A DNA stretch of 64,000 nt from Pseudomonas azotoformans (lineage in GTDB: Bacteria > Pseudomonadota > Gammaproteobacteria > Pseudomonadales > Pseudomonadaceae). The notes beneath the pieces are model-generated. The model did not search any database. It worked only from the letters and a program-made list of their open reading frames with translations, and had not been told where the DNA came from. Both the position numbers and the translations under genes were made by a program. Where the stretch lies: contig NZ_CP014546.1 of the NCBI RefSeq assembly GCF_001579805.1, positions 2,852,001 through 2,916,000 on the forward strand, read 5' to 3'. Below, piece after piece: positions 1 to 64,000 of this stretch (within the stretch, counting starts at the first letter, position 1; every line of letters begins with the position of its first letter).

Positions 1-314
1 AAGATATCCAGAAAGCTGTGCGCACGGTGCTGGATGGCGATGTGTCCTGGCCGCCGCAAGCGTTTGAAGAAATCAACGTGTCCGACGAAGCCAAGGCCGC
101 CCGCGATGGCCTTGCCAGCCTGACACCGCAGCAGTTCCGGGTGCTGACCATGGTCTGCGAAGGCTTGTTGAACAAGCAGATTGCCTACGAGTTGAGCGTA
201 TCGGAGGCCACCATCAAGGCCCACGTCACGGCGATCTTCCGCAAACTCGGCGTGCGTACCCGCACCCAGGCGGCGTTGCTCTTGCAACAACTTGAGTCAA
301 TTTCGCAGCATTAA
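1..314 (+). CDS. erdR: LuxR-family response regulator, C-terminal part (ErdR/CrbR-like)
   Basis: The gene is cut by the left window edge; the reading frame is open from base 3 and ends with TAA at 312-314, leaving about 103 residues. The visible part holds a GerE/LuxR-type helix-turn-helix: LTPQQFRVL starts it, followed by a scaffold helix and the recognition helix around SEATIKAHVTAIFRKL. This is the DNA-binding output half of a NarL-type response regulator; the receiver domain lies outside the window. The following gene is dgkA, and in Pseudomonas the regulator next to dgkA is ErdR/CrbR, which controls acetate and ethanol utilisation genes such as acs. The family call is firm from the sequence; the name rests on this neighbour and is less certain. 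Confidence 0.8.
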   Translation, partial: DIQKAVRTVLDGDVSWPPQAFEEINVSDEAKAARDGLASLTPQQFRVLTMVCEGLLNKQIAYELSVSEATIKAHVTAIFRKLGVRTRTQAALLLQQLESISQH

Positions 315-389
315 GCTGTCATCGATTCACGCTTTTTTGACTTGGCGTGATCTAGTTTCCCCACTTCTTTGGTTCAGTTGCCTACGTCT

Positions 390-752
390 ATGTCGCCTTT
401 CAAGGGTCAAACCGGTATCAAACGTATCTTCAATGCTGGGGGCTATTCCCTGGATGGCCTGCGTGCGGCTTTCACCGGCGAGGCGGCGTTCCGCCAGTTG
501 GTGTTGCTCAACGTGATCCTGATCCCATTGAGCTTCTTCCTGAGTGTGAGCCGGGTCGAGCGTGCGTTGCTCATCGCCGTGTGCCTGCTGGCGTTGATCG
601 TCGAGTTGCTCAACTCGGCAGTCGAAGCGGCAATCGACCGCATCTCCCTTGACCGCCACCCGCTGTCGAAAAACGCCAAGGACATGGGCAGCGCCGCGCA
701 ATTCGTTGCGCTGACCATGATCACTCTGGTCTGGGCCGTGATCCTGATCTAA
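390..752 (+). CDS. dgkA: Diacylglycerol kinase DgkA
   Basis: A small integral inner-membrane kinase that phosphorylates diacylglycerol with ATP and so recycles lipid for phospholipid synthesis. The 120-residue product has the family length, three hydrophobic segments (about residues 32-48, 53-70 and 98-118) and the active-site signature ELLNSAVEAAIDR, whose Glu residues bind metal and substrate. I chose ATG at 390 (protein begins MSPFKGQTG) rather than TTG at 369, because the family normally begins just before the FKG motif; neither start has a strong ribosome binding site. It follows the response-regulator gene by 75 bp on the same strand and converges with finR, its stop lying only 3 bp from the finR stop. 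Confidence 0.93.
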   Translation: MSPFKGQTGIKRIFNAGGYSLDGLRAAFTGEAAFRQLVLLNVILIPLSFFLSVSRVERALLIAVCLLALIVELLNSAVEAAIDRISLDRHPLSKNAKDMGSAAQFVALTMITLVWAVILI

Positions 753-755
753 CCC

Positions 756-1682
756 TCAGGCAATGCTCGGCAGCACGATCTCGTCGCTGCGCTGAACCCC
801 GGCGGTGAAGGCGCGGCACAGTTCCAGGAACTCGCGCATCGCCGAGGTCTGGTACTTCTGCTTATGCCAGATGAAGTAGAACTGCCGGGCCAGGTCCAGG
901 TCTGGGGTTTCCACCGGCACCAGGCTGCCACGCCGGAATGCGTCGCGCAGGGCCAGCCGCGAAATACAGCCAATCCCCAGCCCCGACTCCACCGCGCGCT
1001 TGATTGCTTCGGTGTGCTCCAACTCCAGGCGAATATTCAGCGCACTGCGGTGATGGCGCATAGCTTGGTCAAAGGTCAGGCGTGTGCCTGAGCCTTGTTC
1101 CCGCAGGATCCACGCCTCATGGGTCAACTCGTCCATGGTTGCCACCCCGCGCTTGGCTAAATGATGTTGCGGTGCGCAAAACACCACCAGTTCATCCTCC
1201 ACCCAGGTTTGCACCTCGATATCCGGGTGGCTGCAGTCACCTTCGATTAGACCCAGGTCAATTTCGTAGTGCGCCACCTGATGCACGATATGGGCAGTGT
1301 TCTGCACATGCAGTTTCACCTGGCTCTCGGGGTGTTGCTGCATGAAGCTGCCGATCAGCAACGTGGCCAAGTAATTGCCGATGGTGAGGGTGGCGCCGAC
1401 CGCCAGGGAACCGAAGCCGGACTTGCCGTTAAGCAGGTCTTCGATCTCCTTGGCCTGGTCCAGCAGCGCCACTGCCTGGGGCAATAGCTGATGACCGAGG
1501 GCGTTGAGGCTCAGGCGCTTGCCCGCGCGGTCGAATAATTGGCAGCTGGATTGGCGCTCCAGCTCGGTGATCGAGGTGCTGGCGGCGGATTGAGATAAGG
1601 CCAGAAGGCCAGCAGCGCGTGAGACGCTTTCCTGCTGGGCGACGGCGACGAAGACTTGCAGTTGACGGAGAGTAAATCGCAT
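756..1682 (-). CDS. finR: LysR-type regulator FinR
   Basis: A 308-residue LysR-type regulator. Residues 1-60 form the winged helix-turn-helix (begins MRFTLRQLQVFVAV, with SVSRAAGLLALSQSAAS as the recognition segment), and the rest is the effector-binding periplasmic-protein-like fold. ATG at 1682 is chosen because it opens the canonical LysR N-terminus; longer open frame upstream overlaps fpr and is not credible. The gene is divergent from fpr across 123 bp. In Pseudomonas the LysR gene divergent from fpr is FinR, which activates fpr under superoxide or sulfite stress. Family membership is seen in the sequence; the name follows from synteny. Confidence 0.9.
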   Translation of the reverse strand: MRFTLRQLQVFVAVAQQESVSRAAGLLALSQSAASTSITELERQSSCQLFDRAGKRLSLNALGHQLLPQAVALLDQAKEIEDLLNGKSGFGSLAVGATLTIGNYLATLLIGSFMQQHPESQVKLHVQNTAHIVHQVAHYEIDLGLIEGDCSHPDIEVQTWVEDELVVFCAPQHHLAKRGVATMDELTHEAWILREQGSGTRLTFDQAMRHHRSALNIRLELEHTEAIKRAVESGLGIGCISRLALRDAFRRGSLVPVETPDLDLARQFYFIWHKQKYQTSAMREFLELCRAFTAGVQRSDEIVLPSIA

Positions 1683-1805
1683 ATCGATATAACCGATAAC
1701 CCTTATCTTAATAATCCAGTTAACAGATATTGTCGCCGCCATTAGAATGCTGTGCAATTGCGCAACTACATTTGGCGCAGACCCATTTCCAGGAGTCCCC
1801 CGTAC
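1683..1805. promoter_or_regulatory. Divergent finR/fpr promoter region
   Basis: The 123 bp between the finR and fpr starts is AT-richer than its surroundings. It contains the dyad-rich stretch ATCGATATAACCGATAACC at 1682-1700, a plausible LysR-type (T-N11-A-like) binding region, and the fpr ribosome binding site AGGAG near 1790. Shared control of both genes by FinR is inferred from the arrangement and from what is known of this locus; no exact operator could be fixed by eye. Confidence 0.5.
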
Positions 1806-2585
1806 ATGAGCAACATGAACCACGAGCGTGTCCTCAGTGTTCATCACTGGAACGACACTCTGTTCAGCTTCAAGTGCACCCGCGATCCGGGCCTGCGCTT
1901 CGAGAACGGTCAGTTCGTGATGATCGGCCTGCAACAGCCCAACGGCCGCCCGCTCATGCGCGCTTACTCCATTGCCAGCCCGAACTGGGAAGAGCATCTG
2001 GAGTTCTTCAGCATCAAGGTGCCGGATGGCCCGCTGACTTCCCAATTGCAGCACTTGAAGGAAGGCGACGAGATCATCATCAGCAAAAAACCGACGGGCA
2101 CCCTGGTGCTTGACGATTTGAAGCCGGGCAAACACCTGTACCTGCTCAGCACCGGTACTGGCCTGGCGCCGTTCATGAGCGTGATCCAGGACCCGGAAAC
2201 ATACGAGCGCTTTGAAAAAGTGATCCTGTGCCACGGCGTGCGTTACGTCAACGAAGTCGCCTACCGCGAATTCATCACCGAGCACCTGCCGCAGAACGAA
2301 TTCTTCGGCGAGGCCCTGCGTGACAAGTTGATCTACTACCCGACCGTGACCCGCGAGCCGTTCGAAAACGAAGGCCGCCTGACCGACCTGATGCGCAGCG
2401 GCAAGCTGTTCAGCGACATCGGCCTGCCACCGATCAACCCCGAGGACGACCGTGCCATGCTGTGCGGCAGCCCAAGCATGCTGGACGAAACCAGCGAAGT
2501 GTTGAACAGCTTCGGCCTGAAAGTTTCGCCACGGATGCGTGAGCCGGGTGATTACTTGATCGAGCGTGCGTTCGTCGAGAAGTAA
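1806..2585 (+). CDS. fpr: Ferredoxin--NADP+ reductase
   Basis: A soluble 259-residue flavoenzyme that transfers electrons between NADP(H) and ferredoxin or flavodoxin via FAD. The FAD-binding signature RAYSIAS is at about residues 51-57. The NADP-binding half holds STGTGLAPFMS near 110-120 and the CGSPSM loop near 220. Length and layout match the bacterial subclass I/II Fpr proteins. AGGAG about 12 bp upstream supports ATG at 1806, and the protein begins MSNMNHERVLSV. It is divergent from finR, its activator in Pseudomonas. A perfect 13-bp hairpin with a T-rich tail follows 12 bp after the stop. Confidence 0.97.
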   Translation: MSNMNHERVLSVHHWNDTLFSFKCTRDPGLRFENGQFVMIGLQQPNGRPLMRAYSIASPNWEEHLEFFSIKVPDGPLTSQLQHLKEGDEIIISKKPTGTLVLDDLKPGKHLYLLSTGTGLAPFMSVIQDPETYERFEKVILCHGVRYVNEVAYREFITEHLPQNEFFGEALRDKLIYYPTVTREPFENEGRLTDLMRSGKLFSDIGLPPINPEDDRAMLCGSPSMLDETSEVLNSFGLKVSPRMREPGDYLIERAFVEK

Positions 2586-2597
2586 ACACCGCTCAAA

Positions 2598-2630
2598 AAA
2601 ATGTGGGAGCTGGCTCCCACATTTTGTTTC
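2598..2630. terminator. Bidirectional terminator between fpr and trmO
   Basis: A perfect 13-bp inverted repeat with a 2-nt loop: AAAATGTGGGAGC at 2598-2610 pairs with 2613-2625. Flanking A and T runs make it work in both directions. It sits between the convergent 3' ends of fpr and trmO. The core TGTGGGAGC is also the start of the common REP sequence seen at 33670, so it may derive from a REP half-element. Confidence 0.85.
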
Positions 2631-2638
2631 CGGTTTCT

Positions 2639-3334
2639 TCAATGGGCGGGAAGCACTTCCAGCACACAAATCACCCCCGCCTCGGGATAGTGCCAGCGCA
2701 CGTCCACATCCCAGAACTGAGCCCCGTATTCCCGCTCCGGCCCCGGCGTCTGGTACGCCGGCCGTGGATCCTGTGCCAGGCACTGATCAATCAGTTCCAC
2801 CAACGGCTCGCCCAGGCGCTGCGCATGGCCTTGTGCCTGTTGCAGGGCGGTCTTCAGCCACTGCACCGGAATCAGCTGCGGCGCGGCGCTCGCGATGTCG
2901 TTGGTCGCCGTGTCGACCATGTCGGCATACGGCACATACGGCTTGATATCCAGCACCGGTGTGCCATCGAGCAGATCAATCCCGGAGATCCACAGCCGTC
3001 CAGGCTCCACTTTGTCCAACTTCACCACTGACTGGCCAATGCCATTCGGGCGATGAGTCGCACGGGTAGCAAACACGCCCATGGAGGTGTTGCCGCCCAG
3101 GCGGGGTGGGCGCACTTTCAGGCGTGGCTTGTCTTCCAGCGCCTGATGGAACAGGAACAACAGCCATACATGGCTGACCTGCTCCAGGCCCTGTACGGCC
3201 TCGCCGCCGTCGAACGGCGCCACCAACTCCAGCACGCCACGGGCGGCAGGCGCCAGTTGCGGTTGGCGTGGGATGGCGAACTTCTCCTTGAAACAGGAGC
3301 GCACGAAGCCGACGGGCGAGACGTGGTAGGTCAT
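2639..3334 (-). CDS. trmO: tRNA (N6-threonylcarbamoyladenosine(37)-N6)-methyltransferase TrmO
   Basis: A 231-residue TsaA/YaeB (VirR-like) family protein that methylates t6A37 of tRNA-Thr using S-adenosylmethionine. The N-terminal beta-barrel domain begins MTYHVSPVGFVRS and contains the conserved RQP (about residue 23), the loop FHQAL near 65-70 and the family hallmark ATRATHRPNGIG near 95-106. The C-terminal DIKPYVPYAD segment at about 131-140 is also typical. ATG at 3334 is preferred to an upstream TTG because the family begins at this position and a GAG-type ribosome binding site precedes it. It converges with fpr. Confidence 0.92.
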   Translation of the reverse strand: MTYHVSPVGFVRSCFKEKFAIPRQPQLAPAARGVLELVAPFDGGEAVQGLEQVSHVWLLFLFHQALEDKPRLKVRPPRLGGNTSMGVFATRATHRPNGIGQSVVKLDKVEPGRLWISGIDLLDGTPVLDIKPYVPYADMVDTATNDIASAAPQLIPVQWLKTALQQAQGHAQRLGEPLVELIDQCLAQDPRPAYQTPGPEREYGAQFWDVDVRWHYPEAGVICVLEVLPAH

Positions 3335-3342
3335 TTTTGGAG

Positions 3343-3410
3343 CCTCAAGTTGCAAGCTGCAAGCCTCAAGCTTTTCACTTGCGGCTTGAAGCTTGTGGCA
3401 GCTTTAAGCT
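3343..3410. repeat. Imperfect stem-loop repeat, CAAGCTGCAAGC family (copy 1)
   Basis: An imperfect palindrome built from CAAGCTGCAAGC and ACTTGCGGCTTGAAGC arms around a short CTTTT-containing centre, just past the 3' end of the DUF1456 gene. Related copies lie at 52478-52540 and 61960-62012, always directly after a gene end. Probably a dispersed intergenic element that may act as terminator or RNA-stabilising hairpin. Confidence 0.6.
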
Positions 3411-3865
3411 CTGACGCGCAGCGTCAGGCCCTTGAGGAAGTTGCGCAGCAACTGATCGCCGCAGGTGCGGTAGTTGGTGTGGCCGAACTTGCGGAACAGT
3501 GCGCTCAGCTCAGGCTTGGACACCGGGAACTCGGCGGCCTTGAGGATGGCGTGCATGTCGTCTTCTTTCAGCTCGAAGGCCACGCGCAGCTTCTTGAGGA
3601 TGATGTTGTTGGTCACCGGGGTCTCGATCGGCTGCGGCGGACGGCTTTCGTCCTTGCCGCGCTTGAAGATCACCAAGCCGTCGAGGAAGTGCGCCATGAC
3701 TTCATCCGGGCAGAACACGAAGCCTTCTTCCTCGTCTTTCTTGAGGTAGGTCAGCAGGTCGTCCTTGGTCACGTCCATGCCGCCGAGCTTGATGATCTCG
3801 ACCATCTTGTTGTCGCTGATGTCGAGCATGTAGCGCACGCTGCGCAGTACGTCATTGTGAATCAT
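3404..3865 (-). CDS. DUF1456 family protein (YehS-like)
   Basis: A 153-residue protein with two tandem copies of the DUF1456 helical repeat. The first begins MIHNDVLRSVRYML and the second begins NNIILKKLRVAFEL at about residue 87. Each copy carries a FRKFGH/YLKKDEE-type basic-acidic segment. The biochemical function is unknown; the family (E. coli YehS) is widespread in gamma-proteobacteria. ATG at 3865 is preferred to an upstream TTG because it starts the conserved motif. It lies between trmO and an RsuA-like gene on the same strand. There is no signal peptide, so a cytoplasmic location is inferred. Confidence 0.9.
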   Translation of the reverse strand: MIHNDVLRSVRYMLDISDNKMVEIIKLGGMDVTKDDLLTYLKKDEEEGFVFCPDEVMAHFLDGLVIFKRGKDESRPPQPIETPVTNNIILKKLRVAFELKEDDMHAILKAAEFPVSKPELSALFRKFGHTNYRTCGDQLLRNFLKGLTLRVRA

Positions 3866-4647
3866 GGTGGGCAATCCTGGTATTCAACTGAGGACACCGC
3901 GCAAAAGAGGCGGTGTCGAGGAAAAGGGTAGCGGCTTAGAACTTCTCTTTGCCGGACAGGTAACGCCATTGGGCCAACCGGCACCTTGCCGATGGACACG
4001 CCGCCGATGCGGATACGACGGATGGCGACGACTTTGAGGCCAACCGCTTCACAGAACAGCGCGATCACGCCTGGCTGTGGGTTTTTCATCGCAAAACGCA
4101 GGCGGTTTTCGTTCTGCCAGCTGGCTTTGACCGCCGGCAGCTCTTTGCCTTTGTAGGTCAGGCCGTGGTTCAGGCGATTGAGGCCGTGGGCAACCATGTC
4201 GCCTTCCACTTCCACCACGTACTCCTGCTCGATCTTGGCGGCATCGGCGGTCAATTTGCGCAGGATCTTCCAGTCCTGGGTAAACACCAGCAGGCCGCTG
4301 GCCTTGGCTTGCAGGTCGGCGCTGGCGGTGAGGCGCAGGAAGTGGCCCTTGAGCGGGCGCTTGCCGAAGCGGTGTTCTTCCGAGAGGGTATCGGCGCTGA
4401 TCGACGCCATGGCCGTTTCGGCATCTACCCCAGCTGGGGCGTGCAGCAGGATGGTCACGGGCTCGGGCGCGGTGGCCTTGGCGTCCGGGTCGAGTTCGAC
4501 CTTCTGGGTGGTGACCTTGAACTGCGGTTCGTCGATCACTTCACCGTCCACCGAGACCCAGCCGCCTTCGATGAACAGCTCAGCCTCCCGACGGGAGCAA
4601 CCGACCAGTTCGATAAGGCGTTTGGAGAGGCGTATGGGGTCAGTCAT
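3862..4647 (-). CDS. RsuA/RluB-family pseudouridine-synthase-like protein, C-terminus frameshifted
   Basis: Residues 1-60 form an S4 RNA-binding domain (RLSKRLIELVGCSRREAELF), followed by an RsuA-type fold. Two oddities are visible. First, the catalytic motif GRLD-xxx-SGLL is changed: the bases read ADLQ-AKA-SGLL, so Gln replaces the catalytic Asp, and the protein may bind but not modify RNA. Second, a run CCC (3971-3973 on the plus strand) replaces the expected CC after GGCC. This shifts the frame after GKVPVG and adds a long non-family tail that ends at 3862. Removing one C gives a family-like end, QWRYLSGKEKF, with stop at 3936-3938. The 261-residue frame is therefore probably an artefact of one inserted base, and the true gene is likely 3936-4647. 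Confidence 0.75.
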   Translation of the reverse strand: MTDPIRLSKRLIELVGCSRREAELFIEGGWVSVDGEVIDEPQFKVTTQKVELDPDAKATAPEPVTILLHAPAGVDAETAMASISADTLSEEHRFGKRPLKGHFLRLTASADLQAKASGLLVFTQDWKILRKLTADAAKIEQEYVVEVEGDMVAHGLNRLNHGLTYKGKELPAVKASWQNENRLRFAMKNPQPGVIALFCEAVGLKVVAIRRIRIGGVSIGKVPVGPMALPVRQREVLSRYPFPRHRLFCAVSSVEYQDCPP

Positions 4648-4718
4648 GACAAGGGCCGTAGCAAAAGGGGGCGGCTATTGTACCTGTGTGGGCGCGGTTA
4701 ATCCCGGCCCCATTTCAT

Positions 4719-5192
4719 TTAGCCTTGACTGGCTTGATGCTGCACCTGGCGCAAACGCATATGCAACAACGGATAGGGCTGCCCCAAACCGTCATGCTCC
4801 GTGCGTCCGATCACTTCGAAACCCTGTTTGAAGTAAAAACCCAAGGCCTGGGGGTTTTGTTCGTTGACGTCCAGCTCATCGGCGTTCAGGTGCTCGATCG
4901 CATAGCGCAGCAGTTGCCGACCCAGGCCTTCGCCCCGGTGCTTGGGGGCGATGAACAGCATCTCCACCTTGCCCGACGCCACGCCGGCAAACCCGGTGAT
5001 ACGCTGACGCGGGTCTTTGGTGCAGATCAACATCACAGCGTCCAAGTAACGCGTCAGCACCAGGTTCTTCAGCAACACGATGTAACTGTCCGGTAGAAAA
5101 TCATGGGTCGCACGGACCGAGTCTTCCCAGATTTGTGCCAATTGCGTGTAGTCGCTGGTTTTAGGTGTGTGGATAACCGAATGCTGACGCAT
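4719..5192 (-). CDS. GNAT-family N-acetyltransferase
   Basis: A 157-residue GNAT protein that should transfer an acetyl group from acetyl-CoA to an unknown amine. The acetyl-CoA loop is PKHRGEGLGRQLL (Q/RxxGxG/A pattern) around residues 82-94, preceded by the strand VEMLFI and followed by the motif B region NPQALGFYFKQGFEV. ATG at 5192 starts the protein MRQHSVIH; a longer frame up to 5258 would run through the terminator at 5244-5281 and is rejected. Its substrate cannot be told from context: the neighbours (RsuA-like gene and rimO) are RNA or ribosome modification genes. Confidence 0.85.
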   Translation of the reverse strand: MRQHSVIHTPKTSDYTQLAQIWEDSVRATHDFLPDSYIVLLKNLVLTRYLDAVMLICTKDPRQRITGFAGVASGKVEMLFIAPKHRGEGLGRQLLRYAIEHLNADELDVNEQNPQALGFYFKQGFEVIGRTEHDGLGQPYPLLHMRLRQVQHQASQG

Positions 5193-5243
5193 GCCCGCTG
5201 CCCCTTGCCGATGATTGGCGTCGATGGGCAAAACGATAGACCT

Positions 5244-5282
5244 AAAAAAGCCCCGCATCTTGTCCAGAGGCGGGGCTTTTTC
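5244..5282. terminator. Rho-independent terminator after rimO
   Basis: AAAAAAGCCCCGC at 5244-5256 pairs with GCGGGGCTTTTT at 5270-5281, giving a strong GC stem flanked by A and T runs. It lies 15 bp after the rimO stop on the minus strand. Confidence 0.9.
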
Positions 5283-5296
5283 AGTTTATTTACGGC

Positions 5297-6637
5297 TTAG
5301 TCGCGCTTTTCAGCCCACAAGTCGTATTCGTCGGCATCGGTCACGGTGCACCAGACCTTGTCGCCCGGCTTCAACCCGCTGGCATCGTCGATAAACACGT
5401 TACCGTCGATTTCCGGCGCATCGAAGAAGCAACGGCCGACTGCACCTTGCTCGTCGACTTCGTCGATCAGCACTTCGATTTCCTTGCCGATGCGCAGTTG
5501 CAGGCGCGCCGAGCTGATGGCCTGCTGGTGCGCCATGAAACGCTCCCAACGGTCCTGCTTGACGTCGTCCGGCACTACGGCCAGGTCCAGCAGGTTGGCT
5601 GGGGCGCCTTCCACCGGCGAGTACTGGAAGCAGCCGACGCGGTCCAGTTGGGCTTCGGTCAGCCAGTCCAGCAGGTACTGAAAGTCTTCTTCGGTTTCGC
5701 CGGGGAAGCCGACGATGAAGGTCGAGCGGATGATCAGCTCGGGGCAGATCTCGCGCCAGTTCTTGATACGTGCCAGGGTCTTGTCTTCGAACGCCGGGCG
5801 CTTCATGGCCTTGAGCACTTTGGGGCTGGCGTGCTGGAACGGGATGTCCAGGTACGGCAGGATCTTGCCGGCGGCCATCAGCGGGATCAGCTCGTCCACG
5901 TGCGGGTACGGGTAGACGTAGTGCAGACGCACCCACACGCCCAGGCTGCTCAAGGCTTCGCACAATTCGGTCATGCGGGTTTTCACCGGCGCGCCGTTCC
6001 AGAATCCGGTGCGGTACTTCACGTCGACGCCATAAGCGCTGGTGTCCTGGGAGATCACCAGCAGCTCTTTGACGCCGGACTTGACCAGGCGCTGGGCCTC
6101 GTCGAGCACGTCACCGACCGGACGGCTGACCAATTTGCCGCGCATCGACGGGATGATGCAGAAGCTGCAGCTGTGGTTGCAGCCTTCGGAAATCTTCAGG
6201 TATGCGTAGTGGCGCGGGGTCAGCTTGATGCCTTGCGGTGGCACCAGGTCGATCAACGGGTTGTGGTCCTGGCGCGGTGGCACCACTTCGTGCACGGCGT
6301 TGACCACCTGCTCGTACTGCTGCGGACCGGTCACCGCCAGCACGCTCGGGTGCACGTTGCGGATATTGCCTTCTTCCACGCCCATGCAGCCGGTCACGAT
6401 GACCTTGCCGTTTTCCTTGATCGCTTCGCCGATCACTTCCAGGGATTCCGCCTTGGCCGAATCGATGAAGCCGCAGGTGTTGACCACCACCACGTCAGCG
6501 TCCTGGTAAGTGGACACAACGTCGTAGCCTTCCATACGCAGTTGCGTAAGGATGCGCTCGGAGTCGACAAGCGCCTTCGGGCAACCCAGGGAAACAAAGC
6601 CAACCTTGGGGTTGGCTTTTGCGATGGTGGTGGACAT
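5297..6637 (-). CDS. rimO: Ribosomal protein S12 methylthiotransferase RimO
   Basis: A radical-SAM methylthiotransferase that adds a methylthio group to Asp89 of ribosomal protein S12. The 446-residue product has the three MTTase parts. The N-terminal UPF0004 domain ([16 protein letters not shown], then NTCGF and TGCMG) supplies three Cys for one cluster. The radical-SAM core holds CNHSCSFC (CxxxCxxC) near residue 150. A C-terminal TRAM domain begins around 375. ATG at 6637 starts [13 protein letters not shown]; the upstream extension to 6676 is not conserved-looking. It is transcribed alone and ends at the terminator at 5244-5281. Confidence 0.97.
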
Positions 6638-6767
6638 GTCTAACCTCGGTATTGAATGACGCCGCCAGTCGGGCACGACAAGGCTGCGGACGGGCGCTTG
6701 GTGCGCCTCTGATCAAAAAGTGCGCAATTCTAGCGACGGGCAACGCACTTGACCAGCTTTATGCAGG

Positions 6768-6792
6768 GAAATGCGACGAGTGCTGCGCTATG
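6768..6792 (+). repeat. 25-bp direct repeat, left copy, flanking the toxin-antitoxin pair
   Basis: GAAATGCGACGAGTGCTGCG, followed by CTATG, matches bases 7600-7624 in 24 of 25 positions (G/A difference at the sixth base). The two copies bracket the DinJ/YafQ-like module with about 830 bp between repeat starts, the layout expected for a duplicated or site-specifically inserted segment. Confidence 0.65.
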
Positions 6793-6806
6793 GGTTGGGT
6801 CAATGA

Positions 6807-7121
6807 CTACGAGAACAATTCTGCATGGCTCCCCAAATCCACGAAGGTAATCAGGTCAACCCGCGAGTTCTCGTAAATCATCAGGAAATCACCACCGATA
6901 TGGCACTCCCTGAAACCGTCCCAATTCCCGGTAAGCGCGTGGTCGCGATACTCCGCGGGTAGTTGCTCGCCTAAGAAAAGCATCACCATCACTACCCGGA
7001 CCTCATTCATATCTCAGCGCCCAGCGCGCTTGTAGCGCTCCCAGGACTTTTTAAACTCAGGCGTCTGCGCACATTGCTTTGGCAGGTCAGCGCGCTTTTG
7101 CTTCTTCTCCGGCTTCGCCAT
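6807..7121 (-). pseudogene. YafQ/RelE-type toxin gene interrupted by an in-frame stop
   Basis: In frame from ATG at 7121 the protein reads MAKPEKKQKR and ends at SWERYKRAGR, then meets TGA at 7016-7018. After the stop, the same frame continues DMNEVRVV and then the catalytic half of a YafQ-type mRNA interferase. That half keeps DHALTGNW, RECHIGGDF and GSHAELF, which correspond to the His/His/Asp/His/Phe active-site residues of YafQ (with Phe instead of Trp after the Asp). Family members have Tyr-Asp-Met at this point, so the stop replaces one residue and is a nonsense change, not a frameshift. ATG at 7012 lies 3 bases after the stop and could allow coupled re-initiation of a 67-residue fragment. 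The start overlaps the antitoxin gene by 35 bp. Confidence 0.75.
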
Positions 7122-7377
7122 CAGCGTCCCTTAGCATCTCGTCGATCGAGTCAAACTGGCGACGAATGGAACGCGCTTGTGTCATCGCACGAGCGGTCTT
7201 CTCCGAAGGGACGCGCACCTCAAAGGGTAATCCCTGCGTTGTTACGACCTGACGCAGGAAAAGGCGCATGGCGTCACTGAGGCTCAGCCCACAAGCATTG
7301 AGCACAGCGGTGGCACGCTCCTTCAAATCCTCGTCGATGCGGCAACGCACGTCAGTGGTTTTCAGTAATGTGGACAT
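7087..7377 (-). CDS. RelB/DinJ-family antitoxin
   Basis: A 96-residue antitoxin. The N-terminal ribbon-helix-helix (TTDVRCRIDEDLKERATAVL and the helix LSLSDAMRLFLRQV) dimerises and should bind the operon's own promoter. The C-terminal acidic tail (residues 65-96) should wrap the toxin. A strong ribosome binding site (GAGGAGG) sits 8 bp before ATG at 7377. It overlaps the toxin start by 35 bp, the usual antitoxin-first translational coupling. It is intact although the toxin is interrupted, as expected when the toxin decays first. Confidence 0.88.
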   Translation of the reverse strand: MSTLLKTTDVRCRIDEDLKERATAVLNACGLSLSDAMRLFLRQVVTTQGLPFEVRVPSEKTARAMTQARSIRRQFDSIDEMLRDADGEAGEEAKAR

Positions 7378-7397
7378 ATCAGGACCTCCTCTCAAAA

Positions 7398-7418
7398 TGT
7401 AGCTACGTTGGGGCTACA
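7398..7418. promoter_or_regulatory. Candidate autoregulatory operator of the toxin-antitoxin pair
   Basis: TGTAGC and GCTACA form a 6-bp dyad with a 9-nt spacer, 21-41 bp upstream of the antitoxin ATG. This size and position fit a ribbon-helix-helix antitoxin operator. Function is inferred from position only. Confidence 0.45.
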
Positions 7419-7758
7419 GTCCAAGTATGGGTCGTCCTATCGCGTTTGTTCAAACACTTTTTGTTCGGAACGCGTTGTTGGGCAATCCATGCGTCGGAAA
7501 CCGCGGGTGGGGCAAATTAGCGCTGGCAGCAAGCAACTTCAATACAGGCAAATAGCTTTCAACTGCCCCTCATCTCTTAGGGCGATGCAGTTGAACAGCG
7601 AAATACGACGAGTGCTGCGCTATGCTTCGCGCCGTTGCGCGTAGGTAAAGTCCTAAGGTCAACAAAACGTCTGTTACGAGAAGTAAAACAGCGCATGCTA
7701 GGGTCAGCTTAGACGCGTTGTTAATAAAAGACCGCAGGTCAAAGGGCAGGAGTGGTTG
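7419..7758. other. Gene-free stretch between the toxin-antitoxin pair and kup
   Basis: About 340 bp with lower GC than the flanking genes. It contains the right-hand direct repeat at 7600-7624 and, at 7748-7752, the AGGAG that serves kup. I see no convincing protein gene; a 65-codon minus-strand frame (7570-7767) overlaps the kup start and lacks support. The kup promoter is presumably here. Confidence 0.5.
7600..7624 (+). repeat. 25-bp direct repeat, right copy, flanking the toxin-antitoxin pair
   Basis: GAAATACGACGAGTGCTGCG, followed by CTATG, is the partner of 6768-6792 (24 of 25 identical). It lies about 135 bp upstream of kup. Confidence 0.65.
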
Positions 7759-9661
7759 ATGGGTCACGCGAGTAATCAGGCAGCAGGTGCCGAGCAGTCA
7801 AACGCCAAGCCGATTGGCATGCTGGTGGCAGCGGTCGGGGTGGTTTACGGCGATATCGGGACCAGCCCGCTCTACACCCTTAAAGAGGTGTTCAACGGCG
7901 GTTATGGGGTTCAGGTCAATCATGACGGCGTGCTGGGGATCCTGGCGCTGATCTTCTGGTCGCTGATCTGGGTGGTGTCGATCAAGTACATGCTGTTCGT
8001 GCTGCGCGCCGATAACCAGGGCGAGGGCGGCATCATGGCGCTCACGGCACTGGCACGACGGGCGGCGGGGGAGCGCAAGAAGTTGCGCAGTTTCCTGGTG
8101 GTGTGTGGCCTGTGCGGCGCGGCGCTGTTCTACGGCGACAGCATGATCACCCCGGCGATTTCCGTGTTGTCTGCGGTTGAAGGCCTGGAACTGGCTTTCG
8201 ACGGCCTGGAAAAATGGGTCGTGCCCATCGCCTTGGTGGTGCTGGTGGCGCTGTTCCTGATCCAGAAACATGGCACTGACCACATCGGCAAGCTCTTCGG
8301 GCCAGTGATGGTGACCTGGTTCCTGGTGCTGGGCGGCCTCGGTGTGTATGGCATCACCCTGCACCCTGAAGTACTCAGTGCGATGAACCCGATGTGGGCG
8401 GTGCGCTTCTTCGAGGCGCATCCTGGCATTGGCGTGGCCATCCTGGGCGCGGTGGTGCTGGCACTGACCGGCGCCGAAGCGCTGTATGCCGACATGGGCC
8501 ACTTCGGCCGTAAACCCATCGCTCGCGCCTGGTTCATGCTGGTGCTGCCGGCGCTGGTACTCAATTATTTCGGCCAGGGCGCCATGCTGCTGGGTGACCC
8601 GGAAGCCGCGCGCAACCCGTTTTACCTGCTGGCGCCGAGCTGGGCGCTGATCCCGCTGGTGGTGCTGTCCACCCTGGCTACGGTGATCGCTTCCCAGGCG
8701 GTGATCTCCGGCGCGTTCTCGTTGACACGCCAGGCGATCCAGTTGGGTTACATCCCGCGCATGCACATTCAGCACACGTCGAGCGCCGAGCAGGGCCAGA
8801 TCTACATCGGCGCGGTGAACTGGTCGCTGATGGTGGGTGTGATCCTGCTGGTACTGGGCTTCGAATCGTCCAACGCCTTGGCGTCGGCCCTACGGCGTGG
8901 CAGTGACCGGCACCATGCTGATGACCACTATTCTGGTGTCGGCAGTGATGCTGCTGCTGTGGAAATGGCCGCCAATCCTGGCCGTGCCGGTCCTGGTCTG
9001 CTGCCTGTTGGTGGACGGTCTGTATTTCGCGGCCAACGTGCCGAAGATCATCCAAGGCGGCGCCTTCCCGGTGCTGGCGGGCATCGTGCTGTTCGTGTTG
9101 ATGACTACCTGGAAGCGCGGCAAGCAGTTGCTGGTGGAGCGTCTCGACGAAGGTGGCCTGCCGCTGCCGATCTTCATCAGCAGCATCCGCGTGCAGCCGC
9201 CTCATCGCGTGCAGGGCACCGCCGTGTTCCTCACCGCGCGCCCGGACGCCGTGCCTCACGCGCTGCTGCACAACCTGCTGCATAACCAGGTGCTGCATGA
9301 GCAAGTGGTGCTGCTGACGGTGGTCTACGAGGACATCCCCCGCGTACCGGCCGCACGGCGGTTCGAGGTGGATGCCTACGGCGAAGGTTTCTTCCGCGTG
9401 ATCCTGCACTTCGGTTTCACCGATGAGCCGGACGTGCCAGAGGCGTTGAAGTTGTGTCACCTGGATGATCTGGACTTCAGCCCGATGCGCACCACCTACT
9501 TCCTCAGCCGCGAAACGGTCATCGCCTCGCGGATCAAGGGTATGGCCCGTTGGCGCGAAGCCTTGTTCGCCTTTATGTTGAAGAACGCCAACGGCAACCT
9601 GCGCTTCTTCAAACTCCCGGTAAACCGGGTGATCGAGCTGGGCACCCAGGTCGAAATGTAA
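7759..9661 (+). pseudogene. kup: Low-affinity potassium transporter Kup, frameshifted
   Basis: Kup is a proton-coupled K+ uptake protein with 12 membrane segments and a cytoplasmic C-terminal domain. The N-terminal part shows the family hallmark [14 protein letters not shown] (about residues 28-41) and many hydrophobic helices. The frame breaks at 8886-8890: GCC TAC GGC of the conserved [12 protein letters not shown] motif reads GCCCTACGGC, one extra C after GGCC. The remaining third (helices 10-12 and the C-terminal domain ending GTQVEM) continues in the next frame to 9661. Corrected length is about 633 residues, as in the family. AGGAG 6 bp before ATG at 7759 sets the start. Whether the indel is real or an assembly error decides if this is a pseudogene. 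Confidence 0.9.
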
Positions 9662-9788
9662 GCTGTTGCAACACGGGGGCCAGCAATCGGCTCCCGCTTT
9701 TCGTTCTGAACCCTGTGCAATCCAGCGTTGTCGACTAGGCTCTAAGCACTGTTTGAATAGTGCCCACAGAACCCAGAAGAGGTGCGCC

Positions 9789-10895
9789 ATGAGTCAGCTG
9801 CTCGAACCTTATACCCTCCGTCAATTGACCCTGCTCAACCGCATCGCCGTGTCGCCCATGTGCCAATACTCAAGCGTCGATGGCCTGGCTAATGACTGGC
9901 ACCTGGTACACCTCGGCAGCCGTGCCGTCGGCGGCGCCGGGTTGATTTTCACTGAAGCCACCGCCGTGACTGCCGATGGCCGCATCACCGCCCAGGACCT
10001 GGGCTTGTGGAATGACGCACAAATCGAACCGCTGCAACGCATCACACGTTTCATTGCGGCCCAAGGCGCGGTGGCCGGCATTCAGCTGGCCCATGCCGGG
10101 CGCAAGGCCAGCACTCATCGGCCTTGGATCGGCAAGCACGGCAGCGTCAAACCGGAGGATGGCGGCTGGACGCCGGTAGGGCCATCACCGATTGCCTTCG
10201 ACCCCCAGCACACCCAGCCCAAGCCATTGGACGAGGGCCAGATCCAGCAAGTGATCGCCGATTTTGTCGCCGCCGCCAAGCGCGCGTTGACCGCAGGCTT
10301 CGAAGTGGTGGAAATCCACGCGGCCCATGGTTACCTGTTGCATCAATTTCTCTCTCCTATCAGCAACCAGCGTCAGGACCAGTACGGCGGCTCGTTCGAA
10401 AACCGCATCCGCCTGGTGCTGCAAGTGACCCAGGCCGTGCGTGAAGTCTGGCCCCAGGAGCTGCCGTTGTTTGTGCGGGTGTCGGCCACCGATTGGGTGG
10501 AAGACGGCTGGAACCCCGATGAAACCGTAGAGCTGGCGCGTCGCCTGAAGGACCTGGGGGTGGACCTGATCGACGTCTCCTCCGGTGGCACCGCCGCCAA
10601 CGCCGAGATCCCCACCGGCCCCGGTTACCAGACCCGTTTCGCCGAGCGCGTGCGCAAAGAGTCGGGCATGGCCACCGGCACCGTTGGCATGATCACCGAG
10701 CCGGCCCAGGCCGAGCACATCCTGCGTACCTGCCAGGCCGATATCATCTTCCTGGCCCGAGAACTGTTGCGTGATCCGTACTGGCCGCTGCATGCCGACG
10801 ATGACCTGGGCGGACGCAAGGCTATCTGGCCGGCGCAGTACCAGCGCGCTACGCACCGGGATCAGCCGATTCATGAATCGGACCTGCGTGACTGA
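9789..10895 (+). CDS. NADH:flavin oxidoreductase, Old Yellow Enzyme (YqjM/XenA-like)
   Basis: A 368-residue FMN-dependent ene-reductase of the thermophilic-like (YqjM/XenA) class, which reduces activated C=C bonds of enals, enones or nitro compounds with NAD(P)H. Visible features are the N-terminal PYTLRQLTLLNRI, the class-specific Cys in SPMCQYSS (about residue 25), the FMN-site QLAHAGRKAS, the substrate-binding pair in EIHAAHGYLLHQF and the Arg in LARELLRDPYW near the end. ATG at 9789 is preceded by AAGAGG. It is a single gene with a terminator at 10917-10943. The substrate cannot be told from the sequence. Confidence 0.92.
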   Translation: MSQLLEPYTLRQLTLLNRIAVSPMCQYSSVDGLANDWHLVHLGSRAVGGAGLIFTEATAVTADGRITAQDLGLWNDAQIEPLQRITRFIAAQGAVAGIQLAHAGRKASTHRPWIGKHGSVKPEDGGWTPVGPSPIAFDPQHTQPKPLDEGQIQQVIADFVAAAKRALTAGFEVVEIHAAHGYLLHQFLSPISNQRQDQYGGSFENRIRLVLQVTQAVREVWPQELPLFVRVSATDWVEDGWNPDETVELARRLKDLGVDLIDVSSGGTAANAEIPTGPGYQTRFAERVRKESGMATGTVGMITEPAQAEHILRTCQADIIFLARELLRDPYWPLHADDDLGGRKAIWPAQYQRATHRDQPIHESDLRD

Positions 10896-10916
10896 ACCTG
10901 CCTGATGTGCCCACCA

Positions 10917-10943
10917 AGCCCACCCTGACCCGGTGGGTTTTTT
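10917..10943 (+). terminator. Terminator after the ene-reductase gene
   Basis: CCCACC at 10919-10924 pairs with GGTGGG at 10932-10937, with TTTTTT directly after. It lies about 20 bp after the stop. Confidence 0.8.
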
Positions 10944-10999
10944 CTTGCTCGTTGTTAATACAAGCCTGATCCTTGGTCGCCTAAAAGCAGGAGGCCATC

Positions 11000-11545
11000 A
11001 TGCTGGTGGAACGCGCGTTAACTGAAAGTGACATCCCGTTGCTGGCAACCATCGACCGCACGGAGCTGATCCACCAATGCTATCGCGTGGACGGTGGTCA
11101 GTTGGTGTTGTACGCCGCTTGCCACGACATGCGCGGTTGGCCCGAAGGTGAAGCTGAACAGGACGCCGTGGCGCTGCATGCCTGCCTGAAACGCGGCGGG
11201 TGGTTGCTGGGTGTATTCGACGGTCCCGCCTTGGTCGCGGCGGCGGTGGTGGACAATCGCACCCTCCATAACCAGCAACTGCGCATGCGCCAACTGAAGT
11301 TCCTGCACGTCAGCCACGCGGCGCGCGGCTTGGGGCTGGGAGGGCGTCTGTTCGCGCTGGCCTGTGAGCACGGCCGTCAAACCGGCGCGGAGGCGTTGTA
11401 TATCTCGGCCACGGAATCGCGCAATACCGTGGACTTTTACCTACGCCAAGGCTGCCTGTTACTGCAGCAACCTGATCCAGAACTGTTTGCACAGGAGCCC
11501 CATGACATTCATCTCTACCGACCGTTGGGTGAGAAAGGGCTGTAG
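11000..11545 (+). CDS. GNAT-family N-acetyltransferase
   Basis: A 181-residue GNAT protein. The acetyl-CoA pyrophosphate loop is ARGLGLGGRLF at about residues 108-118, followed by the helix ALACEHGRQTGAEALYI and the C-terminal SRNTVDFYLRQGC segment. AGGAGG 8 bp before ATG at 11000 fixes the start. The N-terminal half (residues 10-80) contains a long acidic stretch not typical of small-molecule acetylases. Substrate unknown. It stands alone between the ene-reductase and a small gene. Confidence 0.85.
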   Translation: MLVERALTESDIPLLATIDRTELIHQCYRVDGGQLVLYAACHDMRGWPEGEAEQDAVALHACLKRGGWLLGVFDGPALVAAAVVDNRTLHNQQLRMRQLKFLHVSHAARGLGLGGRLFALACEHGRQTGAEALYISATESRNTVDFYLRQGCLLLQQPDPELFAQEPHDIHLYRPLGEKGL

Positions 11546-11739
11546 GTCTTTGTTACCGAAGCAAATATTTAAGTGATTACTCTAAAAAAGTCGCACGCTC
11601 GGCAAGAAGGTTTCTACGCTTAGGATAAGCCTGATTTCTGGCCCAGGAAGTCAGTTGGTTTGCTCACTGAGGCATTGCGCTTCATGGGAGGCAGTTATGG
11701 GCAACGGGAGTATTTGATGGATATCAGGAGAAGCAGTCC

Positions 11740-11925
11740 ATGGCCAGTTCCTATGGTGTAGCGGGTGTGGTGGCGTTATTTCTGGCCCGCAGGGTGTCTT
11801 TGCGTGGCCGAAGGCTGAGTTCGGATGAAGCTGAACTGCTGGCGCAATATCGCGCCCTGACCGAAAACGATCAGGTGGCGATGCGCTATTTGATTGGGGC
11901 GATGAAGAGTGTGTCGCGGTTCTGA
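11740..11925 (+). CDS. Small conserved-looking protein, 61 residues, function unknown
   Basis: The protein starts with a short hydrophobic segment (VAGVVALFLARR), then a basic stretch, then a helical C-terminal half (DEAELLAQYRALTENDQVAMRYLIGAM). That half resembles the tail helix found after helix-turn-helix domains in some phage-type repressors. AGGAG 9 bp before ATG supports translation. I recognise no named family. It is followed 13 bp later by a perfect hairpin. Confidence 0.6.
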   Translation: MASSYGVAGVVALFLARRVSLRGRRLSSDEAELLAQYRALTENDQVAMRYLIGAMKSVSRF

Positions 11926-11938
11926 GCCGCAGGAGGAA

Positions 11939-11962
11939 CGTTCCCACGCACGCGTGGGAACG
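11939..11962. repeat. Palindromic hairpin between convergent genes
   Basis: CGTTCCCACGC at 11939-11949 and its exact complement at 11952-11962 form an 11-bp stem with a 2-nt loop. It lies 8 bp from the 3' end of opgD and 14 bp after the small gene. It resembles the short GTTCCCACGC palindromes scattered in Pseudomonas genomes and may serve as terminator, but lacks a T tract. Confidence 0.7.
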
Positions 11963-11969
11963 CGGTCAA

Positions 11970-13595
11970 TCAGGTGTACTTACGCTGGTCCGGAGCCGGC
12001 GGGAAGTACTGGTACAACCAGGTTTCACTCAAGGTGCGGTCCTGGGTGCGAATGAACAGGCGCAGTTCCACCGGCTCCACGCTGTCGCTGGTCGGGTACC
12101 AGTCAAACAGGATGCGGTAGCCCTTGATGTTATCCAGCACCAGCACGCTGAAGTCTTTTACTTCGCCATGGGAGCAGGTCACCACCGGCTCGATCCCGGT
12201 GCCCGGTGGCAGGCGATCCAGGCCGCCGCCCTTGAAGTCCACGGCAAAACGGCGCGCCCACACGGGTGGGTAGTGCTCGCCCGGTGCCCAACCCTCGGTA
12301 AAGCCACCCATGCCTGAGCGGGTCGCGTCGACTTGTGCCAGCGGCGTACTCACCGGTGGCAGGGCGCTCCAGTACAGCTTGTAGCCATAGTTGAGCGAGT
12401 CGCCGGCTGCCACGGGTTTTTTCGGGGTCCAGAAGGCCACGATGTTATCCAGTGTCTCGCCGGTGGTAGGAATTTCCAGCAGGTCGATGGAGCCTTCACC
12501 CCACGCAGTGGTCGGTTCGACCCACAGGCTTGGGCGCTTGCTGTACCAGTCCACCGTATCCTGGTAACTGGCGAACTCATGGTCGGTCTGCACCAGGCCG
12601 AAGCCTTTCGGGTCTTTGTCGGCAAAGGCGTTGAATTGCAGCTTGGCTGGGTTGTTCAGCGGGCGGCAGATCCACTCGCCGTTGCCGCGCCACATGGCCA
12701 GGCGGTCCGAATCGTGGATCTGCGGGTGGATGGTGTCGCACATGCGCCGTTCGTGGGTGCCGCAGCTGAACATGCTGGTCATCGGTGCGATGCCCAGTTG
12801 TTCGATGGTGGTACGTGCATTGATGTGTGCGTCGATTGCCATCACCACCTGGTTGGCCTGGCAGTCGATATCGAAACGGTAGGCACCCGTGGCGCTCGGG
12901 GAGTCGAGCAGGGCGTAGACCACAAAGCGGGTGGCGTTCTTGTCCGGGGTTTCAAACCAGAACTGCGTGAAGTCGGGGAACTCCTCGCGTTTTTTCGCGT
13001 AGGTGTCGATGGCCAGGCCGCGGGCCGAAAGACCGTACTGCCCGGTGTTGTCCACCGCACGGAAGTAGCTGGCGCCGAGAAACGACAGCACGTCATGGCG
13101 GTCCAGTTCCGGCGCCTTGAACAGCTTGAAGCCGGAAAAACCCAGGTCCCCGGTCAGTTGCTTGGTGTCGACCGTGGTCTTTTCATAGTTGAACAGCGAC
13201 GGGCGGAAATGTACTTCACGCGCTTCGCGGGTCTTGGGGTCGACGCTGTGCATGCGCACTGGCGTCTTGAAGCCCATGCCGACGTGGAAGAACTGCACGT
13301 CCAATTGGCCGTTCAACTCCTTCCATAGTGAATGGTTGCCGTCGTAGCCGATGGCGTTGAAATTCTGCGGGGTCATGGTCGCCAGCGTCGGCGGCAGCAC
13401 CTGTTTGGTGTCCTTGTAAGCGGTCCCGGCCAGTTGTTTGGCCTGGGCCTTGAGCGATTCGAAATCGAACGCCACGGCCTTGCCATCTGCGGCACGGTTC
13501 CCGGCCCAGGCCTGGGCGGCAAGCAGGCCGCTGGCCGACAAACCGGTGTAAGCCGCAATGGCCATGGACGCTTTGAGCAAATTCCTGCGGTGCAT
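11970..13595 (-). CDS. opgD: Periplasmic glucan biosynthesis protein OpgD (MdoD)
   Basis: A 541-residue periplasmic protein of the OpgG/OpgD family, which shapes the backbone of osmoregulated periplasmic glucans. The N-terminus [18 protein letters not shown] is a twin-arginine (Tat) signal with a likely cut after QAWA (about residue 31). The body shows family segments: [23 protein letters not shown], the ARGLAIDT loop, FSCGTHERR and the C-terminal Ig-like domain ending in DQRKYT. OpgD rather than OpgG is preferred because of the Tat signal and length. It is monocistronic, convergent with the small gene, and followed upstream by the polyamine cluster on the same strand. Confidence 0.95.
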
Positions 13596-13803
13596 AGAGA
13601 CAACCTGTCGTGAGCAAATCCCGCGCCGTTCCTGGCACGTAGCGGATCAGAAATTACGGTTCGGACATGCCTTCGACCAAACGCAACGGACATTAAACAG
13701 ACGCCGGATAGCTTAAGCGGTTCGATGACGTAGGAAAATTGATTGATGGCTGGGTGATGGCGTTGCAAGTGCGACAAGACATTTCCAATTGTCAGGCAGC
13801 CCT

Positions 13804-13832
13804 GTAGTGAGCGGGGCAAGCCCGCTCACTAC
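13804..13832. repeat. REP-like palindrome downstream of spdH
   Basis: GTAGTGAGCGGGG pairs with CCCGCTCACTAC around a 3-4 nt loop, only 7 bp after the spdH stop. The same core (GTGAGCGGG/CCCGCTCAC) recurs at 20081-20128. This is a typical extragenic palindrome of fluorescent pseudomonads, here positioned as a 3'-end hairpin. Confidence 0.8.
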
Positions 13833-13838
13833 AAGTCC

Positions 13839-15701
13839 TCAGCTCACTTCGCCCACAGCCCGGTAAGCTTCATCAATCGCCGCATGGGCATACGCACTCC
13901 ACGCCGCGTCCGAGTTGGCGATGCTCACATGCCCCAGCGGCTTTTTCGCCAGGTTCATCCACGCTTCGCTCTGGTCCGCATCGTCGAACAAGCTGTTGGA
14001 GAAGCTCGCATAACCGTGTGACCAGCGGTTGACAGTGATCGCCAAAATGTCGGTCTCATGGTTGAACCCACCCGGCCCGAGCATGCGTTGCAACTGGTCA
14101 CGCAGCTGCGCTTCCAGCTGTTCGAACGTCTGCCCATAGAGTTTGCCGCGTCCGGCGCGGGCCTGGTCGCGGGCGTTCATGCCGCTGTTGGGGCTGGTGG
14201 GGACGTAGACCATGTGCAAGCCGATCGGCTGCGTTGGGTCGCGCGGGTGGTCGTAGCCGCCCATGCTCACCGGGTAATCCAGCTTGATGCGGCTGTAGGG
14301 CTGGGTCGCCGCGTAGATTTCATGCACGCCCAACTTCTGGAACGACTGCCAATTGCGGATCACCACCTTGGTGTACACCAGCGGGTACTTCACGTTCTGG
14401 CTCAGGGCTTGGGCTTGGGTCGCGGGCAGGTCTTTCAGCAGATACGGAATCATCATGTTGTAGCAGGCCAGGATGCAGCGTTTGCCGCGCACCTGTGCGA
14501 GTTGTCCGCCACGGCTGTAGCCGATATGCACGCTGTTGCCGACGTTACGCACGCTGACTGCCGTGCTGTTCAAGCGTAAGCGCACGGCCACCTTGGGCTG
14601 GTCGAGCTTGGCGTAGTCAAACGCCGCCAGCACGATATCGTCCATGGTGTGCCCTGGTGCCACGCCCGGAATCAGGCTGCGCACCAGCAACCGCGCCACC
14701 GAGGCATTGCCATCCGGGAAGTGGTAGATGTAGGGCTCTTCCATTTCCGCTGCCGCTTCTTCGCTGATCGGCGCCAGGTTCATCCCGGCAAAGCCTGGGA
14801 AACCCACGCTATAAGCGTCAGCAGCAGCCACGGCATCGATGCTCAACGCCATGAAGTCATTGGTGCGGCTCTGGAAGTACTTCACTGCGCCTTCCGACAA
14901 TCCTACGTTCTTGAGCAGGAAATCGCGGTAGCTGGTGGTAGCCAGGGTGTCGGCCTTTTCTTCGGCGGTCTTGCCCGGCAGGTAATCCTTGGGCGCGGTG
15001 TGCAGTTCGATCAGGGCCTGGCGATCGGCCGCTGGCAACGGGAAGTCATTGATGAAGTCGCTGATGGTGCGGGCATTCAACTGGTCCGGTGCAATATCGT
15101 CGGCCACCATCGGCGTCGGGTCGCCGGTCACCAGTTTGTCTTCGCCGAAGTTTTCCTTGTCGAAGAACACCCCGCGCGAAAGCCCAAGGCCTGGGTAGAA
15201 CTGGCGGTCGAAGGCGGTTTCGAAGCGCTTGATGTTGACCCCGAGCTTTTTCAACAACCCGTTCACTTCCTTGCTGTACAGGTGGTTGGGCGACTGGAAC
15301 GCCTCGCTGCCGCCGTAGCCGATGATCATGCGGCCACCGGCCTGGAATTCGTTGCGCTTGGCGTGACCGCCGAAGTCGTCGTGGTTTTCCAGGATCAGGA
15401 TCTTCGCCTTGGGGTGCTTCTCGCGGTAAAACCACGCCGCCGACAAACCACTCAAGCCGCCGCCCACGACCACCAGGTCATAGTCCTCGGTGATCGGCAG
15501 TGCGTCGGTGTTGAACACCTTCTTTTCCCAGCCCATCTGGTGCGCCACTTCGAACGAGCCGGCATGGCTGCCGCGCAGGCCGGTGAGGGCGGGTGGGTAG
15601 TAACGGCCATCGGGAGCGGCTTGCAGGATTTGCAGCGGGGTCATGCCGGCGGCAATGGTGACAGCGACGCCGTTGAGGAAGTCGCGGCGGGTGATATCCA
15701 T
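13839..15701 (-). CDS. spdH: FAD-dependent spermidine dehydrogenase (SpdH-like)
   Basis: A 620-residue flavoprotein, the same length as P. aeruginosa SpdH, which oxidises spermidine to 1,3-diaminopropane and 4-aminobutyraldehyde. The N-terminus MDITRRDFLNGVAVTIAAG is a Tat signal, so the folded FAD enzyme is exported to the periplasm. A Rossmann FAD motif VVVGGGLSGLSAAWF lies near residue 77, followed by ENHDDFGGHAKRNEF. C-terminal amine-oxidase-like features include NRWSHGYASF. It is the last gene of a minus-strand cluster with a polyamine-type ABC importer and two aldehyde dehydrogenases that would take the aldehyde to GABA. Substrate assignment rests on family and context. Confidence 0.88.
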   Translation of the reverse strand: MDITRRDFLNGVAVTIAAGMTPLQILQAAPDGRYYPPALTGLRGSHAGSFEVAHQMGWEKKVFNTDALPITEDYDLVVVGGGLSGLSAAWFYREKHPKAKILILENHDDFGGHAKRNEFQAGGRMIIGYGGSEAFQSPNHLYSKEVNGLLKKLGVNIKRFETAFDRQFYPGLGLSRGVFFDKENFGEDKLVTGDPTPMVADDIAPDQLNARTISDFINDFPLPAADRQALIELHTAPKDYLPGKTAEEKADTLATTSYRDFLLKNVGLSEGAVKYFQSRTNDFMALSIDAVAAADAYSVGFPGFAGMNLAPISEEAAAEMEEPYIYHFPDGNASVARLLVRSLIPGVAPGHTMDDIVLAAFDYAKLDQPKVAVRLRLNSTAVSVRNVGNSVHIGYSRGGQLAQVRGKRCILACYNMMIPYLLKDLPATQAQALSQNVKYPLVYTKVVIRNWQSFQKLGVHEIYAATQPYSRIKLDYPVSMGGYDHPRDPTQPIGLHMVYVPTSPNSGMNARDQARAGRGKLYGQTFEQLEAQLRDQLQRMLGPGGFNHETDILAITVNRWSHGYASFSNSLFDDADQSEAWMNLAKKPLGHVSIANSDAAWSAYAHAAIDEAYRAVGEVS

Positions 15702-15731
15702 GGGGGATCCTGAAAATTATTGTTATAGGTT

Positions 15732-15756
15732 CCCGGCATCCAGGGAGGATGCCGGG
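15732..15756. terminator. Hairpin between aldehyde dehydrogenase and spdH
   Basis: CCCGGCATCC at 15732-15741 pairs with GGATGCCGGG at 15747-15756, 8 bp after the aldehyde dehydrogenase stop on the minus strand, without a long T tract. It could terminate or attenuate transcription before spdH, so spdH may have its own promoter or reduced read-through. Confidence 0.7.
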
Positions 15757-15764
15757 TTAAATCG

Positions 15765-17195
15765 TCAGTGCTTGAACATCACATGGCGCACGGTGGTGTA
15801 GTCCTCCAGCCCGTACATGGACATGTCCTTGCCATACCCGGACAGTTTCTGGCCGCCGTGGGGCATTTCGCTGACGAGCATGAAGTGGGTGTTCACCCAG
15901 GTGCAGCCGTACTGCAGGCGTGCGGCCAAGCGGTGGGCGCGTCCTACATCGGCGGTCCACACGGATGACGCCAAGCCGTAGTCCGAATCATTGGCCCAGC
16001 CCAGTACCTGTGCTTCATCGGTGAACTTGGTTACCGAGACCACCGGCCCGAACACCTCTCGGCGCACGATTTCGTCGTCCTGCTGTGCGTCGGCCAATAC
16101 CGTCGGTTCAAAGAAGAAACCATTGCCTTCCACGGCCTTGCCGCCGGTGACCAGGCGAATGTGCGACTGCGCCACAGCGCGTTCGACAAACCCGGCGACA
16201 CGGTCGCGATGCTGCGCGGTAATCAATGGGCCCAGCTCGGTGGCCGGGTCATCCTGCAAGCCGTACTGGATACTGGCGACCGCCGCACCGAGCTTCTCGA
16301 CAAACGCATCGTAGATATCCGCCTGCGCATAAATCCGGCAGGCCGCCGTGCAATCCTGGCCGGCGTTGTAGAAGCCAAAAGTACGAATACCTTCCACGGC
16401 GGCGTCTATGTCCGCGTCGTTGAAGATGATCACGGGCGCCTTGCCACCCAACTCCATGTGCATGCGCTTCACGCTGTCGGCGGTGCTGGAGATGATGTTT
16501 GCGCCGGTGGCGATGGAACCGGTCAACGACACCATGCGCACTTTCGGGTGGTTCACCAGCGGGCTACCGACGGTTGGCCCACGGCCGAACACCAGGTTGA
16601 GCACACCGGCCGGGAAGATTTCAGCGGCCAGTTCGACCATGCGTAGCGCGGTCAACGGGGTTTGCTCCGACGGCTTGAGCACCACGGTATTACCGGCGGC
16701 GAGGGCCGGGGCGATTTTCCAGGCGACCATCATCAGTGGGTAGTTCCACGGCGCGATGGACGCAATCACCCCCACCGGGTCGCGGCGGATCATCGAGGTA
16801 TGGCCAGGCAGGTATTCACCGCCGGCCGAGCCGCTCATGCAACGGCTGGCGCCGGCAAAGAAGCGGAATACGTCGGCAATCGCCGGAATTTCATCGTTCA
16901 GGGCGGCGCTGTAGGGCTTGCCGCAGTTGTCTGATTCCAGCTTGGCCAGCTCTTCGCCATGGGCTTCGATCACGTCCGCCAGTTTCAGCAGCAGCAGCGA
17001 ACGGTCCTTGGGCGCGGTTTGCGACCAGCTTTCGAAAGCCGCATCGGCTGCGCGCACGGCGGCGTCGACCTGGGCTTCGCTGGCTTCGTTGATTTCCACC
17101 AGCACGCGGCCGAGCGCCGGGTTGAATACCGCCTGGGCCGGGCCTTCGCCCTCGACCAGTTGGCCATTGATCAGCAGTTTGGTTTGCATCGCCAT
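15765..17195 (-). CDS. Aldehyde dehydrogenase, gamma-aminobutyraldehyde type (PatD/YdcW-like)
   Basis: A 476-residue NAD-dependent aldehyde dehydrogenase that likely oxidises 4-aminobutyraldehyde to GABA. Visible are the catalytic-pocket Asn in APWNYPLMM (about 144-152), the general-base Glu in [10 protein letters not shown] (about 246) and the nucleophilic Cys in [15 protein letters not shown] (about 280). The [10 protein letters not shown] form is typical of the PatD branch. ATG at 17195 starts [12 protein letters not shown]; an alternative ATG lies 6 bp later. It directly follows the ABC permease gene (15 bp gap). A close paralogue lies at 21375-22862 on the other side of the transporter. 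Confidence 0.9.
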
Positions 17196-17210
17196 GTCCT
17201 CTTCAAACAA

Positions 17211-18020
17211 TTATTTACCGCCACTACCGGCCACGCTTTCACCGCCGCGCGTCAGGTAATAGGCACCGAGAATCGGGAACATCGTCACCAGCATCACCAG
17301 CATCGCGACCACGTTGGTCACCGGCACATCCCGTGGGCGGCTCAGTTGGTTGAGCAGCCACAACGGCAAGGTGCGTTCGTGGCCGGCGGTGAAGGTGGTG
17401 ACGATGATTTCGTCGAACGACAGCGCAAAGGCGAGCATGCCGCCGGCCAGCAGCGCCGAGCCCAGGTTGGGCATGATGATGTAGCGGAAGGTCTGCCAGC
17501 CGTCGGCGCCCAGGTCCATCGAGGCTTCGATCAAACTGTGGGAGGTACGGCGCAGGCGGGCGATGACGTTGTTGTAGACGATCACCACGCAAAAGGTCGC
17601 GTGGCCGACGATGATGGTGAACATCCCCGGCTCGATCCCGAGCGTCTTGAAAGTCGCCAGCAACGCGATACCGGTGATGATCCCCGGCAGCGCAATCGGC
17701 AGGATCAGCATCAATGACACGCCTTGCTTGCCAAAGAACTCACGGCGATACAGCGCCGCCGAGGCCAGGGTGCCGAGCACCATGGCGATCAGGGTAGCGA
17801 TGGCCGCAATCTGCAACGACAGCTTGATCGCTTCCAGCACATCCGGCCGGGCGAAGGCCACGCTGAACCACTTCAACGTGAAGCCCTGTGGCGGGAAGCT
17901 GAACGCCGCTTCTTCTGTGTTGAAGGCGTAGAGGAAGATGATCAGGATCGGGAAGTGGAGAAAAACCAGTCCACCCCAAGCTGCGATCTTCAGGCCCATG
18001 GAAGATTTTTCAGAGTGCAT
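17211..18020 (-). CDS. Polyamine-type ABC transporter permease (YdcV/PotC-like)
   Basis: A 269-residue inner-membrane permease with about six hydrophobic segments. The ATPase-contacting EAA loop, [21 protein letters not shown], lies near residues 163-183. The second of two permease subunits in a spermidine/putrescine-type importer. The start at 18020 (MHSEKSS) overlaps the upstream permease by 11 bp; ATG at 17999 is an alternative. It sits between the first permease and the PatD-like gene, the same order as E. coli ydcSTUV-patD. Confidence 0.92.
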
Positions 18021-18939
18021 CGAAGGCCCCCAGGCGTTTGACGATGGACAGGTAAACCGCGATCAGCACGATGGGCACCAGGGTGAACGCTGCGGCCATG
18101 GGCATATTGCCGATGGCGCCTTGCTGCGCGTAGACCATGCCGCCCACGAAGTAACCCGGCGGGCCCACCAGCTGCGGCACGATGAAGTCGCCCAGGGTCA
18201 GCGAGAAGGTGAAGATGGAGCCGGCGGCAATCCCCGGAATCGACAGCGGCAGGATCACCTGCATGAACGTCTGGCGCGGCTTGGCGCCCAAATCCGCCGA
18301 CGCTTGCAGCAATGAGGGCGGCAAACGTTCCAGGGACGCCTGGATCGGCAGAATCATGAACGGCAGCCAGATGTAGACAAACACCATGAAGCGCCCCAGG
18401 TGCGAGGTGCTCAAGGTGCTGCCGCCCACGCCCGGAATGCCCAGCACGAACTGCAATACCGGCTCCAACCCCAGGTGCTGCACAAACCACTGCGCCACGC
18501 CGCCCTTGGCCAGCAGCAAGGTCCAGGCGTAGGCCTTGACGATGTAACTGGCCCACATCGGCATCATCACCGCGATGTAGAAGAACGCCTTGGTCTTGCC
18601 CGTGGTGTAGCGCGCCATGTAGTAGGCAATCGGAAAGGCGACGACGGCGCTGGCGATCGACACCACAATGGCCATGCTCAGGGTGCGCACGATGATGTCG
18701 AAGTTCGACGGCTGGAACAGCGCGGCGAAGTTAGCCAGGGTCAGGTCCGGGGTGACCGCCATGGTGAAGTCATCAAACGTATAGAAACCTTGCCACAGCA
18801 GGGTCAGCAACGAGCCGAGGTAGATCGCGCCGAACCAGATCAGCGGCGGCACCAGCAGCATCGCCAGGTAGAGGTTGGGCTTGCGGTACAGCAGGTTGGA
18901 AAACCTGCGCATCGGCGGTTGGGAAAGGGCCAGGCTCAT
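18010..18939 (-). CDS. Polyamine-type ABC transporter permease (YdcU/PotB-like)
   Basis: A 309-residue permease with an N-terminal membrane anchor (residues 23-46) and a core domain of five more helices. The EAA loop, [20 protein letters not shown], is near residues 213-232. It begins 1 bp after the ATPase stop and overlaps the next permease by 11 bp, so the subunits are translationally coupled. Partner of the 17211-18020 permease. Confidence 0.93.
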
Positions 18940-18940
18940 G

Positions 18941-19975
18941 TCACACCTCGCCTGCGATATCGGTCAGCGGGGTCATGGCTTCCCGTGCCCAGCGAGCGGT
19001 GATGGACTGGCCGACCTGATGGCCGCTGCTGATGTCCAGCCATTGGTTGTTGGCCTGGCTGATGTTCAGCGCCTGGCCGTTTTCCAGTTTCAGTTCATAG
19101 CGAGTGGCGCTGCCCTGGTATTGGATATCGTGGAGCAGACCGCTGATTTCCACTTCGCCAGCGCCCAGCGGGCCTTCGGCAAAGCGCACGTGTTCCGGGC
19201 GGATCGAGAAGGGTTGTGCAGTGCCGCTGAGGCGCTGGGCCAGCTCGCCACGAATCACGTTGGAGGTGCCGACAAACTCAGCGACAAACGACGTGGCCGG
19301 TTTCATATAGAGATTGCGCGGGGTGTCGACCTGCTCGATGCGGCCTTTGTTGAACACGGCGACGCGGTCGGACATCGACAGCGCTTCGGTCTGGTCGTGG
19401 GTCACGAAGATAAAGGTGATGCCCAACTGGCGTTGCAGCTTTTTCAGCTCGCTTTGCATCTGTTCGCGCAGCTTGAGGTCGAGGGCGCCCAGGGGTTCGT
19501 CCAGCAGCAGCACCCGTGGACGATTGACCAGGGCGCGGGCCAGGGCCACACGCTGGCGCTGGCCGCCGGACAGTTGCACCGGCTTGCGGTCGCCGTAGCC
19601 GCCGAGGGCGACCATGGCCAGCGCCTCTTCGGCACGGTTCAGGCGTTCCGCCTTGCCCACGCCCTTGACCTTGAGGCCGTAGGCCACGTTGTCGCGCACA
19701 TTCATATGGGGGAACAGCGCGTAATCCTGGAACACGGTGTTCACATCGCGCTGATAGGGCGGCAAGCCGGCGGCTTCCTCGCCATGGATACGGATCGAGC
19801 CTGCGCTCGGCTGCTCAAACCCGGCGATCAGGCGCAGGCAGGTGGTCTTGCCCGAGCCGGAAGGGCCGAGCATGGAAAAGAACTCGCCGTCCTGGATGTC
19901 GATGGAAACCCGGTCAACGGCTTTCACTTCGCCGAACTGACGGGAAACGTGGGTGAATTGGACTGCAAGCGTCAT
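18941..19975 (-). CDS. Polyamine-type ABC transporter ATPase (YdcT/PotA-like)
   Basis: A 344-residue ATPase energising the importer. Walker A is GPSGSGKTT (about 38-46), the ABC signature LSGGQRQRVALARAL (about 135-149) and Walker B LLLDEPLGALD (about 155-165). The switch His is in VTHDQTEAL. A C-terminal TOBE domain (residues 270-344) is typical of the PotA/MalK group. ATG at 19975 begins MTLAVQFTHVSRQFG; the longer frame runs into a REP hairpin and is rejected. The REP element at 20081-20128 separates it from the upstream binding-protein gene. Confidence 0.93.
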   Translation of the reverse strand: MTLAVQFTHVSRQFGEVKAVDRVSIDIQDGEFFSMLGPSGSGKTTCLRLIAGFEQPSAGSIRIHGEEAAGLPPYQRDVNTVFQDYALFPHMNVRDNVAYGLKVKGVGKAERLNRAEEALAMVALGGYGDRKPVQLSGGQRQRVALARALVNRPRVLLLDEPLGALDLKLREQMQSELKKLQRQLGITFIFVTHDQTEALSMSDRVAVFNKGRIEQVDTPRNLYMKPATSFVAEFVGTSNVIRGELAQRLSGTAQPFSIRPEHVRFAEGPLGAGEVEISGLLHDIQYQGSATRYELKLENGQALNISQANNQWLDISSGHQVGQSITARWAREAMTPLTDIAGEV

Positions 19976-20080
19976 GGTGCGGTGCTCCAAAAAGGCGCGG
20001 GTCGTCGCAGCGGCCCGGCCTGGACTTCTGAAAAAACGAGGATGCATGGGTGCTGCGCTGAAACGGTGAAAATCGGGCTT

Positions 20081-20128
20081 TTGTGGTGAGCGGGCTTGCC
20101 CCGCGCAGGGCAAGCCTGCTCACCACAA
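20081..20128. repeat. REP-like long hairpin within the polyamine operon
   Basis: An imperfect stem of about 20 bp: TTGTGGTGAGCGGGCTTGCC pairs with GGGCAAGCCTGCTCACCAC across a short loop (CCGCGCA). It lies between the solute-binding-protein gene and the ATPase gene. In many import operons such a hairpin stabilises the upstream binding-protein mRNA, giving an excess of binding protein; that role here is inferred. Confidence 0.85.
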
Positions 20129-20150
20129 GAAGCAGTTTCTGCAGGGACCC

Positions 20151-21302
20151 TTAGCGGCCGCCCATGATCGCGATGTAATCCTGGGTCCAGCGGCTGTAAG
20201 GCACGAACTTGCCGCCTTCAGCCTGCGGGGTTTTCCAGAAGGCGATCTTGTCGAACTGGTCGAAACCGTTGGTCTTGCAGCCTTCGGCGCCGAGCAATTC
20301 GCTTTCCTTGCACGCCGCAGGCACCGCCGGCAGCGAACCGAACCAGGCGGCAACGTCGCCCTGGACCTTCGGCTGCAGCGACCAATCCATCCACTTGTAG
20401 GCGCAGTTCGGGTGCTTGGCCTCGGCGTGCAACATGGTGGTGTCGGCCCAGCCGGTGGCGCCTTCCTTTGGAATGGTCGAGGCAATCGGCTGTTTCTCGT
20501 TCTGCAGGCCGTTGACCTGATACGGCCAGGCGCTGGAGGCCACTACGCCTTCATTCTTGAAGTCACTCATTTGCACGGTGGTGTCGTGCCAGTAGCGGTG
20601 GATCAGCGGTTGTTGCGCGCGCAGCAATTCGAGCACGGCCTTGTACTGGGTTTCAGTCAGTTCATAGGGGTTCTGGATGCCCAGTTCCGGCTGGGTCGAC
20701 TTGAGGTACAGCGCCGCGTCCGCGATGTAGATCGGGCCGTCATACGCCTGCACGCGACCTTTGTTCGGCTTGCCGTCCGGCAGGTTCTGCGCTTCGAACA
20801 GCACATTCCAGCTGGTGGGCGCGGTCTTGAACACGTTGGTGTTGTACATCAACACGTTCGGGCCCCACTGGTACGGGGTGCCATAGGTTTGCTGGCCGAC
20901 TACGTACCACGGCGCATCTTTCAGGCGCGGGTCGATGTTCTTCCAGTTGGGGATCAGCGAGGTGTTGATCGGCTGCACACGTTTGCCGACGATCAACCGC
21001 AACGACGCATCGCCCGATGCGGTGACCAGGTCATACCCGCCCTTGGCCATCAGGCTGACCATTTCGTCAGAGGTGGCGGCGGTTTTCACGTTGACCTTGC
21101 AGCCGGTTTCCTTCTCGAAACCGGTCACCCAGTCGTAGGCCTTGTCGCTTTCGCCACGTTCGATATAACCGGGCCAGGCGACGATATCCAACTGGCCTTC
21201 ACCGGCGCCCACCGCTTTGAGCGGTTCAGCGGCCTGGAGGCTGGCGCTGGCCAGCAGCGCGGTGGTCAGGGCACTGAGCAGTGCGGTCTTGTGCGCAGAC
21301 AT
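20151..21302 (-). CDS. Polyamine-type ABC transporter substrate-binding protein (YdcS-like)
   Basis: A 383-residue periplasmic binding protein. A Sec signal peptide covers residues 1-24 (MSAHKTALLSALTTALLASASLQA, cut before AEPL). The mature part starts with LDIVAWPGYIERG, a strand-loop typical of the PotD/PotF/YdcS group, and shows the ASSAWPYQ and two-lobe layout of the family. There are four Cys in the mature protein (about residues 68, 308, 340, 351), probably disulfides. First gene after the aldehyde dehydrogenase at 21375 and followed by the ATPase and permeases, so it supplies the substrate to the importer. Confidence 0.92.
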   Translation of the reverse strand: MSAHKTALLSALTTALLASASLQAAEPLKAVGAGEGQLDIVAWPGYIERGESDKAYDWVTGFEKETGCKVNVKTAATSDEMVSLMAKGGYDLVTASGDASLRLIVGKRVQPINTSLIPNWKNIDPRLKDAPWYVVGQQTYGTPYQWGPNVLMYNTNVFKTAPTSWNVLFEAQNLPDGKPNKGRVQAYDGPIYIADAALYLKSTQPELGIQNPYELTETQYKAVLELLRAQQPLIHRYWHDTTVQMSDFKNEGVVASSAWPYQVNGLQNEKQPIASTIPKEGATGWADTTMLHAEAKHPNCAYKWMDWSLQPKVQGDVAAWFGSLPAVPAACKESELLGAEGCKTNGFDQFDKIAFWKTPQAEGGKFVPYSRWTQDYIAIMGGR

Positions 21303-21374
21303 GGGGGTTCCCTCTTCTTTAATTATGGTCGGGGCAGTGTTTGAAGCCGGTAACGCAACAGCTTAGTTGTTGTT

Positions 21375-22862
21375 TTAAAGATGCTGGCCGTGGCGCGCCA
21401 TGATGTGGCGCACCACGCTGTAGTCCTGCAGCGAATCGCTGGACAGATCCTTCCCATACCCCGAGCGCTTCAAGCCGCCGTGGGGCATTTCGCTGACCAG
21501 CATGAAATGGCTGTTGATCCAGGTGCAGCCGTATTGCAGGCGCGCCGCCACCTGCATGGCCTTGTCCAGGTTCTGGGTCCACACCGAGGAGGCCAGGCCG
21601 TATTCGGAGTCGTTGGCCCAGTCCACCGCCTGTTCCAGCTCATCGAAACGGGTCACGGTGACCACCGGGCCGAACACTTCGCGCTGCACGATTTCATCGT
21701 TCTGTTTACAGCCGGCGAGCAAGGTCGGCTGGTAATAGAAGCCCGCACCGGAATGCACGGCGGCGCCGGTGATGCGTTCGATATGCGGCTGGCCGAGGGC
21801 GCGTTCGACAAAACTGGCGACGCGGTCGCGCTGACGCGTGCTGATCAGCGGGCCGAGCTCATTGTCGGCATCGCGCTTGCCGGCAAAACGCAGGCTGCTG
21901 ACCGCCACGCCCAGCTCAGCCACCAGTTTGTCGTGGATCCCGGCCTGGGCGTAGATGCGGCACGCGGCGGTGCAGTCCTGGCCGGCGTTGTAATAGCCAT
22001 AGGCGCGCACGCCTTCGACCACAGCTTGCAGGTCGGCGTCGTTGCACACGATCACCGGCGCCTTGCCGCCCAATTCCAGGTGTGTGCGTTTGAGGGTTTT
22101 GGAGGCGGCTTGCAGGATTTTCTGCCCGGTGACGATATCGCCGGTCAGCGAGACCATGCGCACCTTGGGGTGACTGACCAAGTGACTGCCGACGCCTTCG
22201 CCGCCGCCACACAGAATGTTGATCACACCACGTGGCAGCAGCTCTTTAAGCACGGGCGCCAGGGCCAGGATCGACAGCGGCGTGTGTTCCGACGGTTTGA
22301 ACACCAAAGTATTACCGGCGGCCAGGGCTGGGGCGATCTTCCACGCGGCCATCATCAACGGGTAGTTCCACGGCGCAATCGAGGCCACTACGCCAATCGG
22401 ATCGCGACGCACCATGCTGGTGTAACCGGGCAGGTATTCACCGCTCAACTGCCCGGTCTGGCAACGCACGGCTCCGGCGAAGAAGCGGAATACATCGACG
22501 GTGGCACTCAAGTCATCCTGGCGGGCCAAGTGCAACGGCTTGCCGCAGTTCAGGGATTCGAGGCGGGCCAGGTAATCAGCTTGTTTTTCGATGGCGTCGG
22601 CGATGCCGAGCAGGATGTTCGAACGCTGCTGCGGCGTGGTGCGCGACCAGCCGGCAAAGGCGCGGTGGGCGGCGAGGATCGCGGTTTCGACCTGCTCTGT
22701 GCTGGCTTCGGCGATCTGAGTGAGCACTTCACCGGTGGCCGGGTTGAGGATCGGCTCGGCAAACCCCTGGCCCTGGACCAGTTCGCCGTCGATCAGCAAC
22801 GCAGTGAGCAGCGGGGTGGGCGCGCCGGACATTTTTCGCGATCTCTTTTCTTGTGTGGCCAT
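21375..22862 (-). CDS. Aldehyde dehydrogenase, second PatD-like paralogue
   Basis: A 495-residue NAD-dependent aldehyde dehydrogenase, similar throughout to the protein at 15765-17195. Shared blocks include [49 protein letters not shown] and the C-terminal [22 protein letters not shown]. The catalytic Asn, Glu and Cys are all present. Likely substrates are 4-aminobutyraldehyde or 3-aminopropanal from polyamines. ATG at 22862; an internal ATG 30 bp later (MSGAPTP) is possible. It is the first gene of the cluster, 104 bp downstream of the LysR gene, which leaves room for a regulated promoter. Confidence 0.9.
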
Positions 22863-22965
22863 GGGCGTTCTCTTACAAGGCGCCTGACCTTCTCTTATGG
22901 GATGAACAGAGACTAGAGGTCAGGCGCGAGGTCAACAAATACTAAATACTGAATGCAGCATTCGA

Positions 22966-23877
22966 TTAAATAGATGGCTTGCGCGGGTGCGGCTGTTCGC
23001 GGGCCACCGTCAGGAACGGGTCCACCAGCGCTGGGCGTGCGGTGCCACGGCGCCACGCCAGGCCCACGTCGAGGGTCTGGCTGAGGTCGGCGATCGGGCG
23101 CGCTTCAATGATGTCGCCTTCAAGCGACCACGGTCGGTAGGTCATGTCCGGCTGGATCGACACGCCGAGGCCCGCGGCCACCAGGCTGCGCACGGCTTCG
23201 GTGGAGGCGGTGCGCAACGTCACGCGCGGTTGCAGGCCTGCGCCGGTCCACATGCGCTGGGCGTTGTGGCCCATTTCATCGACGTTCAGCTGGATCAGCG
23301 GTTCACGCGCCACATCGGCCAGGTTGATGCTGTCGTGTTCCAGCAGTGGATGCTGCGCCGGTAGCCACAAGCGGTGCGGGGAGTGGGTGAGGACTTCGGT
23401 CTGCAAGGCATGGCGGTCTTCGAGGTTGGAGAGGATCAGCACGCCCACATCGATTTCGCCGCTGACCAGCAAATGCTCGATGTACGGGCGCTCATCCTCC
23501 ATCACGCGGATTTCCACATTGGGGTAGGCGCGCTGGAATCGCGTCAGCAGGTCAGCGAGGTAATAACCGGCCACCAGGCTGGTCACACCGATGATCAGTT
23601 GCCCGGCTACCTGATCAGTGCTCTGTTGCAGGCTGCGTTTGGCGTTGTCGACGGTGGCAAGGATCAGGTGCGCCTGGCGCAGGAATTGATGGCCCTGGTG
23701 GGTCAGGGTCATGCCCTTGGCATGCCGGTTGAACAGGTTAACGCCGATTTCCTGCTCCAATTGCTGGATCGCCAGGGTCAGGGTGGACTGGGAAATGAAC
23801 GCCGTCTGCGCGGCGGCAGAGATCGAGCCGGTCTCGGCCACGGCGATAAAATGCCGGATTTGACGCAAGGTCATCAT
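22966..23877 (-). CDS. LysR-type transcriptional regulator of the polyamine cluster
   Basis: A 303-residue LysR regulator. The DNA-binding domain covers residues 1-62 (MTLRQIRHFIAVAETGSISAAAQ, recognition part STLTLAIQQLEQEIG). The effector domain contains GVTSLVAGYYLADLL and RTASTEAVRSLVAAGLGVS. It lies immediately upstream of the aldehyde dehydrogenase on the same strand and is divergent from the DUF533 gene. Control of the polyamine genes is inferred from adjacency; it could also act on its divergent neighbour. Two adjacent ATGs at the start leave a one-residue ambiguity. Confidence 0.9.
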   Translation of the reverse strand: MMTLRQIRHFIAVAETGSISAAAQTAFISQSTLTLAIQQLEQEIGVNLFNRHAKGMTLTHQGHQFLRQAHLILATVDNAKRSLQQSTDQVAGQLIIGVTSLVAGYYLADLLTRFQRAYPNVEIRVMEDERPYIEHLLVSGEIDVGVLILSNLEDRHALQTEVLTHSPHRLWLPAQHPLLEHDSINLADVAREPLIQLNVDEMGHNAQRMWTGAGLQPRVTLRTASTEAVRSLVAAGLGVSIQPDMTYRPWSLEGDIIEARPIADLSQTLDVGLAWRRGTARPALVDPFLTVAREQPHPRKPSI

Positions 23878-24045
23878 GCTGGAATTACCAGTGGGGTGTT
23901 TTTATAGATTTGTTCGAGTGTATATCGATTTAAGCGAAGGGCGGCCGCGTTACATCTGGAAGCACTCTAGATCGAGGCTTTTTGGCACTTAGTTTTACGC
24001 TGGGGGCCTATTGGTCCTATGAACCCTAGTGTCTGGAGGCTACGA

Positions 24046-24756
24046 ATGAATACCCGTGGATTGCTCGATCAGTTGCTCAAGTCTGGCCAGGACATGTTGC
24101 AAAACAAGGCTGGCGGCCAGCGTAAACAGGACGACAAAGGTGCACTGGGCGGTTTGCTCGGCGGTGGCGGCCTGGGCAGCCTGCTCGGTGGCGCGGGCGG
24201 CGGTGCCTTGGCGGCCGGCGCGATGGGCTTGCTGTTGGGTAACAAAAAAGCCCGCAAATTCGGCGGCAAAGCCCTGACCTACGGTGGTTTGGCCGCATTG
24301 GGCGTGATTGCCTACAAAGCCTATGGCAACTGGCAGGCCAGCCAAGCCAATGCGCCACAAGGCGAACCGCAGACCATCGACCGACTGCCACCGGCCCAGG
24401 TCGAGCAACACAGCCAAGGCATCCTCAAGGCACTGGTCGCCGCCGCCAAGGCTGACGGCCATGTGGATGAGCGCGAGCGCGCGCTGATCGAGGGCGAATT
24501 CACCAAACTGGACAATGACCGCGAACTGCAAAGCTGGCTGCACGCCGAACTCAACAAACCCCTCGACCCGGCCGACGTAGCGCGGGCTGCCGGCACACCG
24601 GAAATGGCTGCCGAGATGTACATCGCCAGTGTGATGCTGGTGGATGAGGAAAACTTCATGGAAAAGGCCTACCTCGATGAGTTGGCCCGTCAACTGAAAC
24701 TGGAGCCGGGTTTGAAGCTGGAGCTGGAAAAACAGGTGCGCCAAGCGGCGCTCTGA
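24046..24756 (+). CDS. DUF533/TerB-family protein (YebE-like)
   Basis: A 236-residue protein. After an N-terminal helix (TRGLLDQLLKSGQDML) comes a glycine-rich hydrophobic stretch (about residues 36-95) that probably inserts in or touches the inner membrane. A TerB-like all-helical domain (about 120-236, KALVAAAKADGHVDERERALIEGEF) carries the conserved acidic DGHVDERE that can bind divalent metal. E. coli YebE is the named relative. GGAGG 8 bp upstream sets ATG 24046 over a start 27 bp earlier. Monocistronic, followed by a strong terminator. Confidence 0.88.
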   Translation: MNTRGLLDQLLKSGQDMLQNKAGGQRKQDDKGALGGLLGGGGLGSLLGGAGGGALAAGAMGLLLGNKKARKFGGKALTYGGLAALGVIAYKAYGNWQASQANAPQGEPQTIDRLPPAQVEQHSQGILKALVAAAKADGHVDERERALIEGEFTKLDNDRELQSWLHAELNKPLDPADVARAAGTPEMAAEMYIASVMLVDEENFMEKAYLDELARQLKLEPGLKLELEKQVRQAAL

Positions 24757-24772
24757 GCCCGTCGCTTTATCG

Positions 24773-24811
24773 AAAACACCCCGGATGCCATAAAGGCCCG
24801 GGGTGTTTTTG
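24773..24811 (+). terminator. Terminator after the DUF533 gene
   Basis: AAAACACCCCGG pairs with CCGGGGTGTTTTT around a 14-nt loop, with a T run at 24806-24810. It separates this gene from the wsp operon. Confidence 0.9.
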
Positions 24812-24905
24812 CATTCTGTGAGCGCTACATCAAAACCCGTTGATAAATGAGGGCTTCTGCTCAGCTATACTCCCCGGCATTTGATCGGCCCTTCGAGGAA
24901 TTACT

Positions 24906-26528
24906 GTGAAGAACTGGACCTTGCGCCAACGGATCTTGGCAAGCTTTGCGGTCATTATCGCCATCATGCTGTTAATGGTTGTGGTCTCCTATTCACGGTT
25001 GCTGAAGATCGAAACCAGCGAAGTCGCGGTGCGCGATGACGCGGTGCCGGGGGTCTATCTCAGTTCAATGATCCGTAGCGCCTGGGTCGACAGCTACCTG
25101 CAGACCCTTGAATTGCTGGGCCTGCGTGAGAACAAGCAACTGAGCGACGCTGATCGGGCGGAGTTCAAGTCCTTTGAAGCGCGCATCCTGCAGCAGATGA
25201 GCAACTACGACAAAACTATTGCCGGCAGTGAAGACCGTTCCGAGTTCGACAAATTCGAAGCCCTGCACCAGGCCTACAACAAGAGCCTGTCCACGGTGCT
25301 CGACAGCCTGCAACGCGGTGACCTGGCGGCCGCCCGCAAAGAGTTTGATACGCAGCTGACGCCGACCTGGACCGCAGGCCGCATGAAGCTCAACGACATC
25401 ATCACCGAGAACAAGAACGTCGCCGACCGTGCGACCAACGCCATCGATGATGCGGTTTCCGCTGCTAAAATCAGCATGTTCGTATCGCTGGTCGTCGCCA
25501 TCCTCGCCGCCGGCCTGTGTGGCCTGCTGCTGATGCGCGCGATCATGGCGCCGATGCAACGCATCGTCGATATCCTCGAAACCATGCGCGACGGCGACCT
25601 GAGCAAGCGCTTGAACCTGGAGCGCAAAGACGAATTCAATGCGGTGGAAACCGGCTTCAACGACATGATGACCGAGCTGACGGCCCTGGTATCCCAGGCC
25701 CAGCGTTCGTCGGTGCAGGTCACCACCTCGGTCACCGAGATTGCTGCCACGTCCAAGCAGCAACAGGCCACCGCCACTGAAACCGCTGCGACCACCACTG
25801 AAATCGGTGCCACCTCCCGCGAAATCGCGGCCACGTCCAAGGACCTGGTGCGCACCATGACCGAAGTGTCCACCGCCGCCGACCAGGCTTCGGTCGCCGC
25901 CGGTTCCGGCCAGCAAGGCCTGGCACGCATGGAAGAAACCATGCACTCGGTGATGGGCGCGGCCGACCTGGTCAACGCCAAGCTGGCGATCCTCAATGAG
26001 AAGGCCGGCAACATCAACCAAGTGGTGGTGACCATCGTCAAGGTTGCTGACCAGACCAACCTGCTGTCCCTCAACGCGGCCATCGAGGCTGAAAAAGCCG
26101 GCGAATACGGTCGCGGTTTTGCCGTGGTGGCCACCGAAGTGCGTCGCTTGGCCGACCAGACGGCCGTGGCCACCTACGACATTGAGCAGATGGTGCGCGA
26201 GATCCAGTCGGCGGTGTCCGCTGGCGTGATGGGCATGGACAAGTTCTCCGAAGAAGTGCGTCGCGGCATGTTTGAAGTGCAGCAAGTGGGCGAGCAGTTG
26301 TCGCAGATCATCCATCAGGTGCAGGCCCTGGCGCCGCGGGTGTTGATGGTCAACGAAGGCATGCAGGCCCAGGCCACCGGTGCCGAGCAGATCAACCACG
26401 CCCTGGTGCAACTGGGCGATGCCAGCAGCCAGACCGTCGAGTCCCTGCGTCAGGCCAGCTTTGCCATTGACGAGCTGAGTCAGGTGGCGGTCGGTCTGCG
26501 CAGCGGCGTGTCGCGCTTCAAAGTCTGA
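24906..26528 (+). CDS. wspA: WspA, surface-sensing methyl-accepting chemotaxis protein
   Basis: The receptor of the Wsp system, 540 residues. A membrane helix at about 10-30 and another at about 188-210 frame a 155-residue periplasmic four-helix-bundle domain. A HAMP domain ([12 protein letters not shown] onward) follows. The signalling domain has the hairpin tip [40 protein letters not shown] split across about 375-415. Start is GTG at 24906, with GAGG about 8 bp upstream. WspA reports surface contact to the kinase WspE. It overlaps wspB by one base, the first of a string of overlaps through wspF. Confidence 0.96.
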
Positions 26529-27040
26529 TGAGCGACCTCGCGGCTAAACGCGGCGCCGTCCCGGCAGCGAAAAAGGCGTTGTTCCTGGTGTTCCACATCG
26601 GCAACGAACGTTACGCCCTCAAGGCCACCGAAGTGGCCGAGGTGCTGCCGCGCCTGCCTTTGAAACCCATCGCCCATGCGCCGCTGTGGGTGGCGGGCAT
26701 TTTTGCCCACCGTGGTGCACTGGTGCCGGTGATCGACCTCAGCGCCTTGACCTTCGGCACCGCCGCCCAGGCGCGTACCAGCACGCGGCTGGTGCTGGTC
26801 AATTACCAGCCCGAGCCCTGGATTGAAGCGCGCTGGCTGGGGCTGATCCTGGAGCAGGCCACCGACACGTTGCGCTGCGACCCGGCGGAGTTTCAGCCCT
26901 ATGGCCTCGACAACCGCCAGGCGCCGTACCTGGGGCCGGTGCGTGAAGACGCGTTGGGCTTGATGCAATGGATCGGCGTGAATGACCTGCTCACCGATGA
27001 GGTGCGCGCCGTGCTGTTTTCTGCCGAGCTGAGCCTATGA
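26528..27040 (+). CDS. wspB: WspB, CheW-like coupling protein
   Basis: A 170-residue single-domain CheW homologue that couples WspA to WspE. The CheW fold begins at FHIGNERYALKATEVAEVLPRL (about residues 22-43) and includes PLWVAGIFAHRGALVPVIDL (about 55-74). The start overlaps the wspA stop and the end overlaps wspC by 4 bp. In Wsp, WspB works together with WspD as one of two CheW proteins. Confidence 0.95.
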   Translation: MSDLAAKRGAVPAAKKALFLVFHIGNERYALKATEVAEVLPRLPLKPIAHAPLWVAGIFAHRGALVPVIDLSALTFGTAAQARTSTRLVLVNYQPEPWIEARWLGLILEQATDTLRCDPAEFQPYGLDNRQAPYLGPVREDALGLMQWIGVNDLLTDEVRAVLFSAELSL

Positions 27041-28296
27041 GCAGCGATCCGCGTTTCTTTGCCTTCCTTAAAGAGCGCATCGGCCTGGATGTGGCATCGG
27101 TGGGCGAAGCCATCATCGAGCGCGCGTTGCGCCAGCGTAGCCAGGCCGTCAATGCGCAGACGGCCGGCGAGTACTGGCAGCACCTGCAAAGTTCCGAGGA
27201 TGAGCAGCAGGCGCTGATCGAAGCGGTAATCGTCCCGGAGACCTGGTTTTTCCGGTACCCCGAATCGTTCGCGACCCTGGCCCGCTTGGCCAAGGCGCGG
27301 CTGATCGAAATCAAGCAGATGCGCGCACTGCGCATCCTCAGCCTGCCGTGCTCCACCGGTGAAGAACCTTATTCGATTGCCATGGCATTACTGGACGCTG
27401 GCCTCGCGCCGCACCAGTTCAAGGTGCTGGGCCTGGATGTCAGCCCGCTGTCGGTGGAGCGTGCGCGGCGCGGGGTGTATGGCAAGAACTCGTTTCGCGG
27501 TGGCGATATTGCCTTTCGCGACCGCCATTTCACCGAGTATGGCGACGGTTACCACATTGCCGACCGTGTGCGCGAACAGGTGCGCCTGCAGGTGGGCAAC
27601 CTGCTTGATCCGGGCTTGCTGGCGAATGAGGCGAGCTACGACTTCGTGTTCTGCCGCAACCTGCTGATCTACTTCGACCAGCCGACCCAGAAGCAGGTTT
27701 TCGATGTGCTCAAGGGCCTGACCCATTTGGACGGCGTGCTGTTTATCGGCCCGGCCGAAGGCAGCTTGTTGGGGCGCCATGGCATGCGTTCGATTGGGGT
27801 GCCGCAGTCGTTTGCGTTCAGTCGGCATGCCGAGCCGGTCAAGCCTGAACCCGTGTTTGTGCCGATTGCCGCGCCTATCCCGCAACGCAGTGCGGCGCCG
27901 ATTCCGAGCAAGCCACGGCCGTTCAGCACGGCCAGCGCTCAAGTGGTGCCGATCAAGGCGCCGCACACCGATGCGGGCGACCTGCTCAGCCGCATCGCCA
28001 CCCTGGCCAATGAAGGCAAGAGTGCCGAAGCCCGCGCCGCGTGCGAACAGTATCTGAGCAACCACCCGCCGGCTGCCCAGGTGTTCTACTGGCTCGGGTT
28101 GTTGAGTGATGTGGCCGGCAGTGCCCTGGAGGCCCAGGGTTATTATCGAAAAGCCTTGTACCTGGAACCCCAGCACCCGCAGGCCTTGATGCACCTGGCC
28201 GCGTTGCTCGAATCCCAGGGCGATAGTGCGGGAGCGCGCCGCTTGCAGGCGCGGGCTGCCCGTAGCGAGCGAGCTGACAGTGAGTCCAAACGATGA
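27037..28296 (+). CDS. wspC: WspC, CheR-type methyltransferase with TPR domain
   Basis: A 419-residue SAM-dependent methyltransferase that methylates glutamates of WspA. The CheR catalytic domain (about 1-260) shows PETWFFRYPESF, the SAM motif LSLPCSTGEEPYSIAM and FVFCRNLLIYFD. A proline-rich linker (about 268-300) leads to a C-terminal TPR region (about 305-395). Methylation raises receptor output and opposes WspF. It overlaps both wspB and wspD by 4 bp (ATGA). Confidence 0.95.
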   Translation: MSSDPRFFAFLKERIGLDVASVGEAIIERALRQRSQAVNAQTAGEYWQHLQSSEDEQQALIEAVIVPETWFFRYPESFATLARLAKARLIEIKQMRALRILSLPCSTGEEPYSIAMALLDAGLAPHQFKVLGLDVSPLSVERARRGVYGKNSFRGGDIAFRDRHFTEYGDGYHIADRVREQVRLQVGNLLDPGLLANEASYDFVFCRNLLIYFDQPTQKQVFDVLKGLTHLDGVLFIGPAEGSLLGRHGMRSIGVPQSFAFSRHAEPVKPEPVFVPIAAPIPQRSAAPIPSKPRPFSTASAQVVPIKAPHTDAGDLLSRIATLANEGKSAEARAACEQYLSNHPPAAQVFYWLGLLSDVAGSALEAQGYYRKALYLEPQHPQALMHLAALLESQGDSAGARRLQARAARSERADSESKR

Positions 28297-28994
28297 GTAA
28301 CACCGAGGCGCTCGACACCGCAGGCCTGGACCTGACCCTGGCCGACACCCAAGCCATCGACGACTGCTGGAACCGCATCGGCATCCATGGCGACAAATCC
28401 TGCCCGCTGTTGGCAGACCATATCCATTGCCGCAACTGCTCGGTGTACTCGGCGGCAGCCACGCGCTTGCTGGACCGCTACGCCTTGCAGCAGGACGCGC
28501 ATCGCCCGCATGCCGCTGTCGAGCTGGGCGAAGATGTGGTCACCCGTTCGTTGCTGATGTTCCGCCTCGGCGAAGAATGGCTGGGCATTGCCACCCGTTG
28601 CCTGGTGGAAGTCGCGCCGTTGCAACCGATACATTCCCTGCCGCACCAACGCTCGCGCGCCTTGCTCGGCGTGGCCAATGTGCGGGGTGCGCTGGTGGCG
28701 TGCCTGTCGCTGGTGGAACTGCTGGGCCTGGATGTCACCAGCAACGGCGCCAGCGGCGGCCGCATCATGCCGCGCATGCTGATCATTGCCGCACAGGATG
28801 GCCCGGTGGTGGTACCGGTGGATGAAGTCGACGGGATCCACGCCATCGATGAGCGCACCTTGAAGGCGGCTTCGGCCTCCGGCACCCAGGCCAGCGCGCG
28901 CTACACCCAAGGCGTGTTGCAGTGGAAAGGTCGCAGCCTGCGTTGGCTGGACGAGGTGCAATTGTTGTCCGCCGTGACCCGGAGCCTCACATGA
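28293..28994 (+). CDS. wspD: WspD, CheW-like coupling protein
   Basis: A 233-residue coupling protein, longer than WspB by an N-terminal extension of about 75 residues. The extension contains a Cys/His cluster (SCPLLADHIHCRNCSVY, about 33-49), possibly metal-binding. The CheW domain begins about residue 85 (LLMFRLGEEWLGIATRCLVEV). It forms the array with WspA and WspE. It ends in an ATGA overlap with wspE. Confidence 0.94.
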   Translation: MSNTEALDTAGLDLTLADTQAIDDCWNRIGIHGDKSCPLLADHIHCRNCSVYSAAATRLLDRYALQQDAHRPHAAVELGEDVVTRSLLMFRLGEEWLGIATRCLVEVAPLQPIHSLPHQRSRALLGVANVRGALVACLSLVELLGLDVTSNGASGGRIMPRMLIIAAQDGPVVVPVDEVDGIHAIDERTLKAASASGTQASARYTQGVLQWKGRSLRWLDEVQLLSAVTRSLT

Positions 28995-31261
28995 CCCCCG
29001 ACCAGATGCGCGATGCCTCGCTGCTGGAGCTGTTCAGCCTGGAAGCCGACGCGCAGACCCAGGTGCTGAGCGCGGGCCTGCTGGCCCTGGAACGCAACCC
29101 GACCCAGGCCGATCAGCTTGAAGCCTGCATGCGCGCCGCTCACTCGCTCAAGGGGGCGGCGCGTATCGTCGGGGTCGACGCCGGGGTCAGCGTCTCCCAT
29201 GTGATGGAAGATTGCCTGGTCAGCGCCCAGGAAAGCCGCCTGTACCTGCAACCCGAACATATTGATGCGTTGCTGCAAGGCACCGACCTGCTGATGCGCA
29301 TCGCCACGCCCGGCAATAACGTGGGGCCGGCGGATATCGAAGCCTATGTGGCGTTGATGGAGCGCCTGTTGGACCCGTCCCAGGCGCCGGTCAAGCCTGT
29401 GGCGCCGCCGCCAGAGCCTGTACCTGTCGTTGAAGAACTGCCGCCGGAACCCGAGCCTGCGCCGCCGGTGGTTGCCGAGCCGCTGCGCCAGAACAAACGC
29501 ATGACCGAAGGCGGCGAGCGCGTGCTGCGGGTTACCGCTGAGCGCTTGAACAGCCTCTTGGACCTGTCGAGCAAATCCTTGGTGGAAACCCAGCGGCTCA
29601 AGCCGTATTTGGCCAGCCTGCAGCGCCTCAAGCGCATTCAAAACCAGAGCGTGCGGGCCCTGGATGCGCTGGACGGGCAACTCAAGACCCAAAATCTGAA
29701 CCTGGAAGCTCAAGAGGCGCTGGCCGACACCCGCCGTCTGCTCAGCGAAGCCCAGGCCCTGCTGGCGGAAAAAACCGCCGAGCTGGACGAGTTTGGCTGG
29801 CAGGCCGGGCAGCGCGCCCAGGTGCTCTACGACACCGCTTTGGCCTGCCGCATGCGCCCGTTTGCCGATGTGCTGGCCGGGCAAGTGCGCATGGTGCGCG
29901 ACCTTGGCCGCAGCCTCGGCAAACAGGTACGCCTGGAGATCGAGGGCGAAAAGACCCAGGTCGACCGTGATGTGCTGGAAAAACTCGAAGCGCCGCTCAC
30001 CCATTTGTTGCGCAATGCGGTCGACCACGGCATCGAAATGCCTGAGCAACGCCTGCTCGCAGGCAAGCCGGCTGAAGGCCTGATCCGCCTGCGCGCGTCC
30101 CACCAGGCCGGCTTGCTGGTGCTGGAATTGAGCGATGACGGTAATGGCGTCGACCTGGAACGGCTGCGCGGCACCATCGTCGACCGGCATCTGTCGCCGC
30201 TGGAAACCGCCCTGCGCCTGAGCGAAGAAGAGTTGCTGACGTTCCTGTTCCTGCCGGGGTTCAGCCTGCGTGACAAGGTCACCGAAGTGTCCGGGCGCGG
30301 CGTCGGCCTGGACGCGGTGCAGCATATGGTTCGCCAACTGCGCGGCGCGGTGGTGCTGGAGCAGACGGCGGGGCAGGGCAGCCGCTTCCACCTGGAGGTG
30401 CCATTGACCCTGTCGGTGGTGCGCAGCCTGGTGGTGGAAGTCGGCGAAGAAGCCTACGCCTTTCCGCTGGCTCACATTGAGCGCATGTGCGACCTGGCGC
30501 CGGACGATATCGTGCAACTGGAAGGTCGCCAGCATTTCTGGCACGAAGGCCGGCACGTCGGCCTGGTTGCCGCCAGCCAGTTGTTGCAGCGTCCGGCGGG
30601 GCAGGGCCAGTCGGACACCTTGAAAGTCGTGGTGATCCGCGAGCGTGATGCGGTGTATGGGATTGCCGTGGAGCGATTTATCGGCGAGCGTACCCTGGTG
30701 GTGCTGCCGCTGGATGATCGCCTGGGCAAGGTCCAGGATATTTCCGCTGGCGCGTTGCTGGATGACGGCTCGGTGGTGCTGATCGTCGATGTCGAAGATA
30801 TGCTGCGTTCGGTGGACAAACTGCTCAACACCGGCCGCCTGGAACGTATCGCGCGGCGTAGCCAACAAGCCACTGAGGCACCGCGTAAACGCGTGTTGGT
30901 GGTGGACGACTCGCTGACCGTGCGTGAACTGCAACGTAAATTGTTACTTAATCGTGGTTATGAAGTGGCCGTGGCGGTCGATGGCATGGACGGCTGGAAC
31001 GCCTTGCGCTCCGAAGACTTTGACCTGTTGATCACTGATATTGATATGCCTCGTATGGACGGTATTGAATTGGTCACACTCTTGCGCCGAGACAGTCGCC
31101 TGCAATCGTTGCCGGTGATGGTGGTGTCCTACAAGGATCGCGAAGAAGACCGACGTCGTGGACTGGACGCCGGTGCCGACTATTATTTAGCCAAAGCCAG
31201 TTTCCATGATGATGCCCTGCTGGATGCCGTGGTGGAACTGATCGGAGGCGCGCGGGCATGA
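28991..31261 (+). CDS. wspE: WspE, hybrid CheA-type histidine kinase
   Basis: A 756-residue hybrid kinase. In order: an Hpt domain with the phospho-His in AAHSLKGAARIVG (about residue 47), a Pro/Glu-rich linker (about 128-160), a dimerisation region, an HATPase domain (N box LLRNAVDHGIEMP, G boxes near DDGNGVD and GRGVGLDAV), a CheW domain and a C-terminal receiver with the phospho-Asp in LLITDIDMPRMDG. It phosphorylates WspR and WspF. ATG at 28991 is inside the ATGA overlap with wspD; a longer upstream frame is only read-through. It overlaps wspF by 4 bp. Confidence 0.96.
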   Translation: MTPDQMRDASLLELFSLEADAQTQVLSAGLLALERNPTQADQLEACMRAAHSLKGAARIVGVDAGVSVSHVMEDCLVSAQESRLYLQPEHIDALLQGTDLLMRIATPGNNVGPADIEAYVALMERLLDPSQAPVKPVAPPPEPVPVVEELPPEPEPAPPVVAEPLRQNKRMTEGGERVLRVTAERLNSLLDLSSKSLVETQRLKPYLASLQRLKRIQNQSVRALDALDGQLKTQNLNLEAQEALADTRRLLSEAQALLAEKTAELDEFGWQAGQRAQVLYDTALACRMRPFADVLAGQVRMVRDLGRSLGKQVRLEIEGEKTQVDRDVLEKLEAPLTHLLRNAVDHGIEMPEQRLLAGKPAEGLIRLRASHQAGLLVLELSDDGNGVDLERLRGTIVDRHLSPLETALRLSEEELLTFLFLPGFSLRDKVTEVSGRGVGLDAVQHMVRQLRGAVVLEQTAGQGSRFHLEVPLTLSVVRSLVVEVGEEAYAFPLAHIERMCDLAPDDIVQLEGRQHFWHEGRHVGLVAASQLLQRPAGQGQSDTLKVVVIRERDAVYGIAVERFIGERTLVVLPLDDRLGKVQDISAGALLDDGSVVLIVDVEDMLRSVDKLLNTGRLERIARRSQQATEAPRKRVLVVDDSLTVRELQRKLLLNRGYEVAVAVDGMDGWNALRSEDFDLLITDIDMPRMDGIELVTLLRRDSRLQSLPVMVVSYKDREEDRRRGLDAGADYYLAKASFHDDALLDAVVELIGGARA

Positions 31262-32268
31262 GGATTGCGATCGTCAATGACATGCCCCTGGCAGTGGAGG
31301 CCTTGCGCCGCGCCTTGAGCTTCGAGCCCGCGCATCAAGTCGTCTGGGTGGCCGCCAATGGCCTCGAAGCGGTGCAGCGCTGCGCTGAACTGACGCCGGA
31401 CCTGATCCTGATGGACCTGATCATGCCGGTGATGGACGGCGTGGAAGCCACCCGCCAGATCATGGCCGAGACCCCGTGCGCCATTGTGATCGTGACCGTC
31501 GACCGTCAGGCCAACGTCAGCCGGGTATTTGAAGCCATGGGCCACGGCGCGTTGGACGTGGTGGACACACCGCCCCTGGGCGTGGGCAACCCCAAGGATG
31601 CGGCGGCGCCGCTGCTGCGCAAGATCCTCAATATCGGCTGGCTGATCGGCCAGCGCGGCAGCCGCGTACGTGCCGAAACCGTTGCGCCGCGAATGACCGG
31701 TAAACGCCAGAGCCTGGTGGCAATCGGTTCATCGGCCGGTGGTCCGGCTGCCCTGGAAATCCTGCTCAAGGGTTTGCCCCGGGACTTTCCCGCCGCCATT
31801 GTGCTGGTGCAGCATGTGGACCAAGTGTTCGCCGCCGGCATGGCCGAGTGGCTGGGCAGCGCTTCCGGCCTGCCGGTGCGCCTGGCCCGTGAAGGCGAGC
31901 CCCCGCAAAGCGGCGTGGTGCTGCTGGCCGGCACCAACCACCACATTCGTTTGCTGAAAAATGGCACGCTGGCCTATACCGCAGAGCCGGTGAACGAGAT
32001 TTACCGGCCTTCGATCGACGTGTTTTTCGAAAGCGTGGCCAGCCATTGGAATGGCGATGCCGTCGGCGTGCTGCTGACCGGCATGGGGCGTGACGGGGCC
32101 CAGGGCCTCAAGTTGCTGCGTGAACAAGGTTATTTAACCATCGCCCAGGATCAGCAAAGCTCGGCGGTGTATGGCATGCCCAAAGCGGCGGCGGCAATTG
32201 ATGCTGCTGTTGAAATTCGCCCACTGGATAGAATTGCGCCCCGATTGCTGGAGGTCTTTGCAAAATGA
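31258..32268 (+). CDS. wspF: WspF, CheB-type methylesterase
   Basis: A 336-residue receiver plus methylesterase protein. The receiver (1-120) has the phospho-Asp in LILMDLIMPVMDG. The esterase domain (about 145-336) has the catalytic Ser in AIGSSAGGPAAL, His in VLVQHVD and Asp in GMGRDGA. It removes methyl groups from WspA and so turns the pathway down. Loss of WspF in P. fluorescens locks WspR on and gives the wrinkly-spreader, cellulose-producing form. Here the gene is full length with all catalytic residues present. Confidence 0.96.
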   Translation: MRIAIVNDMPLAVEALRRALSFEPAHQVVWVAANGLEAVQRCAELTPDLILMDLIMPVMDGVEATRQIMAETPCAIVIVTVDRQANVSRVFEAMGHGALDVVDTPPLGVGNPKDAAAPLLRKILNIGWLIGQRGSRVRAETVAPRMTGKRQSLVAIGSSAGGPAALEILLKGLPRDFPAAIVLVQHVDQVFAAGMAEWLGSASGLPVRLAREGEPPQSGVVLLAGTNHHIRLLKNGTLAYTAEPVNEIYRPSIDVFFESVASHWNGDAVGVLLTGMGRDGAQGLKLLREQGYLTIAQDQQSSAVYGMPKAAAAIDAAVEIRPLDRIAPRLLEVFAK

Positions 32269-32319
32269 ACATGACCTCCCGCGGTGCTGGCTGGCAGGTA
32301 GTAATTCAGGTGACTGCAC

Positions 32320-33321
32320 ATGAATGATTTACAGATCGACGACATCAAGACCGACGAAAATGCCGCCATGGTGTTGCTGGTCGACGACCAGGCCATGATC
32401 GGCGAAGCCGTGCGACGCGGCCTGGCCCATGAAGAAAATATCGACTTCCACTTCTGCGCCGATCCACACCAGGCGATTGCCCAGGCGATCCGCATCAAGC
32501 CGACCGTGATCCTGCAGGATCTGGTGATGCCGGGCCTCGACGGTCTGACCTTGGTGCGCGAATACCGCAATCATCCGGCCACCGCGAATATCCCGATTAT
32601 CGTGCTGTCCACCAAAGAAGATCCGCTGATCAAGAGCGCGGCTTTTTCTGCAGGGGCCAATGATTACTTGGTCAAGCTGCCGGACAACATCGAATTGGTG
32701 GCGCGCATTCGCTATCACTCGCGGTCCTACATGACCCTGTTGCAGCGGGATGCGGCTTATCGTGCGCTGCGGGTCAGCCAGCAACAGTTGCTGGACACCA
32801 ATCTGGTACTGCAACGGCTGATGAACTCTGATGGCCTGACCGGGCTGTCCAACCGTCGTCACTTTGATGAATATTTGGAGCTGGAGTGGCGTCGGGCCAT
32901 GCGTGATCAGACTCAGTTGTCGTTGTTGATGATTGATGTGGATTTCTTCAAGACCTATAACGACAGTTTTGGGCACGTTGAGGGTGACGAAGCCTTGCGC
33001 AAGGTGGCGGCGACCATTCGTGAGGCCAGCAGTCGGCCTTCGGATTTGCCGGCGCGCTATGGAGGGGAGGAGTTTGCCCTGGTGCTGCCTAATACCTCGC
33101 CGGGCGGTGCGCGGTTGGTGGCTGAGAAGCTGCGCATGGCGGTGGCTGCGTTGAAGATTCCGCATAACGCGCCGACTGAGGGGTCGAGCCTGACGATTAG
33201 CATTGGGTTGTCGACCATGACGCCGCAGCAGGGGACGGATTGCCGGCAGGTGATCTTGGCGGCGGATAAGGGGTTGTATACGGCTAAGCATAATGGGCGG
33301 AATCAGGTGGGGATTGAGTAG
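32320..33321 (+). CDS. wspR: WspR, response-regulator diguanylate cyclase
   Basis: A 333-residue output protein that makes cyclic di-GMP. The receiver domain (about 13-140) has the phospho-Asp in [14 protein letters not shown] short coiled helix links it to the GGDEF domain, whose active site reads RYGGEEF near residue 250. The autoinhibitory I-site RxxD (RPSD) sits five residues before it. Active c-di-GMP synthesis and feedback inhibition are therefore both expected. It is 51 bp after wspF and closes the operon. Confidence 0.97.
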
Positions 33322-33669
33322 GGCTGAGTGCTTCTGTGTACATATCCGTTGCTGCGGTCACGGCTGCTATTGGTTCCGCTCTTACAGCGGGTCACTTTTT
33401 GAAAAGCGCAAAAAGTAACCAAAAACGCTTCGCCCCAACACTCGGCACCTCGCTTAGGCTCGGTGTGCCCTCACTCCGGCTTGAATCCGTGGGCCGCCGC
33501 GATGGGCCATCCTTGGCCCAGCGCGGCTAACCCGGCGTCCTGCCGGGTTACCCACGGATTCAAGCCTGCGTTCGGCCAGCGTGTTTGACGGGGCGCCTAA
33601 GATCAAAAGCAGAAGCAAGAGCGTGGCGGCCTTAGAGCCGACCGGTATTGTTTGGTCTAACTCGGTAAA

Positions 33670-33757
33670 ATGTGGGAGCTGGCTTGCCTGCGATGCAGAC
33701 ACCTCTGTACATCAGGCACACCGAGTTGATGCCATCGCAGGCAAGCCAGTTCCCACA
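33670..33757. repeat. REPIN: two inverted REP sequences
   Basis: TGTGGGAGCTGGCTTGCCTG starts the first REP (33670-33693) and its inverted partner ends TTCCCACA (33734-33757). A 40-nt loop separates them. This is the classical REP doublet of pseudomonads, mobilised elsewhere by RAYT transposases. It sits in the loop of the long inverted repeat. Confidence 0.88.
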
Positions 33758-33776
33758 GAAAAGCAGATCCAATTCA

Positions 33777-33834
<58 letters not shown>

Positions 33835-34218
33835 TGTTTTTGATTTTGATCTTAAGCGCCCCGTCAAACACGCTGGCCGGAATTCGGCAGGGATTTGGGG
33901 GGTAAACCGGCAGGGATGCCGGTTTAGCCGCCCCGCGCCATGGATGGCGCGTGGCGGCGGCCCCCCCAAATCACTGTCGGATTACGGGCACACCGAGCCT
34001 AGGCGAGGTGCCGAGTGTTGGGGCAAGAGCGCTTTGGTTACTTTCGCGCTTTTCGAAAGTGACCCGCCGTAAGGGCGGAACCCTAAGTGGCCGTTACCCA
34101 AATAACGGATATGCCCCCCCACCAACCCCAACCCTTTTCGCCCAGCGGACTGCCGCTCCCCCCCATTTCCCGTTATACTCGCCGGCTTTCAAAAGTTCGC
34201 CAACGAGTGCTGCCCGCC

Positions 34219-35314
34219 ATGGAAATCAACCCGATCCTTAACACCATCAAGGACCTGTCCGAGCGCTCCGAAACTATTCGGGGGTATCTTTGACTACGAT
34301 CAAAAGCATGAGCGTCTGACCGAAGTCAATCGCGAGCTTGAAGATCCTGCTGTCTGGAACAAACCTGAATACGCCCAGGAACTGGGCCGCGAGCGCGCTG
34401 CGCTGGCGCAGATCGTCGATACCCTCGACGAACTGAACACCGGTCTGGCCGATTGCCGTGACCTGCTGGACATGGCCGTCGAAGAAAACGACGAAGGCGC
34501 AGTGGGCGATGTCGTCGCCGAGCTGGCCCGTCTCGAGGAAAACCTCGCCAAACTCGAATTCCGCCGCATGTTCAGCCACGAGATGGACCCGAACAACGCT
34601 TACCTGGACATCCAGGCCGGTTCCGGTGGCACCGAGGCCCAGGACTGGGCCAACATCCTGCTGCGCATGTACCTGCGCTGGGCAGACAAACGCGGTTTCG
34701 AAGCGACCATCATGGAACTGTCCGCCGGTGAAGTTGCCGGTATCAAGGGCGCGACCGTGCACATCAAGGGCGAATACGCCTTTGGCTGGTTGCGCACCGA
34801 GATCGGCGTACACCGCCTGGTACGCAAGAGCCCGTTCGACTCCGGCAACCGTCGCCACACTTCGTTCTCTGCGGTGTTCGTCTCGCCAGAGATCGACGAC
34901 AAGGTCGAGATCGAGATCAACCCGGCCGACCTGCGCATCGACACCTACCGCTCCTCCGGTGCCGGTGGTCAGCACGTAAACACCACCGACTCGGCCGTCC
35001 GTATCACCCACGTACCGACCAACACCGTGGTCAGCTGCCAGAACGAACGTTCCCAGCACGCCAACAAAGACACCGCCATGAAAATGCTGCGGGCCAAGTT
35101 GTACGAGCAGGAAATGCAGAAACGCAACGCCGCGTCCCAAGCGCTGGAAGACACCAAGTCGGATATCGGCTGGGGTCACCAGATCCGCTCTTATGTGCTC
35201 GATGCGTCGCGGATCAAGGATCTGCGCACTAACATCGAACGCAGCGATTGTGACAAGGTGCTCGATGGCGACATCGACGAGTATCTGGAAGCCAGCCTGA
35301 AATCAGGCCTGTAA
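34219..35314 (+). CDS. prfB: Peptide chain release factor 2 (programmed +1 frameshift)
   Basis: RF2 recognises UGA and UAA and releases the finished peptide. The gene is read in two frames: codons 1-24 from ATG at 34219 end with CTT TGA at 34288-34293, and after a +1 slip the frame continues from GAC to TAA at 35314, about 364 residues. The tripeptide anticodon-like SPF is present (RKSPFDSG) and the GGQ motif is in [11 protein letters not shown]. It is followed after 32 bp by lysS, the usual prfB-lysS order, probably one transcript. Confidence 0.97.
34280..34294 (+). promoter_or_regulatory. prfB programmed frameshift site
   Basis: GGGGG (an internal Shine-Dalgarno-like run), then TAT, then the slip codon CTT and TGA C. 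When RF2 is scarce the UGA is read slowly and the ribosome slips +1; this is the classic autoregulation of RF2. All elements are in the canonical spacing. Confidence 0.96.
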
Positions 35315-35346
35315 CACCCTAATTCTGTGATGGAAAATTTAAAGAC

Positions 35347-36846
35347 ATGAGCGACCAACAACTCGACCAGGCCCTGCAACAGGAAGAAAACTCCCTGATC
35401 GCCCTGCGCAAGGAAAAGCTTGCTGCCGAGCGCGCCAAGGGCAATGCCTTCCCCAACGACTTCCGCCGCGAAAACTACTGCGATGCCTTGCAGAAGCAAT
35501 ACGCGGACAAGACCAAGGAAGAGCTGGCAGAGGCAGCGATCCCGGTCAAGGTGGCAGGTCGCATCATGCTCAACCGTGGCTCGTTCATGGTGATCCAGGA
35601 CATGACCGGTCGCATCCAGGTCTACGTCAACCGCAAGACCTTGCCGGAAGAAACCCTGGCCTCGGTGAAAACCTGGGACATGGGCGACATCATCGCCGCC
35701 GAAGGCACCCTGGCCCGTTCCGGCAAGGGCGACCTGTATGTGGAAATGACCAGCGTGCGCCTGCTGACCAAGTCGCTGCGCCCGCTGCCGGACAAGCACC
35801 ACGGCCTGACCGACACCGAACAGCGCTACCGCCAGCGCTACGTTGACCTGATCGTCAACGAAGAAGTGCGCCACACCTTCCGTGTGCGCTCGCAAGTGAT
35901 CGCGCACATCCGTACCTTCCTGATGCAGCGCGACTTCCTGGAAGTGGAAACCCCGATGCTGCAAACCATCCCCGGTGGTGCCGCAGCCAAGCCGTTCGAA
36001 ACCCACCACAACGCGCTGGACATGGAAATGTTCCTGCGTATCGCGCCGGAGCTGTACCTCAAGCGTCTGGTTGTTGGCGGCTTCGAAAAAGTGTTCGAGA
36101 TCAACCGCAACTTCCGTAACGAAGGCGTTTCGACCCGTCACAACCCAGAATTCACCATGTTGGAGTTCTACCAGGCCTACGCCGACTACGAAGACAACAT
36201 GGACCTGACCGAAGAACTGTTCCGCGAGCTGGCGCAGCTGGTCCTGGGCAGCACCGACGTGCCGTACGGCGACAAGGTGTTCCACTTCGGCGAGCCGTTC
36301 GTGCGTCTGTCGGTGTTCGATTCGATCCTCAAGTACAACCCTGAGTTGACTGCTGACGACCTGAACGACATCGACAAGGCCCGCGCCATCGCCAAAAAAG
36401 CCGGCGCCAAGGTGCTGGGCTTCGAAGGCCTGGGCAAACTGCAGGTGATGATTTTCGAAGAGCTGGTCGAGCATAAGCTGGAGCAGCCGCACTTCATTAC
36501 CCAGTACCCATTCGAAGTGTCGCCGCTGGCCCGTCGTAACGACGACAACCCGAACGTCACCGACCGCTTCGAGCTGTTCATCGGCGGCCGCGAAATCGCC
36601 AACGCCTACTCCGAGTTGAACGACGCGGAAGACCAGGCCGAGCGCTTCATGGCCCAGGTGGCCGACAAGGACGCCGGTGACGACGAAGCCATGCACTACG
36701 ACGCTGACTTCGTCCGTGCCCTGGAGTACGGCATGCCGCCAACGGCCGGTGAAGGCATCGGCATCGACCGTTTGGTGATGCTGTTGACCAACTCGCCGTC
36801 GATCCGCGACGTGATCTTGTTCCCGCACATGCGGCCACAAGCGTAA
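35347..36846 (+). CDS. lysS: Lysyl-tRNA synthetase, class II
   Basis: A 499-residue synthetase that charges tRNA-Lys. An N-terminal OB-fold anticodon-binding domain (about 55-160, with [15 protein letters not shown]) precedes the class II catalytic core: motif 1 around [15 protein letters not shown], motif 2 [11 protein letters not shown] near 256-266, and motif 3 [19 protein letters not shown] near the end. Length is typical. It is downstream of prfB and ends at a strong terminator. Confidence 0.98.
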
Positions 36847-36860
36847 CCGAAGCGAAATCC

Positions 36861-36890
36861 GAAGCCGCCTTTTATAAGGCGGCTTTTTTA
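36861..36890 (+). terminator. Terminator after lysS
   Basis: AGCCGCCTT pairs with AAGGCGGCT around a 4-nt loop, followed by TTTTTT. It closes the prfB-lysS unit 15 bp after the stop. Confidence 0.92.
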
Positions 36891-36952
36891 TGTGGCGTCT
36901 TTAAGCGTCAAGCAAACAGCGCCAGGTTTTGATCTATTCAAGGATGTGTGTC

Positions 36953-37669
36953 GTGAACCGCGTAACCGCTCAAGAAGGCGCCGCCGGCATTGCCGCTGCC
37001 GTGGCTGAAAGCGTCCAGTACCAGGGCCGCAAGGCCAGTCGTCGGGGTAGCGAGCAGCGCAGGCAAGACATCCTCGATGCAGCCATGCGCATTGTAGTGC
37101 GCGATGGTGTACGGGCCGTTCGTCATCGGGCAGTGGCGGCGGAGGCGGGGGTGCCGTTGTCGGCCACTACCTACTATTTCAAGGATATCGATGACCTGCT
37201 CACCGATACCTTCGCCCAATACGTCGAACGCAGCGCCGCGTTCATGGGCAAGTTGTGGGTGCGCAACGAGGGCCTGCTGCGCGAGATGGTCGCCTATGGC
37301 GATGGCAGCCCACAATCACGCTCGCAACTGGCTGATGACATTGCGCGCCTGACCGCCGACTACGTCTTGCGCCAACTGACCAACCGGCGTGAGCACCTGA
37401 TGGCCGAGCAGGCGTTCCGCCAGGAGGCCTTGCTCAACCCGCGTTTGGCCGAGTTGGTACGCTCCCACCAGCAGATTCTGTTGCAGGGCACCGGGCAGTT
37501 TTTCCAGGTGCTGGGCTCCCGCGAGCCACAACAGGATGCCAAAGTGTTGACGGCGATAATCAGTCGGATGGAATATCAGGGCCTGCTGGGCGGCGCAGAG
37601 CCTCTGACCGGTGAAGAGATGCTTGAGATCCTCAAGCGTTACATGCATTTGGTGTTGGCCTCGGTCTGA
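36953..37669 (+). CDS. TetR-family transcriptional regulator
   Basis: A 238-residue regulator. After a flexible N-terminus of about 30 residues comes the TetR helix-turn-helix (RRQDILDAAMRIVVRDG through AGVPLSATTYYFKDIDDLL, about 36-85). The remainder is the ligand and dimerisation domain. I chose GTG at 36953 because AAGGA lies 9 bp before it; ATG at 36944 would add three residues. Downstream within 20 bp is a lipoprotein gene, the first of four tandem genes, so it may control them. Ligand and targets are unknown. Confidence 0.87.
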   Translation: MNRVTAQEGAAGIAAAVAESVQYQGRKASRRGSEQRRQDILDAAMRIVVRDGVRAVRHRAVAAEAGVPLSATTYYFKDIDDLLTDTFAQYVERSAAFMGKLWVRNEGLLREMVAYGDGSPQSRSQLADDIARLTADYVLRQLTNRREHLMAEQAFRQEALLNPRLAELVRSHQQILLQGTGQFFQVLGSREPQQDAKVLTAIISRMEYQGLLGGAEPLTGEEMLEILKRYMHLVLASV

Positions 37670-37685
37670 CACCGGGGGATGTCCA

Positions 37686-38234
37686 ATGAAAACCTGGCGT
37701 GTGGTAGTAATCGCCTTGTCGTTCCTGCTACTGAGTGGTTGCCTGGTGACCTTCAAGGACCCGCTGCCGGCCCGTGACGCCGCACCGCAGGCCTTGCTGG
37801 GTCAATGGTCGAGCAAAAACGCCTGGGGTGAGCCGCTCAACCTGCACATCACCGCCGTGGGTGAGCACCGTTACAAAGCCGTGAGCTACCCTACAGCCAA
37901 GCCGGGCCAGCGTGATGAGTACCTGTTCAGCGTTTCGCGCCATGGTAGCCGCTGGTATTTGTCGGCGCCGCTGCCGGCCAAGCTCGGCGGGAACTTCATT
38001 CTGGCGGGCTTCGAAATCAACGAAAAGCATGAATTGGTGGTCTACAACCTCGATCTGGAGCAGATCCATCAAGCCATCGGCCAAAAGGCGTTGCACGGCA
38101 GTACCGTGGAGACCGTCGAAGGGGCTGGCGTGTTGGTGGACAGCCCCTTGGACCAGGTGTTTGCCTACCTGGATGATCCGGCTAACGCCGATGTATTCGT
38201 GGAAGCCGTGCGCTACCAGCGCGCGGGCAAATAA
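37686..38234 (+). CDS. Predicted lipoprotein, function unknown
   Basis: A 182-residue protein with a lipoprotein signal (residues 1-20, lipobox LLSGC with Cys20), so it is anchored in the cell envelope. The mature part looks like a compact beta-rich domain (LLGQWSSKNAWGEPLNLHIT) with no recognised motif. It starts 17 bp after the TetR gene and is followed by the DUF1704 gene. Residues after the lipobox do not include Asp at +2 (Leu-Val), so sorting to the outer membrane is expected. Confidence 0.82.
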   Translation: MKTWRVVVIALSFLLLSGCLVTFKDPLPARDAAPQALLGQWSSKNAWGEPLNLHITAVGEHRYKAVSYPTAKPGQRDEYLFSVSRHGSRWYLSAPLPAKLGGNFILAGFEINEKHELVVYNLDLEQIHQAIGQKALHGSTVETVEGAGVLVDSPLDQVFAYLDDPANADVFVEAVRYQRAGK

Positions 38235-38255
38235 CGTTTAAAGAGGAAGCACCGG

Positions 38256-39533
38256 GTGGACGATTACCAGCAGACGATACGCACCTTGTCTGATCGCATT
38301 GTGCTGGCGCAAACACCGATTCGCGTCCTCGACGCCGTGAAGTGGGACGACACTATTCGCCAGGGGTTCCTCAAGGCCAAGGGCAAGGAAATGCCGGCGG
38401 TGAGCCGCGACTACTACCTCAACCGGCCGCTGTCGTTCGACTCCAGCGCGGTGAAGCTGGAGTTCCAGAACATCGAGCGCGATATCACCCGTCGCCTCGG
38501 GCAGTTCAGCCCGGTCGGGCAGATCATGCGCCGCATGTGCAAGGAATACCGCATGGTGGTGCGCATGCTTGAAGCACGCGGCACCGAGGATTTCGGCCTG
38601 ATTTCCCAGGAACTCTATGGTGCGGCCTCCGATGCGTTCCACGCGGGCGACCCGACCCTGGCTGACTTGGGCCTGATGCTTTCGGACTACCTGAACAACA
38701 TCGACGGTCGTGGCGACTTGAAGGACGAGGCCAAGACCCTCACCGCCAAGGACGCCGTGGCCCTGCTGCAAACCCGCTTGAACAAAGTGTTTGGCGAGGC
38801 CGAAGAGACCATTCGCGTGTTCGAGTCCGACGGTATCGTCGCCGACGCGGCGGCGGGTGCCGACTATATCAAGATCCGCGCCGACGCGATGTTCAACGAC
38901 CGCGACGTACGCGCCCTGGAAGTGCATGAAGGCCTGGTGCATGTCGGCACCACCCTCAATGGCCAGAACCAGCCGATCTGCACCTTCCTGTCAAAAGGCC
39001 CGCCATCGTCCACCGTGACCCAGGAAGGCCTGGCGATCCTGATGGAAATCATCACCTTCGCTTCCTACCCGAGCCGCCTGCGCAAGCTGACCAACCGCAC
39101 CCGGGCCATCCATATGGTGGAAGAGGGCGCCGACTTCCTGCAGGTGTTCGAGTTCTTCCGCGAACAAGGCTTTGAGATGGCCGAAAGCTACGGCAACGCC
39201 AGTCGCGTTTTCCGGGGCTCGGTGCCGACCGGTCTGCCGTTTACCAAGGACTTGTCCTACCTCAAGGGCTTCATCATGGTCTACAACTACATCCAGCTCG
39301 CCGTGCGCAAGGGCAAGCTGGAACAAGTGCCGCTGCTGTTCTGCGGCAAGACCACCCTGGAAGACATGCGCACCTTGCGCCAACTGGTCGACGAAGGCCT
39401 GGTGGTACCGCCCAAGTACCTGCCGGAACAATTCCGTGACATGAACGCACTGGCGGCGTGGATGTGCTTCTCCAACTTCCTCAATCACTTGAGCCTGGAT
39501 CGGATCGAGGCGGATTACTCCAATATCCTTTAA
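38256..39533 (+). CDS. DUF1704 family protein with QEGLA motif (predicted metallopeptidase-like)
   Basis: A 425-residue protein of the family annotated as flavohemoglobin-expression-modulating QEGLA motif proteins. The likely metal site is EVHEGLVHVGTTLNG near residues 228-242, followed by VTQEGLAILMEI near 255-266. These two blocks match the catalytic layout of the DUF1704 metallopeptidases related to animal tyrosine carboxypeptidases. Start is GTG at 38256, with AGAGG 10 bp upstream. There is no signal peptide. Lies between two lipoprotein genes on the same strand. Substrate unknown. Confidence 0.85.
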   Translation: MDDYQQTIRTLSDRIVLAQTPIRVLDAVKWDDTIRQGFLKAKGKEMPAVSRDYYLNRPLSFDSSAVKLEFQNIERDITRRLGQFSPVGQIMRRMCKEYRMVVRMLEARGTEDFGLISQELYGAASDAFHAGDPTLADLGLMLSDYLNNIDGRGDLKDEAKTLTAKDAVALLQTRLNKVFGEAEETIRVFESDGIVADAAAGADYIKIRADAMFNDRDVRALEVHEGLVHVGTTLNGQNQPICTFLSKGPPSSTVTQEGLAILMEIITFASYPSRLRKLTNRTRAIHMVEEGADFLQVFEFFREQGFEMAESYGNASRVFRGSVPTGLPFTKDLSYLKGFIMVYNYIQLAVRKGKLEQVPLLFCGKTTLEDMRTLRQLVDEGLVVPPKYLPEQFRDMNALAAWMCFSNFLNHLSLDRIEADYSNIL

Positions 39534-39560
39534 ACCGTGGTATTCGCGAGGCTTCAACGG

Positions 39561-40460
39561 ATGAGAATCCTCGGCATTCTGTGCCTGCTACTCACATTGA
39601 ACGGCTGCAGCTCGCTGCTGTTCTACCCCGAGCCCGGCCTGCCGTTCACGCCGGAAAAAGCCCACCTGCACTACCGCGACGTTAGCTTGACCACCGCCGA
39701 CGGCGTGAAGCTCCATGCCTGGTGGTTGCCGGCCAAGCCCGGTGTGCCGCTCAAGGGCACGGTGCTGCATTTGCATGGCAACGGCGGCAACCTGGCCTGG
39801 CACCTGGGCGGCAGTTGGTGGCTGCCCGAGCAAGGCTACCAAGTGCTGTTGCTGGACTATCGCGGTTATGGCTTGTCGCAAGGCAAACCCTCGCTGCCCG
39901 CGATCTATCAGGACGTGGACGCGGCGTTCAGTTGGATCGACCAGGCGCCGCAAACCCAGGGCCAGCCGCTGATTATTCTCGGCCAAAGCCTGGGCGGGGC
40001 GTTGGCGGTGCACTACCTGGCCGCCCATCCGGAGCGCCAATCCCAGCTCAAGGCCCTGGTGTTGGACGGCGTCCCCGCCAGTTATCGTGACGTAGGACAA
40101 TTCGCCCTGAGCACTTCCTGGTTAACATGGCCGTTTCAGGTGCCCCTGTCCTGGCTGGTGCCGGACGGCGACAGTGCAATCTATGCCATGCCCCAACTCA
40201 CAGGCGTGCCGAAGCTGTTGTTCCACAGCCTGGACGACCCGATCGTGCCGGTGGCCAATGGCATCCGCCTCTACCAGGCCGCGCCACCACCCCGGGTGCT
40301 GCAGTTGACCCGGGGCGGACATGTGCAGACCTTTGCCGACAAGACCTGGCAAACGGTGATGCTGCGCTACCTGGACGACCCGCAGCACTTCAACGGCTTG
40401 CGCCGCCTGGGCGAGATTCCGAACTTTCCTAAAGTTGATTCATCAGAGAGCCCGCAATGA
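39561..40460 (+). CDS. Lipoprotein alpha/beta hydrolase
   Basis: A 299-residue hydrolase with a lipoprotein signal (lipobox LTLNGC, Cys16). The fold shows LHLHGNGGNLAWH (oxyanion region), the nucleophile elbow GQSLGGAL (Ser about residue 138), an Asp in FHSLDDPIVP and His in GGHVQTF, completing a Ser-Asp-His triad. It is similar to the BEM46/YfhR-type serine hydrolases. ATG at 39561 begins the signal peptide; a GTG at 39537 would add eight residues before it and spoil it. The stop overlaps the next ATG (ATGA). Confidence 0.88.
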   Translation: MRILGILCLLLTLNGCSSLLFYPEPGLPFTPEKAHLHYRDVSLTTADGVKLHAWWLPAKPGVPLKGTVLHLHGNGGNLAWHLGGSWWLPEQGYQVLLLDYRGYGLSQGKPSLPAIYQDVDAAFSWIDQAPQTQGQPLIILGQSLGGALAVHYLAAHPERQSQLKALVLDGVPASYRDVGQFALSTSWLTWPFQVPLSWLVPDGDSAIYAMPQLTGVPKLLFHSLDDPIVPVANGIRLYQAAPPPRVLQLTRGGHVQTFADKTWQTVMLRYLDDPQHFNGLRRLGEIPNFPKVDSSESPQ

Positions 40461-40783
40461 GCGAAGAACGCAACATGATCCCGCTGATCCTTACCGGTAT
40501 CGGCACCATCATCGGCACCGTTGGCTGCCTGTGGTTCTACGGTTACCTGCACTTTGCCAAGCCGGAAGATGCCTTGCTGCTCAGCGATTTCACCATGCTC
40601 AAGACGGTGCCGGGCGAGGACTACAAGATCTCCCTGACCCCGGCCGCGCAAGTGGCGCAGTGCGTGGATGGCGTGCTGGTGATGTTCGACACCGAGCAGA
40701 AAGGCCTCAGCGGCGTGTTGGTGAACAACAAGAAGCAGGCTGTGCGATGCATGGGGCAGGAAACCCCGCAATTGCAGCAGTGA
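40457..40783 (+). CDS. Small single-span membrane protein, function unknown
   Basis: A 108-residue protein with one membrane helix at about residues 8-28 (IPLILTGIGTIIGTVGCLWFYGYL) and a soluble domain after it. The four-base overlap with the hydrolase gene means coupled translation. I recognise no family. The transcript would end in the hairpin at 40895-40929 or earlier. Confidence 0.75.
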   Translation: MSEERNMIPLILTGIGTIIGTVGCLWFYGYLHFAKPEDALLLSDFTMLKTVPGEDYKISLTPAAQVAQCVDGVLVMFDTEQKGLSGVLVNNKKQAVRCMGQETPQLQQ

Positions 40784-40863
40784 AGGCGGTTTTTGCCGGT
40801 GTGGGAAAGCTCCGTTTTGCGTGCCGACTAATGATTTAACACTGATAAGCCGCTCGGCACGCC

Positions 40864-40891
40864 GGAACCCGCCTGCCGTGCTCACCACAGA
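40864..40891 (+). promoter_or_regulatory. Hrp box 1: candidate HrpL/RspL-type ECF sigma promoter
   Basis: GGAACC at 40864-40869, a 15-nt spacer, then CCACAGA at 40885-40891. This is a full match to the Hrp box (GGAACC-N15/16-CCACNNA) that drives type III secretion genes in plant-associated pseudomonads. It lies 60 bp upstream of the harpin-like ORF. A second full match lies 550 bp further on, which makes a chance match very unlikely. Function is inferred. Confidence 0.8.
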
Positions 40892-40894
40892 TCA

Positions 40895-40929
40895 TGGACT
40901 GATTGGATTTACCAATCGGTCCATTTTTT
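40895..40929 (+). terminator. Hairpin with T tract just after Hrp box 1
   Basis: TGGACTGATTGG at 40895-40906 pairs with CCAATCGGTCCA at 40912-40923 (one G-U pair), followed by TTTTTT. It looks like the terminator of the upstream four-gene unit. A transcript from Hrp box 1 would start inside the left arm, at about 40897-40900, so the structure may then act as a 5' hairpin instead. Confidence 0.8.
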
Positions 40930-40951
40930 CATGACGCTGGAGTGAGCAAAT

Positions 40952-41293
40952 ATGGCGGGTATAAACGCAATGCCGGGTGTAGGCAGCATGGGCGGTGGTG
41001 GACAGGTTGCCGGTGGCCCTCAACAGAACCAGGGGCTGGATCAGCAGATCAAGGACGTTCAAAGCAAAATCAAAGAGATGCAGTCACAAGGTGCTAAAGG
41101 CGGCCAGGGCAGCGAGGGCGGAGGTGGCCTCGACGAACTGATGAAACTGTTGGAGAAACTGCTCGCCCAAAAAGCTCAAGGTGGGCAGGGTGCGCAAGGC
41201 GATCAAGGCGCGCAGGATGGCCAAGGTGGCGGCCAGGGTCAGGGCCAGATCCAAATGCCGGAGACCCAAGGCACAGGCAAGGTCGGCGGTTAA
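40952..41293 (+). CDS. Harpin-like Gly/Gln-rich small protein, candidate type III secreted
   Basis: A 113-residue protein with about 29% Gly, many Gln, and no Cys, Arg, His, Phe, Tyr or Trp. The first 29 residues have no acidic residue and Ile is at position 4, as in many type III substrates. Two amphipathic helices are predicted by eye: LDQQIKDVQSKIKEMQ (29-44) and LDELMKLLEKLLAQKA (60-75), separated and followed by Gly/Gln-rich linkers. This composition and the leucine-rich helix resemble harpins of the HpaG/PopA/HrpZ kind. GGAG 9 bp upstream supports the ATG. A Hrp box lies upstream and a terminator follows. Harpin identity is inference, not a recognised family match. Confidence 0.72.
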   Translation: MAGINAMPGVGSMGGGGQVAGGPQQNQGLDQQIKDVQSKIKEMQSQGAKGGQGSEGGGGLDELMKLLEKLLAQKAQGGQGAQGDQGAQDGQGGGQGQGQIQMPETQGTGKVGG

Positions 41294-41306
41294 ACGCCAC
41301 CTCTCG

Positions 41307-41333
41307 AAAACCGCCCTTTCAGGGCGGTTTTTG
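41307..41333 (+). terminator. Terminator after the harpin-like gene
   Basis: AAAACCGCCCT pairs with AGGGCGGTTTTT around TTC, a compact rho-independent terminator about 14 bp after the stop. It separates this gene from the next Hrp box, so each small gene is its own unit. Confidence 0.93.
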
Positions 41334-41419
41334 CGTGCTCAATCCGCTATTCAGCCTGTAACGACGTGAGTGGCGTACTACAGGGTGTCGCACGTCATGC
41401 AGATGAAATGGAAATGTCT

Positions 41420-41447
41420 GGAACCGGTTCGACTTTAATGCCACATA
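41420..41447 (+). promoter_or_regulatory. Hrp box 2: candidate HrpL/RspL-type ECF sigma promoter
   Basis: GGAACC at 41420-41425, a 15-nt spacer, then CCACATA at 41441-41447: again a full match to GGAACC-N15-CCACNNA, with the same spacer as box 1. It lies 32 bp before the 64-residue ORF at 41480. Confidence 0.82.
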
Positions 41448-41479
41448 AAAAGTGGCTACCTACATAGATTGGGTCGAGG

Positions 41480-41674
41480 ATGAAAATACATATTCCTGTA
41501 TTGGAAAACATGTTGGCCATGGCAAGGCAGCATGTGGCGCTGGAACAGGAAGCCGCTCGCAGGTACAAGCGCGATCAAGGCAGGGACGAGCATGCGAGCG
41601 CGAAGATTGAAATGCCAGCCGAGGACACGAATCGCACTATCCAGTTTGACGAGCCGAAAAAAAACCCACCGTGA
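41480..41674 (+). CDS. Small charged protein downstream of Hrp box 2, function unknown
   Basis: A 64-residue protein: a hydrophobic-helical start (MKIHIPVLENMLAMARQHVA), a strongly charged middle (EQEAARRYKRDQGRDEH) and a Pro/Lys-rich tail ending in KKNPP. No family recognised. The GAGG next to ATG 41480 is too close to be ideal; ATG at 41510 (MLAMARQHV) is an alternative start. The stop codon lies in the loop of the terminator at 41661-41684. Placed by its promoter in the putative Hrp regulon; it could be a chaperone, regulator or small secreted protein. Confidence 0.6.
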   Translation: MKIHIPVLENMLAMARQHVALEQEAARRYKRDQGRDEHASAKIEMPAEDTNRTIQFDEPKKNPP

Positions 41675-41684
41675 GGTGGGTTTT
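41661..41684. terminator. Bidirectional terminator between the 64-residue ORF and lptF
   Basis: AAAACCCACC pairs with GGTGGGTTTT around GTGA. The TGA stop of the upstream ORF is in the loop. A and T runs on both sides let it serve the convergent lptF transcript too. Confidence 0.92.
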
Positions 41685-41703
41685 CTTATCCAACGCCAAT
41701 CAA

Positions 41704-42490
41704 TCAGTTGGCAACGGAAGACCGTGGCTTGACGGGCTGGTTGTCGTTGGAGATGGTCACTTCAACGCGGCGGTTCATGGCACGGCCCGAGACGCTGCCG
41801 TTGTCGGCAACCGGGTATTCCTTGCCGTAACCCTGGGTCACGATGCGCGAGATATCCACGCCTTGTTGAGCCAGTGCGCGTTGTACCGAAGCGGCACGAC
41901 GCTCGGACAGGCTTTGGTTGTACGAATCGGAACCGGTGCTGTCGGTGTAGCCTTCGACGATCACTTTACGGTCCGGGTTATCGCGCAGGAACTGAGCCAG
42001 CTTGGTGATGTTCACGAGGCCGCTGGATTTCAGGTCGGACTTGTTGGTGGCGAACAGCACGTCACCAAAGGTGACCAGCGTGCCGCGATCGGTCTGCTTG
42101 GCGTTCAGGCTGTCCTGCAGTTGCTTGATCTGCGCATCGCGGGCATCCAGCAACGCACGGGCACGTTCGTCGCCGGCGTTTTTCAGCTTGGCTTCGGATT
42201 CACGTAGCACGATGGTGTCTTTGGCGACTTCAACGCGCTGGTTGGTCAGGTAGGGCCAGTTGGTCGACTTTCTTCTGGTCTTCCTTGTCGCGGTAGGCCT
42301 TGTCAGCCTTGTCCAGCCATTCGCTGGCGTCCTTGGTTTCCAGGGCCGCGAGCTTGGTGGCTTGCGGGTTGGTCTGCAGGGAGGAGAAGTTGGTCCGCGC
42401 GTTTTCCAGGTTCGCGTTTGGCGGGGTGGAGCAGGCCGCCAGTGCAACGCTCATCGCCAGCAGGGCAGGGATCATCAATTGTTTACGCAT
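41704..42490 (-). pseudogene. lptF: OmpA-family lipoprotein LptF, frameshifted
   Basis: The N-terminal part (from ATG at 42490) has a lipoprotein signal with lipobox ALAAC (Cys20) and a DUF4398-like helical region. At 42253-42257 one extra base after GGCC turns the expected KVDQLAYLTNQRVEVAK into a shifted frame. The rest continues in the other frame: a helical stretch, then an OmpA-like peptidoglycan-binding domain (VTFGDVLFATNKSDL, VEGYTDSTGSDSYNQSLSERRA, GYGKEYPVA) ending at 41704. Restored length is about 261 residues, matching LptF, an outer-membrane lipoprotein for envelope stability controlled by AlgU. The preceding DUF4398 gene is its usual operon partner. The indel may be a sequencing error. 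Confidence 0.88.
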
Positions 42491-42545
42491 AGTCGTGTCG
42501 TCCTTTCAATTCTTTATCGGGTGCGATTGGGTCACAGGAAGCGTC

Positions 42546-42971
42546 TTACTTCTGCTGGATAGCAGCTGGACGCATGCCTTCCTTACGCAACTCATCAACA
42601 GCCTTTTGGGAATCCTTCACAGCCTGTTCAGCCTTGGCGGCCTGGGCCTTGCGCTCTGCGACGCGGGCGTCCCACTCGGCTTGTTCAGCCAGGCGGCGGG
42701 CTTCGTCGTAGTTCTTGTCGTGCATGGCAATCTCGGCTTGCTTGAGCTTGTCCTGGGCCGACTTCATTTCCACCGCAGCGTACTCAGTACCGCCAGCGCT
42801 GACAGCGCTGTTTACCGCGGACTGGGTGACGGCGTACTGCTCGGTCGGAGGATTGCCGGCGCAGCCCGCCAGAACGAAGCTGGTGCCGATTGCCAGCGCG
42901 GCCAATTTGAGCCCGCGCAGGTGGTTAAACGAGGATTTGGCAGTGCTGGTCTTCATCGTCTTCAACTCCAT
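42546..42971 (-). CDS. DUF4398 lipoprotein, partner of lptF
   Basis: A 141-residue lipoprotein (lipobox VLAGC, Cys36 when counted from the ATG at 42971) with a long charged helix after it (QDKLKQAEIAMHDKNYDEARRLAEQAEWDARVAERK), the DUF4398 pattern. AGGAG 7 bp upstream favours ATG 42971; a second ATG 15 bp downstream is possible. It lies 55 bp upstream of lptF on the same strand, like the PA3691-lptF pair of P. aeruginosa. Probably an envelope-stress protein near the peptidoglycan. Confidence 0.88.
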   Translation of the reverse strand: MELKTMKTSTAKSSFNHLRGLKLAALAIGTSFVLAGCAGNPPTEQYAVTQSAVNSAVSAGGTEYAAVEMKSAQDKLKQAEIAMHDKNYDEARRLAEQAEWDARVAERKAQAAKAEQAVKDSQKAVDELRKEGMRPAAIQQK

Positions 42972-43084
42972 TGGATAACTCCTGAAAAACATCAAAATCC
43001 ATGTCACTGGTCTGCGGCGGCGGGCTTGGCACTGATGCGCAAATTGCCCTTTAAAACGACCGTTCCAAGTGATGGCTTACTGGC

Positions 43085-43112
43085 TGTGACCGGAGGCTTT
43101 TTTCAAAAGTTC
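43085..43112 (-). promoter_or_regulatory. Candidate AlgU (sigma-22) promoter of the lptF operon
   Basis: Reading the minus strand, GAACTT (43112-43107), a 17-nt spacer, then TCACA (43089-43085), close to the AlgU consensus GAACTT-N16/17-TCtga. It lies about 115 bp upstream of the DUF4398 ATG. lptF is a known AlgU target in P. aeruginosa; use of this exact site is inferred. Confidence 0.55.
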
Positions 43113-43244
43113 AGAGAAGATGGCGATTTGCCTAAAAAAATATCTGACTGGTTGGTCAGCGTAAAAAGTTGGAACTTCTGCGTTGCGCAGCGGTACGCCG
43201 GGCCCTTTAGGAGCCCGGAATACAAGGGATTTTGTGGGGTTGAG

Positions 43245-43589
43245 TCAGTGTTTCTGTTCGTCGCTGCTCGCTGACAGATCATGCAGATAACGGCGCGACA
43301 GTGTCAGAAAACGTGGGGTAGGGCCGACGTCTTCGTACAGGGGGTCGCCTTCTTCATCGGTGGCAATGACGTGCTGGCCCTTGATGTAGGGGAAGCTGGC
43401 TTCCAGCTCTTCAAGCGCTGCGCCGATCAACTCACCGAGCAATTCTTCGGGGTGGCGCTTGGGGTACATCTCGGTAATGGCCGCCAGCCGCGCGGCGGAC
43501 TCCATATCCAGGTGGATGGCGTACTCGGTCTTGGTCAAGCGACCCTTGGCGTTCTCTTCCCAATGCTGGGCCAGTTCTCGAATTTTCAT
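43245..43589 (-). CDS. Conserved Pseudomonas protein upstream of ppc, function unknown
   Basis: A 114-residue cytoplasmic protein with an N-terminal helical part (MKIRELAQHWEENAKGRLT, then YAIHLDMESAARLAAITEMYP) and a more extended C-terminal half (YIKGQHVIATDEEGDPLYEDVGPTP). It reads like a small ribbon-helix or dimeric helical protein; some databases label relatives as pilin assembly proteins, without evidence I can see here. ATG at 43589 follows GAGG; the longer frame is not supported. Divergent from ppc across 185 bp. Confidence 0.8.
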   Translation of the reverse strand: MKIRELAQHWEENAKGRLTKTEYAIHLDMESAARLAAITEMYPKRHPEELLGELIGAALEELEASFPYIKGQHVIATDEEGDPLYEDVGPTPRFLTLSRRYLHDLSASSDEQKH

Positions 43590-43774
43590 GGCAACCTCAA
43601 TGAAGCCCGCTTTTAGCAGGCGGTGATGAGTGTCCAGTCGCCTGCGCGGATAAACGCGACGACTTATCCTTGAGACTAGCTGCAACTCACAAGGTTTAAA
43701 GTCTTGTCATAAATCGAGGCTGGCGGCACTCTGGCAAACCTGCGCGTCCCGGATTTCTGGCTGGAGATTGGCTG

Positions 43775-46402
43775 ATGAGTGATATCGATGCACGCTTGCG
43801 TGAGGATGTTCACCTGCTGGGTGAGCTATTGGGCAACACCATTCGAGAGCAGTATGGCGATGATTTCCTCGACAAGATCGAGCAGATCCGCAAAGGCGCC
43901 AAGGCTGACCGGCGCGGTGCCGGCGATGAACTGAGCACCAGCCTCAACCAGTTGCAGGAAAACGAACTGTTGCCGGTGGCCCGTGCCTTCAACCAGTTCC
44001 TCAACCTGGCCAACATTGCCGAGCAGTACCAATTGATCCACCGGCGTGATGAGTCGCAGCCGGCACCGTTCGAGTCCCGCGTCTTACCTGAATTGCTGGC
44101 GCGGCTGCAAAGCGAAGGCCATAGCAACGAATCCCTGGCCCGTCAGTTGGGGCGCCTGGAGATCGAACTGGTCCTCACCGCCCACCCTACCGAAGTGGCG
44201 CGCCGCACCCTGATCCAGAAATACGATGCAATCGCCGCGCAACTGGCGGCCCAGGATCACCGCGACCTCACCACGGCTGAGCGCGAGCAGATCCGCCAGC
44301 GCCTGCAACGTTTGATCGCCGAAGCCTGGCACACCGAAGAAATCCGCCGCACCCGACCCACGCCCGTGGACGAAGCCAAGTGGGGCTTTGCAGTGATCGA
44401 GCACTCGCTGTGGCACGCGATCCCCAACTATTTGCGCAAGGCTGACCAGGCGCTGCACGCCGCCACCGGTTTGCGCTTGCCCCTGGAGGCGGCGCCGATC
44501 CGCTTTGCGTCGTGGATGGGCGGCGACCGTGACGGCAACCCGAATGTCACAGCCCCGGTCACCCGCGAAGTGCTGCTGCTGGCGCGCTGGATGGCCGCCG
44601 ACCTGTACTTGCGCGATATCGATCACCTGGCCTCTGAGCTGTCGATGCAGCAAGCCAGCCCGGCGTTGCAGGACAAGGTCGGTGATAGCGTCGAGCCTTA
44701 TCGCGCCTTGCTCAAGCAACTGCGCGAACGCCTGCGCGCTACACGGCAATGGGCACATACCGCGTTGAGCAGTAGCACCCCGGCGCCGGCCGAGGTATTG
44801 CAGAAAAACCGCGACCTGTTGGAGCCGCTGGAGCTGTGCTACCAGTCGCTGCACGAATGCGGCATGGGCGTGATCGCCGATGGCCCGTTGCTCGACTGCC
44901 TGCGCCGTGCGGTGACCTTCGGTCTGTTCCTGGTGCGCTTGGATGTGCGTCAGGATTCCAGCCGTCATTCGGCCGCCATGACCGAAATCACCGACTACCT
45001 CGGGCTGGGTCGTTACGAGGACTGGAACGAAGAGATGCGCATCAGCTTCCTGATGAAGGAGCTGGCCAACCGTCGACCGCTGCTGCCGGGCTATTTCAAA
45101 CCGTCAGCGGACACTGCCGAGGTGCTCAACACCTGTAAGGAAGTCGCCGCCGCACCGGCTGCATCCTTGGGTTCGTATGTCATTTCCATGGCCGGTGCTG
45201 CGTCGGACGTTTTGGCGGTGCAACTGCTGCTTAAAGAGTCGGGCGTGCAGCGGCCGATGCGCGTAGTGCCGCTGTTCGAAACCCTCGCCGACCTGGATAA
45301 CGCCGGCCCGGTGATCGAGCAACTGTTGCTGTTGCCCGGCTATCGTGCGCGTTTGCAGGGCCCGCAGGAAGTGATGATCGGCTACTCGGACTCGGCCAAG
45401 GACGCCGGCACCACCGCCGCCGCGTGGGCGCAGTACCGGGCGCAGGAGCGTCTGGTGGATATCTGCCGCGAGCAACAGGTGGAGTTGCTGTTGTTCCATG
45501 GTCGCGGCGGCACCGTCGGCCGTGGCGGCGGCCCGGCTCACGCGGCAATCCTGTCGCAGCCACCGGGTTCGGTGGCGGGGCGGTTTCGCACCACCGAACA
45601 AGGCGAGATGATCCGCTTCAAGTTCGGCCTGCCGGATATCGCTGAGCAGAACCTCAACCTTTATCTGGCTGCTGTGTTGGAGGCGACGCTGCTGCCACCG
45701 CCGCCGCCGGAGCCGGCCTGGCGCCATTTGATGGATGAATTGGCGGCAGATGGTGTCAGCGCTTACCGCGCCGTGGTGCGGGAAAATCCGCAGTTCGTCG
45801 AGTATTTCCGCCAATCCACGCCGGAACAGGAACTGGGTCGCTTGCCCTTGGGCAGTCGCCCGGCCAAGCGTCGTGCGGGCGGGATTGAAAGCCTGCGCGC
45901 GATCCCGTGGATCTTCGGCTGGACCCAGACCCGCCTGATGCTCCCGGCCTGGCTCGGCTGGGAAGCGGCATTGAGCAAGGCCCTGGAGCGCGGCGAAGGC
46001 GAGTTGCTGGGACAGATGCGTGAACAGTGGCCATTTTTCCGCACCCGTATCGATATGCTGGAAATGGTGCTGGCCAAGGCGGATGCCGATATCGCCCGCC
46101 TGTATGACGAGCGGCTGGTGCAGCCGGACCTGCTGCCATTGGGTGCGCATCTGCGCGACCTATTGTCGCAGGCGTGCAGCGTGGTGCTTGGCCTGACCGG
46201 CCAGTCGCAACTGCTGGCCCATAGCCCGGACACCCTGGAGTTCATCCGCCTGCGCAACACCTACCTCGACCCCCTGCACTTGCTGCAGGCCGAGTTGCTG
46301 GCGCGTTCACGCCAGCAGGAAGCGGCGCAGGATAGCCCTCTGGAACAGGCGCTGCTGGTCTCCGTGGCGGGTATTGCTGCGGGTTTGCGTAACACCGGTT
46401 AA
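43775..46402 (+). CDS. ppc: Phosphoenolpyruvate carboxylase
   Basis: An 875-residue enzyme that makes oxaloacetate from PEP and bicarbonate, refilling the TCA cycle. Catalytic His is in [13 protein letters not shown] (about residue 137) and the second signature is in [19 protein letters not shown] (about 575-593), which carries the glycine loop and Arg residues. The C-terminus reads LRNTG, the usual PEPC end. ATG at 43775 starts [12 protein letters not shown]. Single gene; adk follows after 279 bp. Confidence 0.98.
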
Positions 46403-47329
<927 letters not shown>

Positions 47330-47351
47330 TCGCTCCACCGGCTTCACGGAT

Positions 47352-47380
47352 AACGGCCCGCTTGCGGGCCGTTGTTGTTT
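47352..47380 (+). terminator. Terminator after adk
   Basis: AACGGCCCG pairs with CGGGCCGTT around CTTG, followed by GTTGTTT. It separates adk from tsaB. Confidence 0.85.
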
Positions 47381-47419
47381 ATACTGGCGCACTTTTTTTC
47401 GACTTGGACACCCACACCG

Positions 47420-48106
47420 ATGAGTACCCTGCTGGCCCTGGACACCGCGACTGAAGCTTGCTCCGTTGCCCTGCTGCACGATGGCAAGGTGACGAGCCAC
47501 TACGAGGTGATCCCGCGTCTGCACGCGCAGAAGCTGTTGCCAATGATCAAGCAACTGTTGGAAGACGCCGGCACTACGCTGGCTGCGGTGGATGCCATCG
47601 CCTTCGGCCGTGGTCCGGGTGCGTTTACCGGCGTGCGTATTGCCATCGGTGTGGTGCAGGGCCTGGCGTTTGCGCTGGAACGCCCGGTATTGCCGGTGTC
47701 CAACCTGGCCGTACTGGCCCAGCGCGCCTTGCGTGAACATGGCGTTCATCAGGTTGCGGCGGCTATCGACGCACGCATGGATGAGGTGTACTGGGGCTGT
47801 TACCGCGAAACGGCAGGCGAGATGCGCCTGGTGGGTGTAGAAGCCGTGCAGCCGCCTGAGTCGTCCGTATTGCCGGGTGATGCCAGTGGTGACTGGTTCG
47901 GTGCTGGCACCGGTTGGGGTTACGGCGAGCGCATCGCGGTGCCTTTGATTGGCCAGGACGCTGCGATGTTGCCGCATGCTGAAGATTTGCTGGCCCTCGC
48001 GCGTTTTGCATTTGATCGCGGAGAGGCAATTCCAGCGGACCAGGCGGCTCCGGTTTATCTACGCGATAAGGTGGCGCAGACAAAGGCTGAACGCGGGATT
48101 ATTTGA
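47420..48106 (+). CDS. tsaB: tRNA threonylcarbamoyladenosine biosynthesis protein TsaB
   Basis: A 228-residue protein needed, with TsaD and TsaE, to make t6A37 in tRNAs that read ANN codons. It has the ASKHA-type N-terminal fold: LLALDTATEACSVAL (residues 4-18), the AFGRGPGAFTGVRIAIG loop near 65-82 and AAIDARMDEVYW. Like other TsaB proteins it lacks the metal-binding His pair of TsaD. It pairs functionally with trmO (2639-3334), which methylates the t6A product. ATG at 47420 gives the conserved N-terminus; the longer frame covers the adk terminator. Confidence 0.95.
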   Translation: MSTLLALDTATEACSVALLHDGKVTSHYEVIPRLHAQKLLPMIKQLLEDAGTTLAAVDAIAFGRGPGAFTGVRIAIGVVQGLAFALERPVLPVSNLAVLAQRALREHGVHQVAAAIDARMDEVYWGCYRETAGEMRLVGVEAVQPPESSVLPGDASGDWFGAGTGWGYGERIAVPLIGQDAAMLPHAEDLLALARFAFDRGEAIPADQAAPVYLRDKVAQTKAERGII

Positions 48107-48266
48107 CGTCAAAAATGATGGCAATTTGGGGCTAAATTCACCAATCGTCAGAATTTGGCCCCGGTTTTAAACCTTTTTCAAATTATGTGTTCTAGTTATC
48201 ACCAGAGCATTTGCGCACCACGGATGATGCTGCCAAAATGCCATTACTGATAGCGAGTTCGCGCCC

Positions 48267-48557
48267 ATGCGTATTGATGGCTTTTCCTCACAGTCTTACC
48301 CAATCAAGCGCAAGCCGCGTAAGGCAAACGTCACGGTAGACGAGTCTGTCGAGGATTCGCCGGACTTCATCGAGGTCCAGTCCGACGCCCAAGCCAACGC
48401 TCAAGCCCGTATCAGCGGTCTTCCCGCCCGTCAGCAAGACATGGTCTTCCCGCGCTCCATGAGCAAAAGCGTCGCCACCGCCCTGGCCAGCTACCTGACC
48501 ACCGCCGGTTTTGTCGAATGGGATATGGAAGTGCTGGGCCTCGATATCCACATCTGA
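48267..48557 (+). CDS. Conserved Pseudomonas protein, 96 residues, function unknown
   Basis: N-terminal basic segment (SYPIKRKPRKANVTV), acidic middle, and a C-terminal helical part (MSKSVATALASYLTTAGFVEWDMEVLGLD). No signal or membrane segment. The stop overlaps the DUF72 gene start, so the two are coupled. I know no function. Confidence 0.78.
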   Translation: MRIDGFSSQSYPIKRKPRKANVTVDESVEDSPDFIEVQSDAQANAQARISGLPARQQDMVFPRSMSKSVATALASYLTTAGFVEWDMEVLGLDIHI

Positions 48558-49417
48558 TGCGCCTGCCTTACTACCTCGGTTGCCCGTCCTGGAGTGAAAA
48601 CGCCTGGCGCGAATACCTGTACCCCGCCGATGCCCGTTCCAGCGACTACCTCGCGCTCTACTCCCAGGTCTTCAACGCCGTTGAAGGCAACACCACGTTC
48701 TATGCACGACCCTCGGCCGCCACGGTGCAACGCTGGGCTGAAATCATGCCCGACGATTTCCGTTTCACGGCCAAGTTTCCCGGTGATATCAGCCACAGCG
48801 GCAACCTGATTGAGCAGCTACCGGCTGCGGAAAGCTTTGTGGGTTTGATGAGCCCTCTGGGTGAACGGGTCTCGCCGCTGTGGTTGCAGCTGCCCGCGAC
48901 GTTCACACCGCAGCGTCTGGGGGAGTTGGCAGGCTTCGTTGATGGCCTTGAGCGGCCCATGGCGGTGGAAGTGCGTCATTCGGAATTCTTCGCCAAAGGC
49001 GATGCCGAGCGCATGCTTAACCGCTTGTTACGGGACCGGGGTGTGGAGCGCATCTGCCTGGACCCGCGTGCGTTGTTCAGTTGCACGTCTACATCAGCCG
49101 CCGTGCTGCACGCCCAATCGAAAAAGCCCAAGGTGCCGCCACGGCCGGCGGCACTGACGCAATTTCCCCAAGTGCGTTTTATCGGTCATCCCGAATTGGA
49201 AGCCAACGACCCGTTCCTGATGCCGTGGGTGGAAAAAGTCGCCGGGTGGATCGAAGAAGGCCGCACCCCCTACGTGTTCCTGCACACCTCGGATAATCGC
49301 CTCGCCGCACAACTGGCCCTGCGTTTCCACGACCAGCTGACGTTGCGCCTGCCGGGTCTGCCGCCGCTGCCGACCTTGGATCGTGCTCCCGCCGTGGAGC
49401 AACTGGGGTTACTCTAG
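48557..49417 (+). CDS. DUF72 family protein (YecE-like)
   Basis: A 286-residue DUF72 protein with a TIM-barrel fold. Hallmarks: the early LGCPSWSENAWREYLYP, FNAVEGNTTFYARP near 38-51, FRFTAKFPGDISH and AVEVRHSEFF. Function unknown in the family; it was at times linked to sugar or nucleic acid metabolism. ATG at 48557 overlaps the preceding stop by one base. Confidence 0.9.
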   Translation: MRLPYYLGCPSWSENAWREYLYPADARSSDYLALYSQVFNAVEGNTTFYARPSAATVQRWAEIMPDDFRFTAKFPGDISHSGNLIEQLPAAESFVGLMSPLGERVSPLWLQLPATFTPQRLGELAGFVDGLERPMAVEVRHSEFFAKGDAERMLNRLLRDRGVERICLDPRALFSCTSTSAAVLHAQSKKPKVPPRPAALTQFPQVRFIGHPELEANDPFLMPWVEKVAGWIEEGRTPYVFLHTSDNRLAAQLALRFHDQLTLRLPGLPPLPTLDRAPAVEQLGLL

Positions 49418-49444
49418 GGCTCCTTTTCCCGCCAGGAGCCAGAC

Positions 49445-50272
49445 ATGGATGCCCAAACCCTTCGCGCCGAAACCTTCAAGGTCTTGCACGAGCGTGACCG
49501 CGCGTTCGTGATGCCCAACCCGTGGGATGCAGGCTCCGCCGTGATGCTGGCCAGCCTGGGGTTTGAAGCCCTCGCCACCACCAGTGCGGGCTACGCGTTC
49601 AGCCTGGCGCGCCCGGATGCGGAAGGTGCGTTGTCCTTGGACGACACCTTGATCAACGCCCGCATGATTGCCCAGGCCACGGCGTTGCCGGTAGCGGCTG
49701 ACCTGGAGAACGGCTTCAGCGACACCCCCGAAGGCTGCGCCCAGACCATCCTGCGTGCCGCCGCCACCGGCATTGTCGGCGGCTCCATTGAAGACGCCAC
49801 GGGCATTGCCGCCGATCCGATCTATCCTTTCGACCTGTCCGTCGAGCGCGTCGAAGCTGCGGTGGCCGCCGCGCGCAGCCTGCCATTCCCGTTCACCTTG
49901 ACGGCCCGTGCGGAAAACCTCCTGCATGGTCGCCTGGATTTGCCTGACACTATCCGCCGCCTGCAAGCCTACGCCGAAGCCGGTGCCGACGTGCTGTACG
50001 CGCCGGCGCTGCGCAGTGCCGAAGAAGTGCTGGCGGTGGTCAAGGCGGTGGCGCCCAAGCCGGTGAACGTGTTGATGTCCGGCGGCTTGAACCTCAGTGT
50101 CGCGCAGCTCAGCGCGATGGGCGTGCGGCGGATCAGCGTCGGCTCGGCCCTGGCGTTGGCGGCCTATGGCGAGTTCTATCGTGCCGCCCAGGAAGTGTAC
50201 GAACTGGGCACGTTCACCTTTACCGAGCGCAAGATGCCCTTCAGTCAGGCCAACGAGTTCTTCAAGGGCTAA
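49445..50272 (+). CDS. Isocitrate lyase/PEP mutase superfamily protein
   Basis: A 275-residue TIM-barrel protein of the ICL/PEPM superfamily. Features: the start FVMPNPWDAGSAVMLASLGF (about 18-37), LPVAADLENGFSD (metal-site acidic residues, about 79-91), GGSIEDATG (about 114-122) and LTARAENLL. It lacks the Cys-containing KKCGH loop of true isocitrate lyases, so another C-C or P-C bond reaction, such as oxaloacetate decarboxylase, is more likely. Three bases separate it from the extensin-like gene. Confidence 0.88.
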   Translation: MDAQTLRAETFKVLHERDRAFVMPNPWDAGSAVMLASLGFEALATTSAGYAFSLARPDAEGALSLDDTLINARMIAQATALPVAADLENGFSDTPEGCAQTILRAAATGIVGGSIEDATGIAADPIYPFDLSVERVEAAVAAARSLPFPFTLTARAENLLHGRLDLPDTIRRLQAYAEAGADVLYAPALRSAEEVLAVVKAVAPKPVNVLMSGGLNLSVAQLSAMGVRRISVGSALALAAYGEFYRAAQEVYELGTFTFTERKMPFSQANEFFKG

Positions 50273-50275
50273 GGG

Positions 50276-50974
50276 ATGCGCTTTTTCAAAGTGATGGGCG
50301 TGCTGCTGATCCTGGCGGGCGGTTTTGCCGTTGGCGTCTGGCGTGGCTGGGTGCCTCTGCCGGCTGATTGGAATCCTTGGGCGCCGCTGGATGTGCGCGC
50401 CAGCCCGAACTTGTTGACCCGCTACAAGCTGGGGCGCCTACAGGATGACCCTGCGTTGTGCGACCAAGTGCTGGAAACCTCGGGCCTGCGCGTCAGTCAT
50501 CAAGCCGATACACCCGCCGATGCCGCGTGTCCGCTGCGCAATACCTTGCGCGTTCAGGGGGCCGCGGTTGGGCTGAGCAGCAGTTTTCTCGCCAGTTGCC
50601 CGCTGGCGGTGGCGTTCGCCCTGTTCGAGCGCCACAGCCTGCAGCCGGCGGCCCAGGCTGTGTTCGGCCAGGCGGTGACGCGGGTCGATCATCTGGGCAG
50701 CTTTGCCTGCCGCAATATGTATAACCGCGCCGAAGGGCGACTCAGCCAGCATGCGTCCGCCAATGCCCTGGACATCGCCGGTTTTCGCCTGGCGGACGGG
50801 CGCAGTATCAGCTTGCTCAAGGATTGGCCGGGGGAGGGCGACAAGGCGCGCTTCCTGCGTCAGGTCCGCGACAGTGCCTGCGATGATTTCAACGTGGTGT
50901 TGAGCCCGGACTACAACGCCGCGCACCGCAACCATTTCCATCTGGATATGGGGCGTTGGTGGGTGTGTCGCTGA
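50276..50974 (+). CDS. Extensin-like C-terminal domain protein
   Basis: A 232-residue protein with an N-terminal membrane anchor (about residues 5-23) and a periplasmic extensin-like C-terminal domain. That domain has four or more Cys, the motif SQHASANALDIAGF (about 158-171) and NHFHLDMG at the end; the His/Asp set resembles D-Ala-D-Ala-type peptidases (M15-like), so a peptidoglycan role is plausible. It starts 3 bp after the ICL-like gene and converges with the repeat protein at 50978, 3 bp away. Confidence 0.86.
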   Translation: MRFFKVMGVLLILAGGFAVGVWRGWVPLPADWNPWAPLDVRASPNLLTRYKLGRLQDDPALCDQVLETSGLRVSHQADTPADAACPLRNTLRVQGAAVGLSSSFLASCPLAVAFALFERHSLQPAAQAVFGQAVTRVDHLGSFACRNMYNRAEGRLSQHASANALDIAGFRLADGRSISLLKDWPGEGDKARFLRQVRDSACDDFNVVLSPDYNAAHRNHFHLDMGRWWVCR

Positions 50975-50977
50975 GTG

Positions 50978-51598
50978 TCAGGCGGCCAGGCGCAGGTTCT
51001 GGGTGACCAGCGGGCGCGCCCAGTAGTAGTCGAAGTCGAGCGCCTTTTGCTGAGCGACCAGCTCTTCAGTCGGGTACGGCGTGGCAGCCGGCGGCAGCAG
51101 GTCCAGTTCGAATTCGGCGATGGGCAGGTGCAGTGGGCGTGGCTCCGGCGCCGGACCTGGCTCTGGCAGCGGTTCGCCAGCGGTGAGCACAATCGGGCGC
51201 ACCCAACCGCTTTCGAAGTTCTGCTGGCGTTGCTGGGCGACGATTTCTTCTTGCGGGAACGGCGTGGCAGCCGGTGGCAGCAGCTCGGTTTCGAACTCGG
51301 CGATCGGCAGGAACAGCGGTTCTGGTGGGGCAATTTCGGTGTCTTTCACGTCGCACTCACGCTGGGTGAGGATCTGCGACAACAGGTCGGCGCCGGCGCT
51401 GGGTTCTACCGCTGGGTCCGCCGGTGCCGGCGCCTGCACTGCCAGCGCGTCCGGCGTATCGCCGAGCTGTTCGGCCAACGCGCGGGCGAAGAAGTCCTGC
51501 CACACATGACTCACCCCGGCCAGCGCTTGGGTATTGCGCAGGCCGTAGTGGTTGTGGGTCGGCAGTACACCGATGGTTAGGGGAAGAATGTCTGACAT
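50978..51598 (-). CDS. Pseudomonas protein with two internal repeats, function unknown
   Basis: A 206-residue protein. The N-terminal part (about 1-60) contains THNHYGLRNTQALAGVSHVWQDFF. The C-terminal part is a direct duplication of about 45 residues: PLFLPIAEFETELLPPAATP at about 95-114 and PLHLPIAEFELDLLPPAATP at about 150-169. Each copy is followed by EEIVAQQ/EELVAQQ and a W-R-P segment. ATG at 51598 is chosen because the protein is otherwise out of register. No family recognised; Pro-rich, without signal peptide. Divergent from rsmJ across 96 bp. Confidence 0.78.
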   Translation of the reverse strand: MSDILPLTIGVLPTHNHYGLRNTQALAGVSHVWQDFFARALAEQLGDTPDALAVQAPAPADPAVEPSAGADLLSQILTQRECDVKDTEIAPPEPLFLPIAEFETELLPPAATPFPQEEIVAQQRQQNFESGWVRPIVLTAGEPLPEPGPAPEPRPLHLPIAEFELDLLPPAATPYPTEELVAQQKALDFDYYWARPLVTQNLRLAA

Positions 51599-51694
51599 TT
51601 TTCTCGGTCGACGCTCAGCTCTGGCAAAATACCTGACTGTTGTTTTTATCGGCCGCTGTTTGCCGATCCTTAATATTTTTGAGCGTAGCGATTG

Positions 51695-52477
51695 ATGAGC
51701 GAACAACCAGCGGCCAGCCGCATCCAGGTCGAGGCCTTGGGCGAAGCGTTCCAGGGCCGTGCCGAGCAGTGGGCAACACTGCTCGGGTTGCCGATGCGCC
51801 TGGCGGATGCGGACTTTTCCCTGCAAGTGGGCGAGCACGGCCTACAGCTGCAACAGCTCGGGCCTGACGCGCCGGGGCCGGTGCGGGTGGACTTTGTCGA
51901 AGGCGGCGCGGCGCATCGGCGCCTGTACGGTGGTGGCAGCGGGCAGATGATCGCCAAGGCCGTGGGCATCGCCCAAGGCGTGCGTCCACGGGTGTTGGAC
52001 GCCACGGCTGGCCTGGGCAAGGACGCCTTCGTGCTGGCCAGCCTGGGCTGCGAGATGAGCCTGATCGAGCGTCAGCCGCTGATCGGCGCCTTGCTTGAGG
52101 ATGGTCTGGCGCGAGGCGCGGATGATTTTGAGGTAGCGCCGATCGTGGCGCGCATGAAATTGCTCAAGGGCAACTCCATCGACGTGATGCGCGACTGGGA
52201 AGGCGAGCCGCCCCAGGTGATCTACCTCGACCCGATGTTTCCACACCGTGAGAAAACCGCCCTGGTGAAAAAGGAAATGCGCCTGTTCCGGCCGCTGGTG
52301 GGGGATGATCCGGACGCGCCGGCGCTGTTGGCGGCCGCCCTGGCCCTGGCCAGCCACCGTGTGGTGGTCAAGCGTCCGCGCAAGGCGCCGTGCATCGAAG
52401 GGCCTAAGCCGAGCCATGCGCTAGATGGCAAGTCCAGCCGGTATGACATCTACCCCAAGAAAGCGCTCAAGGTTTAA
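51695..52477 (+). CDS. rsmJ: 16S rRNA (guanine(1516)-N(2))-methyltransferase RsmJ
   Basis: A 260-residue SAM methyltransferase that makes m2G1516 in 16S rRNA. SAM motif I is [18 protein letters not shown] (about residues 108-125), preceded by [13 protein letters not shown], and the catalytic region is [21 protein letters not shown]. The C-terminal KRPRKAP segment is typical. ATG at 51695 follows no strong ribosome binding site but is in the family position. It converges with mexL through repeat copy 2. Confidence 0.94.
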
Positions 52478-52540
52478 GCGGCAAGCGGCAAGCAAAAGCG
52501 CTTTCAACTTGCAGCTTGCAGCTAACCGCTTGCCGCTGCC
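52478..52540. repeat. Imperfect stem-loop repeat, CAAGCTGCAAGC family (copy 2)
   Basis: GCGGCAAGCGGCAAGC pairs imperfectly with GCTTGCCGC and the inner CTTGCAGCTTGCAGC, around AAAAGCGCTTTC. It sits at the convergent ends of rsmJ and mexL and overlaps the last codons of mexL. Shares ACTTGCAGCTTG with the copy at 61960-62012. Confidence 0.65.
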
Positions 52541-53175
52541 TCCCTCCTATACGCCCGCATAAACAACCCCACCACCTCCTGCACATGCGCTTCGGCGGCT
52601 TCTTCACTCAGTTGCCCGCCGCAGCCATACAGCAAGCAGAAATTCGCCGTGCCCTTGAGCAGGCAGAAAAAATGCTCGGCCGCCGTAAAGGGCTTGTCGA
52701 TGCTCAGTGCGCCGCTCTGGTCGATCTTGCCGAGCAGGCGTTCCATGCCTTGCAACATGCGCATGGGACCGGCCTCGAAGAAAATCTGCGAGAGTTTCAC
52801 GTCCTGATTGCCGGTGGTCATCATCAGGCGATGCAGGTTGACCGATTCCTCGCTGTTGATCAGGCGATGGAACCCTCGCGCGATATTCAGCAACACAGTC
52901 TCCACGGGCATGCCCGCAGGCAACTCGAAGTACATCACCGGCAGTTGCTCTTCGCACTTGGCCACCACTGCGGCGGTGAACAAGGTCTCTTTGTCGTTGA
53001 AGTGGCTGTACACGGTCAGTTTCGACACGCCGGCCTCAAGGGCCACGGCATCCATGCTGGTACTGGCGTATCCATTGCTCAAAAACAGGATTTTCGCTGC
53101 TTCGAGGATTGCCTGGCGTTTTGCCATGTCCTTGGGGCGCCCGGGGCTATTGGTGTTTACGGGATTGTCGGACAT
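52522..53175 (-). CDS. mexL: TetR-family repressor MexL
   Basis: A 217-residue TetR repressor. The DNA-binding part is RQAILEAAKILFLSNGYASTSMDAVALEAGVSKLTVYSHFNDKE (split across about 20-63). The rest binds ligands and dimerises. It is divergent from a MexJK-type pump, where P. aeruginosa has mexL-mexJK; MexL represses the pump. The C-terminus (AASG) falls inside repeat copy 2, so the tail may differ from relatives. Confidence 0.9.
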   Translation of the reverse strand: MSDNPVNTNSPGRPKDMAKRQAILEAAKILFLSNGYASTSMDAVALEAGVSKLTVYSHFNDKETLFTAAVVAKCEEQLPVMYFELPAGMPVETVLLNIARGFHRLINSEESVNLHRLMMTTGNQDVKLSQIFFEAGPMRMLQGMERLLGKIDQSGALSIDKPFTAAEHFFCLLKGTANFCLLYGCGGQLSEEAAEAHVQEVVGLFMRAYRREAAASG

Positions 53176-53184
53176 TTTCACCTT

Positions 53185-53236
53185 TAATACTGGACTGATG
53201 AGTTTGGTATTAATAACATACCCGCCAGTATAATTA
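53185..53236. promoter_or_regulatory. mexL/mexJ divergent operator-promoter region
   Basis: TAATACTGG at 53185-53193 and CCAGTATAATTA at 53225-53236 form an inverted repeat within the 93-bp divergent region. Likely MexL operator half-sites overlapping the promoters. Inferred from symmetry and position. Confidence 0.5.
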
Positions 53237-53268
53237 TTCTTAGCTTCATTTGCGAAAGGTCCTACAGC

Positions 53269-54369
53269 ATGCGCAGTACTTTCCTGCCCTTTGCGTTGCC
53301 TGTCAGTCTGGTCTTCCTGTTGGCCGGATGCGGTCATGAAGAAGCGGCCCAGACCACCCTCCGTCCGGCCATGGTGGTGCAGCCACAGCCTTCTGCACAG
53401 TCGATGGACAGCTACCCCGGTGAAGTGCGCGCCCGTTATGAGCCAGACCTGGCCTTTCGCATCGGTGGCAAAGTCAGCAAGCGCTTGGTGGAAGAGGGCG
53501 AGCGGGTCAAGGCCAATCAGGCGCTGGCCGAACTCGACCCTCAGGACGTGCGCCTGCAACTGGAAGCGACCCGTGCCCAAGTCGCCGCCGCCGAGGCCAA
53601 CCTTAGCCTGGTGCGCGCCGAGCGTGACCGCTACAAGACCCTGATGGACCGTCAGATGGTCAGCCGCTCCCAGTACGACAATTCCGAAAATCTCTATCGA
53701 TCCGGTGAGGCCCGTCTCAAGCAGATCAAGGCCGAGTTCGACGTGGCCAGCAACCAGGCCGGCTATGCGGTGCTGCGTGCGCCACAGGACGGGGTGGTGG
53801 CCAAGCGTGCGGTGGAAGTCGGCCAGGTGGTGTCCGCCGGCCAGACCGTGTTCACCCTCGCTACCGATGGCGAGCGCGAAGTATTGATCAGCCTGCCGGA
53901 GCAGGGTTTTGGTCGTTTCAAGATCGGCCAGCCGGTATCGGTCGAGCTATGGAGCCAGCCCGACCAGCGCTTCAGCGGTCGCATTCGTGAGCTGTCGCCG
54001 GCTGCCGATCCAAAGTCGCGTACGTTCGCTGCCCGTGTGGCGTTTACCGGCGGCAAGGTCCCGGCCGAACTGGGCCAGAGCGCCCGGGTGTTCATACAGG
54101 TCGACGGCGATATTCCACTCTCGGTCCCACTATCGGCCCTCAGCGCGGAGAACGGTGCGTCCTACGTGTGGCGTGTACAGCCAGACAACACCCTCAAGCG
54201 CACACCCGTGCGCATCGGTGCCTTCGGAGAAAAAACCGTGCCGGTACTGGAGGGTTTGAGCGCCACGGATTGGGTCATTGCTGCGGGTGTGCATGTGCTC
54301 CATGAGGGCCAGCAAGTGCGCCCGGTGGATCGCTCCAACCGTGTGGTGAATCTGGCGGCCAAGGAGTAG
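53269..54369 (+). CDS. mexJ: RND efflux membrane-fusion protein MexJ
   Basis: A 366-residue membrane-fusion lipoprotein. Signal with lipobox LLAGC (Cys22). Domains: beta-barrel/lipoyl strands (SYPGEVRARYEPDLAFRIGG), an alpha-hairpin (about 90-150, EATRAQVAAAEANLSLVRAERDRYKTL), then lipoyl and membrane-proximal parts. It links MexK to an outer-membrane channel; no OprM-type gene is in the window, so it must use one encoded elsewhere. mexK starts 6 bp after the stop. Confidence 0.94.
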   Translation: MRSTFLPFALPVSLVFLLAGCGHEEAAQTTLRPAMVVQPQPSAQSMDSYPGEVRARYEPDLAFRIGGKVSKRLVEEGERVKANQALAELDPQDVRLQLEATRAQVAAAEANLSLVRAERDRYKTLMDRQMVSRSQYDNSENLYRSGEARLKQIKAEFDVASNQAGYAVLRAPQDGVVAKRAVEVGQVVSAGQTVFTLATDGEREVLISLPEQGFGRFKIGQPVSVELWSQPDQRFSGRIRELSPAADPKSRTFAARVAFTGGKVPAELGQSARVFIQVDGDIPLSVPLSALSAENGASYVWRVQPDNTLKRTPVRIGAFGEKTVPVLEGLSATDWVIAAGVHVLHEGQQVRPVDRSNRVVNLAAKE

Positions 54370-54375
54370 TCCCCG

Positions 54376-57300
54376 ATGGGTTTCAATCTTTCCGAATGGG
54401 CGTTGCGTAATCGCCAGATCGTACTGTTCCTGATGATCCTGCTGGCAGTGGTCGGCACCTTGTCCTACTCCAAGCTGGGACAAAGCGAAGACCCGCCGTT
54501 CACCTTCAAGGCCATGGTGATCAAGACCAACTGGCCCGGCGCCACGGCCCAGGAAGTCTCGCGGCAAGTCACCGAACGCATCGAGAAAAAACTCATGGAG
54601 ACCGGTGAGTACGAGCGCATCGTCTCGTTCTCGCGCCCCGGCGAATCCCAGGTCACCTTCATGGCCCGTGACTCCATGCATTCGGCGCAGATTCCCGAGC
54701 TGTGGTACCAGGTGCGCAAGAAGATCAGCGATATCCGCCAGACCTTGCCGCCGGATATCCAGGGGCCGTTCTTCAACGATGAATTCGGCACCACCTTTGG
54801 CAATATCTACGCCCTGACCGGCGACGGCTTTGATTACGCCGTGCTCAAGGACTACGCCGACCGTATCCAGATTCAGCTGCAGCGCGTGGCGGATGTGGGC
54901 AAGGTCGAGCTGCTGGGCCTGCAAGACGAGAAGATCTGGATCGAGCTGTCCAACCTCAAGCTGGCCACCCTGGGTTTGCCGTTGGCGGCGGTACAGCAGG
55001 CGTTGCAGGAACAGAACGCCGTCTCCACTGCCGGTTTCTTCGAAACCCCGAGCGAGCGTGTGCAGCTGCGCGTGTCGGGCAACTTCAAGAGCGTGGAAGA
55101 GATCCGCAACTTCCCGATTCGCGTAGGTGATCGAACCTTCCGCATCGGCGACGTGGCCGACATCCACCGTGGCTTCAATGACCCACCGGCACCGCGCATG
55201 CGCTACATGGGCGAAGACGCGATCGGCCTGGCCGTGGCCATGCGCGACGGCGGCGATATCCTGGTATTGGGCAAAGCCCTGGAAGGCGAATTCGCACGCC
55301 TGCAGAAGAACCTTCCGGCCGGCATGGAGCTGCGCAAGGTGTCGGACCAACCGGCAGCGGTGAAAACCAGTGTCGGCGAATTCGTGCAGGTACTGGCCGA
55401 AGCGCTGGCCATCGTGTTGCTGGTGAGTTTCTTCTCCCTCGGCGTGCGTACCGGCATGGTGGTGGCCCTGGCGATTCCGCTGGTGCTGGCGATGACGTTT
55501 GCCACCATGTATTACCTCGGTATCGGCCTGCACAAGATTTCCCTCGGCGCATTAGTGCTGGCGTTGGGTTTGCTGGTGGACGACGCGATCATTGCCGTGG
55601 AAATGATGGCGATCAAGATGGAACAGGGTTACGACCGGCTCAAGGCCGCGAGCTTTGCCTGGACCAGCACTGCGTTCCCGATGCTCACCGGTACGCTGAT
55701 CACCGCAGCGGGCTTCCTGCCGATTGCCACCGCGCAATCGAGTACCGGCGAATACACCCGTTCGATCTTCCAGGTGGTGACCATTGCCTTGCTCGCCTCC
55801 TGGGTGGCTGCGGTGGTGTTTGTGCCGTATCTGGGGGAAAAACTCCTGCCGGACCTGGCGAAGATTCATGCCGCCAAGCACGGCACCGATGGTCCGGATC
55901 CCTACGGCACACCTTTCTATCAGCGAGTAAGACGCTTGGTGGAGTGGTGCGTGCGTCGGCGTAAAACCGTGATTGTCCTGACCCTGTTGCTGTTTATCGG
56001 CTCGGTGGCGCTGTTCCGTTTTGTGCCGCAGCAGTTCTTCCCGGCTTCTGGCCGTCTGGAGCTGATGGTCGATCTGAAGCTGGCCGAAGGGGCTTCCCTG
56101 AGCAACACCGCCGACCAGGTCAAGCGCCTGGAAGCCTTGCTCAAGGAACACGCGGGCATCGACAATTACGTGGCTTACGTCGGCACCGGTTCGCCGCGTT
56201 TCTACTTGCCGCTGGATCAACAACTGCCAGCCGCCAGCTTTGCCCAGTTTGTTGTGCTGGCCAAAACCATCGAGGAGCGTGAAAGCCTGCGCACCTGGCT
56301 GATCGAAACCCTCAACGAACAATTCCCCGACCTGCGCTCAAGGGTCACGCGCCTGGAGAACGGCCCGCCCGTGGGCTACCCAGTGCAGTTCCGTGTGACC
56401 GGCGAACATATTGAAGAAGTCCGCGCCCTGGCTCGGAAAGTTGCGGCGAAGGTTCGCGAAAATTCCCACGTGGTCAACGTGCACCTGGACTGGGAAGAAC
56501 CGAGCAAGATCGTCTACCTCAATATCGATCAGGATCGCGCCCGTGCCCTTGGTGTGAGCACGGCCAACCTGTCGAAATTCCTGCAGAGTTCGTTGACCGG
56601 CTCCAGCGTCAGCCAATACCGCGAGGACAACGAATTGATCGAGATCCTCCTGCGCGGCACCGTGCATGAACGCACCGAGCTGTCGTTGCTGCCCAGCCTG
56701 GCGGTGCCGACCGACAATGGCAAAAGCGTAGCGCTGTCGCAGATTGCCACCCTTGAATACGGTTTCGAGGAAGGCATCATCTGGCACCGCAACCGCTTAC
56801 CCACGGTGACCGTGCGCGCTGACATCTATGGCAAGGAACAGCCGGCGACGCTGGTCCAGCAGATTCTGCCGACCCTTGAAGGCGTACGTGCCGAACTGCC
56901 GGATGGCTACCTGCTGGACGTTGGCGGCACAGTCGAGGACTCGGCCCGTGGCCAGAACTCGGTCAAAGCCGGCGTGCCGCTGTTTATCGTGGTGGTGCTG
57001 ACCCTGTTGATGCTGCAACTGCGCAGTTTCTCACGCACGGCCATGGTGTTCCTGACAGCGCCGCTGGGGCTGATCGGTGTGACGCTGTTCCTGCTGGTAT
57101 TCCGCCAGCCGTTCGGCTTTGTGGCCATGCTGGGGACTATCGCGCTGTCCGGGATGATCATGCGTAACTCGGTGATCCTGGTGGATCAGATCGAACAGGA
57201 CATCAAGGCGGGCCTGGCGCCCTGGCAGGCAATCATCGAGGCGACCGTCCGACGTTTCCGCCCGATTGTGCTGACAGCCCTGGCGGCGGTGCTGGCCATG

Positions 57301-57441
57301 ATTCCGCTGTCACGCAGTGTGTTTTTCGGGCCCATGGCCGTGGCGATCATGGGCGGATTGATTGTGGCGACGGCGCTGACGTTATTGTTTTTACCGGCCT
57401 TGTACGCAGCCTGGTTCCGGGTCAAGCCACCGGCCGTGTAA
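54376..57441 (+). CDS. mexK: RND efflux transporter MexK
   Basis: A 1021-residue inner-membrane proton-driven RND pump with 12 helices and two periplasmic loops. Helix 4 shows GLLVDDAIIAVEMMAIKME (about 397-415), the conserved Asp pair of RND proton relay. The two halves are typical of the HAE1/AcrB-like MexK group, known for triclosan and erythromycin export in P. aeruginosa. ATG at 54376 begins MGFNLSEWALRN. Forms an operon with mexJ. Confidence 0.95.
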   Translation: MGFNLSEWALRNRQIVLFLMILLAVVGTLSYSKLGQSEDPPFTFKAMVIKTNWPGATAQEVSRQVTERIEKKLMETGEYERIVSFSRPGESQVTFMARDSMHSAQIPELWYQVRKKISDIRQTLPPDIQGPFFNDEFGTTFGNIYALTGDGFDYAVLKDYADRIQIQLQRVADVGKVELLGLQDEKIWIELSNLKLATLGLPLAAVQQALQEQNAVSTAGFFETPSERVQLRVSGNFKSVEEIRNFPIRVGDRTFRIGDVADIHRGFNDPPAPRMRYMGEDAIGLAVAMRDGGDILVLGKALEGEFARLQKNLPAGMELRKVSDQPAAVKTSVGEFVQVLAEALAIVLLVSFFSLGVRTGMVVALAIPLVLAMTFATMYYLGIGLHKISLGALVLALGLLVDDAIIAVEMMAIKMEQGYDRLKAASFAWTSTAFPMLTGTLITAAGFLPIATAQSSTGEYTRSIFQVVTIALLASWVAAVVFVPYLGEKLLPDLAKIHAAKHGTDGPDPYGTPFYQRVRRLVEWCVRRRKTVIVLTLLLFIGSVALFRFVPQQFFPASGRLELMVDLKLAEGASLSNTADQVKRLEALLKEHAGIDNYVAYVGTGSPRFYLPLDQQLPAASFAQFVVLAKTIEERESLRTWLIETLNEQFPDLRSRVTRLENGPPVGYPVQFRVTGEHIEEVRALARKVAAKVRENSHVVNVHLDWEEPSKIVYLNIDQDRARALGVSTANLSKFLQSSLTGSSVSQYREDNELIEILLRGTVHERTELSLLPSLAVPTDNGKSVALSQIATLEYGFEEGIIWHRNRLPTVTVRADIYGKEQPATLVQQILPTLEGVRAELPDGYLLDVGGTVEDSARGQNSVKAGVPLFIVVVLTLLMLQLRSFSRTAMVFLTAPLGLIGVTLFLLVFRQPFGFVAMLGTIALSGMIMRNSVILVDQIEQDIKAGLAPWQAIIEATVRRFRPIVLTALAAVLAMIPLSRSVFFGPMAVAIMGGLIVATALTLLFLPALYAAWFRVKPPAV

Positions 57442-57595
57442 AGAGTTGTCGTAGGGGATTTCACAAAGAAGCTAAGGAGGCGGGAACGCTTCCAAGGCGG
57501 GGGCCACTCATTGATTACCTGATTGCCAGGTCTTTCGCCGGTAGGGCTTCACCCCTGCCGGTGGGAGCTTAAATCTGATGATTCAAGGAGTGCTC

Positions 57596-57793
57596 ATGAA
57601 AATTGATATCAATGTCAGCTCTTCCCGGTCCGCGTGCAACAGCAACCCCTGCGGACCCAGCAAGCCTGAACCGGCCAAGCCTGACCCTTGCAAGGACTCT
57701 TGCAAGCCCGGCAAGAGCCTGGCCATCGGCTTCGGTGTCATGCCCCTGGGCATGATCGCGTTTGGTGGTTTTGGCCTAGGAAAGTTCTTCTGA
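57596..57793 (+). CDS. Small Cys-rich protein with hydrophobic Gly-rich tail, function unknown
   Basis: A 65-residue protein. The N-terminal half is Ser/Cys/Pro-rich with four Cys in SACNSNPCG and DPCKDSCKPG, spaced as two pairs. The C-terminal half (LAIGFGVMPLGMIAFGGFGL) is Gly-rich and hydrophobic, enough for a membrane span. CAAGGAG 8 bp before the ATG makes translation likely. No family recognised. The Cys pairs may bind metal or form disulfides. It is followed by a large terminator. Confidence 0.65.
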   Translation: MKIDINVSSSRSACNSNPCGPSKPEPAKPDPCKDSCKPGKSLAIGFGVMPLGMIAFGGFGLGKFF

Positions 57794-57814
57794 TCGTAGA
57801 AGATCCGCTTGAAG

Positions 57815-57851
57815 CCAGGCAGGTGAGCCCCCCACACCTGCCTGGGTTTAT
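57815..57851. terminator. Terminator between the Cys-rich gene and the DUF4197 gene
   Basis: CCAGGCAGGTG at 57815-57825 pairs with CACCTGCCTGG at 57835-57845, then GTTTATTTT. Serves the plus-strand small gene and perhaps the convergent DUF4197 gene. Confidence 0.85.
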
Positions 57852-57858
57852 TTTCGGT

Positions 57859-58548
57859 TTACAGCGCGCCGAAGACTTTCTTCGCCAGGCTGGTCGCGGC
57901 GGCCGCAGGGTTCTCGCGAATGGTTTCTTCCTGCTTGGCAATCATCTTGAACAACCCGTCCAGCGCCTGTTCGGTCACGTAGTTTTCGACGTTGGCGCTC
58001 TTGGCATCCACTGCACCAAAGGCCGCGGCTTTGCCGGCCAGGGCGTTGTATTGCTGGGCGACGCCGACCTTGTCGGTTGCGGCCTTGACGATCGGCAGGA
58101 ACTTGGCGCGGATCTGTTCGCGGCTGCTTTTGTTGAGGTACTGGGTAGCTGAGTCCTGACCGCCACTGAGAATGCCCTTGGCGTCCGTCACGCTCATGTT
58201 TTTCACGGCGTTGACCAGGATCGGCTGGGCCTGGGTCACGGCGGTTTCGGCGGCCTTGTTCATGCTGGTTTCCAGCTGGGTCACCTGGTCGCCCATGCCG
58301 AACATTTTCAGTTTGTCGGCAACTTTGCCCAGCTTGCCAGGCAGGCCTATTTTCACTTCCGGGTTGTTGCTGAAACCACCGGGTACGCCCAGTTGCTTCA
58401 CGGCGATCTGCGCGCCTTGGGTCAGGGCGTCCTTGAGGCCGCCGCTGGCGTCGCCCTGGGACAGGCTGCTCAAGTCCAGGGCCATGGCGTTGGCGCCGAA
58501 CAGCAGGCCGGCACACAGGGCAGTAAGACGAAGGGAGTTACGGAGCAT
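57859..58548 (-). CDS. DUF4197 family exported protein
   Basis: A 229-residue protein with a Sec signal peptide (about residues 1-23, cut after AMA). The mature protein is the all-helical DUF4197: LKDALTQGAQIAVKQLGVPGGFSNNP near the start and VTEQALDGLFKMIAKQEETIRENPAAAAT near the end. A periplasmic location is inferred; function unknown. ATG at 58548. Transcribed in the same direction as the lipoprotein gene 40 bp upstream. Confidence 0.9.
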   Translation of the reverse strand: MLRNSLRLTALCAGLLFGANAMALDLSSLSQGDASGGLKDALTQGAQIAVKQLGVPGGFSNNPEVKIGLPGKLGKVADKLKMFGMGDQVTQLETSMNKAAETAVTQAQPILVNAVKNMSVTDAKGILSGGQDSATQYLNKSSREQIRAKFLPIVKAATDKVGVAQQYNALAGKAAAFGAVDAKSANVENYVTEQALDGLFKMIAKQEETIRENPAAAATSLAKKVFGAL

Positions 58549-58588
58549 GGGCGCTTCCTTTTTGATCTGGCTTAAATTCTAGAGACTG

Positions 58589-58990
58589 TCAGTGTGCGAC
58601 AGCATCAACCCGCAGGCGCAACGGTTGCACGTCCTGGCCGTTGAGCTGCACAGCGTGCCGTTCGGTGGTGATAAACAGTAGCTTGCCCTCCACTTCGATG
58701 CGAGCGCTCACCGAATAAGTGTGGCCGGGTTTGACTTGCGCCGGGTCGTAGCTCAGGTGAAACGGCAGCGGCACCTGGCCTTTGACCGGGCCTTTCTGCT
58801 CGGCCAGGGTCACGGCCGGGGCGTCCATCAACGACACGTCTTGCAGGCTGACGCTCAAGGTCGCGGTCGGTGGCAGGGCGATGCGTTGCAGGTAGAACAC
58901 TTCGCCATCAAGGCTGGCTTTGGGGGCAGGGCTCATGGATTGGCAGGCTCCGAGCAGGGCAGTCAGGCCCAGGAGGATGATCTTTTTCAT
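58589..58990 (-). CDS. YbaY-like lipoprotein
   Basis: A 133-residue lipoprotein with lipobox LLGAC (Cys16). The body is a single YbaY/META-like beta-barrel: SLDGEVFYLQRIALPPTATLSVSLQDVS and FHLSYDPAQVKPGHTYSVSARIE. E. coli YbaY is an outer-membrane lipoprotein of unknown role. ATG at 58990 begins the signal; the longer frame adds no signal residues. Downstream of plsB by 51 bp on the same strand, so possibly cotranscribed. Confidence 0.87.
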   Translation of the reverse strand: MKKIILLGLTALLGACQSMSPAPKASLDGEVFYLQRIALPPTATLSVSLQDVSLMDAPAVTLAEQKGPVKGQVPLPFHLSYDPAQVKPGHTYSVSARIEVEGKLLFITTERHAVQLNGQDVQPLRLRVDAVAH

Positions 58991-59041
58991 GGTGTTGCTC
59001 CTTTTCAACGGCGCCGGAATCCCTCCGGCGCCTCTTTAAAT

Positions 59042-61561
59042 CTAGCGGGTTTCTTCAGGTGCAGTGGCTTCGGGTTCGACCGGTGCTTCAGCGGCGCCAT
59101 CAACACGATGCAACGCCACCTGGCGGATCGACAGGCGAATCTCCGCCGGCAACACGCGCTTGGCCGCGCCTTCGGCCAGTTCGCCGAGCAGGTCGTGATA
59201 ACTCAGCTTGCCGGCCTCGTCGCGGCGCAACACATCTTGCTCCAGCAAGGTCTGGATGAAATGTCGGAAAAGGCTCTTGTCGAAGAATTCCGGGGCGTTG
59301 AGGCCATGCAGGATCGACAGGCGCTGGGCCATGATCGTGCACAGGTCTTCCAGCTCTTCGGCGCTGATGCTGTTCTGGCCACTGTTGAGCAGCAGCGAAA
59401 TCGCCATGTAGAAACGTTGCAGGGTCTGGGCAATGCTCTTGGACAGCAAGGTCAACAGCACAAAGTGCCGCGAGCTTGGCGCCGGGCGCAGGTACACATT
59501 GTTTTCGAAACGCAGCAGGCCTTGTTCGACGAAGGCCTCCAGCCATTGGTCGATCACCGTGTCCAGTTCTTCCAGCGACCAACGAATGAACAGCTCCGAT
59601 TGCAGGTACGGGTACAGCGCGTGGGTGTAGCGCAGGATCTGGTCGCGGCTCATCCGCGAGCTGCTCTGGAAGAAGCTCGCCAGCAGCGCCGGCAGGGCAA
59701 AGATGTGCAGCACGTTGTTGCGGTAATAAGTCATCAGGACGGCATTCTGCTCGTCCAGGTACAGGATCTTACCCAGTGCGTCGCTCTGTTCCGACAGCAG
59801 GTCCATGTCCTTGACGTGCTTGATCAGCGCCAGGCCATCGCCTTCCGGCAGAGTGGTATGGGGCGAGTAGGGCACGCGGCGCAGCAGCGCCAGGTACAGG
59901 TCCAGCTGGCGCGCCATGGCCTGTTCATCCAAGGCCAGGCGGGTGGTGGACAGCAGCGCCAGAGCCACCAGGTTCACCGGGTTCACCGCCGCTGCTTCAT
60001 TCAAGTGGCGCGCCACCTGTTCGCCAAGGCGGTTGGTGGTTTCGTTGAGCCAGGCGGGTTTATAGTTCGGGCCCAGTTCCTGGGAACGCCAGTCCGGTTG
60101 TTCGTTGTCGAGGAATTCGGCCAGCTTGATCGGCTCGCCGAAGTTGACCGCGACCTGGCCAAAGCGCTGCTTGAGCGCGCCGATCACTTTGAAGATGTCG
60201 AAGATCGATTCTTTCTTCTTGCTCGCGCCGCGCAGCTCGCCCAGGTAGGTGCGGCCTTCGAGTACGCGCTCATAACCGATGTACACCGGCACGAACACGA
60301 TTGGCATGCGCGAGGAGCGCAAGAAGCTGCGCAGGGTGATCGCCAACATCCCGGTCTTCGGCTGCAACATGCGCCCGGTGCGTGAGCGACCGCCCTCGAC
60401 GAAGTACTCCACCGGGAAACCCTTGGTAAACAGGGTGTGCAGGTATTCGTTGAACACTGAGGTGTACAGCGGGTTGCCCTTGAAGGTGCGGCGCATGAAA
60501 AACGCACCGCCACGGCGCAGCAGGCTGCCGATCACCGGCATGTTCAGGTTGATCCCGGCGGCGATGTGCGGCGGGGTCAGGCCGTTCTTGAACAGCAGGT
60601 AGGACAGCAACAGGTAGTCGATGTGGCTGCGGTGGCAAGGCACGTAGATCACCTCGTAACCCTGGGCAACCTTTTGCACACCTTCGATGTTATTGACCTT
60701 GATGCCGTCGTAGATCTTGTTCCAGAACCAGCTCAACACCACTTCGAGGAAGCGGATCGCTGTGTAGGTGTAGTCCGAGGCGATCTCGTTGCCGTAGCGC
60801 AGGGCCTGGGCCTTGGCTTTTTCCGGGCTGATCTTCTCCCGCTCGGCCTCATCGGCAATGGCCTGGCGCACCAGCGGCATGTTGACCAGGCCCTTCACCA
60901 GGTTGCGCCGGTGTGACAAATCCGGACCGATGACCGCCGTCTTCAGGTTACGAAAGTGCACGCGCAGGATGCGTTGGGCCATGCGCACGGTGCGTTCGTG
61001 GCCTTTATTGTGCTCGATCAATTCACGCAGGTTGATAGGCGCAGAGAATTGCACCCGGGTCTTGCGACCGAGGATCAAGATGCTCAACAGCCGGCGTAGA
61101 CGCCCGGTGACGGCCCAGCTGTCGGCAAACAACAGCTTCCACGGGCTGGACTCGCTCTCGGGGGATTGGCCCCAGAACACGCTCACGGGAATGATTTGTG
61201 CATTCTCTTCCGCGTGTTCGGTGAGGGTGTTGACCAAGCGGGTCAGAGTGGGTGGCGCCCCGCGCTTGTCCTGGCGACCGAGCCAGTCCGGTTCCGGTGT
61301 GAGGTAGAAGAACGCCGCCGGTTCCATCAACGGGCCGACCGATACCGGCAGCACCGGGCGTGGCAGACCGGCCTTGGTGCACTCGGCGTCGACCACGGCC
61401 AATTCGGTGAGGGAGGGCGATTGCAGGACGTAGAACACCGGCCGGCTGCGGTCCAGGTTAAGGGTCAGGGACGACTGGTTGATCGTCTCCGAGCGAACCC
61501 AGAGGTACAACAGTCGGCGCAAGGTGCCGAACACTAGACGGCGGAACGGGGAACGGGTCAT
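59042..61561 (-). CDS. plsB: Glycerol-3-phosphate 1-O-acyltransferase PlsB
   Basis: An 839-residue inner-membrane acyltransferase making lysophosphatidate from glycerol-3-phosphate and acyl-CoA or acyl-ACP, the first step of phospholipid synthesis. The acyltransferase blocks are [15 protein letters not shown] (block I HX4D, His about 309), GAFFMRRTF (block II), [20 protein letters not shown] (block III) and [13 protein letters not shown] (block IV). Length and the C-terminal helical domain fit the family. Start at 61561 ([12 protein letters not shown]); the cold-shock gene is divergent. Confidence 0.96.
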
Positions 61562-61743
61562 AGGCGTGCTGCTTCAAGTGGAAAAAACCGAGCAGGCGCT
61601 CGGGCGGGTAGTGTGCCGTATTCGCCGAAAATCGGCAAAAAAGCAGCGATGTAAACTTGAGTTGATCGTTTTTGAGCCTGTCTTATACTCGGCAGTTCAA
61701 TGCGAGCGACTCAACAATAAAAATGCATGTGGGAGTAAGACAG

Positions 61744-61953
61744 ATGGCAACGCGTGAAACCGGCAATGTGAAGTGGTTCAACGATGCAAAAGGTTACGGG
61801 TTTATCCAGCGTGAAGATGGCAAGGATGTGTTTGTGCACTATCGCGCCATTCGCGGTGACGGCCACCGCTCTCTGGCTGAGGGCCAGCAGGTGGAATACG
61901 CCGTGGTGACCGGCGAGAAGGGGTTGCAGGCGGAGGATGTGGTCGGTCTGTAA
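61744..61953 (+). CDS. Cold-shock-domain protein
   Basis: A 69-residue CspA-family RNA chaperone. RNP1 is KGYGFIQ (about residues 16-22) and RNP2 is VFVHYRAI (about 29-36), where most paralogues have VFVHFSAI. Begins [14 protein letters not shown]. Divergent from plsB; the leader between 61562 and 61743 may carry cold-responsive structure, but none was proven. Ends before stem-loop copy 3. Confidence 0.93.
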
Positions 61954-61959
61954 GGCCGA

Positions 61960-62012
61960 GCGGCAAGCTGCAAGCTACAAGCTTTTGACTTGCAGCTTGC
62001 CGCTGCTTTAAG
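61960..62012. repeat. Imperfect stem-loop repeat, CAAGCTGCAAGC family (copy 3)
   Basis: AGCGGCAAGCTGCAAGC pairs with GCTTGCCGCT and the inner ACTTGCAGCTTG around AAGCTTTTG, at the convergent ends of the cold-shock gene and the gene at 62008. Best-formed of the three copies. Confidence 0.7.
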
Positions 62013-62385
62013 CCGTTTTCCAGGTGATCTGCTCTTCACCGTCCTCGCTGATGCGAATCCAGGTATCAGCGCTTTCTTCACCTTCTTCCTCAACCCAAGT
62101 CCCCGGCGCGCAACGCACTTCCACGTTCAGCGCAGCAAACGCAGCGCGGGCGCAGGCGATGTCGTCATCCCACGGCGTCTGGTCGCTTTCCAGGTACAGG
62201 CTGTTCCATTTACCGACGGCTTTGGGCAGCCAGGTAACCGGCACATTGCCGGCCTTGCATTTGTAGGTCTGGCCTCTCTGGACCCAGTCGGAGCACGGGC
62301 CCAGGGCGGCGCCCAGCCAGGCGGCGATGGCCTTGTGGTCGACGTCGGCGTCCTTCAGGTAAATCTCGATATCGGGTTGGCGCAT
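62008..62385 (-). CDS. Conserved-looking protein, 125 residues, function unknown
   Basis: A 125-residue acidic cytoplasmic protein (begins MRQPDIEIYLKDADVD) with Trp-rich segments (WLPKAVGKWNSLYLESDQTPWDDD). ATG at 62385 follows GAGGAA 8 bp upstream; a longer frame to 62418 is weaker. No motif recognised. It is downstream of rlmA by 54 bp on the same strand and may be cotranscribed. Confidence 0.78.
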   Translation of the reverse strand: MRQPDIEIYLKDADVDHKAIAAWLGAALGPCSDWVQRGQTYKCKAGNVPVTWLPKAVGKWNSLYLESDQTPWDDDIACARAAFAALNVEVRCAPGTWVEEEGEESADTWIRISEDGEEQITWKTA

Positions 62386-62439
62386 GGATGTTCCTCGTTG
62401 CGGGATTCGAAAATCCATTCGCGGATGCTGGAAAGTCAG

Positions 62440-63249
62440 TTATTGAAGCACGAAATAGTCGTAGCGCATCGACACAGTGACCACCAGCGGCTCGGCCGCT
62501 TCGATCACCTGTGCACGGCGCTCGGCGCTGGCACGCCAACCGTGGGGTGTCATGGCTAGCAGGTTGGCGCGGTCCTGGGGCTCGGCCAGGCTCAGGGTGA
62601 ATTCCAGCGTCTCGCTGTGCGCCAGGCTCATGCCGTCCGGCACCAGAGCCAGGTGCTTGTCGTCGGTGTACTCGCGCACTTCGTCGTACAGGCGTTCGCG
62701 CAGCTCCATCAGGTGGCCGCTGGTCGGGCCGACCTTCATCAAGCCGCCGCCGGGGCTGAGCAGGCGCTTGGCCTCTTCCCAATCCAATGGGCTGAACACG
62801 CTGGCGAGAAACTGGCAGCTGCCTGACGCCAACGGCACTCGGGCCATGCTGGCGATCAACCAGGTCAGCGACGGGGTGCGCTTGCACGCCCGCTTGACCG
62901 CTTCCTTGGAGATATCCAACGCGTAGCCGTCGGCGTGGGGCAGGGCGTCGGCGATCTGCGCGGTGTAGTAACCCTCGCCGCAACCGATGTCGACCCAGCG
63001 CTGCGGTGCGCGCTCGGCGGCCAGTTCGGCCAGGCGCCTGGCCACCGGGGCGTAGTGCCCGGCGTTGAGGAAGTCGCGGCGCGCTTCTACCATCGCCAGG
63101 TTATCGCCGGGGTCGCGGCTGTTCTTGTGCTGCACCGGCAACAGGTTCAGGTAACCCTGGCGTGCGCGGTCGAAACGGTGTCCGGCCGGGCACGCCACGC
63201 CATTGTCCACCGCGTTCAGCGGTGCGCTGCAAAGGGGGCACGCGAGCAT
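62440..63249 (-). CDS. rlmA: 23S rRNA (guanine(745)-N(1))-methyltransferase RlmA
   Basis: A 269-residue methyltransferase. The N-terminal zinc ribbon CPLCSAPL...CPAGHRF (Cys4/Cys7 and a later Cys-His) precedes GYLNLL and a SAM-binding domain with WVDIGCGEGYYTAQIA (about 85-100), FASVFSPLDW-like FLASVFSPLDWEEAKRLL and the typical LMELRERLYDEV. Acts on helix 35 of 23S rRNA. The ATG overlaps the dapE stop (ATGA-type), so the two are coupled. Confidence 0.93.
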   Translation of the reverse strand: MLACPLCSAPLNAVDNGVACPAGHRFDRARQGYLNLLPVQHKNSRDPGDNLAMVEARRDFLNAGHYAPVARRLAELAAERAPQRWVDIGCGEGYYTAQIADALPHADGYALDISKEAVKRACKRTPSLTWLIASMARVPLASGSCQFLASVFSPLDWEEAKRLLSPGGGLMKVGPTSGHLMELRERLYDEVREYTDDKHLALVPDGMSLAHSETLEFTLSLAEPQDRANLLAMTPHGWRASAERRAQVIEAAEPLVVTVSMRYDYFVLQ

Positions 63250-64000
63250 CAGGCGAGCAACTTGATCAGGGTCTGGTAGTAGATTTCGGTCAGCACATCG
63301 AGGTCGCTGGCCAGAATGCGTTCGTTGACCTGGTGGATCGTCGCGTTGACCGGGCCCAGCTCAACCACCTGGGTGCCGAGGGTGGCGATGAAACGTCCGT
63401 CCGAGGTACCGCCACTGGTGGACGCCTGGGTCTCACGCCCGGTGATCGCCTTGATGCTGGCCGAGACTGCATCCAGCAGCGCGCCCGGCTCGGTGAGGAA
63501 CGGCAGGCCCGACAGCGCCCACTCCACGTGCCAGTCCAGGCCGTGTTTGTCGAGGATCGCCGCAACGCGCTGCTGCAGGCCTTCAACAGTGGATTCAGTG
63601 GAGAAACGGAAGTTGAACACCGCCGTCAGGTCACCCGGAATCACGTTGGTCGCGCCGGTGCCGGAATTGAGGTTGGAGATCTGGAAGCTGGTCGGCGGGA
63701 AGAAGGTGTTGCCGTCGTCCCAATGTTCGGCGGCCAATTCGGCCAGTGCCGGCGCAGCCAGGTGGATCGGGTTCTTCGCCAGGTGCGGGTAGGCCACGTG
63801 GCCTTGCACGCCGCGTACGGTCAGGGTCGCGCCAAGAGAGCCGCGACGGCCGTTCTTGACCACATCGCCGACCAGGGTGGTGCTCGACGGTTCGCCGACG
63901 ATGCACCAGTCCAGGCGCTCCTTGCGCGCTGCGAGGCGTTCGATCACGGCTTTGGTGCCATGGTGCGCCGGGCCTTCTTCATCGCTGGTGATCAGGAAGG
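63249..64000 (-). CDS. dapE: Succinyl-diaminopimelate desuccinylase DapE, 3' part
   Basis: The gene runs off the right window edge; about 250 C-terminal residues are visible. It hydrolyses N-succinyl-LL-diaminopimelate in lysine and peptidoglycan precursor synthesis. Seen: the metal-site acidic pair in [14 protein letters not shown] (just inside the edge, with the catalytic Glu pair), [22 protein letters not shown], the dimerisation domain around [15 protein letters not shown], and [14 protein letters not shown] near the C-terminus with the last metal His. Overlaps rlmA by one base. Confidence 0.95.

What the first reader, a model, noticed from the sequence alone, without database searches (positions are those of the whole stretch)
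40864..41447. Two perfect Hrp boxes 550 bp apart define a small, isolated type III regulon locus
GGAACC-N15-CCACAGA (40864-40891) and GGAACC-N15-CCACATA (41420-41447) both match all defined bases of the HrpL-type consensus with the same spacer and the same strand, and each is followed by a small ORF with its own terminator. Eleven fixed bases twice within 600 bp is not expected by chance. No T3SS structural genes are in the window, so this would be an outlying part of a HrpL/RspL regulon.
Basis: partly seen in the sequence, partly recalled or inferred. Interest (0 to 1): 0.88.

Follow-up and report, generated by a model that had tools for sequence, protein, structure and literature searches.

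The report
Remote, fast-changing type III secretion slot
Two switches of the bacterium's protein-injection system sit far from its main genes and each drives a tiny protein; related Pseudomonas species keep such switches at this same spot while the proteins behind them change very fast.

Summary
The motif alone is weak evidence: genome-wide it occurs at control frequency (8 vs 9 matches). Pairing, position and conservation carry the case. The genome encodes an SBW25-type rsp/rsc type III system about 0.53 Mb away, with an RspL-type ECF sigma factor, an RspR-type activator and an AvrE-family protein. The locus lies between a PA3694-family gene and an OmpA-family gene. In the genus sample, 47 of 47 genomes with RspL at 75% identity or more have a box there; 0 of 3 with RspL at 70-72%, 0 of 19 with HrpL-type and 0 of 24 without the sigma do. 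This is clade-confounded, and P. karstica is a counterexample. Slot products are hypervariable (median 26% identity; flanks 96-97%), mostly acidic, Gly-rich and Cys-free. A 5'-UTR hairpin follows box 1. Best reading: RspL-driven genes for secreted accessory proteins, ORF1 acting like a harpin in a lineage that almost always lacks a Pfam Harpin gene. Secretion and function are inferred. Single members were already annotated as type III candidates.

The parts
40457..40783 (+). PA3694-family gene, conserved left flank of the slot
   Evidence: NCBIfam NF053721 E 4.8e-36; left flank in relatives
40864..40891 (+). Hrp box 1 (GGAACC-N15-CCACAGA), inferred RspL promoter of ORF1
   Evidence: a box precedes ORF1 homologues
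40894..40924 (+). 13-pair hairpin at the inferred 5' end of the ORF1 mRNA, followed by a T run
   Evidence: dG -23 kcal/mol, z -4.5; in 20 related leaders 91.1% of cells paired, 6 of 14 pairs with changes on both sides; listed as terminator-like
40939..40942 (+). Shine-Dalgarno GGAG of ORF1
   Evidence: sequence; three of the four columns invariant and one nearly so in A3
40952..41293 (+). ORF1: 113 aa, 29% Gly, 19.5% Gln, no Cys, no aromatic residues, pI 4.89; two predicted helices 24-48 and 57-79
   Evidence: dN/dS 0.13-0.22 against three relatives
41305..41333 (+). Terminator-type hairpin after ORF1
   Evidence: dG -20.3, z -4.9
41420..41447 (+). Hrp box 2 (GGAACC-N15-CCACATA), inferred RspL promoter of ORF2
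   Evidence: a box precedes all 18 ORF2 homologues found
41480..41674 (+). ORF2: 64 aa, one predicted helix 6-39; N-terminal module shared with the one-gene slot variant
   Evidence: dN/dS 0.09-0.33
41661..41684 (+). Terminator-type hairpin of ORF2, overlapping its stop codon
   Evidence: dG -16.0, z -3.5
41704..42490 (-). OmpA-family lipoprotein gene, conserved right flank (two overlapping ORFs in the window)
   Evidence: right flank in relatives; the family name is recalled, no domain search of it was run

Best explanation
The two boxes are promoters for the RspL (HrpL-type) sigma factor of an SBW25-type rsp/rsc type III secretion system encoded about 0.53 Mb away. Each drives its own short mRNA for one small protein. 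The site is a dedicated slot between the PA3694-family gene and an OmpA-family lipoprotein gene. In the P. fluorescens subgroup it carries one to three box-driven genes, with conserved flanks and promoters and fast-diversifying products. ORF1 most likely leaves the cell through this T3SS and acts outside or at the host cell like a harpin (an assistant of effector delivery) in a system that lacks a PF04877 harpin gene; ORF2 is a second small accessory protein of the same system. Shown: boxes, sigma factor, T3SS cluster, slot conservation, hypervariability, purifying selection between close relatives, a conserved 5'-UTR hairpin. Inferred: RspL-dependent transcription (about 0.93), secretion by the T3SS (about 0.7), harpin-like helper role of ORF1 (about 0.45).
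For: The own genome has a T3SS cluster with SctV (TIGR01399, 836 bits), SctJ, an SctW-like protein, an HrpT-family protein, an ECF sigma factor and a sigma54-type activator, and an AvrE-family protein nearby (PF11725, E 1.2e-159). ORF2 is in 18 of 298 and ORF1 in 17 of 298 genus genomes; the 20 carriers in union all have RspL of the SBW25 type. A box is in the slot of 47 of 47 genomes with RspL at 75% identity or more, of 61 of 80 named loci, and of 0 of 43 genomes with an HrpL-type sigma or none. A profile of the one-gene variant hits 13 of 79 genomes, once each and always beside the PA3694-family gene (places compared). [quoted passage not shown] PF04877 Harpin is found in all 35 HrpL-type genomes (one below the curated cut-off) but in 1 of 50 SBW25-type genomes, and that one has a second sigma copy. 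The leader hairpin is conserved and covaries in part.
Against: Neither ORF1 nor the class C variant matches a harpin model (in one search only 25 of 57 families were shown). Four genomes with an RspL at 70% or more have an empty slot: G198, G244, G256 and P. karstica, so the slot is not indispensable. The link of slot and T3SS is confounded with clade: the 46 best PA3694 matches of the genus sample are all in SBW25-type genomes. ORF1 has only 3 Ser in its first 50 residues and ORF2 one. The ORF1-family profile is only weakly alike to the one-gene variant (72.5%, 27 columns, low complexity). The slot gene of G176 is 5'-truncated. In the slide control the +1 slide has more cells with double changes (13) than the hairpin itself (10).
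Confidence: 0.6

Rival explanations
1. The slot genes encode true injected effectors (small host-acting proteins), and their diversity reflects host recognition.
For: RspL-type boxes; N-terminal pattern (I, L, V or P at position 3 or 4 in 22 of 27 class A and 15 of 18 class C); one homologue is named 'putative type III secretion effector protein' (P0065).
Against: Serine-poor N-terminus of both window ORFs; mostly disordered Gly/Gln-rich sequence with helices only; no fold match (best E 1.7); composition resembles extracellular harpins.
Confidence: 0.25
2. ORF1 is a filament, needle or translocon subunit missing from SBW25-type clusters.
For: A published comparison reports that SBW25 and ORh26 lack annotated needle and translocon components (hrpA1, hrpF, hrpZ1 and hrpK1 missing in ORh26) and suggests unidentified genes (PMC12157919, passages); two-helix prediction; fast divergence.
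Against: A small gene already sits at the rspA position behind a box in the cluster; slot products vary in length and helix content and carry Gly-rich tails, unlike a polymer subunit that must fit one apparatus; four carriers of the sigma have no slot gene.
Confidence: 0.12
3. ORF2 is not secreted but a small chaperone or regulator for ORF1 or for the apparatus.
For: Helical, not Gly-rich; often next to ORF1 (15 of 18).
Against: ORF2-type genes stand without ORF1 in G101, G099 and G238; the N-terminal module is fused to a Gly-rich part in the one-gene variant.
Confidence: 0.2
4. The boxes are chance matches or belong to another ECF sigma factor and the ORFs are not genes.
For: Genome-wide box counts equal the control.
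Against: Boxes kept at the same site in 47 genomes; substitutions concentrate at third codon positions (for example 11, 9, 33 in ORF1); dN/dS well below 1.
Confidence: 0.03

Closest known systems
HrpL/RspL regulon outliers: Hrp-box candidate effectors of the P. fluorescens group (PMC3390384, PMC2997014, PMC6647874)
   Same: Hrp-box-driven uncharacterised genes away from the T3SS cluster; a BG33R protein of the ORF2 family is already named a putative type III effector, and the WH6 box of PFWH6_1252 differs by one base from some slot boxes
   Different: The passages I read list single genes; here they are one fixed slot with conserved flanks, hypervariable modular products and a conserved 5'-UTR hairpin
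Harpins (HrpZ/RspZ, Pfam PF04877; Hpa1 of Xanthomonas)
   Same: Gly-rich, Cys-free, acidic, under T3SS control (harpin traits from the abstract of PMC3571957)
   Different: No match to PF04877; only about 110 aa; outside the hrp/rsp cluster; secretion and plant response untested
Hrp pilin/needle proteins (HrpA/RspA)
   Same: Small, no Cys, highly divergent (partly recalled)
   Different: The rspA-position gene is in the cluster; slot products vary in helix content and have long tails predicted as disordered

Membership tests
HrpL/RspL regulon | Hrp-box promoter upstream of the gene | tested here: met
   box-to-start distances 60 and 32 nt, against 31-63 nt in the named slots
HrpL/RspL regulon | HrpL-type ECF sigma factor in the genome, in a T3SS cluster | tested here: met
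   no HrpL-specific family model matched, the type is judged from ECF domains and position
HrpL/RspL regulon | Box conserved in relatives | tested here: met
   47 of 47 genomes with RspL at 75% or more (one of them with GGAACG); 61 of 80 named loci
HrpL/RspL regulon | Transcription depends on the sigma factor | not testable with these tools
   needs 5'-end mapping with and without rspL
Harpin | Match to the harpin family PF04877 | tested here: not met
   own genome no match; window ORF1 no match; class C members none
Harpin | Gly-rich, Cys-free, acidic | tested here: met
   ORF1: 29% Gly, 0 Cys, pI 4.89
Harpin | Secreted by the T3SS, heat-stable, elicits a plant response | not testable with these tools
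   bench assays
[quoted passage not shown]
   ORF1 (I at 4, none acidic) and ORF2 (I at 3, one acidic)
Type III effector | Ser-rich first 50 residues (over 10%) | tested here: not met
   3 and 1 Ser in the first 50
T3SS needle/pilin subunit | Gene at the hrpA position of the cluster | tested here: not met
   ORF1 is about 0.53 Mb from the cluster; another small gene holds that position

The most novel reading that the evidence does not exclude
The slot encodes the missing harpin/translocation-helper of SBW25-type T3SSs, kept at one chromosomal site far from the apparatus genes, where a modular gene (ORF2-type head, Gly-rich helix body, conserved tail) is repeatedly split, fused and replaced while its RspL promoter and a 5'-UTR hairpin stay fixed. 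That would be a diversifying secreted-protein cassette, perhaps driven by host recognition, with a leader RNA that sets mRNA stability or translation.
Probability: 0.3. Interest if true: 0.78.

Novelty: new variant of a known kind. Interest (0 to 1): 0.6.

Why it matters
T3SSs of plant-associated P. fluorescens strains such as SBW25 are reported to work although needle, harpin and translocon genes are not annotated; a 2025 paper names this as open and suggests yet-unidentified genes (PMC12157919, passages). The slot gives a short, testable list: one to three small genes per species, at a predictable address, with ready-made natural variation. It also shows how to find regulon members that homology searches miss, because flanks and promoter are conserved while the protein is not.

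Tried and rejected
Chance boxes: rejected by conservation, though genome-wide counts alone could not reject it. Known families for ORF1, ORF2 and slot relatives: Pfam and NCBIfam gave no credible match (NCBIfam for the two window ORFs only); scattered coiled-coil matches look like low complexity. PDB by sequence and by fold, ORF1 only: nothing. Rfam: nothing over gathering score. Plasmid-borne relatives of the locus: none. The hairpin as terminator of the upstream gene: not favoured, because it goes with box-1-type genes and its T run is not conserved, but not excluded. A DNA operator instead of an RNA hairpin: less likely because several positions hold G-U pairs in many sequences, not excluded. 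Positive selection between close relatives: not seen. Presence of the slot as independent proof of T3SS linkage: rejected as clade-confounded. The named set overlaps the unnamed genus sample (for example L134 and G090 give the same RspL coordinates), so it is not an independent replicate.

Full report
What is in the window. Two boxes, GGAACC-N15-CCACAGA at 40864-40891 and GGAACC-N15-CCACATA at 41420-41447, lie on the + strand with 528 nt between them. Box 1 precedes ORF1 (40952-41293, 113 aa) and box 2 precedes ORF2 (41480-41674, 64 aa). Each ORF ends in a strong hairpin of terminator type. Left of them is a PA3694-family gene, right of them an OmpA-family lipoprotein gene on the other strand (family name recalled).

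Chance. In the window two matches are rare (expected 0.15), but over the genome the pattern is no more frequent than its control (8 vs 9; 15 vs 21 for the N16 form). The motif by itself proves little; position and conservation must carry the argument.

The regulator exists. The genome (6.86 Mb, one contig) has three FHIPEP genes. One lies in a cluster at 2.350-2.368 Mb holding SctV, SctJ, an SctW-like protein, an HrpT-family protein, a CesT-type chaperone (below its curated cut-off), a sigma54-type activator (RspR position) and an ECF sigma factor of 183 aa (RspL position). An AvrE-family protein (E 1.2e-159) lies about 4 kb beyond the sigma gene, just behind a box that lacks the last A of the consensus. 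A box precedes the small gene at the rspA position. The names rsp and rop follow the literature on SBW25 and its relatives (PMC6647874 and PMC4700148, passages). A second T3SS-like cluster lies at 5.656-5.672 Mb.

Conservation of the locus. ORF2 was found in 18 of 298 genus genomes (six of these matches run past the relative's own, earlier stop, and reads them as shorter ORFs) and ORF1, as a profile, in 17 of 298; 20 genomes in union. A box stands before every one of the 18 ORF2 homologues, and before ORF1 in each of the 15 of those 18 that have it. RspL matches 85 of 298 genomes: 50 of SBW25 type (70-100% identity; one match covers only residues 81-183) and 35 of HrpL type (42-56%). All 20 carriers are among the 50.

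A slot rather than a gene. In the 30 SBW25-type genomes without a detected ORF1 or ORF2 I read the PA3694-OmpA intergenic region: 27 have a box there (26 with GGAACY-N15/16-CCAC, one with GGAACG), as a rule with a small ORF behind it; 3 (G198, G244, G256, RspL 70-72%) have a short spacer. So 47 of 47 genomes with RspL at 75% identity or more carry a box in the slot. None of 19 HrpL-type genomes and none of 24 genomes without RspL does (13 and 15; two more, G020 and G023, gave no PA3694 match; in 5 of these 43 the OmpA end was not found and at most the nearest 500-900 bases were read). In 80 named loci (the best 80 of 328) 61 have boxes and 19 none; an ORF was called behind the first box in 60 of 61. 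RspL was sought in 50 of those 80 genomes: all 31 slot-positive ones have it at 75% or more (one with a stop inside); of the 19 slot-negative ones P. karstica has RspL at 85% with an empty 85-bp spacer, two have an HrpL-type sigma (47%), 16 none. The named and unnamed sets overlap, and the 46 best PA3694 matches in the genus sample all belong to SBW25-type genomes, so slot and T3SS are inherited by one clade; their association counts as about one event, with P. karstica against it.

The products. Between 60 named loci (1770 pairs) the first slot ORF has a median identity of 26%, against 96% for PA3694 and 97% for the last 150 residues of OmpA. Between the window and three close relatives ORF1 has dN/dS 0.13-0.22 and ORF2 0.09-0.33, against 0.00-0.03 for PA3694: real, constrained coding genes. 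My script sorted 72 ORFs from the named loci by simple rules into class A (27, ORF1-like and others), B (21, mostly ORF2-like; one Gly-rich ORF fell in by length), C (18), D (3) and N (3). Class C joins an ORF2-like head, a Gly-rich body with an amphipathic helix, and a tail of the type MMPDSDNGRKI. Profile comparison supports the shared head (94.6%, E 7e-8); the link of ORF1 to class C is weak (72.5%). A class C profile finds 13 of 79 genomes, one place each, in the slot; it does not find the ORF1-type or short ORF2-type products. Classes A, C and D are Gly-rich in 48 of 48, Cys-free in 44 of 48 and acidic in 47 of 48. Predicted structures: ORF1 two helices in otherwise disordered sequence (mean pLDDT 57.5, a poor model), ORF2 one helix (72.3). 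Fold search with ORF1 gave nothing.

The leader hairpin. Directly behind box 1 lies a 13-pair hairpin (dG -23, z -4.5). In 20 class A leaders 91.1% of cells pair and 6 of 14 pairs show changes on both sides (2 of 500 shuffles reach 6; none reaches the covariation score). The share of paired cells and the covariation score exceed all slid versions, but the +1 slide has more cells with double changes (13 against 10), and related sequences can exceed shuffles without structure. Class C/D leaders share a shorter stem with a 3-nt loop (7 pairs, 3 with double changes, 33 sequences). A simple stem test was significant in 31 of 61 first boxes and 0 of 17 later boxes. The hairpin would sit at the 5' end of the transcript if transcription starts about 5-8 nt behind CCAC (recalled rule). 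Likely roles are mRNA protection or translation control; premature termination is possible.

Harpin question. PF04877 Harpin occurs in 37 of 298 genomes (36 over the cut-off): all 35 HrpL-type ones, G197 (which has a second sigma copy) and G273 (no RspL match). The other 49 SBW25-type genomes, including this one, have none. PMC4700148 (passages) states that SBW25 lacks hrpZ1, and PMC12157919 (passages) that needle and translocon components are not annotated in SBW25 and ORh26. A Gly-rich, Cys-free, acidic, RspL-controlled protein is a natural candidate helper. It fails the sequence test for PF04877 and is not filed there. Not every slot holds one: some hold only an ORF2-type gene (for example G101, G099, G238), and G198, G244 and G256 have neither harpin nor slot gene. 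Both facts weaken a strict replacement story.

What was known. Protein databases already name one ORF2-family member 'putative type III secretion effector protein' and several members 'type III secretion protein'. PMC2997014 (passages) lists PFWH6_1252 behind a box that differs by one base from some slot boxes, so it is probably in this slot (inference). PMC3390384 (passages) reports 14-15 further Hrp-box genes in three strains. Searches showed, in the parts listed, no paper whose title or abstract start describes a fixed hypervariable slot; only open-licence papers are held.

Noticed in passing
own genome G000:C1:6760478 (L031:1573-1758; L212): A perfect N16 box precedes another 61-aa Gly-rich ORF with a tail (DMMPPAPSKIEV) like the slot class C tail, next to what looks like a superoxide dismutase gene (judged by eye).
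   Followed up: partly
L001, L006, L008, L018, L026, L027 (own genome): Perfect boxes precede uncharacterised ORFs of 128-460 aa without Pfam or NCBIfam matches, though some of these boxes lie inside longer open frames; by eye L006, L026, L027 and L029 share a repeat-like segment.
   Followed up: partly
own genome 5.656-5.672 Mb (L014); box at L029: A second T3SS-like cluster, with a box-like site before a 135-aa ORF at its edge.
   Followed up: no
L142 (P. lactis), L171, L175; L128, L129: In some slots a further box precedes a 164-165-aa ORF with NNGN-type repeats; a second ORF of that kind follows in L128 and L129.
   Followed up: partly
window 41704-42490 (-): The OmpA-family lipoprotein gene is one frame of 261 aa in two relatives read in full but two overlapping ORFs here: a frameshift or a sequencing error.
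   Followed up: no
own genome 2346450-2349448 (L012): Beside the rsp cluster and the AvrE-family gene lie a methyltransferase-like gene and a long ORF that looks like a terpene synthase fused to a P450 (by eye only).
   Followed up: no
L085 (G121): The slot holds a broken second copy of the PA3694-family gene and a second, imperfect box with a Gly-rich ORF, suggesting tandem duplication.
   Followed up: no
L074 (G176): Box and tail remain but the start of the slot gene is gone.
   Followed up: partly
L189 (P. kitaguniensis): The RspL match contains a stop codon although the slot gene is intact in reading frame.
   Followed up: no
many class C slots, e.g. L174, L157: A CGTAAG in the box spacer and a CTTACG some 40-50 nt downstream form a loose inverted repeat around the promoter (by eye).
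   Followed up: no
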